Of a stretch of DNA of 37,868 bases, positions 1 to 37,868 are shown piece after piece. Position 1 is the first letter of the stretch. Every line of letters begins with the position of its first letter. Both the position numbers and the translations under genes were made by a program. Origin of the DNA: a virus; IMG/VR virus record IMGVR_UViG_3300046507_000885, positions 1-37,868 of that record; one strand, written 5' to 3'. A model generated the notes under the pieces. That model did not search any database and had not been told where the DNA came from. It worked only from the letters and a program-made list of their open reading frames with translations.

Positions 1-30
1 TCTAAAAACGCAAATCACAAAGTTACTGCA

Positions 31-552
31 CTACTTAAAGTTGCTTATCTCTTTGGCGTATGCTTGGCACGCCGCCAGCGCGATCAGTCCCCGGTCACCT
101 TCATCGGTGATGGCGACAATTCGTTGAGCATGCGCTGAGTCAAGTTCGGATCGAACGGCTCCATGAACCACGCCGCCGGCGCCGGTGGCGGAAGGCACTG
201 AATAGCCACTGGCTGAACCCTGGGCGAGGACGACTGACAGCCGCAAATCAGAAGTTGCAAGGCGATCGCGCAAGCGAGCCTGGTCTTTTTGGGCATTGGT
301 CAGTTCCTTGTGGTGAGTCTGATCACTGGCAGATAACCGCTGCTCGAGCGCGAGACGCTTGTTCTGATCAGCGCGAAGCTGATTGGCAGCCGCATTACTG
401 ATGACGGTTAAATCGTCTTGATGTAGTCGGGCCTGTTCCTCGAGCTGCTCGCCGTAGCGCCAATCCTGAATCTGCCAGGTGACTGCCGTGCTACCGGCTA
501 TCAGCATCACGACCAGCGCCAGCACACCGATCAGCTTCTGCGCCGGTGTCAT
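31..552 (-). CDS. Rz: Rz-type i-spanin (inner-membrane lysis protein)
   Basis: About 173 residues. A single hydrophobic segment at residues 7-26 is followed by a long, Gln/Glu/Arg-rich helix (about residues 30-110), which is the i-spanin plan: N-terminal anchor in the inner membrane and a periplasmic coiled coil. Spanins fuse the inner and outer membranes in the last step of lysis. The gene follows the endolysin with a TGATG stop-start overlap, and the Rz1 partner is encoded inside it in another frame, which is the strongest support. The ATG at 552 is preferred; a GTG three bases upstream is also possible. It is the last late gene in the window. Confidence 0.85.
   Translation of the reverse strand: MTPAQKLIGVLALVVMLIAGSTAVTWQIQDWRYGEQLEEQARLHQDDLTVISNAAANQLRADQNKRLALEQRLSASDQTHHKELTNAQKDQARLRDRLATSDLRLSVVLAQGSASGYSVPSATGAGGVVHGAVRSELDSAHAQRIVAITDEGDRGLIALAACQAYAKEISNFK
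84..296 (-). CDS. Rz1: Rz1-type o-spanin lipoprotein nested inside Rz
   Basis: This 70-residue ORF lies wholly inside Rz on the same strand in the +1 frame. It has a basic N-terminus (MPKKTR), a hydrophobic stretch and a lipobox-like ICGC ending at Cys20, the expected lipidated residue. The mature part is rich in proline (about one residue in five), as in known Rz1 proteins. It should be an outer-membrane lipoprotein that binds Rz across the periplasm. The nested layout is known from lambda. Lipobox position -2 is Cys rather than the usual small residue, a minor oddity. Confidence 0.85.
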   Translation of the reverse strand: MPKKTRLACAIALQLLICGCQSSSPRVQPVAIQCLPPPAPAAWFMEPFDPNLTQRMLNELSPSPMKVTGD

Positions 553-977
553 CACGACACATCCCTGAAGAAGACGTGGTGCCCGAGCTTCAGCGTCAGC
601 GTGGCGCCTCGTGACCAGGTTGGCGCCTTCGGCATCGTGGTCGCGTAATAGTGCGTCGCGCCCCCGGTCGGATCCGGCACCTTTCCATCAATCACCTGAT
701 CAGTTGCAATTCGCGCTTGAGCCAGCTCGCGGAACGGGATCTGCTTCGCTCCGGATAAGAACGGGAAGTTCGGGTCATTGGCATTCCAGCAGCTGAACTG
801 GTACTTGGCCTCGCACACGCCGGCATAGCCTTCCCCCCACCACGATTTGTTCCTGCCGTCATTCACACGGTTGCGGATGGTCCAGGCTACGGCGATTTGG
901 CCCGCCAAGCTTTCGCCGCGGGCCTCCCCCCACAACGTGCGTGCGAGGATGTCTCGGTCCTTTTCAGTTGCGGTCAT
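552..977 (-). CDS. Endolysin, SleB-type cell wall hydrolase (Hydrolase_2)
   Basis: About 141 residues, covering one Hydrolase_2 domain. The family signature is clear: LARTLWGEARGE near the N-terminus, with Glu18 the likely catalytic acid, then CW and a Gly/His-rich GGATHYYA segment near residue 108. Such enzymes cut peptidoglycan. No signal peptide or membrane segment is seen, so export would depend on a holin. The ATG at 977 has a GGAG 7 bases upstream; a GTG at 980 is also in frame. The stop overlaps the Rz start. The phage has no lambda R- or T4-type lysozyme elsewhere in the window. Confidence 0.88.
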   Translation of the reverse strand: MTATEKDRDILARTLWGEARGESLAGQIAVAWTIRNRVNDGRNKSWWGEGYAGVCEAKYQFSCWNANDPNFPFLSGAKQIPFRELAQARIATDQVIDGKVPDPTGGATHYYATTMPKAPTWSRGATLTLKLGHHVFFRDVS

Positions 978-993
978 CACTTTTCTCCAGGCG

Positions 994-1014
994 AAAAAAA
1001 ACCGCTCAAGGCGG
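994..1014 (-). terminator. Possible intrinsic terminator before the endolysin gene
   Basis: On the minus strand CCGC-CTTGA-GCGG is followed by eight T residues. The stem is only 4-5 bp, so termination may be partial. It sits between the tail-fibre-associated gene and the endolysin. Confidence 0.45.
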
Positions 1015-1031
1015 CTGGTTCTGTCAGCAAA

Positions 1032-1262
1032 TTATTTCAAGATTTCTGCGACATCCGGGTTCTCTGCAAGAAAAGCTTTCAGTTTCTCAATTGGGTCGGT
1101 TATGACCGGGTCCTCTTTCGGGGCCATAAACTCTAGGTAGCGCGGATCATCGTCTGCCACCTCGCCTTGGTTTGGGTATTCGTTGGGATTCTGTGGCCCG
1201 GCAAATACCGACACCACCACCTGATCGGACGAGTCGGCGAACTGCACCGATAACTTATTCAT
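1032..1262 (-). CDS. Small tail-fibre-associated protein, possible fibre assembly factor
   Basis: A 76-residue acidic protein directly downstream of the tail fibre gene. I do not recognise a named domain. The position and the pattern QFAD...VVVSVFAGPQNP, followed by an acidic middle and a short C-terminal helix (KLKAFLAENPDVAEIL), resemble small fibre assembly or chaperone proteins of Pseudomonas phages. The second ATG (1262) is chosen because GAGG lies 7 bases before it, while the first ATG (1268) has almost no spacing. The fibre-assembly role is inferred from position. Confidence 0.6.
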   Translation of the reverse strand: MNKLSVQFADSSDQVVVSVFAGPQNPNEYPNQGEVADDDPRYLEFMAPKEDPVITDPIEKLKAFLAENPDVAEILK

Positions 1263-1271
1263 GGTCATGCC

Positions 1272-2198
1272 TCAGAATGTATATGACGAAATAACGATCA
1301 GGCTGATCAAAGTGCCCGCGCTGGTGGTGGCCGTGTAGAACATCGTTTGCTGCGTCAACATGGAAACCGAAAACGCGCTTGTAGCGTTGGTATAGCCGCC
1401 CTCGATGATCGTCTGATCCAATCCTGAAGAGTTACTTGAGATCTGGCCCAAGTTGTTTGCTTGGGAAGAAGACCCCACGCGCATATAACCTTTGGCGGTT
1501 TTTGCATTCGGAGGGACAGCTGCCGCCAACGATAGAGAAACGAACGACGCCTGCTGAACGTTCGACGACAGGACCTGGATGTTTGCAAAGGCAACTTGTC
1601 TGCCCTGCATAAACCCAACAGCAAATTGTCCAGAGCCTGTAGTGGGCCAGACTCCTACCAGCGCCGACGCCGTGTAGCCGGCTGGCATATTCGCACCGGA
1701 GTAAGCCTCAGTTTGCACCGATGAAGTCGCGTTCTTGGCGAGCAGCGCACTGACACCGGTAGTCGGGTTGTAAATAGCATAGATGGCCACGTAGCCACTG
1801 GCGGGAGAGGCGCCTGTATCCATGCCGCCAGCACCGGTCGAGCCCAGGTTGATTGTTTTATTGAACACAGAGAGAGTCCATGCCGCTCCACCCAATGCCG
1901 ATTTAACAACCACCTCATCGGCAGTGAGGGTCGCACTTGCTGACGCTGAAGCTACCGTCATCCTTGCATTCAACGCTCCGCCTACGACGGAAGTTGAAGG
2001 TTTTCTAAGCGAGTCCAGTAAATCGCTCGAACGGCCTTTGACCGGTGTAACGCCAGCGGCGATAAGCACGGAAATTACGTTCTCCTGAAGATCATTCAGC
2101 CAATCATCAGTAACCATCGTTGCCTGGGTGCCGCTGACTGGATCTCCATCAGTAAACAGGTGGTCTACAGTGGCGCCAGGCCCATCAATTCTGTGCAT
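1272..2198 (-). CDS. Tail fibre protein
   Basis: 308 residues. The N-terminus (MHRIDGPGATVDHLFTDGDP followed by a TDDWLN-LQENV motif) is typical of fibres of Pseudomonas phages and contractile tailocins and should dock to the baseplate. The remainder is a low-complexity, Ala/Ser/Thr/Gly-rich beta-type region that would form the host-binding trimer. There is no collagen-like repeat or recognisable peptidase. It lies between the gp48-type baseplate gene and the small fibre-associated gene, as in Mu. It probably determines host range. Confidence 0.85.
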   Translation of the reverse strand: MHRIDGPGATVDHLFTDGDPVSGTQATMVTDDWLNDLQENVISVLIAAGVTPVKGRSSDLLDSLRKPSTSVVGGALNARMTVASASASATLTADEVVVKSALGGAAWTLSVFNKTINLGSTGAGGMDTGASPASGYVAIYAIYNPTTGVSALLAKNATSSVQTEAYSGANMPAGYTASALVGVWPTTGSGQFAVGFMQGRQVAFANIQVLSSNVQQASFVSLSLAAAVPPNAKTAKGYMRVGSSSQANNLGQISSNSSGLDQTIIEGGYTNATSAFSVSMLTQQTMFYTATTSAGTLISLIVISSYTF

Positions 2199-2201
2199 GT
2201 G

Positions 2202-2792
2202 TCAGTCTCCGTAGGCGAAGAGCGCGATTGTGTGCGCGGGTTTCAATTGATTTAATTTGCATTCAAGGGTGTCATTGCCCCACGTGCGCAGCCGCTCACC
2301 AGCAGCAGAACGACCAGCCCGGAATTCCGTGACGCTCACTTCGGGTGCCCTGACAAGCCAGGTGAAAGCCCAGGGCCCGTTGGTCAAGGAATCGCCAGCG
2401 ACAGAGGCACCAGCCCTAAAAGGCCTAAACTCCTCGATCGTTACTGTGTAGCCGAGCGATGCGGCGATCCCAATGAAGTAGTTCGCCGACTGCCCACCAG
2501 TGCTGGTGAGCTTGGTTAGTAGCGCGCTACGCCTGCCCTGTATCGTTTCCTCCAGCACACCAGAGCATTTGTCAGGAAGGCCCGCCACACGCTCCCAGTC
2601 CGGGAGAAGTTCCAAGGCCGTGGCTGGATTTGCCTCTTGAGGCAAAGCGCTTGCTCGCCCATCAACCCGCGCGAGCTCTATCGACATCCCGTCCAGAAGG
2701 TCGTGGAGTGTTGTGCCAGGGTCACGGGGGAAGGCTTGTCCAGGGGGAAGCAGCGCTTTCAGCTGCTCCCTGTATTCAGCAGCTGTTGGCAT
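2202..2792 (-). CDS. Baseplate wedge protein, DUF2313 / Mu gp48 (YmfQ) family
   Basis: 196 residues, the usual length. The N-terminus YREQLKALLPPGQAFPRDPGTTLHDLLDGM and the following ELLPDWERVAGLPDKC motif are characteristic of the YmfQ/DUF2313 family. In Mu, gp48 joins gp47 in the baseplate periphery and the fibres attach here. The order gp47-like, gp48-like, fibre is conserved. The start is 8 bases after the stop of the gene upstream, so translation is probably coupled. Confidence 0.9.
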   Translation of the reverse strand: MPTAAEYREQLKALLPPGQAFPRDPGTTLHDLLDGMSIELARVDGRASALPQEANPATALELLPDWERVAGLPDKCSGVLEETIQGRRSALLTKLTSTGGQSANYFIGIAASLGYTVTIEEFRPFRAGASVAGDSLTNGPWAFTWLVRAPEVSVTEFRAGRSAAGERLRTWGNDTLECKLNQLKPAHTIALFAYGD

Positions 2793-2800
2793 TGCGCCTC

Positions 2801-3859
2801 CTACAGGCTGGAAAAGGTGAGTGTCCCGAGAGTTGCCATATGGCCGGTGGCGTACAAAACGTCAGCCGTTGGTGTGACGATCTGGTTGTTGTTTTCGCCA
2901 GCGGCCAGAGACACTGCCTCACGCAAGCGACTGATCAGGATCGGGCCACCAGGTGCAGAGTCTCGGTCGATCAAGTCCGCCAGTTCGGCACGCACTGCGT
3001 TTTGGACCGAAGTGGTATTTGGTGAAAGCTTGATGCTCATGTTGAGCGGATCGGCAATCGGGGCCGCGACAAAGACCTGAGCGGTCACTGGCCGACGAGC
3101 GTTGATGTACGCCTGGACTTCAGCCACCTTTGCCGGTGACGGGATAATGCTCACATCTTCATCGCACACGAACAGCACGGTTACAGTTCCCGTGCCCATC
3201 TGGAGCGGGTAGACCCAAACCCGGGTGACACCCGCGACTTCCAACGCCCATTGCTCGTAGTCAAAGGACGCACCGCCGTGCGGCGGTTGTTGGATCCGCG
3301 CTAACAATCTTGCCAGCAGGCGCTCATCCGACTCAACGTCGACACCGCCTTCTAGCTTGGTGGTCGTGGTACCGGTCGATTGCACGCCTGCGATTGGCGA
3401 CAGCAGGAAGATCGGTAAGCCAGAGCCAAAGTTTCCAGCCTCCCCGGCCTCAAGCGCCAGGACTGGAACTATCAGAGGCCCCACCCCAAATACTGCATCT
3501 CCGAGCACCCGGTATTGAATGCCGTCTTGTCGCTGCACAATGGTGCCATTGAGGATAGTGGAGCCTGTATTACCGGAAAAAACGACCTGCCCAGCAGCAA
3601 ATCCGGCAGTCTTGCGGATGACTTTCCAGATCGCTGCCCAGCGTTCGAGGTACTCCTTCTCAGCGGTGTCGATAATCGACTGCTTGGCAATCCAGTCGAG
3701 ATAGCCGTACAGCATGTGAACTGCACCGGCCTCTGATTGGCCGACAATCCCCAGCAGCGATCGGCGAAGCACCGCGCTATCAACACCAGTCACTCGGCTG
3801 CTGATATCGGTGATCACGCGGTCGATCAGCTCGGTCAGTGTTGGTCGAGCAAATGGCAT
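2801..3859 (-). CDS. Baseplate J-like protein, Mu gp47 family
   Basis: About 352 residues from the ATG at 3859, which overlaps the upstream stop (TGATG) and follows an AGAGG 8 bases away. Features of the BaseplateJ family include the N-terminal PTLTELIDRVITDI segment, the AGEAGNFGSG turn near the middle and the C-terminal GENNNQIVTPTADV. These proteins build the wedge of contractile-tail baseplates. A longer reading frame to 3892 exists but would add an unlikely leader that overlaps the gp46-like gene. Confidence 0.92.
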   Translation of the reverse strand: MPFARPTLTELIDRVITDISSRVTGVDSAVLRRSLLGIVGQSEAGAVHMLYGYLDWIAKQSIIDTAEKEYLERWAAIWKVIRKTAGFAAGQVVFSGNTGSTILNGTIVQRQDGIQYRVLGDAVFGVGPLIVPVLALEAGEAGNFGSGLPIFLLSPIAGVQSTGTTTTKLEGGVDVESDERLLARLLARIQQPPHGGASFDYEQWALEVAGVTRVWVYPLQMGTGTVTVLFVCDEDVSIIPSPAKVAEVQAYINARRPVTAQVFVAAPIADPLNMSIKLSPNTTSVQNAVRAELADLIDRDSAPGGPILISRLREAVSLAAGENNNQIVTPTADVLYATGHMATLGTLTFSSL

Positions 3860-4326
3860 CAGGCAGACCTCTTCGCGGCTTGCGCCGACCATTCGTAATT
3901 ATATTGATAGCGAACCGGAGAACCGGTCGGCCGGAAAATATCGACGAGGATCAGCATCCAGCCCCGCGCCACAAACTCGGCGGTGACCTCGACGCGCGTG
4001 GCGACCAGGTCCTCTACCATCCAGGCTAGGGCTTCCCGGCAATATTGCTGGGCCCGGCCAAGGACTTGCGGAAGCTGCTTTTCACGGGCCAGCAGCCACA
4101 ACAGTGAACCGGTCTGATCGGATGGCGTGGCGTTTGCGATATCACCCCAGTAGCCGCGCAGGTCGTCCTGCGGCAGCTCGACAGGGATCTGCTCGGGGCT
4201 GGCCCGGCGATCGGTGAAGAGGCTGATGATCACGGCAGTTTGCAGGCCGTCGTCGCGTGCCAGGTCGAAGCCCGACAAGAGCAACTCCCCGCCGCTTTCG
4301 GTCATTATCATTGCGGCATCAGCCAT
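3859..4326 (-). CDS. Baseplate wedge protein, Mu gp46 (GP46) family
   Basis: 155 residues. The GP46 family is recognised from the alternating pattern around GLQTAVIISLFTDRRA, the conserved RGYWGD motif and the SLLWLL-REK segment. Mu gp46 is a small lysozyme-less wedge protein, equivalent in role to P2 gpW. It overlaps both neighbours by a few bases, so the baseplate genes form one translationally coupled run. Confidence 0.92.
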   Translation of the reverse strand: MADAAMIMTESGGELLLSGFDLARDDGLQTAVIISLFTDRRASPEQIPVELPQDDLRGYWGDIANATPSDQTGSLLWLLAREKQLPQVLGRAQQYCREALAWMVEDLVATRVEVTAEFVARGWMLILVDIFRPTGSPVRYQYNYEWSAQAAKRSA

Positions 4327-4841
4327 CAGATAGGCGCTCCTGAGTTGCCACTGCCGGCGGTGACGCCGCTGTGTTGATGAGTGCTGCCGATGTTCTTACT
4401 GTTGTTCGTGATGGTGCCGGTGGTCGTGATGTTGCCGATCACCTCAAGATCGCCGATGAGTTTGATCGTCGGTGCCTGGGCTTCGAGATGCTGAACGGCG
4501 GTGACCTTGACCATCTCTCGCAGCAACTCGATCTTGTTGCCCAGGTCGTCATAGATGGCGACCTCACCAGCCAGCAGGGGGATCCGGTACCGGCGGTCAT
4601 CGACCACCAGAACAATCCCTTGCTCGCGATTGCCTCCAAGGAAGGCCACCGCTACATCACCACCCAGCGGGTGACTGGTGAAGCCATAGTTCTGCATGTG
4701 TTCAAGGCCGTCGCGCAGCTCGTCCTTCAGCAGTTCCACCTGGACCTGCTGACGAGGGCCTGTGTCGGTCACAGCACGTAACACACCTCGGCCAAACATC
4801 ATCATGACCCGGCTTCCAATGTCTCGAAGCGCTTCATTCAT
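4326..4841 (-). CDS. Central baseplate spike, Mu gp45 / P2 gpV type
   Basis: 171 residues. An N-terminal OB-like part (residues about 15-90, including PLGGDVAVAFLGGNREQG) is followed by a repetitive beta-helix stretch and a C-terminal HQH (His155 and His157). In Mu gp45 and P2 gpV such an HxH motif at the tip holds an iron ion. The trimer forms the membrane-piercing needle under the tail tube. The Gly/Ser-rich C-terminus after HQH is short, so this looks like a complete spike. Confidence 0.92.
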   Translation of the reverse strand: MNEALRDIGSRVMMMFGRGVLRAVTDTGPRQQVQVELLKDELRDGLEHMQNYGFTSHPLGGDVAVAFLGGNREQGIVLVVDDRRYRIPLLAGEVAIYDDLGNKIELLREMVKVTAVQHLEAQAPTIKLIGDLEVIGNITTTGTITNNSKNIGSTHQHSGVTAGSGNSGAPI

Positions 4842-5962
4842 TTCGGCGATTCCTCTTCCCCAATGGCCTCAGCCCAAATGTTTCGGCCACCCTTTTTCCC
4901 GGCCTTCCCTTTCTTGTCTTTCTTCCCGTCCGGCGGCTCAGGGTCGAAGGCTTGGGGGCTGACGATTTCAAGCTTGGCAGTGGTCCCGCCCTCGCCTCGC
5001 TCATACGTCACCTGGCGGATAAGCATCCACCCATCCATTCGAAGCCAAGCCGACCGCACATAAACCAACAGACCCGGCTCCCACAAAGGACCGCCAGGGC
5101 TTTGCCGCCACCCCTGAACCTCAACGCTCGCCGCGGCAGATTTCCCGATGCGGCTATTGGCTTCCCACGTTGCGCGGTCCTGCAGGCTTGAGGAGGTGCC
5201 GCCAGTCTCGGCAACCAGCAGCATCGGCCGATATCGACTAATTCCACTGTCGGTTACACCGCCTGAGATGTGCGCTTCTGTTTCGCCGGTGCTGTCAGGG
5301 CTGTAGCTGGCCTGCCCTTTCACCAGGTAGCTGCTGAACCGTTGGCTGTGATCGATGGTGCCGCTGGCGTTCTTGATATTTTCGCCCTGCACCAGAGAGA
5401 CCTGGGCGCGACGCGCGCCAGCACGAGTGATGAGGAGCCCGCCTGCGCCGTCAGGCATCAGCAACGCTTTACGCTGCCTGGCGTAACGCTCGATCGCTTT
5501 GAAAGCTGTCTCACCCTGTTGCAGCTTGCAGACTGGGAAAGGTTCCCCCACATCAATCTCCGCTGTGACGGTCACCCCAAATGGCGCTGCGAGGATCTTC
5601 GCGAAGGTGAGCAGGTTGATGTTTTTCCACTCATCAGGCGTGTGCACGGCGCTGCAATCAACCAGGTCCGCAACCTTGTCCCGACCTTGAATGTTGATGG
5701 TGTGGTCGGTGGCGCTGTAGGACGGTTTGAAAATATCGACGTAGCCAATCACCATCGGAAAGCCCGCCAGACGAACTTCGCAGGCGTCACCCGGGAGAAT
5801 TGGCCAGGGCTCTACCTGGGCTGGCGAGCTATCGCCGGCCTCCCATCGCTCCGTGAGTGAGGAGGTGAACGCGGTTGTCGCGGCATCGATCGCCCGGGTA
5901 ACCCCGAGGGAAGTCCAGCCCGAGTAGTTCATTCCGTTAACCAGCAGTTCGAGGTCATCCAT
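4838..5962 (-). CDS. Baseplate hub protein, Mu gp44 (gpP) / gpD type
   Basis: About 374 residues from the ATG at 5962, which has GAGGT 8 bases upstream; a TTG at 5968 is also in frame. The order of motifs (LLVNGMNYSGWTSLGVTRAIDAA, a PGDACEVRLAG turn and INIQGRDKVADLVDCSA) matches the Mu gp44 family of hub proteins. The hub sits between tail tube and spike. The C-terminus is Lys/Gly-rich (KKDKKGKAGKKGG) and probably flexible. Overlaps both neighbours. Confidence 0.9.
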   Translation of the reverse strand: MDDLELLVNGMNYSGWTSLGVTRAIDAATTAFTSSLTERWEAGDSSPAQVEPWPILPGDACEVRLAGFPMVIGYVDIFKPSYSATDHTINIQGRDKVADLVDCSAVHTPDEWKNINLLTFAKILAAPFGVTVTAEIDVGEPFPVCKLQQGETAFKAIERYARQRKALLMPDGAGGLLITRAGARRAQVSLVQGENIKNASGTIDHSQRFSSYLVKGQASYSPDSTGETEAHISGGVTDSGISRYRPMLLVAETGGTSSSLQDRATWEANSRIGKSAAASVEVQGWRQSPGGPLWEPGLLVYVRSAWLRMDGWMLIRQVTYERGEGGTTAKLEIVSPQAFDPEPPDGKKDKKGKAGKKGGRNIWAEAIGEEESPK

Positions 5963-7250
5963 CAGCAAGCACCTCGAGCTGATTGCCCCCGATCAAAAAG
6001 CCGGGGTGTCGTGGGCCATTACGAATAGCGACTTCATCGGCCCGGCCGGCGTCCCCATAGATCTGATAAGCCACCAACAAAGAAGGCAGCGTCTCTTTCG
6101 GCACGTACTGGACGATCCGAGCGAGGTCCTGTTCAGGATTCGGCACCGCCTGCACGACACTGGTTCGCAAATCCGAAAGCGTCACGTAAACCTCATCGTC
6201 CGGAGTGGCTTCGCTTTCAGCATCAATACGGTCAACGAGTTCTTCGCGGACCTTGATCGCCGCCTGATAGCTGTCGTAGACCGTGGGCGTAATCGTGGTT
6301 CGCACATTCGAAGTCTGAGCAGACGATTGCGCAGCGGTTGGAGCCCTCCCCGGAACGGCTGGGACCGGCGCTGATACCGTGGTCTGCGTTACCACTGCGG
6401 CCTTCGCGGCTTCGGCAATTGCGACCTGGCGCACCAGCGCGTTCAGAGCAACCGTGTTCGTGGCCTGCTGACGGCGGCTCGGTGTTGAGGTGCTGCCCGA
6501 ATAACTGGACGGCGACCAGTCAAAAAGACTGGTCAGCATGCTCAACGCATTGCTACCGAAAGCCGCGCGGACCGATCCAAACAAACCGGTGATCCTGCTG
6601 ACCATGTTCAACGGCTGCTGGACCAGGCTATAAGCGTCTGCGGCAAGTCCCTTCGCCTGCTGGTAGAAGTCAGACGCGGCTTGCAGGTCTCCGGCAAAGC
6701 TCAAGCCTGGGGCCGCCATGAATTCGCCAAGCTCAGAAAGCCCGGCCACCGCCGACTGGGCGACGTACGCAGGAAACCCAGTAGTCAGGAAATCGGAGAC
6801 AAAACTTTTCTCAGCAGCCGCGGTGACGGCATTGCCCTTCGCGCTGATGGCATTGACGGTGTCGACCTTCGCCGATGGGTAGGACGCCTCCCCTGCTTCG
6901 AGGAAGGTCAGCTTCACCATGCACATGCCGCCTTCGGTAGCGCTCTCGCTGATCCCAAGGCCCCGGCATTCGACAGTCATCTCGCCGCGGTACGGGTGAA
7001 CGAGAATGCCAGGGCCTGCGGTTTCGCAGGCCGTCTCCAGTTCGTCACGCTGGGTCTGGTAATCCGCCCCGATCAGATAGCCGGAAACGGAGAATTCACG
7101 AGCCTTGCGGCCGAGGTCTTCAGTGTAAGGAACGTCGCGTTGGGCATGCTCGTGCACCGCTTGGCGGCGACCATGCGTACTGTCTGCGGACTCTACAAAA
7201 AAAGAAACGCCGCGAAAGCTCGCGGCGCGGTAGTTGTCTCTCCAGCCCAT
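5955..7250 (-). CDS. DNA circulation-type baseplate/tail protein, Mu gp43 (gpN) family
   Basis: 431 residues. The N-terminal 100 residues (MGWRDNYRAASFRGVSFFVE and HEHAQRDVPYTEDLGRKAREFSVSGYLIG) are the DNA circularization N-terminal domain (PF07157). Despite the name, the Mu homologue is a tail/baseplate component, and the position between tape measure and hub supports this. The middle is Ala/Ser-rich and variable; the C-terminus ends with an ARIVQYVPKETLPSLLVAYQIYGDA motif common in this family. Confidence 0.9.
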   Translation of the reverse strand: MGWRDNYRAASFRGVSFFVESADSTHGRRQAVHEHAQRDVPYTEDLGRKAREFSVSGYLIGADYQTQRDELETACETAGPGILVHPYRGEMTVECRGLGISESATEGGMCMVKLTFLEAGEASYPSAKVDTVNAISAKGNAVTAAAEKSFVSDFLTTGFPAYVAQSAVAGLSELGEFMAAPGLSFAGDLQAASDFYQQAKGLAADAYSLVQQPLNMVSRITGLFGSVRAAFGSNALSMLTSLFDWSPSSYSGSTSTPSRRQQATNTVALNALVRQVAIAEAAKAAVVTQTTVSAPVPAVPGRAPTAAQSSAQTSNVRTTITPTVYDSYQAAIKVREELVDRIDAESEATPDDEVYVTLSDLRTSVVQAVPNPEQDLARIVQYVPKETLPSLLVAYQIYGDAGRADEVAIRNGPRHPGFLIGGNQLEVLADG

Positions 7251-7263
7251 GGGGTGGCTCCGA

Positions 7264-9000
7264 TTAATTCGCCATTGAGTAGCCCAGGTTCGTATCGAAC
7301 TGCGCTCCCTGGCTGCCCTCGGTTTTGACCTTCGTGCCCGATGGCATATTTGAGAAGTCCACCTTCACCCGAACCTCGGATGGAGGTGCAGCTACGATCT
7401 TCGCCGTGTCGTTACCGACCTGTACCGCACGGCGGCCGATGTCAGACAACTCCTTTTCTGCGCCGGGAGCAGCGGCGCCCAACTCGGGCGCTGTCGATCT
7501 TTCAGCTGTTTGATCTAGGGCTGATTCGGAACTGGTGTCAGCTGGCTGGTCACTGGTGGAAATTTCAATCCCCAGCATCTTGGCCGCCCAATCGGGAATG
7601 GCGCTTTTCATCGCGCTAATTGCGTCCTTGACCTTGGCACCCAGGATCGCACCAAGGTCCCATCCAGTCAGGTACTTCACCAACCCCATGAACGCCTCGG
7701 TCATCAGCGTGACCGGGTTGTATTCCTTCCAGAGTTTCCAGATGCCGTTGATGATCCCGTCGCTGAAGGCGGCCTTCACGCCCGCCCACTTCTCTTCGAA
7801 GAAGGCCACGATCTGGTCCCAGTTCTGATAAATGATGTACGCGGCAGCGGCGATCAGGGCGATCGCCGCAAGGAACCAGCCAACAGGCGTTGTGGCGATA
7901 GCAATGCCGAGGCCTTTGAAAGCAATCCCCAGATTGAAGATGCTGACAACGAGCCCGCCACCGATGTACGCACCCACCGCGGCCAGAATCACATTGGCTC
8001 CACCGAAGGTATCGGCAAGCCAACCCACCGCGCTGATCACCGGTTGAATGCCGTCGTACAGATCGCCGAGGAAGCCGACGATTTTCTCGATGTTGCCCGG
8101 CAGATTCTTCGCAAATGCTGCAGCGAACGCTTCAATCTGAGGGCGGTATTTGACGATCGACTCAGTGAGCCAGGTCGACATCTTGCTGAGTTCTGGCACG
8201 AGAGCGGTGCCGATGATGTTGCCCACTCCGCCAACGGCAGCCTTGAGCGTGTCAAGGATGTCACCGAACGCTTCGCCGTCCCTGACAGCGTCATCAGACA
8301 GGACGATGCCAAGGCGCCGAGCCTCGGCAGCCATGTCTTTGATGCCAGCTCCGCCGCCCTTGATCAACGGCAGAAGCTCAGTTGCACTTTTGCCAAACAC
8401 CTTCACGGCCGCTTGCGCCTGCAGCGTCGGGTCTTTGATCTTCGAGATTCGATCAACGAAGGTATCGAACAATTGATCGGTGCTTTTCAGCTTCCCGCCG
8501 GCGTCCCGAATGTTGATGCCCAGGCCAGAAAACATATCCTTGAGTTCTTTCGAACCCTTGGTCGCGGCACCGACATTGATGTTCATCTTTTGCAGGGCGC
8601 CCGCCAACACCTCGGACGAAGAGCCAGTCAGCTTGGCGGCAAAGCCCAGCTCCTGGAATCGCTCACGGCTGATGCCGGTCCTCTCGGCGGTATCACCGAT
8701 TAATCCGGTCGCGTCCGCATACCCGTTGATGAACACACCGAGCGCGGCCCCCGTGATACCCAGCGTTGCGCCGAGGCCCATCAACTTTGCCGAGCTGGCA
8801 CCCACTGCGCTACCGACACCCCCGACGGCGTGCCCAACGTTCTTCAAACTATTGGTGAAAATGGGCAGGCCGGTTCGGTCGATTGCGCGACCGACGCCAG
8901 CAGTGAACCCCTGAACCTTGCCCAGCATCCCGCGCAGCGGAGCAGTCAGCCGGTCAACAGCACCGATGATGACGCTTAATCCGTAGCCTTTGTCTGCCAC
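7264..9000 (-). CDS. Tail tape measure protein
   Basis: About 578 residues, short for a tape measure, which implies a short contractile tail. Features: N-terminal GYGLSVIIGAVDRLTAPLRGM, long Ala/Gly-rich helices, a TMP core (DTAERTGISRERFQELGFAAKLTG...) at about 120-280, and strongly hydrophobic segments near 345-395. The start is uncertain: a GTG at 9009 has AGAGGA directly against it, while a GTG at 9000 has the same site about 9 bases away, so 9000 is preferred. The frameshift extension of the upstream chaperone overlaps this start by 25 bases. Confidence 0.88.
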   Translation of the reverse strand: MADKGYGLSVIIGAVDRLTAPLRGMLGKVQGFTAGVGRAIDRTGLPIFTNSLKNVGHAVGGVGSAVGASSAKLMGLGATLGITGAALGVFINGYADATGLIGDTAERTGISRERFQELGFAAKLTGSSSEVLAGALQKMNINVGAATKGSKELKDMFSGLGINIRDAGGKLKSTDQLFDTFVDRISKIKDPTLQAQAAVKVFGKSATELLPLIKGGGAGIKDMAAEARRLGIVLSDDAVRDGEAFGDILDTLKAAVGGVGNIIGTALVPELSKMSTWLTESIVKYRPQIEAFAAAFAKNLPGNIEKIVGFLGDLYDGIQPVISAVGWLADTFGGANVILAAVGAYIGGGLVVSIFNLGIAFKGLGIAIATTPVGWFLAAIALIAAAAYIIYQNWDQIVAFFEEKWAGVKAAFSDGIINGIWKLWKEYNPVTLMTEAFMGLVKYLTGWDLGAILGAKVKDAISAMKSAIPDWAAKMLGIEISTSDQPADTSSESALDQTAERSTAPELGAAAPGAEKELSDIGRRAVQVGNDTAKIVAAPPSEVRVKVDFSNMPSGTKVKTEGSQGAQFDTNLGYSMAN

Positions 9001-9403
9001 TCCGTCCACTCCTCTGCCCGCTCAAGCCACCAGTTCAAATCATCGAAGTCCATTTCCATGACTTCAGAGGGCTGAACGCCCATCACCTTGACGACGACAG
9101 TCACACCGGACTGCCACCCCCGAGGTGAGCCAGCAAAAAATCGCGAGCTTCCTGGATGAGAACGGCCTGGTCTTCTTCGCTCATCTCGTCGATAAACGAA
9201 GGCGCCCGACCAGCCATTTTTGAACCGAGGTCAATGAGCGTGGAGAAATCGAGATCGATCGCCCCGCTACCTTTGCCATCGGAGGTGATGCGCAGCGAAT
9301 GGCCGCGCAGGTACTTCAGCTTGCGCGAGATGGTCAACTCGGTCACCGACTCGCTACCGAACTGCACCGGCTCTTTGAGAACCAGCGATTTTTCCTTCGC
9401 CAT
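8976..9403 (-). CDS. Tail assembly chaperone frameshift product (-1 fusion)
   Basis: The zero-frame chaperone (9101-9403) can be extended by a -1 shift at T-TTT-TTG (9140-9134). The extension runs 52 codons to a TAA at 8976, giving about 142 residues: 90 from the chaperone and then a segment with LNWWLERAEEWTEW near its end. That Trp/Glu-rich end is what one expects of the downstream part of tail assembly chaperones such as lambda gpGT, P2 E' and the Mu equivalent. The heptamer is exactly in phase. The shift itself is inferred. Confidence 0.75.
9101..9403 (-). CDS. Tail assembly chaperone, Mu gp41 type (short form)
   Basis: 100 residues. The family (Phage_TAC_7, P2 E / Mu gp41) is recognisable by KSLVLKEPVQFGSE-VTELTI, RGHSLR and the C-terminal EEDQAVLIQEARDFLLAHLGG. 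Such proteins coat the tape measure during tail assembly and are not in the virion. It lies between the tube and tape measure genes, overlapping the tube stop. A programmed -1 shift near codon 89-90 is predicted. Confidence 0.88.
   Translation of the reverse strand: MAKEKSLVLKEPVQFGSESVTELTISRKLKYLRGHSLRITSDGKGSGAIDLDFSTLIDLGSKMAGRAPSFIDEMSEEDQAVLIQEARDFLLAHLGGGSPV
9134..9140 (-). other. Programmed -1 frameshift slippery heptamer
   Basis: Minus strand reads GAT TTT TTG in the zero frame of the chaperone gene, so the heptamer is T TTT TTG, the X XXY YYZ form. A small CACC/GGTG hairpin just downstream may act as stimulator, but this is weak. Confidence 0.75.
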
Positions 9404-9771
9404 TACTTGACCTCCTCGGCCGACATGCCTTCAAAACGAACCGGAATGTTGCCTTCGCCGGTATTACCCGTACCCTCGTTGGCGTACCAGGCTTCGCGCA
9501 GAACGATCACTTTGCCGTTCGCCAGCTCCAGGGTGATGGTGGCGTCAGCGATATCGAGCAACGCTTCCAAGCTCATCTCGGCACGATCGGTGATCTCACC
9601 CTCAACGAACGGGATCTGCGGTGTTTCCTTGTAACCGTGGACGCGGTCACTGCCGACCACGCCCTCCTTCTTCGGCCTGCCGAGGTTGTAGGTGAAGTCG
9701 CCCTTGGCGAAGTACATATCGCCGTCGATCTTCAAACTGATAATCCCGCCTACGCGTTTATTGCCTGCCAT
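9403..9771 (-). CDS. Tail tube protein, Mu gpM family
   Basis: 122 residues, the family length. The N-terminal NKRVGGIISLKIDGDMYFAKGDFTYNLG and the RAEMSLEALLDIADATITLELANGKVI pattern identify the Mu-type tail tube (PF10618). Hexameric rings stack on the baseplate hub to form the inner tube. It follows the sheath gene after 24 bases, with a GGAG about 10 bases upstream of its ATG. Confidence 0.92.
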   Translation of the reverse strand: MAGNKRVGGIISLKIDGDMYFAKGDFTYNLGRPKKEGVVGSDRVHGYKETPQIPFVEGEITDRAEMSLEALLDIADATITLELANGKVIVLREAWYANEGTGNTGEGNIPVRFEGMSAEEVK

Positions 9772-9795
9772 GTGATAGCTCTCCCGAAGGCCGCC

Positions 9796-11268
9796 TTAGA
9801 GACGGAATTGGATCTTGTTGGCGACGATGCGCAGTTGGTTGACCAGGTCCGGCGGCAGCAGCATGTCGAGCCGGTTCGGATCGCTGACGTTGCGCTCGGC
9901 GATGAGGTTGGCCTTGAAGTCGTCGATGTTCTCGACCAGCCCCAGATCCTCCCATTCGCGAAACTTGGAGATGGCTTCTGCCTTCATCACGTTCGGCGTG
10001 ACGACTGCCTGACCGATGCCGTAGCGAGTCCCGTTGTCGGCCAGCTTGTGCCGCGGGTACTTGCGCAGGATGTAGTCGCGCCAGTCGTGGCGGATGAACA
10101 TCAGGGTGAACAGCGTTTCGCTGTCCAGGTAGCTGATGTCGGACCCGCCGGCGGCGTTGGTTTTGTAGGTGGTGATCAGGCGCTCAACAAGCATGGTGCC
10201 GTCGGTGCCGACCTTGCTGGTGGCGATCCCGTCGAACAGCAGCAGGTTGCGCTCTTCGTTGGTGAAACGATCGGCCGCCGCCGGTGGCAAGCACCAGGCA
10301 TAGGCCAGATTCTGGATCGGCCGTGCCGGGTCGATGGCGGCGTAGTACGCCGCGATGGCCATGGTTTCGGCGGCCTTCTCATAAGCCGGCATCGGCTCAT
10401 CGTTGGCCATGATGATCGTGAGGTGCTGGCTGTTATTGCTGTCACCGATCGCGCCGAGACTGCCTTGGGTGCCGCGGGCGGCGGCAAAGGCGTGCGCCTC
10501 AATCTCACGGTTCCAGGCGAAGCGACTGTTCAACTCAGTTTTGATGCTGGCCAGACTCGCCCCATCGGTGTACGGCACAGCCCAGGTATGCAGCCACTCG
10601 TCGCCGAGGGTGGCCAGTGCAGTATCCAGCACCGGGTTACCTGCCCCGTTCGTAAACGCCGAGGCAGTGACGCCGACACCGGCAGGCAGGGTCTGCCCAG
10701 CGTAGTAGTTCACCCGCGCATTGAGGCTGTTACCTGCCTCGCCTTTGTGGCGACTGGTCAGCGTGACGGTGCCCGTAGCGGCGACGGCAGTCACTGGCAT
10801 ATCAGCAGCGGCGGTGATCGCGGCAGCAGCAGCCGTCGCAATGGCGGTGGCAGCGTCACCGCTGATGACCCCGACCGACACACGGCGGCCAGCAATCATC
10901 AGTTCAATGGTGCCTGAGCCAGTGGCCGGTCCAGTGAAAATCAGAGTACCGGTAGCAGCTACGCCGGCGACATTGTCGATCAGCGGCATCACCTGCAGTT
11001 CGGTGTAAGTGTCGATGGCCAGAGCAGCGCGAACCATGCCGGCAAGCATCGAGCCCGCGCCGAACAGCGTGTCGGCCTGAGGAGCGCTGGTCACGCGAAC
11101 CATGGTGTTGGCCACGGCCGAACCAGCGGCCAACTTCTGGCCGATCAACAAGCGTCGATAGGTGACCGACTGCGGGCCGCGCACGGCCTGGCTGTTGTCG
11201 ATCTCGCTATAGACGCCCGGCTTGCGCAGCGATCCAGGCCCAGGGATGGTGTCGAATCCGATGCTCAT
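9796..11268 (-). CDS. Contractile tail sheath protein, Mu gpL family
   Basis: 490 residues. Starts MSIGFDTIPGPGSLRKPGVYSEIDNSQAVRG and has the sheath core (LTIIMANDEPMPAYEKAAETMAIAAYYA...DPARPIQNLAYAWCLPP) and the C-terminal domain (KYPRHKLADNGTRYGIGQAVVTPN, then SDPNRLDMLLPPDLVNQLRIVANKIQFRL). Its presence shows the phage has a myovirus-type contractile tail. The middle insertion (about 110-220) is Ala/Thr-rich and probably surface exposed. Confidence 0.95.
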   Translation of the reverse strand: MSIGFDTIPGPGSLRKPGVYSEIDNSQAVRGPQSVTYRRLLIGQKLAAGSAVANTMVRVTSAPQADTLFGAGSMLAGMVRAALAIDTYTELQVMPLIDNVAGVAATGTLIFTGPATGSGTIELMIAGRRVSVGVISGDAATAIATAAAAAITAAADMPVTAVAATGTVTLTSRHKGEAGNSLNARVNYYAGQTLPAGVGVTASAFTNGAGNPVLDTALATLGDEWLHTWAVPYTDGASLASIKTELNSRFAWNREIEAHAFAAARGTQGSLGAIGDSNNSQHLTIIMANDEPMPAYEKAAETMAIAAYYAAIDPARPIQNLAYAWCLPPAAADRFTNEERNLLLFDGIATSKVGTDGTMLVERLITTYKTNAAGGSDISYLDSETLFTLMFIRHDWRDYILRKYPRHKLADNGTRYGIGQAVVTPNVMKAEAISKFREWEDLGLVENIDDFKANLIAERNVSDPNRLDMLLPPDLVNQLRIVANKIQFRL

Positions 11269-11462
11269 TGTTTCTCACCTTTTGGGATCAGGGCCTGATC
11301 AACAGGCTGTTCAGTTTTGAATTCGACGTCCCCGGCTGCCTTCTTGCGGAGCCAGTAACTGTTGAGTTCCAACGTCTTGCCACCTGCGGGCAGGGCCTCG
11401 TAGGTGCCGGGGATCCGCACCAGGCGACCCTCGACGGGAATAACCTGCACTCGGGTTGTCAT
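11265..11462 (-). CDS. DUF2635 family protein (Mu gp38 type)
   Basis: 65 residues, with VIPVEGRLVRIPGTYEALPAGGKTLELNSYWLRKKAAGDVE, the DUF2635 pattern. It occupies the same place, directly upstream of the sheath gene, as in Mu. It overlaps both neighbours by 4 bases (ATGA type). Function is not known; it is probably a minor tail assembly factor. Confidence 0.88.
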   Translation of the reverse strand: MTTRVQVIPVEGRLVRIPGTYEALPAGGKTLELNSYWLRKKAAGDVEFKTEQPVDQALIPKGEKQ

Positions 11463-12013
11463 GGATTCAGGTCCTCGATGATCGTTTTGGCACGATCCGG
11501 CGGGTTGGGCTGGGCGTTATCCAAGCTGTACTCGGTGCCCAGCGTGTTGAAGTCGGGAAGTGTTTCGTTGAAAAGGTCGTCAGGGTGACGGTCCAGATAC
11601 GACGCCTCGAAGATGAGGCGGCAGGCGCCGGTCAGTTGCTCCGACTGATCGAGCAGTACCATGCGAGAACGCAGGTACTGCAGATCGTTGACGGTATCGC
11701 CGAGGGTGTCGTCCATCAGCAGCAGGCGCTCAACCTGACGGGCCAACGTGTCGAGGGTGTCGTCCAGCGCACCGTTGCCTTCGGCGTGAATCTCCACCAC
11801 CAACTCGACCTTGCGCATGTACTCGCGAGGTGCCTGGTTAAAGATCTCGCCCGACTCGTCCATCGTGTAAACGATGATCGCGGGGAGGTCGCTCTGCCAT
11901 TCGTTCGATATCAGCGGTGCCACGCGGCTGGCATAGACGCTGCTCCCCGCATTGGTCGCGCCGAGCAGGACCGCAACAGCCTGCTTGCGAATCAGTTCTC
12001 GTGGATGAGCCAT
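11459..12013 (-). CDS. Tail terminator-like protein (gpU / Mu gpK position)
   Basis: 184 residues. The PRELIRKQAVAVLLG...VYASRVAPLISNEWQSDLPAIIVYTMDESGEIF pattern followed by RKVELVVEIHAEG and ALDDTLDTLARQVERLL is the fold pattern of minor tail protein U / tail terminator proteins that cap the tail tube and join it to the head. It lies between the head-tail joining gene and DUF2635. The role is inferred from pattern and place. Confidence 0.75.
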   Translation of the reverse strand: MAHPRELIRKQAVAVLLGATNAGSSVYASRVAPLISNEWQSDLPAIIVYTMDESGEIFNQAPREYMRKVELVVEIHAEGNGALDDTLDTLARQVERLLLMDDTLGDTVNDLQYLRSRMVLLDQSEQLTGACRLIFEASYLDRHPDDLFNETLPDFNTLGTEYSLDNAQPNPPDRAKTIIEDLNP

Positions 12014-12015
12014 AT

Positions 12016-12363
12016 TCAGGCCTTCCGAAGGATGATCGTGACGCCGGCTACACCGTCAGCCTGAACGTCGCTGATGGTGTACAGCTCACCGCGGGCCTGG
12101 ACCTTGTCCCGGCTGGTTGGCTTGTTCGGCAGATCGATCAGGCGTACGCCGAGGATCGGGTTGTTGCTCGATACCGGCGCTCCCGTATCCGGATCAACGG
12201 AGACGTGAGCCGTATCAAACACGGCTTGGGCCAGAGCCACGCCGGGCGCGGCTCCGTCCGTCAGCCAGTACACGGCGCCATCAGGATCGATGGCGGCCGT
12301 AGGCTCACTGAAGGTGCGGATCGACACGCCGAGCATGCGCTGGGCCATAGAGGCCCAGCCCAT
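12016..12363 (-). CDS. Head-tail joining protein, gpFII-like
   Basis: 115 residues. The protein has the length and layout of lambda gpFII-like head-tail connectors: a helical N-terminus, a PILGVRLIDLPNKPTSRDKVQARGELYTISDVQADGVAGVTIILR beta-rich C-terminal half. It overlaps the DUF2190 gene by 1 base and precedes the tail terminator gene. The assignment is moderate, based on context and on the conserved 'gelYtisDvq' pattern. Confidence 0.65.
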   Translation of the reverse strand: MGWASMAQRMLGVSIRTFSEPTAAIDPDGAVYWLTDGAAPGVALAQAVFDTAHVSVDPDTGAPVSSNNPILGVRLIDLPNKPTSRDKVQARGELYTISDVQADGVAGVTIILRKA

Positions 12364-12713
12364 TACACCGGCGCCGGAGCAGATACGCCGTTGAGGCGGC
12401 AGGCGCCGGTCGCGGATGGGTTGGCAGCCACTTCAGTAGCGACCCCCACGAGCACCAAGCCGGTGGCCGACACGTTGGTCAGGGAGCGGCTGGTGGTGTT
12501 CATGTAGATCAGATCGCCGATGGCCCAAGCCTGGGCACTCACCTTGGTGAGGCCGAACACGCCATCAAGCTTCAGCACCACGGGTGCAGTTGCTACTTCG
12601 GTGGTGGCCGCAACGCCAATGATCGAACCAACTTTGTAGAGCTCGCCCGAGTTGGTGCCACCGGCCGGAGCAGGAATAGTCAGGCAATCGCCAGGCTGAA
12701 TGAAAGTCTTCAT
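12363..12713 (-). CDS. DUF2190 family capsid decoration/stabilising protein
   Basis: 116 residues, beta-rich with many Thr, Val and Ala. FIQPGDCLTIPAPAGGTNSGELYKVGSIIGVAATT and the DLIYMNTTSRSLTNVSAT motif are typical of DUF2190 proteins, which in lambda-like and other phages lie just after the capsid gene and are thought to decorate or stabilise the head. A terminator hairpin separates it from the capsid gene. Confidence 0.85.
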   Translation of the reverse strand: MKTFIQPGDCLTIPAPAGGTNSGELYKVGSIIGVAATTEVATAPVVLKLDGVFGLTKVSAQAWAIGDLIYMNTTSRSLTNVSATGLVLVGVATEVAANPSATGACRLNGVSAPAPV

Positions 12714-12747
12714 GCAAGGTCCCCTTTAGAGACAGAAACTGGAAATC

Positions 12748-12774
12748 AAAAAGGGCGCCGTGCGGCGCCCTTTT
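12748..12774 (-). terminator. Intrinsic terminator after the capsid gene
   Basis: A perfect GGGCGCC/GGCGCCC stem with a 4-base loop lies between runs of A and T, so it could act in both directions. On the minus strand it follows the capsid stop and would reduce transcription of the genes beyond, unless Q reads through. Confidence 0.8.
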
Positions 12775-12796
12775 GGGTTCAGATCAAACTGGCAAG

Positions 12797-14827
12797 TTAA
12801 GCGCCTGGGTTTTTGTACGCGCCGCGGTAATCGATCCACGCAGCACCGAACACGAGGCGTGCTTTGATCTCCATACCGTCGACTTCGAAACCTTCGCGAG
12901 TTTCGGTGAACACGCCCTGCTCGCCTTCGAGGTAGGCGTATTCGAACGTGTCGACCGCGCCCGGAGCGGCGTACAGGTACCACTGGTTACCGGTGATGCG
13001 AGCATCGACAATCACGGTCAGCGAAGCGTTGCGGACATCGTTGATGTCGGCATTCTTCGCTGGCACATAGACCGAACTGGTGAACTGAAAGGCTTCCAGT
13101 TCTTTGTCAGGACCGACAACGAGGTATTCAGGCGCCAAGTTCAGAAACTCGCCAGCCTTGGTCTTCTGCTTGCGCATGGAAGAGCGAGCGGCGGCCAGAG
13201 TGGTGGTATTGATCGCACCACCGCCACCAGCAACGTTGCCGTGAGAGGCATCGAAGATCGGGTTGCCGTCGATGTAGTTCGGGTTACCCAGTAACAGAGC
13301 CCAGACTACGTTCGATTCGGTCGACGCAGCCGCGACGCCAAACGCAGCAGGGATACGCGTCAAAGCCCCGAGATCGTCGTTCACGATGGTTTCCCAGGTG
13401 ATAGCGATGATGTTGCCGTATTTGGCGACCTTGATTGGAGAGCCGTCTTCAGCCAGCGTACGGTACTTGTACTCGCCGTGCTCCTTGACTTGATCCAAGG
13501 CGGAAATATCGCCAAGTGCTGCACGGGTCACCGCGCGGAAGTCCGGAACCGTGGTTTGACGACCCAGTGGGCGCCAGGTTTGCGGGGCGGTGGTGTAAGC
13601 ATCACGCAAGGTTCGGTTGACGGTGCTACCCAGCAGCAACGGAAAATCGCTGGTGGTATGCATCCCCGCAGCCCGGACGGCTTGACGGTCACAGCCCAAA
13701 GCCGCGCGAGCCAGTTCCTGCGGAGTCATCCCGCGGGAGTTACCTCCGGCCATCTCGACAAACTCACGAGCCATATCAACCAGGCGCATGCCACGGAACT
13801 CACGACCAGCTTCTTCAAGCACCACTTTGGTATCGCAACGGTGCAGCAGCGCATTCTGCATAGCCAAGCGCTTGGCGTTCAGGACAGTGACGTCCAGACC
13901 GCCGGTGACCATAGTCTGTTGACTGTTGCGGGACTGGCCCTGATTTTGGGTTTGGGTTTCGGCGATCTTGTCGATCAGTGCAGTGCTGGCATCCGCAACC
14001 GATACGCCTCGCTCGACAAGATCGTCGATAAAGGCATCGTCGTTGAGATTCACCTTCCGAGCCATGGTACGGATGCTCAGGCTGCGCTTGCGCTCAGCTT
14101 CAGCGGATTCACGGCGAATGGTTTCTTCGCCAGCGCGTTTCGCTTCTTCCGCCGCGCGCTTCTCTTCTTCGGTCATTGCATCTTCCTCTTGGGTCGTAGG
14201 CACGGCGGCCGTTTTTCCGGATGGCGTAGTTGCCTCCCGAACTTCGAAAATGGTGTTGAATCGCTGCCCTTTGTAATCTTCGGCAGTCTTGGCGCTTCGG
14301 AACTTTCCACCGTCGTCAAAGCCGATCGGCACCAGGGACAACTCCATGGGCTCCCAATCGACAGCTCGGTATGTCGGTAGCTTGTCGTCGGCGTTTTCAG
14401 TCACCTCATATCGGTGAACCGCATAGCCGACGCTAATGTTGCGAAGGATCCCGTCTTGGACGTCCTTGAAAATCTTCTCAACGTCGTCGCGCTTGCTGAA
14501 GCGGACCAGGGCTCGCCCTTCAGCCCCATCGATCCAAGCCTTTTCGACGACGCCAATCACGTCGTCCAACTCGTAGGAGTTATGGGCATTTAGGAATGGA
14601 GCCCCGTTATTGAGGCGATCCAGCCGGACAGCGTCTTCGCTGACTTCAAGCTCTTCCATGTAACTGCCGACATCCCAAGACCAGCGGCGCCCTTTTGCGC
14701 CGGTAGTCCAGGTCAGTTCAACAGTTCGCGCCTCGACGTCTACCGACCCATCCCTCACGGCAGCGCGCAGGCTAAGCATCGGCGTCTCATGCGTCTTGTT
14801 TGTCGTCGACTGGTTCTGAGTTGCCAT
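12797..14827 (-). CDS. Prohead protease - scaffold - major capsid fusion protein
   Basis: About 676 residues from the ATG at 14827. Residues about 17-190 form an HK97-type prohead protease: His82 in LNAHNSYELDDVIG and Ser132 in RNISVGY are the likely catalytic pair, followed by EPMELSLVPIGFDDG. A charged Glu/Lys/Arg/Ala coiled coil (about 217-250) resembles a scaffold/delta domain. The C-terminal 380 residues are the HK97-fold capsid, ending AAWIDYRGAYKNPGA. Such protease-capsid fusions are known in Pseudomonas and related phages. An ATG at 14779, just past the portal stop, is an alternative start. See the separate note on an internal start at 14176. Confidence 0.9.
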   Translation of the reverse strand: MATQNQSTTNKTHETPMLSLRAAVRDGSVDVEARTVELTWTTGAKGRRWSWDVGSYMEELEVSEDAVRLDRLNNGAPFLNAHNSYELDDVIGVVEKAWIDGAEGRALVRFSKRDDVEKIFKDVQDGILRNISVGYAVHRYEVTENADDKLPTYRAVDWEPMELSLVPIGFDDGGKFRSAKTAEDYKGQRFNTIFEVREATTPSGKTAAVPTTQEEDAMTEEEKRAAEEAKRAGEETIRRESAEAERKRSLSIRTMARKVNLNDDAFIDDLVERGVSVADASTALIDKIAETQTQNQGQSRNSQQTMVTGGLDVTVLNAKRLAMQNALLHRCDTKVVLEEAGREFRGMRLVDMAREFVEMAGGNSRGMTPQELARAALGCDRQAVRAAGMHTTSDFPLLLGSTVNRTLRDAYTTAPQTWRPLGRQTTVPDFRAVTRAALGDISALDQVKEHGEYKYRTLAEDGSPIKVAKYGNIIAITWETIVNDDLGALTRIPAAFGVAAASTESNVVWALLLGNPNYIDGNPIFDASHGNVAGGGGAINTTTLAAARSSMRKQKTKAGEFLNLAPEYLVVGPDKELEAFQFTSSVYVPAKNADINDVRNASLTVIVDARITGNQWYLYAAPGAVDTFEYAYLEGEQGVFTETREGFEVDGMEIKARLVFGAAWIDYRGAYKNPGA
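14176..14190 (-). promoter_or_regulatory. Internal ribosome binding site and ATG inside the capsid fusion gene
   Basis: In frame with the fusion gene, AGAGGAAG lies 5-7 bases before an ATG at 14176. Starting here would make a 459-residue scaffold-capsid product without the protease. Because the site is also Glu-Glu codons (GAG GAA), the match could be chance. Confidence 0.5.
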
Positions 14828-16304
14828 CGTCGGTTTTCTCTTCAGTAATTGGCGGCTGACTGGCCGCGCCGGCAGCCGCAACCATGCGAGGGTCGCAGTC
14901 GAGGACAAGGCCTAGGCTGTCGATCAAAGCGTTGGAATCGGCGATGTCTTGCGCGTGTTGTTTTGGATCGGTGACACCCAGCTCGCGGAGCGCATCTGGC
15001 CAAGTAGTCAATCCGTTGCGGACGCGATCCTTGACGTTGTCGGTTTCGGTTTTCGGGTCGACCATGTCCCGGCGCGGCGGAACCCACTGCGCTTTGACGT
15101 CATCGCGAACACCGGCTGGCAGCAGTACCTGCCCCTCCATGAACCAGCGCCAGACCGGATCGCAAAGTTGCGGGATCAGCATTCGCCACTGCCAAACATC
15201 GACACGTCGTGCAAAGTGCAGCCAGCCCAACCGACCGCTCGAAAAGTTCACACCCTTAAGGTCAGCTGTCAGCAGTTCGTAAGGAATTCCCAGGCCAACA
15301 GCCATGGCGTGCAATTGCTGCCAGGAGTAGGTTGTGTATCCGTTGAAGGACGGTGGTGTGCCGAAGCTCACGCTCTCGCCAAATCCCAACTCCTGAATAA
15401 TCCCGGGCTCGACGCGATCCAACAGCGGCGGCTTTTTGATGCCGGGAGTTCCATTGTTTTCATCCTTGGTGATGAATGCGGCGAAGCAAGAAGCAATCTT
15501 CGCCTGCTCCATGACCGCATCTTCCATCTCGTCGAAGCTGCGCATGCGCTGCATGACGGGGGCAAACCAGGTGTAACCACGGGCTTGCCCTGGCCGCTTC
15601 GGCAGGAAGATGTGTATGACGTCTTCTGCGGGGACGCGCTTTGACTGCATTGAGCCCCAAACACGATTCCCTCCAGGGTGCTCGTCGAACAACCAATAGG
15701 CCACTCGACGGCCGAGCGCATCGAACTCAATGCCTTGGATGATCCTGTTCAAACCGACGATGTCGGCTTTGCTCTCATCGAGGAAATCAGACTCAAGAAG
15801 TTGAAGCTGTAAGGGCACCGGCAGGCCATCGGAGCTGAACCGGCGACGGCGGCGAAGCAAGCACTCACCAGACTCCGCAACCGTCTCCATGATTTTGTGC
15901 TGCAGACCGTAGAAATTCTCCAAGCCATCAGCATCGCAAAGAGTGGTTTCTGCCCAGGCCTTCCAGAGAGCGACCAGTGATTTGTTATCGCGATCCTTTC
16001 CCATCGGACGAGGAACGATGCCAGCGCCCACTACGTTGTCGGCGATGCCGGTTACGGCACGTTCGGCGTAAGGATTATTCCGGCGCATGTCCCGCGCCCT
16101 GTTGCGTAGCACGGCAAGCGCGGGAGCGTTCTCGGCGTTGGCATCAGTACCAGCACTACGCCAACCTTCGTTCCGACGGCCACCAGCAGCACCTTCAAAT
16201 CGACGTTTGATCACATCCATCGCCAGGTCGGTACGCAGTTTCTTCAACCGCATTTCCGAACGCTTCGCCGCCAGACCGGGGAACAGATCATCAATCATCC
16301 CCAT
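14787..16304 (-). CDS. Portal protein, lambda gpB family
   Basis: About 505 residues. Starts MGMIDDLFPGLAAKRSEMRLKKLRTDL at the ATG at 16304, with AAAGGGG 7-8 bases upstream. Family motifs include RARDMRRNNPYAERAVTGIADNVVGAGI, LQLLESDFLDE and VIHIFLPKRPGQARGYTWFAPVMQRM. Dodecameric portals form the DNA entry vertex and bind terminase. The C-terminal acidic tail (EEKTDDGNSEPVDDKQDA) is probably disordered. It overlaps the capsid fusion start by about 41 bases. Confidence 0.93.
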   Translation of the reverse strand: MGMIDDLFPGLAAKRSEMRLKKLRTDLAMDVIKRRFEGAAGGRRNEGWRSAGTDANAENAPALAVLRNRARDMRRNNPYAERAVTGIADNVVGAGIVPRPMGKDRDNKSLVALWKAWAETTLCDADGLENFYGLQHKIMETVAESGECLLRRRRRFSSDGLPVPLQLQLLESDFLDESKADIVGLNRIIQGIEFDALGRRVAYWLFDEHPGGNRVWGSMQSKRVPAEDVIHIFLPKRPGQARGYTWFAPVMQRMRSFDEMEDAVMEQAKIASCFAAFITKDENNGTPGIKKPPLLDRVEPGIIQELGFGESVSFGTPPSFNGYTTYSWQQLHAMAVGLGIPYELLTADLKGVNFSSGRLGWLHFARRVDVWQWRMLIPQLCDPVWRWFMEGQVLLPAGVRDDVKAQWVPPRRDMVDPKTETDNVKDRVRNGLTTWPDALRELGVTDPKQHAQDIADSNALIDSLGLVLDCDPRMVAAAGAASQPPITEEKTDDGNSEPVDDKQDA

Positions 16305-16305
16305 G

Positions 16306-16509
16306 TCAGTACCCCTTTGAGAATGAGGTGTAACGGCGTCCGCCGTCGTGGCAGGCATTCAGCCCCAGCTCGGTAGCCATCAACTTTAGGATCCGCATCA
16401 TCTCGTCGAGTGATCGGTAGGAGACGCTCTTGTCGGCATAGCGGACCGACAACGCCCCTTCGGCGATGGCCGCCTGCAGGGCGCTGTATTGCTCGATCGT
16501 GTAGGCCAT
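16306..16509 (-). CDS. gpW-like head-tail joining protein
   Basis: 67 residues. MAYTIEQYSALQAAIAEGALSVRYADKSVSYRSLDEMMRILKLM fits the gpW-like family of small head completion proteins: two helices flanking a beta hairpin. In lambda, gpW is encoded between terminase and portal, and the same order is seen here. It closes the head after packaging and accepts gpFII and the tail. It overlaps the terminase stop by 1 base. Confidence 0.85.
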   Translation of the reverse strand: MAYTIEQYSALQAAIAEGALSVRYADKSVSYRSLDEMMRILKLMATELGLNACHDGGRRYTSFSKGY

Positions 16510-18455
16510 CAGTTTTTATTCCAGTGAGAGGATTTCTTCCGCGGCCGTTCTTCAGCGTCCGGTTCATTGCCGCCAGTGACAGCAGCAACCAGCAGATCGA
16601 GATCAAGCCCGAAACGCTGTTGGCAGATACGTAGCGCAGCGAGCGCGTACACGAAGCAGTCGAGCGCCTCGTTTCGGCGGCCGCCGCTGTCCCAGCGCAT
16701 CACGCGCTTACCTTTAGAAATGGCTGCTTTCTTCTTTTCTGAGGTGAGTTGCTTCACCTCCGACTCGTCGCAGATCGCGTCGTTGGCCGGAAGGTGAACC
16801 ACCCCGGGCTGAGACACGCCCGCCTGGGAAGCAGCCGTATCGACGGGGAGCCCCATCCGGCTGTAGAGCAGCTCCTTGGCGTTGTCGGTACCGACCTCGG
16901 TGAGGAAGACCTTGTGCACCTTGTTCTTCGTGCGCGGGAAGTTCGCGATCGGCTTGCCATAGATGGTCGCACCACGGATTGGCACAACCCATTGCACGCC
17001 GTGCTTGCGGCTCTCGGCGTAGACCTCATCCGCATAGTGGCCGCCGGCGTCCCACGTCCAGCGCTCAACCTTCATGACGGTGCCATCGACCCGGGTGAAC
17101 TGCCGGTGCAACTCAAGCCCTACCTTACGGCGGAGCTCTTCACTGGCAGGGTCGCCCATCAGGATGAAGCGGTGAACCAACCACGCTTCCTCGCCCGGAC
17201 CGAACGCCCATACCCGCCCTTCGAAACGGTCGTCTTGAGTATCGATGCCACCAACAAGGACCAGTCCGAGAGCCGGTACCTGCGGATAAACTTCACGGCG
17301 ACCGTACAGAACTTCGGAGTCGAGCTTCTCGCCCTGGTCGTCGTCCCAAGTTTCGCCGCGCGTGGTGTTGATGAAGGTGATCAGCTTCGATACGTCGCCT
17401 TTCACCTTCAGCCATTCTTCAGCCAGGCTGAGCCACGTACTCCAGGTGCTGTAGATCGCCCAGATACTGAAGCTGACCGAGCGCGGGGTGCGGATGATTT
17501 CGTCATCAACCCCAAACCAGTCCATGCCATCCCGTGTCCAGATGCCGGTGTGCTCGCAGATCCACCGCCCGGTCTTGGAAACCTCGACCATTTCGTTATG
17601 CCAGATGACGCAGGCAGCGTGCTCGCACACGTACCAGGCTTTCTCGGCCTCACCGAGCGCGTTCTTTTCCCACTTGAGGCCGAACTCACAATCCTTGCCG
17701 CCCCATTTGAGCGACTGCTCCTGTCGGCAGTGCGGACAGTTGATGTGGAACTTGAGCAGGTAGGGCGACTCTTCGACGGCCTTGGTGATCTGGCAGGAGC
17801 CGACTCGTTTCGGCGTTGAGCCGCGAATTGACTTCGGGTAGATAGCACCGTTAAGTCGCTTGTCGCCCAGGGTAATCGGCGCGCCCTCGCCTTCGATGCT
17901 TTCGTCAAAGTTCGAGAGCTCGTCGTAGATAACTTCGTCGGCGGATTTCTCACGGTAGTTGCGTGATGCCTTTCCGCCCCTGATCCAGAGTGTCCGCCGG
18001 TTCGCGAATATCTTCTGGTCGAGGGTGTTGTCGCTGTGCTTGCGGCCGAACCACGGAGCCAGATCGCCCAGCGCAGGTACGTCGCGGATCATGCCATTGA
18101 CGTGGCTTTTGCTGATGTCCTCGGCGTCCGGGTCGGTCGGGCTCCACATCATGACGTTGCGGCGTTTGTGCTGGATCTTGTAGCCGATGTTCGCCATCAA
18201 CAACTTGGTGTAACCGATCCGCGCCGACTTGATGAAGTTGACGACGTTGATCAGGTCGTTGCCCATGCTGTTCAGGATCGCAACCTGAAACGGCTCGGTC
18301 GTCCACTTGCCTTCGTTGTACGAGGACTCGGCGGACATATAGAAATTAGCGTCGGCCCACTCGACTGCCGTTTGCGGTGGTTCTTTGTAGAGCGCCTGGA
18401 GTCCTAGCTTGATCGACTTGCGAAGATCATTCAGCCACGGACTCAACGTACTCAT
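16509..18455 (-). CDS. Terminase large subunit, GpA family
   Basis: 648 residues. The ATPase part starts at about 30 with VEWADANFYMSAESSYNEGKW and has the P-loop-like KSARIGYTK (76-84) of the lambda gpA family, then MMWSPTDPDAEDISKSHV. A Cys-rich element (NCPHCRQEQSLKW) and the nuclease region beginning VGGIDTQDDRFEGRVWAFG follow. The enzyme cuts concatemers at cos and pumps DNA. GpA-family enzymes act at cos sites, consistent with the GC-rich cos candidate near 19.05 kb. It overlaps the small subunit by 29 bases. Confidence 0.95.
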   Translation of the reverse strand: MSTLSPWLNDLRKSIKLGLQALYKEPPQTAVEWADANFYMSAESSYNEGKWTTEPFQVAILNSMGNDLINVVNFIKSARIGYTKLLMANIGYKIQHKRRNVMMWSPTDPDAEDISKSHVNGMIRDVPALGDLAPWFGRKHSDNTLDQKIFANRRTLWIRGGKASRNYREKSADEVIYDELSNFDESIEGEGAPITLGDKRLNGAIYPKSIRGSTPKRVGSCQITKAVEESPYLLKFHINCPHCRQEQSLKWGGKDCEFGLKWEKNALGEAEKAWYVCEHAACVIWHNEMVEVSKTGRWICEHTGIWTRDGMDWFGVDDEIIRTPRSVSFSIWAIYSTWSTWLSLAEEWLKVKGDVSKLITFINTTRGETWDDDQGEKLDSEVLYGRREVYPQVPALGLVLVGGIDTQDDRFEGRVWAFGPGEEAWLVHRFILMGDPASEELRRKVGLELHRQFTRVDGTVMKVERWTWDAGGHYADEVYAESRKHGVQWVVPIRGATIYGKPIANFPRTKNKVHKVFLTEVGTDNAKELLYSRMGLPVDTAASQAGVSQPGVVHLPANDAICDESEVKQLTSEKKKAAISKGKRVMRWDSGGRRNEALDCFVYALAALRICQQRFGLDLDLLVAAVTGGNEPDAEERPRKKSSHWNKN

Positions 18456-18972
18456 CTAATAATTCCGGAAGTTGCTCACCAAAACTGGCGGCAATATTTC
18501 GAGCAAGCGCAATCTCCCGCTCCACCGACTCGATGATTCGAGGGTCAACCTCTGGGTGACGCCGAGTAACGGTCTTGCCGACGGTGTCGAGTTTCGAGCC
18601 GATCTGTGCGGCGATTTTGGCAAGGGCAAATGTGGCAAACGGGACTGGCACCAGCTGCTTGTCCAGGACCAGGTTCTTTTTCTCCTGAGCGATCCGCTGG
18701 GCGGCGGTGAGACCGCGGCGCTCCTCGAGCAGCTTGTACTCGATCAGCGGATCGAGACCTTCGGTCCCCTCACCCGCTGGTTGTTGTTTCCGCTGCGAGT
18801 GTTCAACGCGGTTTTCGACCACGTTCTGTACCGTGTAGAACGCCTCGCGACCGAGCCGCGCGACAGGCGCAACTCCCCATTTGTCAAAGGCTTGCGGAGA
18901 AATCCCCAGGCTGGAAGCCATCTCGGATTTGTTCAACCATCCGCGCTGCTTGGTTGTTTCGTTTTTGGCCAT
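18427..18972 (-). CDS. Terminase small subunit, Nu1-like
   Basis: About 181 residues from the ATG at 18972. The N-terminus LNKSEMASSLGISPQAFDKWGVAPVARLGREAFY is a winged-helix motif as in lambda Nu1 (cos-binding), and the middle is a long charged helix. It sits immediately upstream of the large subunit and overlaps it. No strong ribosome site is near the ATG. It would bind cosB and guide the large subunit. Position next to a GC-rich palindromic stretch supports a cos phage. Confidence 0.85.
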   Translation of the reverse strand: MAKNETTKQRGWLNKSEMASSLGISPQAFDKWGVAPVARLGREAFYTVQNVVENRVEHSQRKQQPAGEGTEGLDPLIEYKLLEERRGLTAAQRIAQEKKNLVLDKQLVPVPFATFALAKIAAQIGSKLDTVGKTVTRRHPEVDPRIIESVEREIALARNIAASFGEQLPELLDEYVESVAE

Positions 18973-19014
18973 GATTAAACAACAACCAACCTCTGAAAAA
19001 AGGTCATACATGTT

Positions 19015-19095
19015 TGATGGGCGGGGCCCGAATTACCCGCAAGGGGTTGGGGCCCCGGGAAGGACCCAAAGGGGGGGTACCCCCTGGCCCTGACC
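19015..19095. other. Candidate cos region (GC-rich, palindromic)
   Basis: Between terminase small subunit and the gpZ-like gene is a dense GC stretch with GGGGCCC (19023), GGGGCCCCGGG (19049) and the perfect 12-base palindrome GGGGGTACCCCC (19073-19084). It carries no convincing ORF. In cos phages the cohesive-end site lies at this place, just upstream of the Nu1-like gene. The exact cut sites cannot be read from sequence. Confidence 0.45.
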
Positions 19096-19096
19096 G

Positions 19097-19840
19097 TCAG
19101 CCCCGGGCTGTGGACAGTGCCTGATCCATCGCGCTGGCGAATTCCTTCGCTCGGTTCGCCTTCACGATGTTGTCTGCGATCTTGTAGAACGGAACGATCA
19201 CTCGATACCCAGGCTCGCCCTCACTGAAGATGAAGACAGGGCGAACGGCATCACCGAACGCGGTCTTCTTCCTCTCCCAAATACCTTGGGTACCATCGAC
19301 ATCACCTGCGAAATACTTCTGGGCATTGCCCTTGCGCTTACTGCGCTTGCTGCCAGTGGCGTTGGCCTGCACACCACTAACAGTCTCGGCCGCGCCAAGG
19401 CCCGACAGGATCTTCATGATCGTGCCGCGCGGTACGTTGCCGAATTGATTGAGCGCTGATGCTGCGGGAATTGCGTACTGACCTGGCTTCATGATGCCCT
19501 TGCCGATCAGTGCTTTCTCGAAACGCTTATGTGGTCGACGACCGCCCTTCACAGGCTGTTGCAGGTAAGTGTCAGCAGGTACACCCGATGTCCACGCATC
19601 CTTGAAGAACGTACGCGCTTCAGGGTTGCCTTTCTTCGCGGCCTTCACATAAAGGCTATTCATCGTCGTTGCGGTTGGTCTATCGAGGCGAGCCCTCATT
19701 ACCGAGAGCTCACCCTGCTTAACTAGCATCGCCAAGCGTGTGGCCATCAACGCGAATGCAAAAGGAATCTGCTTGCTGCCTACCGTGCGCAGAGCCTTGG
19801 AAAGCTCCTCCACATTGGTACGAGCATCGATCTTAAGCAT
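19097..19840 (-). CDS. Hypothetical structural protein, possibly minor tail protein Z-like
   Basis: 247 residues. It has an N-terminal helical segment (NVEELSKALRTVGSKQIPFAFALMATRLAML), a basic central stretch (SKRSKRKGNAQKYFAGD) and a C-terminal helix ending KEFASAMDQALSTARG. The general pattern, helix then basic then VIVPFYKIADN, is like prophage minor tail protein Z, but the match is loose. It lies between the holin-like genes and the cos candidate. No catalytic motif is visible. Confidence 0.55.
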   Translation of the reverse strand: MLKIDARTNVEELSKALRTVGSKQIPFAFALMATRLAMLVKQGELSVMRARLDRPTATTMNSLYVKAAKKGNPEARTFFKDAWTSGVPADTYLQQPVKGGRRPHKRFEKALIGKGIMKPGQYAIPAASALNQFGNVPRGTIMKILSGLGAAETVSGVQANATGSKRSKRKGNAQKYFAGDVDGTQGIWERKKTAFGDAVRPVFIFSEGEPGYRVIVPFYKIADNIVKANRAKEFASAMDQALSTARG

Positions 19841-19846
19841 TTGCCT

Positions 19847-20197
19847 TCACCTGTGTTTGTGGCGATCAATAGGCTTGGGCGTGGTTTTGTCGCAACCCAT
19901 GCAGTGCTCGCAGTTCAAGGTGCGACACAACCAAGCTTTGACCGTAAGCCACCAGGTGACCATGAAGATGTGCCGTATACCAGCCAGGGCCAGTGATACA
20001 TGGAGCGTCAATCCGGCAGTAGTCGGGCCAAAGAAGATGTTCTGGTTACGCGCCATTACCACGAAGCCGCTGATGGCAATAGCGGAATAGATGAGTTTGC
20101 CGAGAATGCCATCCCTTACCTTCCCGCTCAGTACGCACCAGGTCGCCCAAAGGGAGATCAGGCCGCACGCGATAGAGTTGATCAGTTCAAGGTTCAT
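19847..20197 (-). CDS. Small membrane protein, possible holin or antiholin
   Basis: About 116 residues from an ATG overlapping the upstream stop (ATGA). Three hydrophobic segments (about 5-20, 29-46 and 62-85) are followed by a Cys/Lys/His-rich tail (NCEHCMGCDKTTPKPIDRHKHR). Coupled to a second membrane protein upstream. Two adjacent small membrane proteins at the head of a late operon resemble holin and holin partner genes, but the family is not recognised. The Cys-rich tail (CEHCMGC) could bind metal. Confidence 0.55.
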   Translation of the reverse strand: MNLELINSIACGLISLWATWCVLSGKVRDGILGKLIYSAIAISGFVVMARNQNIFFGPTTAGLTLHVSLALAGIRHIFMVTWWLTVKAWLCRTLNCEHCMGCDKTTPKPIDRHKHR

Positions 20198-20523
20198 GGT
20201 GGATTGCCCCCGCCGAACCGTTGGCGAATGAACGCCCATAGGTCGGCAGCTTTGATTGCCCTGGTGATCGCGGCGATCAGCGACCCACCAAAAGTACCAA
20301 GCAGAAAGCCGATGCCAGCAACGCTGCGTGGCTCAACCACTCCCAGATAGGCGCTGATGAGACCTGTCAGATAGTGGGCACAAACAGCACCAGAGAAGAT
20401 GAAGATGGCCCACGCCTTTCGGTCAACGAGGTCATCCCGATGCCAAAAGCTGGCAGCGATGGCACCCAACAGACCGGCAAATGCCCAGTCGAGTTTGTCG
20501 AACAGGCGCTGTAGAAACTCCAT
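20194..20523 (-). CDS. Phage holin-like membrane protein
   Basis: About 109 residues from the ATG at 20523. Three hydrophobic segments (residues about 14-25, 37-55 and 67-85), a charged loop (WHRDDLVDRKAW) and a basic C-terminus (IRQRFGGGNPP) match small class I-type holins of Pseudomonas prophages. A holin would let the endolysin reach the wall. It is the first gene after a strong terminator and is coupled to the next membrane gene. Confidence 0.65.
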   Translation of the reverse strand: MEFLQRLFDKLDWAFAGLLGAIAASFWHRDDLVDRKAWAIFIFSGAVCAHYLTGLISAYLGVVEPRSVAGIGFLLGTFGGSLIAAITRAIKAADLWAFIRQRFGGGNPP

Positions 20524-20552
20524 GCGCGCTACTCCGTGGGCATGATTGAAAT

Positions 20553-20575
20553 AAAAAAGGCCGGTGTTACCGGCC
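20553..20575 (-). terminator. Strong intrinsic terminator upstream of the holin genes
   Basis: Minus strand: GGCCGGT-AAC-ACCGGCC followed by TTTTTT. It separates the 80-residue gene from the holin genes, so late transcription must read through or start again. Confidence 0.85.
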
Positions 20576-20602
20576 AAACGCTGGGGAGCAGCGGCGAATT
20601 GG

Positions 20603-20845
20603 TTATTCAGCCTTGTGTATATCGATGTAGTACTCGGAACCGATTTCAAGCTTGGCCGCGACCTGCGCAGTAATGCTCAGTTGGATTTCGCCATACGGGG
20701 TGAGCTTTCCGAAAATTGCATTTTCTTCGCACGGATCAGCCGACCACACGGCACCAAGGCGCACACGTTGCTGGCCTTCAGGTTCTGTTTCAACTTGCGG
20801 CCAAATGTTGTGGCAGATCATTTTGCAGCGCACGGTTGTGCTCAT
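20603..20845 (-). CDS. Conserved hypothetical phage protein
   Basis: 80 residues, beta-rich. MSTTVRCKMICHNIWP, an EGQQRVRLGAVWSADPCEENAIFGKLTPYGEIQLSI segment and a C-terminal EIGSEYYIDIHKAE. I do not recognise a function; the pattern (small beta protein with conserved AVYS/W..D..EN..F...TP.G) occurs in many phages. ATG with AGGAG 6 bases upstream. It is the first gene after the two terminators at 21.0 kb. Confidence 0.7.
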   Translation of the reverse strand: MSTTVRCKMICHNIWPQVETEPEGQQRVRLGAVWSADPCEENAIFGKLTPYGEIQLSITAQVAAKLEIGSEYYIDIHKAE

Positions 20846-20904
20846 GTTGCACTCCTGGGTGAGTACAGGTTTTGCGTTTCAGTCTTGCGCCTGCGGATAT
20901 GAAT

Positions 20905-20952
20905 CGGCTCCAGCAGCACTCCCAGCTCGGAGCAATGGGTGTGGTGGAGCCG
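20905..20952. other. Long imperfect hairpin in the late leader
   Basis: CGGCTCCA and TGGAGCCG pair perfectly (8 bp) around an inner CACTCCCA/TGGGTGTG stem with one mismatch. It is immediately next to two terminators. It could be a structured RNA element or a DNA-binding site. Confidence 0.5.
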
Positions 20953-20958
20953 AAAACT

Positions 20959-20984
20959 AAAAAGCCCCGGCAAATGCCGAGGCT
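20959..20984 (-). terminator. Intrinsic terminator between DUF2971 gene and late genes
   Basis: Minus strand AGCCTCGGCA-TT-TGCCGGGGCT (one G-T pair) followed by TTTTTA. Second of two tandem terminators here. Confidence 0.8.
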
Positions 20985-21002
20985 CGAAGAACTGTAGAAA
21001 GC

Positions 21003-21029
21003 AAAAAGCCCAACTCAGGGTCGGGCTTT
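21003..21029 (-). terminator. Intrinsic terminator, first of the tandem pair
   Basis: Minus strand AGCCCGAC-CCTGA-GTTGGGCT followed by TTTTTGC. It lies about 70 bases past the stop of the DUF2971 gene. Confidence 0.8.
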
Positions 21030-21095
21030 GCTCGCGGAAAAACCGCAAAGTAACTGAAATCTATCGATCGTCCCCGGGCCTGTCAAGCAGCAGAC

Positions 21096-21938
21096 TCAAA
21101 AACATATTCCACCTTTGAGTATGCTTCGATCTACATCGAACGACCTTGCTGATAATTGGGTTCTGTAAACGGGTATGCCCAGCTTTTTTCCGACTTCAAC
21201 CACATCGATTCGCAAGCTCTCAGGTGCATTGTGCCCAACTATAACTTCCGAGATTGCTTCAAATGGCACTTTAAACAGATGCAAATTATAAGGTTTTGCC
21301 TCAATTATTTTATTAGCGTCTTGGAGCATGGCTAACAACCTATCCTCCTCTTCATAGGCCCAGTCTACCGACTTAGTAACAAAGACATCCAACCCGGAAT
21401 TGTCCGGTAGCCGTTTGGCCATTATCGTTCTATCCCGACGATACTTCACAGGTAACAATGCAGTTCTGCGAGGCCCATCAAAATCTGTTATTTCTTTAAA
21501 AAAATCATGATCGCGCCGAAAACCGACGCAAAATCCCGAATATGTTTTTGTATAATGAGACCACATCAAGGCGCTATCCCAACGGCGTGAAAGGGATAAG
21601 ATCCCAAGTCCTTCATTGATTCGCCTATGGTTCAAATCAAGCGTAAAATCTCTGTAGCGCCACGGTTCATCAATCATCACCCTTTTGATGCGATTGAAAG
21701 CCTCGCCAATTTCTCGAGACTTCTTCAACCTCTCTTCCTCACTATCACTTGCTTTGTATCCGACATGCTCTAGAACCCGGGAGAACACCTCCGCTGCCAA
21801 CTCTTGGGGAGATGAGTCTGGAAAAGCAGCCAAACACTCATATGGATCATTTAGAGCTGCCGCTTGAGTAAACCTCAATAAGCCATTTTCTAAGAACGCA
21901 CTCCGCTCTGCCCCCAAATACTTGTAAACGTTTTCCAT
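21096..21938 (-). CDS. DUF2971 domain protein (accessory gene)
   Basis: About 280 residues from the ATG at 21938. DUF2971 motifs: VYKYLGAERSAFLENGLLRFTQAAALNDPYE at the start, LSLSRRWDSALMWSHYTKTYSGFCVGF in the middle, then LPVKYRRDR and WAYEEEDRL. The biochemical role of this family is not established. The gene is clearly more AT-rich than its neighbours and lies between antiterminator Q and the late genes, with its own terminators. This is the pattern of an acquired accessory gene (moron), possibly for host defence or exclusion; that role is inferred. Confidence 0.85.
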   Translation of the reverse strand: MENVYKYLGAERSAFLENGLLRFTQAAALNDPYECLAAFPDSSPQELAAEVFSRVLEHVGYKASDSEEERLKKSREIGEAFNRIKRVMIDEPWRYRDFTLDLNHRRINEGLGILSLSRRWDSALMWSHYTKTYSGFCVGFRRDHDFFKEITDFDGPRRTALLPVKYRRDRTIMAKRLPDNSGLDVFVTKSVDWAYEEEDRLLAMLQDANKIIEAKPYNLHLFKVPFEAISEVIVGHNAPESLRIDVVEVGKKLGIPVYRTQLSARSFDVDRSILKGGICF

Positions 21939-21989
21939 AAAAAGGGATCCTTCAACAAATCGGTTTGCGCCCAAAAAACAGAAATTTTG

Positions 21990-22343
21990 TTAAGCCGCTT
22001 GTCTTCTCGATTCTAGCGCGCCATCGATCCAGGCAACACCAGCCTTCCAGAGCTGCCGGGTCTTCTCTTCGCCGAAGCCAAGTTTCTTGCCGACATCTAC
22101 CAGCGCCTTGTCGCGGGCGGTGTAGTACTTCATCAGCACGTTGCCACACTCAGGGTAGCGCTTGAGCAGTCGGCCCATCAAACCATCGATCATCAGTGCA
22201 TCGTCATCGGTGATCATCGGGTTGTGCAGCGCGTTCTCCCGGGACGCGCAGCAGGACACGCCGGAACCCAGCACGACCCAGCGGCCCCAATGCTCCAGCA
22301 GGTCTTCAGCAGTGCGCTCGGTGAAGCTCTTTGTTCTCGCCAT
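21990..22343 (-). CDS. Late antiterminator Q-like protein (PF06530 type)
   Basis: 117 residues. The family pattern is LEHWGRWV near the start, then GVSCCASRENAL, TDDDALMIDGLMGRLLKRYPE and a helix-turn-helix-like KALVDVGKKLGFGEEKTRQLWKAGVAWIDG. It matches the short Q proteins of phages such as 933W. Q binds at the late promoter and lets RNA polymerase pass terminators. It is the penultimate gene of the leftward early block, as Q is in lambda. Late terminators follow at 21.03, 20.98 and 20.57 kb. Confidence 0.85.
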   Translation of the reverse strand: MARTKSFTERTAEDLLEHWGRWVVLGSGVSCCASRENALHNPMITDDDALMIDGLMGRLLKRYPECGNVLMKYYTARDKALVDVGKKLGFGEEKTRQLWKAGVAWIDGALESRRQAA

Positions 22344-22346
22344 GAA

Positions 22347-22661
22347 TCAATCCCCCTTGAAAGACGAGCGGCCGGCACCGCGGCTGTTGTTCTGCTGGTA
22401 CTGCTCGACGGTGCTGTTCGCCGCCGGAGCGAGGGTTGCAAGGTGGCGCTCCCGACGCAGCAACATGCCCAGCTGCACCACCAGGTCATCCACCGGCAAA
22501 GGCTCAAGCGTTACCACGTGCACCAGGCCTGAGGCATGACAACCAATGCAGTCGAGTTGGTGAAACACGCCTCGGATGACCCCCTTCCCGGCACAGGACG
22601 GGCAGTCGGTGAGCGGGATCAGGCAGCGCACAAAGGCGGGGCCATGAGTCTTTTTATCCAT
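22347..22661 (-). CDS. Zinc-finger protein next to Q
   Basis: 104 residues. Four cysteines (20, 23, 38, 41) in CPSCAGKGV...CIGCHASG form a DnaJ-type zinc finger pattern. The rest is a helix (VVQLGMLLRRERHLATLAP) and a disordered Gln/Asn-rich tail. It starts 3 bases before the Q gene. A similar finger occurs within the longer YbcQ-type Q proteins, so it may work with Q, but this is inference. No enzyme motif is seen. Confidence 0.7.
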   Translation of the reverse strand: MDKKTHGPAFVRCLIPLTDCPSCAGKGVIRGVFHQLDCIGCHASGLVHVVTLEPLPVDDLVVQLGMLLRRERHLATLAPAANSTVEQYQQNNSRGAGRSSFKGD

Positions 22662-22663
22662 TT

Positions 22664-23944
22664 TTAAACCTCGCCTATGGTTGTTTCTTGAATGGCCTCG
22701 CAGGCCTTACGTTCTGCGGCTTTCGGGGCATTACCAGAATCTCCCGATCTAAAGCCGGTCAACGCGTGAATACGTTTGAAGCCCTTCGCATCTAGATACG
22801 CGCACCACCGATCCAACGCCTCACGCTTGCGGCTCATCACGTCTGACTGGATGTACACCTTCACGTTGTGGCCCATGGCGTGGTTGATCAGCAGTTCACC
22901 GATGAGGTGATCGACGCCGATGTCTGCCCAGCCGGTGCGGGCCACCTTGCGCAGGTCATGACTGGTCCACTCACCCTGCCCCAGTCGGGTGAACACGGCA
23001 CTGGCCTGACCGTCACTGAGCGCCTTGCCATTGCGTGATGGGAACAGGTACTGACCGGCATAGCCGCTCGCCCACTGGGTTTCGCGATAAGTCATCAGCA
23101 ACTGGCGTACCTGGTCGGTCAGCGGCAGGTGATGCTCGACGCCGGTCTTGGTGTTCTCGGCCGGAATGAACCACTCGCGCTCGGCCAGGCTGATGTGCGA
23201 CCACTGGGCCTGACGGGTCTCACCGATGCGGGTGCCGTGGCAGAGCATCATCAGAGCAAGCATTGCATCCGCCGGGGCGCTGGCCATGGCATCCCGCAGT
23301 AGAGCAATCAGGTCCTGAAGCTGGGTCACCCGCAACCGGGACGGCTTCACACCGACCTTGGCTTTGGAGAAGTCGCTAAATTTGACGTCCTTCATCGGGT
23401 TGGCCGCGATCAGCCGAAGCTTGAACGCCTGGCGGAATGCCAGGGCCAGCAGCTGGAACGCAGAACGCACGTAATCGATACCGATGGATTCCTGCGCAGG
23501 CCACATGAACTGATCGTCTAGGGTGGCCTTGTCGATTGAGGCCAACGGCACAGCGCCCAGCAGCGGCTTCAGGTGGCACTTGATCAGTGATGCGCCCGTC
23601 TTCTTGCGCTTGCTCGACAGGCTACGGTCGCGGGCCATCCGGTCGGCATACCAGTCCAGCAGCTCACCCGTCAGAACCCACTTCGACAGGTTGGAGCCAG
23701 CGCCGGCATCAAGCCGCAGGCGAATCGCCGGCAGCGCCGCGACCACCTGCTTGGTGTTGAGGTCAGGGAAGTTGCCGACGAGGTTCCATTTCCCCTTGAG
23801 CACCAGGTACCACGAAGCCCGGGCACGATCCTTGTTGAAGCGCAGGTAAAGGCCGCGATTGTCGGTGTCGCGCAGATCGCGCACGGCGCTGGCGGCTTGC
23901 CGTTTGATTTCGGCGTCGGACATCTTCACCGCGGCGCTACTCAT
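22664..23944 (-). CDS. Tyrosine recombinase in the early region (second recombinase)
   Basis: About 426 residues from the ATG at 23944, overlapping the VRR-NUC stop. An N-terminal Arm-like part and SAM-like core precede the catalytic domain. All catalytic residues of tyrosine recombinases are visible: Arg239 (HGTRIGE), Lys266 (NTKTG), His329/Arg332 (SHDLRK), His355 (INHAMGH) and Tyr364. It is thus probably active. It is a different protein from the integrase at the right end. Its position in the replication/recombination block suggests dimer resolution or a second integration function; neither can be decided from sequence. Confidence 0.9.
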   Translation of the reverse strand: MSSAAVKMSDAEIKRQAASAVRDLRDTDNRGLYLRFNKDRARASWYLVLKGKWNLVGNFPDLNTKQVVAALPAIRLRLDAGAGSNLSKWVLTGELLDWYADRMARDRSLSSKRKKTGASLIKCHLKPLLGAVPLASIDKATLDDQFMWPAQESIGIDYVRSAFQLLALAFRQAFKLRLIAANPMKDVKFSDFSKAKVGVKPSRLRVTQLQDLIALLRDAMASAPADAMLALMMLCHGTRIGETRQAQWSHISLAEREWFIPAENTKTGVEHHLPLTDQVRQLLMTYRETQWASGYAGQYLFPSRNGKALSDGQASAVFTRLGQGEWTSHDLRKVARTGWADIGVDHLIGELLINHAMGHNVKVYIQSDVMSRKREALDRWCAYLDAKGFKRIHALTGFRSGDSGNAPKAAERKACEAIQETTIGEV

Positions 23945-24372
23945 GCGGCCACCACGGTCGGTGCCATGCGCAGGTAGGCGCGGATCTGCTCCACCGCATC
24001 GAAGTGGCCACGACACACCACGGCGAGATAACCCTGCTCGTTCAGCTTACGAATGCGCTCGTGCTGGCTGGCCGAGATAGCGGCATCGTTCGGTGGCGTA
24101 GCCTTGAACTCTACGTACAGGCCGAAGTAGCCGCCGCGCGCCATGGTCAGCACCAGGTCAGGGATACCGGCCACCACGCCCTGCTGCTTCAGCCTTGCCG
24201 CAACGGCCTTGTGACGGTGCCCACCATTTGGGACGTGATAGATCAGGTCTGCCACCTCGGGCATGCGGATGCGCAGCTCAGCGATGAGCGCGGCCTGCTC
24301 GAGGCCTTCGCGGTCGATTGACTTGGCGCGCACGGGCTTTTGCTTGAACAGCTTCGGAGCGGCAGGCGTCAT
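23941..24372 (-). CDS. VRR-NUC domain nuclease (possible Holliday junction resolvase)
   Basis: 143 residues. VRR-NUC signature: YHVPNGGHRHKAVAARLKQQGVVAGIPDLVL then YVEFKA. Predicted catalytic residues are Glu25, Asp72, Glu88 and Lys90. This family cuts branched DNA and often replaces RusA/Rap-type resolvases in lambda-like phages. It overlaps the small gene upstream (ATGA) and the recombinase downstream. Confidence 0.9.
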   Translation of the reverse strand: MTPAAPKLFKQKPVRAKSIDREGLEQAALIAELRIRMPEVADLIYHVPNGGHRHKAVAARLKQQGVVAGIPDLVLTMARGGYFGLYVEFKATPPNDAAISASQHERIRKLNEQGYLAVVCRGHFDAVEQIRAYLRMAPTVVAA

Positions 24373-24488
24373 TTACGCTCACCTCGCGCAATCCGGTACC
24401 GGCGATCAAGACGGCGGCAGGCTTCGAGAGCGCCACCGGAGGTGATCAACATGAAGCCGAGCCACAGGTGGGTCAGGATTTCGTTCAT
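24369..24488 (-). CDS. Small 39-residue protein between two overlapping genes
   Basis: This short ORF starts with ATG at 24488, overlapping the previous stop (ATGA), has GGAG 7 bases upstream and ends overlapping the VRR-NUC start. It has a hydrophobic segment (LTHLWLGFMLITSGGAL) and a strongly basic tail (CRRLDRRYRIARGERK). The tight couplings on both sides argue it is translated. Function is unknown; it may be a small membrane peptide. Confidence 0.65.
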   Translation of the reverse strand: MNEILTHLWLGFMLITSGGALEACRRLDRRYRIARGERK

Positions 24489-24694
24489 ACCTTTTCTCCA
24501 GTGACGTCATCGATAACTTCAAAGGTGGTCGGCCACATCAGGCAGCCGAATTTCTGGGCGGCTGTGGGATGCTCGAACAAGGCCACAGCGCGATCAGGTT
24601 TATCAGTGAGGTCCAACTTGTAACCGCAGCTGTACACGGCGAAGCGGTACTCGGCGGGGTTCGTCGGTACGAGTCGAGAGTCAGGCACGAGCAC
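24485..24694 (-). CDS. Hypothetical protein
   Basis: 69 residues, probable GTG start (24694 or 24688), since no ATG is available in frame. It overlaps the end of the P-like gene and the next small gene. AVYSCGYKLDLTDKPDRAVALFEHPTAAQKFGCLMWPTTFEVIDDVTGE is a compact domain of unknown function that recurs in Pseudomonas phages. No catalytic motif is visible. Confidence 0.6.
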   Translation of the reverse strand: MLVPDSRLVPTNPAEYRFAVYSCGYKLDLTDKPDRAVALFEHPTAAQKFGCLMWPTTFEVIDDVTGEKV

Positions 24695-25364
24695 CGCCCA
24701 GCTTGGCGCGCAGATTGGCCAAGGCGTCCTTTCCGACTTCCGGGTTCGCCTTCGCTTGCTCCCTCGCAGGCAACGCCTTGGGCATTGCCTGAAGCGGCAA
24801 TCCAGCCAGCAAGCGGCGAATAGTGATGGTGTAATTGCGATCGAACAGCTTGAGGCTGAGCGCGGCGTCGAGCTTGTTCAGGCTTTCAAACCCGCACTCC
24901 TTGGCTGCGTGCCAGACCGCGTCGTGCGACCACTTGCCTTGCCCCGCCATGCCCGGATGCGCATTGCGGCAGGCTTCGCGGTGTGCGGCGGCAAGCGGCG
25001 GCAGGCCAAGCATTTCGGGGGTTGGCTTGCACCATTCGATGAACTGGCCCGGACTTGGGATGAAGTCACCGGGCTGCTTCCGCACCTGGGTCATTCCGAA
25101 ATCGATCTGACCCTGAGTGCAGATACCCTCCTCGAGGAACGCTTGGAACCATTGCCGCTTGGAAGCGCGATAGGTTTCTTGGTCCGGCCAAGCCTGGCGC
25201 CACGCTGAACGGATCGAACGCAGTTCCTTGAACAACTCATTGATGGCGACCACCAACGTGCTGTCGGTTTCATTGGCGACCGGGATAGTGTCGCTCGCAG
25301 CGATGAACTCACCTGAATGGGCCTTCGTCCACAGGTCCTGGGCAATCACGGAGACGGTCTTCAT
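24681..25364 (-). CDS. Replication protein P-like (helicase loader)
   Basis: About 227 residues from the ATG at 25364, which overlaps the O-like stop. VVAINELFKELRSIRSAWRQAWPD, the KRQWFQAFLEEGICTQGQIDFGM segment and PSPGQFIEWCKP are typical of the lambda P family. P delivers the host DnaB helicase to the origin complex. It is coupled with the O-like protein. The C-terminal Pro/Ala-rich tail is variable. Confidence 0.88.
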   Translation of the reverse strand: MKTVSVIAQDLWTKAHSGEFIAASDTIPVANETDSTLVVAINELFKELRSIRSAWRQAWPDQETYRASKRQWFQAFLEEGICTQGQIDFGMTQVRKQPGDFIPSPGQFIEWCKPTPEMLGLPPLAAAHREACRNAHPGMAGQGKWSHDAVWHAAKECGFESLNKLDAALSLKLFDRNYTITIRRLLAGLPLQAMPKALPAREQAKANPEVGKDALANLRAKLGGARA

Positions 25365-26110
25365 GGCCTCACCCCGTTCTGCCATTCGGTATCGTCATCG
25401 TCGAAGTCGGATGCAGGCGCCTGCTTCGGCTTGAACTGCTTCACGTTCGATGCAGCGGCCCGGACCTTGTCGTTGTTGACCCACTTGACCAACATGCCCA
25501 CCCATTCAGCCTGGGTGTTGACCTGGTGCTGAGGCTCGTAGTGAGCAGTAAATGCAACGCGAACTTCCTCGGTGAACAGGTCCAGCGACAGCGCGCGGTG
25601 CAAGGCGTAGGTTTTCAGCAGTGTTTTATCCGGCACCCAGTCGAGGGTCATTTCGCTGGGCATGCGAGGATCGACACGATCCTGCGCAGAGAGAGGTTCT
25701 TTATTCTTCTCTACATCTTCTTTAGGTAACGCGCCGCTAACGTTCGCAGCGTTACTTTTTCCGTTGCTCGCCTTGTGATTCGCAACGCGCTTTGCCGTGA
25801 GAAGCCTGTTTTTAGCGGTCTTCCCGTTGTGACGGTCGAAATGCGGAAGACTGATCACACCGTCAAGTTCGATCATCCAAGCGACCGACTTCATGTGCTC
25901 GCAGAAGCCGATAAAGCCAACCAGGCGATCGAGTAACTTTTTGCTAACGCTCGGAGCGTTACCATTTTCTGTTTGCTGGTCGAACCAGCCCCACACGCGC
26001 ATCAGTTTGCCGACCACAGCATCAGGATCGATGTCGGCCAGGTCAGCAATTTGGCAAACCTCAGGTTTATCCAGAGTGGTGAGTTCGAATTTGATCCAGT
26101 CGCCGGCCAT
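25361..26110 (-). CDS. Replication initiator, O-like (DnaT-like ssDNA-binding C-terminus)
   Basis: 249 residues. An N-terminal winged-helix-like part (WIKFELTTLDKPEVCQIADLADIDPDAVVGKLMRVWGWFDQ) precedes a variable linker (about 113-145), and the C-terminus (MTLDWVPDKTLLKTYALHRALSLDLFTEEVRVAFTAHY...QAEWVGMLVKWVNND) is a DnaT-like ssDNA-binding domain (PF17948). It takes the place of lambda O, upstream of P. The palindromic repeats in its own gene are likely its binding sites and thus the phage origin. Confidence 0.85.
   Translation of the reverse strand: MAGDWIKFELTTLDKPEVCQIADLADIDPDAVVGKLMRVWGWFDQQTENGNAPSVSKKLLDRLVGFIGFCEHMKSVAWMIELDGVISLPHFDRHNGKTAKNRLLTAKRVANHKASNGKSNAANVSGALPKEDVEKNKEPLSAQDRVDPRMPSEMTLDWVPDKTLLKTYALHRALSLDLFTEEVRVAFTAHYEPQHQVNTQAEWVGMLVKWVNNDKVRAAASNVKQFKPKQAPASDFDDDDTEWQNGVRP
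25695..25961. other. Candidate replication origin inside the O-like gene
   Basis: Two 17-base palindromic elements, TAACGTTCGCAGCGTTA (25739-25755) and TAACGCTCGGAGCGTTA (25945-25961), differ at 2 of 17 positions and lie in the coding sequence for residues 49-56 and the linker. A further GTAACGC (25727) and an AT/pyrimidine-rich stretch (25695-25725) adjoin. This resembles lambda ori within O: palindromic iterons next to an AT-rich unwinding tract. Confidence 0.5.
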
Positions 26111-26814
26111 TACGCGGCCTCCTGCATGAGTTCAGCGAGGCGTGTAAGGCCTTTCGGGGTGACCATCGGGTCGAATGCAGCGCGCTCAATCCCGGTCTCT
26201 GGGTTCGGCTTCAATGCCGTGACCTTGTGAGTCATATGCCCGGAGGTGATGCGCGGCTGATAGGCAACCCAACGCTTGCACCCGTGGCGCCTGAATATCC
26301 AGCGATGCTGTTCAAGCCATGCAAACAGGCGCGCAGGTGCCAGCCCCAACTGCTTGGCGGCATCAGTGATGCAAATAGCGCCGCCAGCCGCTGCGAGTCG
26401 TTTAATAGCGGCTACCTTCGGCGCCTGGTCTGAAATCAGGCGCTGCAACTCATCGTTCTTGTCTGCCAGATCAGCGGCAAGACGGAGGGCTTCGGGAAGG
26501 GATTGCGGAATCGTGACAGCCTGTCGCGACACGTTTTCCAGTTCGCTCAAACGTGTCACGACACGATGACGAAGTGGAATGCTGTAGCCGGTCAACAGGG
26601 TTTCAGTCAGGACGCGGTCAAGGTGGAATTCAGCGGTGTAACCCCGCCCGTCTTTGGACTCCCGAAGATGGCGCAAATCTGCGCCATCGTCTGCCAGCGC
26701 CTTGCGCATCACACGGATGTCACGGATGACGTCCTTGTGCTGCTTGCCGGTGAGATCGGCGATCTCCCGGCTCGACATGGTGACCGTATTGCTTGGAGCG
26801 ACGATCGTGTTCAT
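26110..26814 (-). CDS. Rha family regulator with KilAC antirepressor domain
   Basis: 234 residues. N-terminal Rha part (TMSSREIADLTGKQHKDVIRDIRVMRKAL, TAEFHLDRVLTETLLTGYSIPLRHRVVTRLSELE) and C-terminal KilAC domain (ITDAAKQLGLAPARLFAWLEQHRWIFRRHGCKRWVAYQPRITSGHM). Such proteins act as antirepressors or regulators of early phage genes. It starts 5 bases after GTGGGG-rich sequence. It is placed between the CII-like gene and O. The stop overlaps O start. Confidence 0.9.
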   Translation of the reverse strand: MNTIVAPSNTVTMSSREIADLTGKQHKDVIRDIRVMRKALADDGADLRHLRESKDGRGYTAEFHLDRVLTETLLTGYSIPLRHRVVTRLSELENVSRQAVTIPQSLPEALRLAADLADKNDELQRLISDQAPKVAAIKRLAAAGGAICITDAAKQLGLAPARLFAWLEQHRWIFRRHGCKRWVAYQPRITSGHMTHKVTALKPNPETGIERAAFDPMVTPKGLTRLAELMQEAA

Positions 26815-26848
26815 AATGGCCCCACTGTGTTTTACAAGTTGTTGAAAG

Positions 26849-26873
26849 AGCCGGGTTGCAGCCCGGCTTTTTT
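26849..26873. terminator. Intrinsic terminator between CII-like and Rha genes
   Basis: GCCGGG-TTGCAG-CCCGGC with TTTTTT on the plus strand. The U tract favours the plus direction, against all local genes; on the minus strand the stem is followed by TCTTTC only, giving a leaky tR1-like stop. Confidence 0.7.
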
Positions 26874-26884
26874 GTGCCTGAAAT

Positions 26885-27307
26885 TCAGGCAGCCTTTAGC
26901 GATTCGCGCAGGACCTGCAGCGCGTCGATTGCTTCAAGGATTGCTTTCTCGCCTTGGGCTTTTTCGTGCTGACTGATGTGGTTGTCCGCCGCAGCATCGA
27001 AAATCAATCGGCCAACGTCACCGCACTCGGCGGACAGCAGGCCCAATGCGGCCATCAACGGTTTGGCGGTCGGCTTCTCGCGCGCCACCAGGTCAAAGCC
27101 GAACTGATCAGCGAGCGCCATCAGCGGGCGCATGTCTTGTGTGTGCAGCAGCACGCCAAACAAATGTTCGATGGTCAGGTGATGCGCCGCGTTGTCCGGG
27201 TTCGATCGCTGGAGCAGGCTCACGTGCGCCATGCACATTTTCCCGGCCAGCTCTTCTGCCCCGCTTTCCTTGATGGTGGTGTGGCAAGCCCTCAAGAAAT
27301 CTTCCAT
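26885..27307 (-). CDS. CII-like regulatory protein (CP76 family)
   Basis: About 140 residues from the ATG at 27307 with GAGG 8 bases upstream. The pattern CHTTIKESGAEELAGKMCMAHVSLLQRSNPDNAAHHLTIEHLFGVLLHTQDMRPLMALADQFGFDLV is that of phage CII family regulators (PF06892). It stands where cII stands in lambda: second gene after cro. It probably helps choose lysogeny by acting on a promoter for cI or int; no target site was identified. Confidence 0.75.
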   Translation of the reverse strand: MEDFLRACHTTIKESGAEELAGKMCMAHVSLLQRSNPDNAAHHLTIEHLFGVLLHTQDMRPLMALADQFGFDLVAREKPTAKPLMAALGLLSAECGDVGRLIFDAAADNHISQHEKAQGEKAILEAIDALQVLRESLKAA

Positions 27308-27373
27308 TCGTAAAACCTCAATTTTGTTTCCGTGGATGCCCGACAGTGTCTGGGCGATCATTTGGTCAGCGGC

Positions 27374-27613
27374 TTAAGCAACTGATTTTTTGGGATGAGC
27401 TTCAGCGAGGAGCCAATCGGCTTCGAACGGCTTGCCTTTCGCAGCTGCTAATTCGGCAATTTTTTTTGCGTATTGGGTTTCGCCCGTGTACTCGGTGCGC
27501 GGCAGTGAACCCGCCACCAGCCATTTGTAAATAGCTCTCGGAGTTTTCCCGCAGGCCAAGGCCACGGCAGGGACGCCGCCAGCATCATCGATCGATTTCT
27601 TGAGCGGCCGCAT
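27374..27613 (-). CDS. cro: Cro-like repressor (YdaS family)
   Basis: 79 residues. KSIDDAGGVPAVALACGKTPRAIYKWLVAGSLPRTEYTGETQYAKKIAEL is a short helix-turn-helix of the YdaS/Cro family. It is the first gene leftward from the cI-cro control region, with GGAGG 4 bases upstream of its ATG. It should block the repressor promoter. Its start is within 20 bases of the first operator. Confidence 0.85.
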   Translation of the reverse strand: MRPLKKSIDDAGGVPAVALACGKTPRAIYKWLVAGSLPRTEYTGETQYAKKIAELAAAKGKPFEADWLLAEAHPKKSVA

Positions 27614-27630
27614 GAGGCCTCCGAGTCAAA

Positions 27631-27649
27631 TATGAACTTGCGGTACATA
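27631..27649. promoter_or_regulatory. Repressor operator, site 1 (cI-cro)
   Basis: TATGAACTTGCGGTACATA, a 7+5+7 imperfect inverted repeat with core GAAC-N5-GTAC. It overlaps the expected start of the cro transcript. Confidence 0.75.
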
Positions 27650-27676
27650 TTATGTCGGAACTGAAAGTACATGCAA
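27649..27676 (-). promoter_or_regulatory. Leftward cro promoter
   Basis: Minus strand: TTGCAT (27676-27671), 16-base spacer, CATAAT (27654-27649). Operator site 2 fills the spacer, so bound repressor would block it. The -35 is weak. Confidence 0.55.
27655..27673. promoter_or_regulatory. Repressor operator, site 2 (cI-cro)
   Basis: TCGGAACTGAAAGTACATG, core GAAC-N5-GTAC; the left half is weaker than at site 1. Confidence 0.6.
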
Positions 27677-27687
27677 GGACATGCGAT

Positions 27688-27706
27688 GCTGAACCTATGG
27701 TTCACA
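27688..27706. promoter_or_regulatory. Repressor operator, site 3, overlapping cI start
   Basis: GCTGAACCTATGGTTCACA with core GAAC-N5-GTTC, which is perfectly palindromic. It covers the proposed cI start codon (27697), so it could mediate autoregulation. Confidence 0.6.
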
Positions 27707-28563
27707 TAGAAGATATTCGCGCTGCATTTGTCATCCGGCTGAAAAAAGCCTTAGCCGCCCATGGCATTGATCAATGGGGGGCCGGCGCTCGCCTCGCCGA
27801 AATAGCTAAAGTTACGCCAAAGGCATCGAGCAAATGGCTGAATGGTGAGTCCCTCCCCGGGCCTGCCAAGATGAGTGCCGTAGCTGATGCGCTAGGCGTG
27901 AAGATCGAATGGCTTCAGCATGGCGCTGGTGATGAACCCAGTTTTTCAAAACTCACCGAGATTGAAAAAGGCGCCACTGACGCCCCCGCGCTTTCGGCAG
28001 CAGAAGTAGTTCGGAGCATGCTCGCCACTCAAGGGAAACGCCTGTCCGAAGATGCGCGGAGGCGGCTGCTTGCTGCTGCGGAAGCCGACGAAAGTGGTGG
28101 CGTTATCGAGGTTGACTTCTACCGACCTGGCGCTGTGGGTGACGAGGTATGGATCGCGCATTATGACGTCCGCGCGGCGATGGGCGGCGGGCAGATCCCC
28201 CACGACTACCCCGAGATGTTTCAGGACGTGCGCGTCAGCCCCCAGCATTTGCGCGAGATGGGCGTTGAGTTCAAAGAGCACTTCCACCTGAAGATGGTGA
28301 CAGGCTGGGGACAATCGATGGCGCCGACGATAAAGCACCGCGACCCGTTGCTTGTCGACGTCAGCATTCGTGAATTCGTCGGCGATGGGATCTACATGTT
28401 CTCCTGGGAAGGCCATCTCTACATCAAGCGCCTTCAGTGGATCGGCGATGATCAGATCAAGATGCTTTCCGATAACGAAAGGCATCCGCCGCAGACGATC
28501 AGGGCCGATGAGACCTTCATCCAGGCTCGAGTGCTGCTGGTCTGGAATGCGAACCTGGTGTAG
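27697..28563 (+). CDS. cI: CI-type repressor with S24 peptidase domain
   Basis: About 288 residues from the ATG at 27697. An N-terminal helix-turn-helix (LAEIAKVTPKASSKWLNGESLPG) is followed by a linker and a LexA/CI-like S24 domain with Ser207 (GWGQSMAPTI) and Lys244 (YIKRL) as the expected catalytic pair. The usual Ala-Gly cleavage site is not obvious; AAMGGG at about 160-165 is a candidate. A longer frame from 27652 exists, but the likely promoter (TATTAT at 27648) would put that ATG upstream of the transcript start. It maintains lysogeny. Confidence 0.88.
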   Translation: MVHIEDIRAAFVIRLKKALAAHGIDQWGAGARLAEIAKVTPKASSKWLNGESLPGPAKMSAVADALGVKIEWLQHGAGDEPSFSKLTEIEKGATDAPALSAAEVVRSMLATQGKRLSEDARRRLLAAAEADESGGVIEVDFYRPGAVGDEVWIAHYDVRAAMGGGQIPHDYPEMFQDVRVSPQHLREMGVEFKEHFHLKMVTGWGQSMAPTIKHRDPLLVDVSIREFVGDGIYMFSWEGHLYIKRLQWIGDDQIKMLSDNERHPPQTIRADETFIQARVLLVWNANLV

Positions 28564-28597
28564 CTGGATTGTGGCCTGAGTATCAGAAGTTCTGAAA

Positions 28598-28801
28598 ATG
28601 CCGAAGAAAAAGCCGGAAAGTCAGGCTGCGGTGACCGCCGCTGAGATAGAGCGCTCTATCCAAGCCTTGAATAAAATGGCTGAGCGTCTGTGGGGTGATG
28701 GCCGAGAATCTGAGGCGAAAGCCCTCCTCGATGCCTTAGACGCATTAAACCGGGCGCTGGACCGGATCAGGATCGGAGAGAGCCGCAGGGTTCTCCATTG
28801 A
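28598..28801 (+). CDS. Small helical hypothetical protein downstream of cI
   Basis: 67 residues, strongly helical and charged: AAVTAAEIERSIQALNKMAERLWGDGRESEAKALLDALDALNRALDRIRIGE. No recognised domain. It follows cI by 35 bases on the same strand, so it is probably expressed in the lysogen. The ribosome site (AGAAG) is weak. Confidence 0.6.
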   Translation: MPKKKPESQAAVTAAEIERSIQALNKMAERLWGDGRESEAKALLDALDALNRALDRIRIGESRRVLH

Positions 28802-28854
28802 AACGTACACATCCGGGCTGAAGACTGGGTGTAAAAAAGCGGGGCTGGTGGCCG

Positions 28855-29019
28855 ATGGGGCTGTTCGAATTTTTATCCGACCTACTCAGTGGTCTTGCTA
28901 ATCTCCAGCCTTACGAAAAGCCTCGCAGGGTCTTCACGCGCGGCTTTGTTGCATTCTGTGTGCTGGTGGCCGTGCTTGAGCTGATGACGCTGAACCAAAT
29001 CTATAATGGCCACGGGTGA
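28855..29019 (+). CDS. Small membrane protein in the repressor operon
   Basis: 54 residues, below usual ORF thresholds. MGLFEFLSDLLSGLANLQPYE-KPRRVFTRG is followed by a single hydrophobic segment (FVAFCVLVAVLELMTL, about 31-46) and a short tail. Positive charges before the segment suggest a cytoplasmic N-terminus. It would be expressed with cI in the lysogen, where small membrane proteins sometimes block superinfection; this role is inferred. The ribosome site is weak. Confidence 0.5.
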   Translation: MGLFEFLSDLLSGLANLQPYEKPRRVFTRGFVAFCVLVAVLELMTLNQIYNGHG

Positions 29020-29204
29020 AGGATGCTTGGCGTCTGTATAGGAATGAAGTGACGGCGGGAAGGATTGTGCGGGGGAAGGTTGAGTAGGTGGTTGGCCTGG
29101 TCGTTCTGTTCCGTAATTTCGCTTTCCGCGTCGGCGTGCCCGAAGGGTACTCATCCAACAGGCGGGACAGGATCGCACCATAAGGGTGGAACCTGCTCCT
29201 GAGC

Positions 29205-29229
29205 AAAGCCCGGCCCAGCGCCGGGCTTT
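29205..29229. terminator. Bidirectional terminator after the repressor genes
   Basis: Perfect 10-bp stem AAAGCCCGGC/GCCGGGCTTT with a 5-base loop. Confidence 0.75.
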
Positions 29230-29306
29230 GCGTTTCCGACTTGCATTTCGAAAGGCACCATCTACGCTAATTTCAGCTGATGGATCAGCGCCCAGTGAGA
29301 AAAGCA

Positions 29307-29329
29307 GCCTGCCTCGTGCGGGCTTTTTT
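29307..29329 (+). terminator. Rightward intrinsic terminator
   Basis: GCCTGC-CTCGT-GCGGGC (one T-G pair) followed by TTTTTT, ending just before the DUF1654 stop codon; it stops transcription from the cI side. Confidence 0.8.
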
Positions 29330-29336
29330 ACGCCCA

Positions 29337-29654
29337 TCAGAAAGGCGCGACCTCCTCCACTTCAAGTGCGTCCTTCACTTCGACCACACGATCGTCTTCA
29401 TCACTCGCCTCCCACTTCAGCGTTACCGACTCATCATCGTTGAACGTCATGTCTGTGCCGTCCGTCTCGGATAGCAAGCCCAGCACCTCCTCCCACTCCC
29501 GATCGCCGTCCGTGTCAAGCCGATGGATCGTCACCCAGCGCTGAATCTGCGCTACGGGGTGGTTGATCATCGATGAGACGCGCAGCCCGAGCCTTTCAAT
29601 CCCGCTCATTTCATGTCGTTGTGCCGGTTTTGACGGCTTACTCGCGTTGGCCAT
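29337..29654 (-). CDS. DUF1654 family protein, probably SOS-induced
   Basis: 105 residues from the ATG at 29654, with a G8 tract and TGGA just upstream. MSGIERLGLRVSSMINHPVAQIQRWVTIHRLDTDGDREWEEVLGLLSETDGTDMTFNDDESVTLKW is the DUF1654 pattern found almost only in Pseudomonas and its phages. The C-terminus is acidic. Function is unknown. A near-consensus LexA box lies on its promoter, so it is likely to be induced by DNA damage. Confidence 0.85.
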   Translation of the reverse strand: MANASKPSKPAQRHEMSGIERLGLRVSSMINHPVAQIQRWVTIHRLDTDGDREWEEVLGLLSETDGTDMTFNDDESVTLKWEASDEDDRVVEVKDALEVEEVAPF

Positions 29655-29671
29655 TCCACCCCCCCCAATAG

Positions 29672-29687
29672 CTGTATATATATCCAG
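29672..29687. promoter_or_regulatory. LexA (SOS) box at the DUF1654 promoter
   Basis: CTGTATATATATCCAG matches CTG-TATATATA-CAG except for one base (consensus ACAG, here CCAG on the plus strand). It covers the predicted transcription start of the DUF1654 gene. Confidence 0.75.
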
Positions 29688-29696
29688 TATTGGCGA

Positions 29697-29725
29697 ACTA
29701 TAGCGAAGCAATCCCCGGCGGTAAA
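29697..29725 (-). promoter_or_regulatory. Promoter of the DUF1654 gene
   Basis: Minus strand: TTTACC (29725-29720), 17-base spacer, TATAGT (29702-29697). Start would fall near 29690. Confidence 0.65.
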
Positions 29726-29778
29726 TCCTAAAAGCATCACGCCAGAAACTTTGATCGATTGTGTACCTTCATCAAAAA

Positions 29779-29797
29779 TATGTACTTTTGGTACTTG
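29779..29797. promoter_or_regulatory. Repressor operator at the rightward promoter, site A
   Basis: TATGTACTTTTGGTACTTG, core GTAC-N5-GTAC, left half identical to the cI-cro half sites. It overlaps the -35. Confidence 0.75.
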
Positions 29798-29824
29798 ACC
29801 AAATATGAACATGTGGTTCATATT
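29795..29824 (+). promoter_or_regulatory. Rightward early promoter (PL-like)
   Basis: TTGACC (29795-29800), 17-18 base spacer, then TCATAT or CATATT (29818-29824). Operator site B fills the spacer. It would drive genes from 30.4 kb on toward excisionase and integrase. Confidence 0.7.
29804..29822. promoter_or_regulatory. Repressor operator at the rightward promoter, site B
   Basis: TATGAACATGTGGTTCATA, a perfect 7-bp inverted repeat with a 5-base centre; the best copy of the operator in the window. Confidence 0.8.
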
Positions 29825-29862
29825 TTATCCATCGCAGCGACGCACAGCCACTGCGGCACCAC

Positions 29863-29874
29863 CGCTCTTTAACA
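29863..29874 (+). promoter_or_regulatory. boxA antitermination element (nut-like)
   Basis: CGCTCTTTAACA is identical to the core of rRNA-operon boxA and close to lambda boxA. It lies about 40 bases after the predicted start of the rightward transcript and on its strand. A short ATCT/GGAT hairpin follows. Confidence 0.7.
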
Positions 29875-30246
29875 GTCAGGAATCTTCGCGGATCGATCCC
29901 CGGCAACGGGCACAGCGCGAAACACAAATTTCGATCCCCATGCCAGCTCTGGAACTGGCCGGGCTCCCCAATGAGAGCACGCGAAGTTGCACAGCCACCC
30001 GATGTGACGCCAGTTGCGGCATCGGGCAGAGAGAGGACTCCGGCGAACGTGCAGCGAGATTTGGCCAGCATCACTTCTGCACCTTGGCGACAGGGTGCAG
30101 CGGGATGCGGACGAAACCCCGGCTTATACCGTCCACCTGCATGCAACAAACCAGAGAACGGCGAGCGCCCGCCAAGATGCCAACGGCGCGCATTGGAGGA
30201 TGACCATCATGAAATAGACCAAACCCAAAAGATCACTGCATCTGTG
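29875..30246 (+). other. Untranslated leader of the rightward early transcript
   Basis: About 370 bases with no convincing ORF; the open frames lack codon bias and one would run through the terminator. It is GC-rich and probably structured. Near its end GGAGG precedes an ATG ACC ATC ATG AAA TAG mini-frame (30200-30217). Confidence 0.5.
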
Positions 30247-30279
30247 AAAGGCCCCGAACGTCCAACGGGCCTTTCTTTT
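30247..30279 (+). terminator. Intrinsic terminator in the early leader
   Basis: AAAGGCCC, 12-base loop, GGGCCTTT (perfect 8-bp stem), then CTTTT. It lies between the rightward promoter and its first gene, so genes beyond need read-through. Confidence 0.8.
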
Positions 30280-30380
30280 GTCTGCCTTTATCCGTCAGCA
30301 CTCTCCCCTGCGCCCAACGGCAACCAGCAGACCAGCCGAGTGCTGACGAATACACGCAACCCCACACCGAGGGATCAGCC

Positions 30381-30671
30381 ATGCAAATGCATCCATCCAT
30401 GCAAGCGCGCGTCGAAGGCAACATTGCCCTGCACATCCGCGCAACGGCGGCCACCGCCGAGTTCTACTCAATGATCGGCAAGGACGCACCGGCAAGCGCG
30501 GTTCGCTTTCAGGTCGTCACCAAGGGCGAGAACGCCTATCACGTCATTGAGCGGTCAACCGGCAAGGTGAAGGGGTTCCGCTTCTCCTGGCGGGCGGCGA
30601 TCAACCTGGCACAGGTGCTGGAAGCGCGGGCCGACGGCGTGAAGGTGAACATCGAGGGTTGGGACAAATGA
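30381..30671 (+). CDS. Hypothetical early protein
   Basis: 96 residues. A helical N-terminus (MQARVEGNIALHIRATAATAEFYSMIG) and VRFQVVTKGENAYHVIERSTGKVKGFRFSWRAAINLAQVLEAR form a small alpha/beta domain. I do not recognise its function; similar proteins occur in Pseudomonas phages. ATG with GAGGGA upstream. First gene of the rightward early operon. Confidence 0.7.
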   Translation: MQMHPSMQARVEGNIALHIRATAATAEFYSMIGKDAPASAVRFQVVTKGENAYHVIERSTGKVKGFRFSWRAAINLAQVLEARADGVKVNIEGWDK

Positions 30672-30982
30672 TCGGCGTACCAATGCCCAACCCGCGAGAC
30701 TCGATCATCGCGAACCTGAACCAGCAGCTGGATCAGTACTTCGGCGAAGGCCGGGCGGTGGAGGAAGTCGCCGCCGGCATCAGCGGTGAAAAGGCAGCCA
30801 TGTTCGGCACCTCCCACAGCAACAAGCTGCGGATCGGGCGCAACAAGCAGGCGCCTCGATTGAAAGAGCTGGCCGATGCCGGAAAGACGGTGATCGAGGC
30901 GGCCAAAGCGATGGGCATGGAAACCAAGCGCGCCAGGCTCATCGCCCGCGAAAACGGCATCAAGTTCCCGGGGCCGCCGTGA
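30668..30982 (+). CDS. Hypothetical early protein with HTH-like C-terminus
   Basis: About 104 residues from an ATG overlapping the previous stop (ATGA). The N-terminus (DSIIANLNQQLDQYFGEGRAVEEVAAGISGEKAAMFG) and C-terminus (LKELADAGKTVIEAAKAMGMETKRARLIARENGIKF) have two predicted helix-turn-helix-like segments, so DNA binding is plausible. Coupled to the gene before it. Confidence 0.7.
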   Translation: MIGVPMPNPRDSIIANLNQQLDQYFGEGRAVEEVAAGISGEKAAMFGTSHSNKLRIGRNKQAPRLKELADAGKTVIEAAKAMGMETKRARLIARENGIKFPGPP

Positions 30983-31063
30983 GACGAATCAGCAACCAGG
31001 TGCGCCAGCGCCGACGACAGACATGGCTGGATCTACCGGCCCACGGAATTGAAGAGGCAGGCC

Positions 31064-31387
31064 ATGGCCAAGAGTGGACAAGAACGATCGGCGAAGGCCG
31101 CCGAGAAGCGGATGCAATACGACGAGAAGGAACTGCGACATCGCGTCAGGCTCGGCACCCGGCAGAAGCTTGATGAGTTGATGGCTTGGAACGGCATCGA
31201 GGAAATAAACGAAGCGGTGCAAAACCTGATTCTGAACGCTCATGCGCTCGGACCTACCCTCTCATATCAATCGATGGAAAGTCCGCGCCACGAAGTGCGG
31301 ATAAGTGAAAACGTGGCGCGAATGTTTCGCAATGAGAGTTTGGCCGAGCTCAGGCGTGATCCTGGCGACGAGATTGTCAGCCCTTAA
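31064..31387 (+). CDS. Putative ribbon-helix-helix regulator
   Basis: About 107 residues from the ATG at 31064 with GAGG about 6 bases upstream. MQYDEKELRHRVRLGTRQKLDELMAWNGIEEINEAVQNLILNAHALGP has the strand-helix-helix order of Arc/MetJ-type DNA-binding proteins. The C-terminal part is variable. It may regulate the early region. It overlaps the next gene, on the opposite strand, by 11 bases. Confidence 0.65.
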   Translation: MAKSGQERSAKAAEKRMQYDEKELRHRVRLGTRQKLDELMAWNGIEEINEAVQNLILNAHALGPTLSYQSMESPRHEVRISENVARMFRNESLAELRRDPGDEIVSP

Positions 31388-31622
31388 GTGGCTGCCATTC
31401 TGGGTGGTTCGCCTGGATAACTTCCACGGCCTTGTCATAAAGGTGACTACGTGCTGCTTCTTCGAGCGGGATTTTATCCTCACCTTCGCTATGGTTGAGC
31501 TTGTAATCCACGTTATCCCACTCGCGAACCCAAAACGCCTTTCCCGTCTCGGGTTCGTATTCTGCGTAGTACCAAGACTCGTTTCTACCACCTACACCGT
31601 GTTCCCCAATTTTGTAGCGCAT
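31377..31622 (-). CDS. Hypothetical accessory protein
   Basis: 81 residues from the ATG at 31622, chosen because GTGAGG lies 5-6 bases upstream; a longer frame to 31706 would have its start buried in a hairpin. MRYKIGEHGVGGRNESWYYAEYEPETGKAFWVREWDNVDYKLNHSEG is beta-rich and aromatic. No known domain. It runs against the surrounding early genes, as accessory genes do. Confidence 0.65.
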   Translation of the reverse strand: MRYKIGEHGVGGRNESWYYAEYEPETGKAFWVREWDNVDYKLNHSEGEDKIPLEEAARSHLYDKAVEVIQANHPEWQPLKG

Positions 31623-31697
31623 AGACACCTCACCAATCTGGCCGCTCTCGTAGCGTGCCTTCCGAATGAATATGGGGCGCGCAGATGCAAAATCAAC

Positions 31698-31725
31698 TGC
31701 CGCCATCCGGTCGCTGATGGCGGCA
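31698..31725. other. Perfect 10-bp hairpin between two accessory genes
   Basis: TGCCGCCATC and GATGGCGGCA with an 8-base loop. On the minus strand it lies just past the DUF4145 stop and may act as a transcript end, though only a weak T run follows. Confidence 0.5.
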
Positions 31726-31749
31726 ACGACGGCGTTGCAAGATTTACTG

Positions 31750-32477
31750 CTATGGGGCCGGGAGTTGTATAATCACATCCAAATTCTTAAAAATCGCTTT
31801 CGCTCTCTCTGGAATTATGTAAGTACCAATAAGAATGTGCTCAATAACTTCAAGTGCCAAGAGAAGCTGATCCTTAGAATGGGCTTTTGCTTTATGAGCG
31901 GCTCGGTTGCCGAGAAGGCGTATTTTATGAAGTGTTTCAACACCTTCTTTTGTTACCAATGATCTCTCATGGAGATCATTAATCTTCAGCTCTAAGTTCC
32001 GCCCTTTAGCTTTGACATCCGAGCAGATTGACTCGAGCAATGCTCTGATCGCTATCCCTCCGATTATAAAAAGCTCATTTTCGACGGCTGTGCGAGCTTC
32101 TTTATATATTTGCCCTATGCCCCAAGGCAGCAACCAGTGATCGATGACCTTTGAGCCGGGAACTCGACCAGGGTAGTAGGTAATCGTTTGATTGTGATAC
32201 TGAGTATTTGTCTCGTCATCAAAGTCGTAGTCCTCGGAATTTGTAGAGCACACTCGAAACGAAATTTCCTCACACCCTAAACACTGAATTATTTGGTGTC
32301 TTCATACCAGTCGACGGAGTGTCCGCCACCGCAGTCTTCCGACCCTTTCTCTTCTAGACAGGCAACAACTTTGTGTTTTGTCTCAAGGCTACATTTCTTA
32401 CAAGGAAACTTTTGATCGTTATCGGTTGCTACGGTTAATTTGAAAATTTTTGTTATCTGTCCCATGCCCGCATCCAT
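31750..32477 (-). pseudogene. DUF4145 protein gene broken by a 1-base frameshift
   Basis: Two frames make one protein. The upstream part (to 32289) has CKKC and ends YEDTK-stop; the downstream part continues in the other frame with IIQCLGCEEISFRVCS, then GIGQIYKEARTAVENELFIIGGIAIRALLESICSD...NRAAH. Adding one A in the AAA at about 32291 joins them in frame and restores a CxxC...CxxC zinc ribbon followed by the DUF4145 domain (PF13643). About 240 residues if repaired. DUF4145 also occurs at the front of some type I restriction subunits. It is AT-rich and on the strand opposite to the early operon. Sequencing error is not excluded. Confidence 0.75.
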
Positions 32478-32542
32478 CGAAACAATTTGACCCTCACAAA
32501 TACCCCACTTCAACGAATCACGCCAGCCGGCGAGGATCCCCT

Positions 32543-33466
32543 ATGTTCACAGCAATTGATTTGTTCTCCGGTTTTGGCGGATGGACCCGAGGCGGTGTTG
32601 ATGCCGGACTGAAGGTACTCTGGGCCGCAAACCACTGGCCAGCCGCTGTTGAGTGGCACACAAAGAACAACCCAAATACGGAGCACGTCTGCCAGGACTT
32701 GCACCAGGCGGACTGGTCGAAGGTGCCCAAGCATGACGTTATGCTGGCCTCGCCCTGCTGCCAAGGACATACCAAGGCACGCGGCAAGGCATCGGGAAAT
32801 CCACAGCACGACAACTCACGATCGACAGCCTGGGCGCCGGTGGCGAATGCCGAGGTGAATCGGCCAGACTTCGCGGTGATCGAAAACGTTCCGGAGTTCA
32901 TGGACTGGATTTTGTACCCAGCGTGGGCAGATGCGATGCAGCGCTTGGGTTACGCACTGGCCCCGCACATCGTGGACTGCGCCGACCTCGGCGTCCCGCA
33001 GCACCGCGTGCGCCTGTTCATGGTCTGCTCGCGCAGCAAGGCGCCGCTTCACTTGCAGTTACCGCGATACCGGCACATTCCCGCGAGCCAGATCATCGAC
33101 TTCGATGCCGGCAAGTGGTCGCCTATCAATAAGCCAGGCCGCGCCGCGTCGACCCTGACCCGCGTAAAGAATGGACGCGAGCGATTCGGCGAGCGGTTCG
33201 TGATGCCCTACTACGGTTCAGGATCAGGACTCACCGGCCGCAGTCTGGATCGACCGATAGGCACCATTACAACGCTGGACCGCTGGGCAGTTGTTGACGG
33301 TGACCAGATGCGCATGATCACCGCCGACGAGGCCATGGCTGCGCAGTCCTTCCCGGCCGACACCCTGAGACCAGACAATCACCGGCTCACCATGCACATG
33401 ACTGGAAACGCGGTACCACCGCTGGCCGGACAACAAATCCTCGAAGCTCTGAACGCAGCTGCGTAA
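32543..33466 (+). CDS. DNA cytosine-5 methyltransferase (orphan)
   Basis: About 307 residues from the ATG at 32543 with GAGGA 6 bases upstream. Motif I DLFSGFGG (6-13), motif IV SPCCQGH with Cys72 or Cys73 as the nucleophile, motif VI IENV (113-116), motif VIII QHRVR (153-157) and motif X-like GNAVPP near the C-terminus are all present. The target-recognition region is about residues 165-280. No restriction enzyme is nearby, so it probably shields phage DNA from host enzymes. Recognition sequence unknown. Confidence 0.92.
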   Translation: MFTAIDLFSGFGGWTRGGVDAGLKVLWAANHWPAAVEWHTKNNPNTEHVCQDLHQADWSKVPKHDVMLASPCCQGHTKARGKASGNPQHDNSRSTAWAPVANAEVNRPDFAVIENVPEFMDWILYPAWADAMQRLGYALAPHIVDCADLGVPQHRVRLFMVCSRSKAPLHLQLPRYRHIPASQIIDFDAGKWSPINKPGRAASTLTRVKNGRERFGERFVMPYYGSGSGLTGRSLDRPIGTITTLDRWAVVDGDQMRMITADEAMAAQSFPADTLRPDNHRLTMHMTGNAVPPLAGQQILEALNAAA

Positions 33467-33468
33467 CA

Positions 33469-34125
33469 CTAGCGAATCATTTTGCTTATCAGAAAATCTT
33501 GAATAGTTGAAATTTCCGAGTTCATGCTTTTCCGGTAATCATCCCCGTCTTTACTCAAATCGTCATATAAGATGTTAGGTTTACCAGCGAGCTGTTCATG
33601 GAATGCTTCCCGAGTTGCATTTGAATGCTCAGGGTTAGTGGCCCACAAATAATTATTAACATAACTAAAAAGCTGCTCTTCCAGATCATCAACCCCATGA
33701 AGTAAATCGGTCAGCTTTTTCCCCCATAGGGCGTTACCCTCGACCAACTCAACATTCAATTCTGAGCGCCGTGCAATTACATCATTAAGTCTTTGCGAGT
33801 AGGCCTTTGCCGATTGGCGAAAACGGGCGACTTCATAATTTAATTTCTCTTGGTCTACCGTTTCTATCTGAAGCTCATGATCTCTAAAAGAGGGGAATCT
33901 AACCCGATTTATAGCTTCTCTATATCTAAACAAGCTGAGAAGTATCCGCTTAGACAAATCATGATCATTGGAGCCTTTAGCTTGGCGTCGCCACGTAGAA
34001 AGACCGATCGCGCCGTAAATAACTGCTGCGACAACACCGCATGCACTTGCAATCGACCCGACAACTGCAAAGACGTCCTTTGTCAGTGCCCAATCAATCT
34101 CTGAAAACGCTAAGCAAATAGACAT
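33469..34125 (-). CDS. Membrane-anchored coiled-coil protein (accessory)
   Basis: 218 residues. One hydrophobic segment (about 18-42, VFAVVGSIASACGVVAAVIYGAIGL) is followed by a basic patch (STWRRQAKG) and a long helical cytoplasmic part rich in Glu, Asn and Lys. No enzyme motif. It is AT-rich, converges on the methyltransferase and is opposite to the early genes. The single-anchor plus helix plan is shared by several exclusion and defence proteins, but homology was not shown. Confidence 0.7.
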   Translation of the reverse strand: MSICLAFSEIDWALTKDVFAVVGSIASACGVVAAVIYGAIGLSTWRRQAKGSNDHDLSKRILLSLFRYREAINRVRFPSFRDHELQIETVDQEKLNYEVARFRQSAKAYSQRLNDVIARRSELNVELVEGNALWGKKLTDLLHGVDDLEEQLFSYVNNYLWATNPEHSNATREAFHEQLAGKPNILYDDLSKDGDDYRKSMNSEISTIQDFLISKMIR

Positions 34126-34173
34126 CCCTATTCCCTCATAAATTCACGTCTCAATATACCGCCGAGGCTTCCC

Positions 34174-34761
34174 ATGTCCCAACTAATCTGGCGCCTAGTC
34201 GCCAAGCTATTCGCCCGCCAGGCCGTTGCCGCCTGGCTAATCGCCCGCGCCCAGCGCACGCCTTACCTGCACATCATGTCCGCCGACGGCGCCGATATGT
34301 ACATGGGCCGCTGGTGGCTGTTCAACCCCTACTCCCGCACCACGCACAAACCCGCTCTCTGGTGGTTCCCGTGGTCGTTCCGCATCCACCACATCATGCG
34401 GCCGGACGAAGACCGGGATCTGCATGACCACCCATGGAATGCCCGGACCATCATCCTTCGCGGCTGGTACACGGAGCAGCGGCCCGCGAGCGATGAATGG
34501 AAGAAGGCGGTTAGGTCGGGGCTGGTCCCGAATCCCGATCCAAAGTTTGTCGACTGGATCATGCGTGACGCCTGCGAGTGGATCAGGCGCGACCAAGGCG
34601 ACACCGCCAGCCTCAACCACGGCGAATACCACCGGATCGACGAGGTATCGCCCGGCGGCGTCATCACCCTTTTCATCACCAGCAAATGGCGTGGTGATTG
34701 GGGCTTTCTGGTCAACGGCGTCAAGGTCCCTTGGCGCACCTACACGGGTACGGACAATTGA
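34174..34761 (+). CDS. Cupin-like phage protein of unknown function
   Basis: 195 residues. An N-terminal hydrophobic stretch (IWRLVAKLFARQAVAAWLIARA) precedes a beta-rich body with HDHPWNARTIILRGWYTEQ and later NHGEYHRIDEVSPGGVITLFITSKWRGDWGF. The HxH-x(n)-E/H pattern resembles the metal site of cupins. Similar proteins occur in many phages of Gram-negative bacteria. ATG with GAGG upstream. Function unknown. Confidence 0.75.
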   Translation: MSQLIWRLVAKLFARQAVAAWLIARAQRTPYLHIMSADGADMYMGRWWLFNPYSRTTHKPALWWFPWSFRIHHIMRPDEDRDLHDHPWNARTIILRGWYTEQRPASDEWKKAVRSGLVPNPDPKFVDWIMRDACEWIRRDQGDTASLNHGEYHRIDEVSPGGVITLFITSKWRGDWGFLVNGVKVPWRTYTGTDN

Positions 34762-34775
34762 AGAGGTATCTCAAG

Positions 34776-35153
34776 GTGAGCGAGCCAAAAGTGATTTATC
34801 TCGGTCCAGCCTGCGAGGCTCAAACCAGCGAAGGCAGGACGTGGGCAGAGGACAACCCTTGGACGGACTGCGAATGCGGGCACCGACCAGTGCAGTACGT
34901 GCTCGGTGAGACCTTCGAGCGCATGAAGGCCGAGCGTGACGCCCTGCAGCTGAGCCTGAACACAGCGGATCAGCGGATTGATAGCGCTGAAGACCTGCTG
35001 CGCCGAGCCCGCGCGGTGGTGGACGGTAAGGGCTGGACTGAGCTTGAGCGCGATATCGTCGCGTTCTTCAAGCCATCAGAGGCTGAGCGAGACCATCAGA
35101 TCCCCGGCACATCGGGCATGCGTCTGAACATGCTCGCCAACCAGGGCGAATAA
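34776..35153 (+). CDS. Hypothetical protein with Cys pair and coiled coil
   Basis: About 125 residues from a GTG at 34776 with GAAGAGG 9 bases upstream. VIYLGPACEAQTSEGRTWAEDNPWTDCECGHRPVQYVLGET carries a CxC plus Cys/His pattern that may bind zinc, then a helix (FERMKAERDALQLSLNTADQRIDSAEDLLRRARAVV). Follows the cupin-like gene by 14 bases. Confidence 0.7.
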   Translation: MSEPKVIYLGPACEAQTSEGRTWAEDNPWTDCECGHRPVQYVLGETFERMKAERDALQLSLNTADQRIDSAEDLLRRARAVVDGKGWTELERDIVAFFKPSEAERDHQIPGTSGMRLNMLANQGE

Positions 35154-35159
35154 CCGGGA

Positions 35160-35177
35160 GGAGTACATTTGTACTCC
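35160..35177. other. Perfect 18-base palindrome between convergent genes
   Basis: GGAGTACATTTGTACTCC lies between the plus-strand gene ending at 35153 and the minus-strand gene ending at 35221. It may end transcription or bind a regulator; its GTAC core resembles the operators but the spacing differs (4 not 5). Confidence 0.5.
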
Positions 35178-35220
35178 ACCTCTATATAACCCATTCCCCT
35201 TCAAATTCAGCGCTATAAAG

Positions 35221-35415
35221 TCAACCAGCTTTCGGAAGAACAGCGACTCCCGTCAGGATGAGATTTATCGCCTCCTGTACCCCAAACGGAATACTTGCAT
35301 TGGCCAATCGCAAGACGGCCAACTCCTCAACTGTCATGTCAGGACTTGGTCGCTCAGAAGCCCATTGCAGAGCTTCAACAGCCCTTTGAAGTGCAGCAGT
35401 ATCAACTTCACTCAT
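35221..35415 (-). CDS. Small hypothetical protein
   Basis: 64 residues, all-helical in appearance: VDTAALQRAVEALQWASERPSPDMTVEELAVLRLANASIPFGVQEAINLILTGVAVLPKAG. No recognised domain. It is opposite to its neighbours. Coding is moderately supported by codon pattern and a ribosome-like AGGTTTTTTCGAA upstream, with GG only 9-10 bases from the ATG. Confidence 0.5.
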   Translation of the reverse strand: MSEVDTAALQRAVEALQWASERPSPDMTVEELAVLRLANASIPFGVQEAINLILTGVAVLPKAG

Positions 35416-35502
35416 TTCGAAAAAACCTCCGTCCCATGTGGACGGCTAGCGTAATTCATCCCCACCTCTATTCACAGCCGCTCTAGCGGCAAGGACGAAG
35501 TC

Positions 35503-35940
35503 ATGCTCAAAGAATACCTGGCCGCCCTGCTTGACGGCATTCAATACCCAGCACATCGAAGCATCGCAAAGGACCAGATCGAGGCCGCCAAGGCCGCGGG
35601 CCTGGTGATCGTCTTCGGCGCCAGCGATGACCTGATGGAGCTCGAAGGCGCCATCCGCGACGAGTTCGGCTGCTACGACGGCGGTACTGCGCTGATCGAT
35701 GCCGAAGGCCTGCTGCCCGAGCGGGAGAACATCGAGGATGACGACGAGCTTCAGGAGTACTTCAAGCGTAAGCCCCAGGCCAGAAAGATCGAGGCGCTAT
35801 GGTGCAAGGAGGATGGCTACTCCTGGACTTATTCAACCGATATTCCCCACTCAACTTTCGAAGTGCTGGATGGTGAGGATCACTACTGCCGCGGCATCGT
35901 GTTCGCACTGGCTGACCTCAAATCGCAGGTGGCGCCATGA
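35503..35940 (+). CDS. Conserved hypothetical phage protein
   Basis: 145 residues. GLVIVFGASDDLMELEGAIRDEFGCYDGGTALIDAEGLLPERENIEDDDELQEYFKRKPQARKIEALWCKEDGYSWTYSTDIPHSTFEVLDGEDHYCRGIVFAL is a clear conserved alpha/beta domain seen in many phages. Acidic. No catalytic motif known to me. It lies in the early operon. Confidence 0.8.
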   Translation: MLKEYLAALLDGIQYPAHRSIAKDQIEAAKAAGLVIVFGASDDLMELEGAIRDEFGCYDGGTALIDAEGLLPERENIEDDDELQEYFKRKPQARKIEALWCKEDGYSWTYSTDIPHSTFEVLDGEDHYCRGIVFALADLKSQVAP

Positions 35941-35993
35941 TCGCCCTCGCCTGGTTCGCCTACGTGTACTGCTACAAGGGGCCGCGGCGATAG
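35937..35993 (+). CDS. Possible 18-residue peptide
   Basis: MIALAWFAYVYCYKGPRR: a very short hydrophobic peptide with a basic end, starting in an ATGA overlap with the previous gene. Codon context supports it weakly. Confidence 0.35.
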   Translation: MIALAWFAYVYCYKGPRR

Positions 35994-36165
35994 CCAAGAA
36001 GTGTCCCCCTCACCAGTCGCTTCAGGGACGAGCTGATTGGGCTGCAACTGGTGAGGCGAACGATTAAACGTTAGCTGACCTTCCCCGCTTTGCATGTCAC
36101 TTCTCATCTCATTTTTTCAAGACTTACTTATCAGCCTGCCGGTGAACGGTGGGCGAGGAATCCCC

Positions 36166-36459
36166 GTGTCTGAACTGAAAGTAATGGCGGCCGAGGCCGC
36201 GCTCAAGAAGATGGTGCAGAGCTCGCACTTCAGCATCTGCACGCTCGACACCATCATAAAAATGATGGACGTGAAACCAGACAGGGAGGCTTACAGCATC
36301 CTGCACACCCTGCACTGCGTCGATTACAACCAGATGCGTCCCGAGCTGCTCCAGGCTCTGCCGGATCTGATTGCCACGGTTTTGCGCTCCCCATCGTTCG
36401 AGGCCAGCCGGATCAACATCGTTGCCGACGGTACCGGTCTTCGCCTCATCAAACACTGA
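36166..36459 (+). CDS. Hypothetical early protein
   Basis: 97 residues from a GTG at 36166, with GAGGA 7 bases upstream. An ATG at 36094 in the same frame would add 24 residues but has no ribosome site. SELKVMAAEAALKKMVQSSHFSICTLDTIIKMMDVKPDREAYSILHTLHCVDYNQMRPELLQALPDLIATVL is helical. Function unknown; it sits just before the excisionase. Confidence 0.65.
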   Translation: MSELKVMAAEAALKKMVQSSHFSICTLDTIIKMMDVKPDREAYSILHTLHCVDYNQMRPELLQALPDLIATVLRSPSFEASRINIVADGTGLRLIKH

Positions 36460-36498
36460 CCACCCACCTTCTGCCGCCACGCGGCGCGGAGCTTCATC

Positions 36499-36732
36499 AT
36501 GGCAAAAGTTCTGGCCCAAATTACGGTCAAGTTGCCGCGCCTCATGGAGGCAGGCGAATACAGAAAGCTGCGGTACGTCGGCGGCAAACCAAGTCTGCAA
36601 CAGTTGAAAAAATGGATTGAGGAAGGCGAAGTGATTGGAGAGGTAAAAGGCGGGATGTATTTCGTCGATGTTCAGGCCGCGGTGATGGGTTCAAGCGACC
36701 CACTGCTGGCCAAGATGCTGGAGATAGGCTGA
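36499..36732 (+). CDS. xis: Excisionase (Xis)-like protein
   Basis: 77 residues. KPSLQQLKKWIEEGEVIGEVKGGMYFVDV is a winged-helix excisionase pattern. It ends at the integrase start (overlap of 1 base), the usual layout. It would direct integrase toward excision on induction. Confidence 0.85.
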   Translation: MAKVLAQITVKLPRLMEAGEYRKLRYVGGKPSLQQLKKWIEEGEVIGEVKGGMYFVDVQAAVMGSSDPLLAKMLEIG

Positions 36733-37868
36733 TGGCTGCCCGGCCACGCACGCTTCAAAACAGGAAGCTTCCGCCAAACCTTTACCCGAACGGGAAGTAT
36801 TGGCGGTACCGCAACCCCGTCACCGGTGTGATGACCAGCATCAACCGGCCACTGGAGGAGGCAATCAAGCTGGCTCGAGCTGCCAACCTGAAGTTCGCGG
36901 AGTTGGTGGTTGATGACGGTTCGCTTCTGGCCCTCCTGACCGGTGACCGACTGCCGATCGTGAGCAATCTGCTGCAACGCTTCACGGATGAATGGTTGGT
37001 GGACAAGGGATATGCCGCACGCACGCTCGAGGAGATCAAGTTCAAGCTTGAGCGATATAGGCAAGACCTGGGCGATCGGCTGATTGGGCAAATGGACGTG
37101 CTGGCCATGGCCGAATACCTCGACCAGTTCAGTAACAACGCCTACACGAAGCACCGCGGTCTGTGGGTCCAGATCTTCGCCTTCGCCGTGGCCAAGGGCC
37201 TGGCCGAGCGCAACAACGCCGAACTGACACTGGTGAAGAAAGAGGCGGAGAAGAAACGCCAGCGGCACACGCTCGACGGACTGAAAACGATCATCGACGC
37301 GGCGACCACCCCGCCTTGGCTGAAGCGCGCCATTCGCCTAGCGCTGGCCAGCCTTCAGCGACGTGAGGACATTGTCACCTGGTTGAAGTCTGCTGCCGAC
37401 ATGGACAAGAACACGCTGACGGTGTCGCCCGGGAAGACTCAGGGCTACGACAATCCGATTCACCTGAAAATCACCATGGGCGCGGCGCTGCGTGAGGTTG
37501 TCGGCGAGTGCCTGCGGTCGCCGTTGGTTTCGCCGTATCTCATCCACTACAAACCGAAGTCGCGCCGGCGGGAACAGATCGATGCAAAGGATCACTGGAC
37601 GTCGGTGACCCCGGCCTACCTGACCAAGGAGTTCAGCAAGGCTCGGGATGCAGCGCACGCCTACGACCATGTGCCGGCCGGAGAGCGCCCCACTTTTCAC
37701 GAGATCCGCGCTTTAGGGGCATGGCTGTACGAGCAGCAAAATTTCCCACAGGAGTACATTCAGGCGTTGATGGGGCATGCGGACGAGAAGATGACGAAGC
37801 ACTATCAGGAGGGGCACGACGAAAAGAAGATCGAGTACCTAGAGGTGGGCGCCGAGTTAACGTTTTGA
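36732..37868 (+). CDS. int: Integrase, lambda-type tyrosine recombinase
   Basis: 378 residues. N-terminal arm-binding part (RTLQNRKLPPNLYPNGKYWRYRNPVTGVMTSI), core-binding part (70-165) and catalytic domain with Arg210 or Arg211, Lys235, His323/Arg326 (FHEIRALG), His349 (MGHADEKMT) and Tyr358. All needed residues are present. The stop codon is the last base of the window, so attP/attL should be just beyond. Confidence 0.95.
   Translation: MAARPRTLQNRKLPPNLYPNGKYWRYRNPVTGVMTSINRPLEEAIKLARAANLKFAELVVDDGSLLALLTGDRLPIVSNLLQRFTDEWLVDKGYAARTLEEIKFKLERYRQDLGDRLIGQMDVLAMAEYLDQFSNNAYTKHRGLWVQIFAFAVAKGLAERNNAELTLVKKEAEKKRQRHTLDGLKTIIDAATTPPWLKRAIRLALASLQRREDIVTWLKSAADMDKNTLTVSPGKTQGYDNPIHLKITMGAALREVVGECLRSPLVSPYLIHYKPKSRRREQIDAKDHWTSVTPAYLTKEFSKARDAAHAYDHVPAGERPTFHEIRALGAWLYEQQNFPQEYIQALMGHADEKMTKHYQEGHDEKKIEYLEVGAELTF

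Follow-up and report, generated by a model that had tools for sequence, protein, structure and literature searches.

Predicted CI operators at two divergent early promoters suggest a lambda-type bipartite immunity region in a family of Pseudomonas phages

Five copies of one 19-base element with the core GWAC-N5-GTWC lie on the two sides of a repressor gene in a viral record of 37,868 bases (hereafter the window) from a temperate Pseudomonas phage, and the question that they raise is which protein, if any, they serve. The window contains seven matches to the core, where dinucleotide shuffles lead one to expect 1.26, and none of 100 shuffles reached seven. Five of the seven matches make up two tight groups, with core starts at 27634, 27658 and 27691 and at 29782 and 29807, and the remaining two (759 and 24106) are isolated. 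The motif search thus recovered all five coordinates of an earlier note on this DNA, and the shuffles together with the genome counts described below led us to reject a chance origin. We suggest, with a probability of about 0.9, that the five sites are predicted operators of the phage's own CI, and probably also of Cro, in a lambda-type bipartite immunity system. The evidence behind this reading is the positions of the sites, their conservation, their overlap with promoter-like sequences and the co-segregation of the motif with the DNA-binding domain (DBD) of the repressor; from these we infer binding, cooperativity, use by Cro and looping.

Three sites form the OR group. OR1 (27631-27649, TATGAACTTGCGGTACATA; consensus TaTGAACTtnCaGTACATA from 61 unique relatives) covers the start of the leftward transcript from the predicted cro promoter pR, and OR2 (27655-27673, TCGGAACTGAAAGTACATG) occupies the spacer of that promoter. 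pR lies on the minus strand at 27649-27676, with a -35 hexamer TTGCAT (27676-27671), 16 nt, and a -10 hexamer CATAAT (27654-27649), and both hexamers are kept in 55 of 61 unique relatives. OR3 (27688-27706, GCTGAACCTATGGTTCACA) is centred on the probable start codon of cI. In the OL group, OL1 (29779-29797, TATGTACTTTTGGTACTTG) overlaps the -35 hexamer of a rightward pL-equivalent at 29795-29824 on the plus strand, and OL2 (29804-29822, TATGAACATGTGGTTCATA) occupies its spacer; this promoter reads TTGACC (29795-29800), 18 nt, CATATT (29819-29824), and TTGAC[CTG] with CATATT is present in 45 of 48 unique relatives. OL2 is identical to its reverse complement in 14 of its 19 positions, and its single near copy in the window is OR1; OR2 and OL1 are the less symmetric copies. 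The placement of the best copy inside a TTGACC promoter and of another inside the cro promoter, as the earlier note had it, therefore holds, and the two control regions that it placed about 2.1 kb apart are separated by 2149 bp from the centre of OR2 to that of OL2. Divergent predicted early promoters thus flank the repressor gene, as in a lambda-type region.

The repressor gene cI (27697-28563, plus strand) encodes a protein in which Pfam HTH_3 and Peptidase_S24 both score above cut-off, that is, an HTH/S24 repressor; a PDB sequence search returned no related solved structure. Its reading frame is open from 27652, and we prefer the start at 27697 because all 67 unique anchored relatives have an ATG in the middle of OR3 and because the frame of one relative, L048, is interrupted by a stop codon between the positions that correspond to the ATGs at 27652 and 27697. 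A candidate pRM (27661-27690, plus strand; CTGAAA at 27661-27666, 18 nt, GATGCT at 27685-27690), proposed from sequence and conservation, would yield a leaderless cI mRNA, as is the case in lambda. OR2 covers the -35 of this candidate, so that an activation of pRM from OR2 in the style of lambda is not obvious.

Leftward from OR follow a cro-like gene (27374-27613, minus strand; phrog_35, with a weak YdaS match), a CII-like regulator in the pR operon (26885-27361, minus strand; PF06892), an antirepressor, O-like and P-like replication genes, an integrase and a Q-like gene, and the order of CI, Cro, CII, replication genes and, further on, a Q-like gene is that of lambda. The antirepressor (26110-26814) carries Rha and KilAC domains and adjoins a CII of the CP76 type. 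Rightward from OR lies cI, and past the leftward-read DUF1654 gene (29337-29654, minus strand; PF07867, the ORF call reaching 29711 with a TTG and the ATG at 29654 being preferred) the second promoter-like sequence points right. In the rightward early region we also observed a DNA methyltransferase (32450-33466) and a protein (34174-34761) whose PHROG match bears the name cysteine dioxygenase. The OR-OL interval holds cI, two small ORFs and DUF1654; the earlier note had placed repressor genes and DUF1654 inside it, which stands for cI and DUF1654 and fails for cro, which lies outside.

In a lysogen, we propose that CI dimers on OR1 and OR2 would shut the leftward lytic promoter pR and with it cro, CII, the antirepressor and replication, that CI on OL1 and OL2 would shut the rightward early promoter pL, and that CI or Cro could turn off transcription of cI by binding to OR3, which is centred on the probable cI start codon. 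That CI would shut both early promoters is suggested by the position of the sites and by their co-segregation with the repressor.

To follow the sites through related phages, 214 loci were collected by cI and DUF1654, and the comparison spans about 150 related phages. The conservation set comprises 57 unique loci, all selected through the OR2 core, in which CI has the DBD of the window repressor and the OL zone can be read. The three OR sites are present in all 57, at positions -24, 0 and +33 counted from OR2. Two or more OL sites are present in 55 (exactly two in 54, three in one), one locus has a single OL site and one has none; the offsets are nearly fixed in both groups, and the background density is 0.071 sites per kb. 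The OR2 core GAACTGAAAGTAC is identical in 67 unique relatives, an invariance that is partly selection since these loci were chosen by that anchor; two loci without this core (L029 and L030) still have OR1 and OR3 together with two OL sites. Each of the two promoters is thus predicted to carry several operators of a single family.

Such conservation might in principle reflect DNA homology alone rather than protein binding, the more so as OR2 and half of OR3 lie within the open frame upstream of the preferred cI start. The OL sites, however, are kept although the surrounding non-coding DNA is poorly conserved, and a repressor with another DBD comes with another OL motif beside the same DUF1654 gene; we consider homology alone extremely unlikely. 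This second line of evidence is quantitative: two OL sites of the window motif are found in 57 of 59 unique loci with the same DBD versus none of 87 unique loci in which the C-terminus of CI is homologous to that of the window and the DBD is another. Among the latter we distinguish no fewer than seven additional DBD classes. Each has a palindrome of its own, present at OR as well as at OL and made up of the half site and spacer given here and then the complement of the half site: TAACC-N3 in class A, TAGGC-N3 in B, TTTAG-N4 in C, CAAGC-N2 in D, AACAC-N5 in E, TWACC-N3 in F and TTAGCT-N3 in G; an eighth further class consists of two loci. Since the loci in which we counted these motifs are also those that yielded them, we used controls in which the OR of one class is paired with the OL of other classes. 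In W, A, B, C, D, E and G the observed score is above the highest of 200 such mixed-class controls, whereas in F it is not; class G against class B alone is close (4.0 against 4.29), and classes A and F share the core AACC-N3-GGTT, so that the cross-class control does not separate them.

Two further observations bear on the class code. The public phages VW-6S and SC_8_H2H8_2017, which are outside the derivation set, show the class B motif at OR and at OL, each time with one mismatch, and SC_8_H2H8_2017 has three further matches to it elsewhere. One locus (L216) carries the window DBD on a different lambda-like C-terminus (QAGM) with no DUF1654 match; its three OR sites and its two OL sites are nevertheless present, separated by 0.83 kb. 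Operator specificity thus appears to track the repressor DBD, and because the motif changes at both ends together with that domain, it is almost certainly the operator of the repressor. The sites keep nearly constant places in relatives with the same DBD, and where the DBD is another they are absent from OL and a different motif common to OR and OL takes their place, which supports the lambda-like OR/OL pair of the earlier note.

The Cro and CI DBDs are inherited together in these loci, and the comparison therefore cannot separate a CI operator from sites that serve mainly Cro, with CI using another sequence. We regard this arrangement as very unlikely: CI and Cro of lambdoid phages bind the same operators, and no other shared motif reached such a score in the loci with the same DBD. 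Sites used by CI and probably also by Cro remain our preferred interpretation.

A count of the motif in host genomes gives a further view of its specificity. Strict 19-mer matches are found in 10 of 299 Pseudomonas genomes, and nine of them lie at a cro-cI boundary, that is, in this immunity region; the outcome that would have spoken against phage operators, a motif equally common across unrelated genomes, did not occur. The nine comprise G001, already in our collection as L163, and eight of nine fetched regions, the ninth (L221) being a stray match. In seven of the eight fetched boundary regions an OL group is found at a distance of 2.3 to 6.4 kb; L222, one of the seven, has no match to OL1, and the short contig of L220 shows no OL group. 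These loci are not all independent of the collection (L222 resembles L051, and L220 pairs with L170); three (L223, L226 and L227) combine divergent repressors (39-41% identity) with the same sites. The same counts decide on a host regulator such as LexA as the reader of the sites. Some LexA boxes have half sites like GAAC/GTTC, which the window half sites resemble, at a spacing that differs; the motif, however, accompanies the DBD of the phage repressor, and outside this immunity region host genomes contain it hardly at all; we rejected a host regulator on the genome counts, giving it next to no credence. The phage repressor is thus the protein that we assign to the sites.

If CI occupies both groups, CI at OR and CI at OL would probably meet and loop out 2.15 kb with cI, the two small ORFs and DUF1654. 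The repressors of lambda, HK022 and phiKO2, all three that were tested by loopometer in one study, loop OL-OR over natural spacings of 0.63-2.3 kb, and in lambda such looping is possible even over 20 kb (PMC8053113); at least two sites at each end is also an arrangement that supports looping. Alternatively, CI might bind OR and OL independently without a loop, the common motif merely coordinating two promoters. All sequence evidence is equally compatible with independent binding and the OR-OL spacing varies more than sevenfold, and we see it as possible, at well short of even odds. Across 86 measured loci the distance is 1416-5870 bp, and L216 (0.83 kb) and L227 (6.4 kb) mark the extremes; this spread of 0.8-6.4 kb neither supports nor excludes looping. 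By analogy with the three repressors, we find CI-mediated looping plausible here.

The interval between cI and DUF1654 (28564-29336 in the window) is a cargo site in its own right, spanning 0.05-5 kb and 114 ORF clusters among the window and its relatives, with matches to the candidate defence models PDC-S42, PDC-M24B and PDC-M66A/B and to an ImmA/IrrE-type protein. DUF1654 is preceded by a promoter-like sequence on the minus strand (29697-29725; TTTACC-17-TATAGT), and of 57 unique relatives, 32 have a third OL copy in this promoter zone, 87-102 bp before OL2. CI would probably also repress DUF1654 in phages with this third site, which is absent from the DUF1654 promoter zone of the window. 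A broader proposal, which we put forward tentatively and hold to be rather unlikely as a whole, is that the OR-OL interval is a cargo island of 0.05-5 kb inside the CI loop, often with candidate defence genes, that the third OL site places DUF1654 under CI in about half of this immunity class, and that in the window phage, having no third site, DUF1654 would escape repression in the lysogen.

Downstream of pL, the leader contains a boxA-like sequence, GCTCTTTAACA (29863-29874, plus strand), and, ahead of the first pL gene at 30381, a terminator-like element (30246-30275, plus strand) in which TTTT comes after a 9-bp stem; GCTCTTTA is present in 163 of 188 relatives across immunity classes. These features may point to Nus-type antitermination. 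A strict terminator scan found a terminator in just 15 of 181 loci, and the search for antitermination features identified no N gene and no boxA on the pR side. An Rfam search gave nothing in the window, and as the pL leader of the window folds no better than its shuffles (z -0.20) we claim no structured RNA there. In early leaders of related phages, outside the window, we observed a conserved three-hairpin RNA (L049:7433-7549, L121:4784-4900, L216:6883-6999 and many viral contigs). At least 120 viral stretches contain an exact 33-base pattern of this RNA; in 65 sequences, 5 of 20 predicted pairs show compensatory changes, and an Rfam search of five loci gave no family. Possibly, this element is a cis-acting antitermination RNA like put of HK022.

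Among known systems, lambda shares with the window the divergent early promoters around cI, one operator family at both and a similar spacing (2.3 kb in lambda versus 2.15 kb here; PMC8053113); it differs in that the window has the motif GWAC-N5-GTWC, two OL sites instead of three, OR centre spacings of 24 and 33 bp, and DUF1654 and other genes in place of rex. HK022 and phiKO2 likewise have bipartite operators around the repressor gene, with looping shown for those repressors (PMC8053113), at OL/OR spacings of about 0.7 and 0.63 kb and in other hosts. In the GenBank record of Pseudomonas phage D3, three 14-bp sequences at intervals of 24 bp between cI and cro are annotated as putative operators, and a fourth near copy with two mismatches lies about 1 kb away beyond cI; the operator sequence is a different one, ATGAGTATTCCCAT, no DUF1654 is annotated, and D3 cI is not among the listed relatives of the window repressor. 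The closest public Pseudomonas phages by this region are VW-6S, which has the gene order of the window, and SC_8_H2H8_2017; both have a homologous C-terminal part of CI, and they differ in their class B DBD and an operator like TAGGC-N3-GCCTA. The immunity region of P. aeruginosa phage YA3 has been called lambda-like (PMC7326022), and with the putative operators of D3 this indicates that the kind of system is already known. The operator sequences and the class code were not found in openly accessible papers, a set that misses most journals, nor were operator sequences found in the open literature on DUF1654 and Pseudomonas phage operators; we make no claim that they are unpublished.

In total, the comparison provides predicted operators for roughly eight immunity classes among lambda-like prophages of Pseudomonas. 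These operators are readable from sequence and would thereby predict which prophages are homoimmune. A family that varies in DBD, operators, loop length and cargo would moreover constitute a natural test set for whether looping tolerates distances from 0.8 to 6.4 kb.
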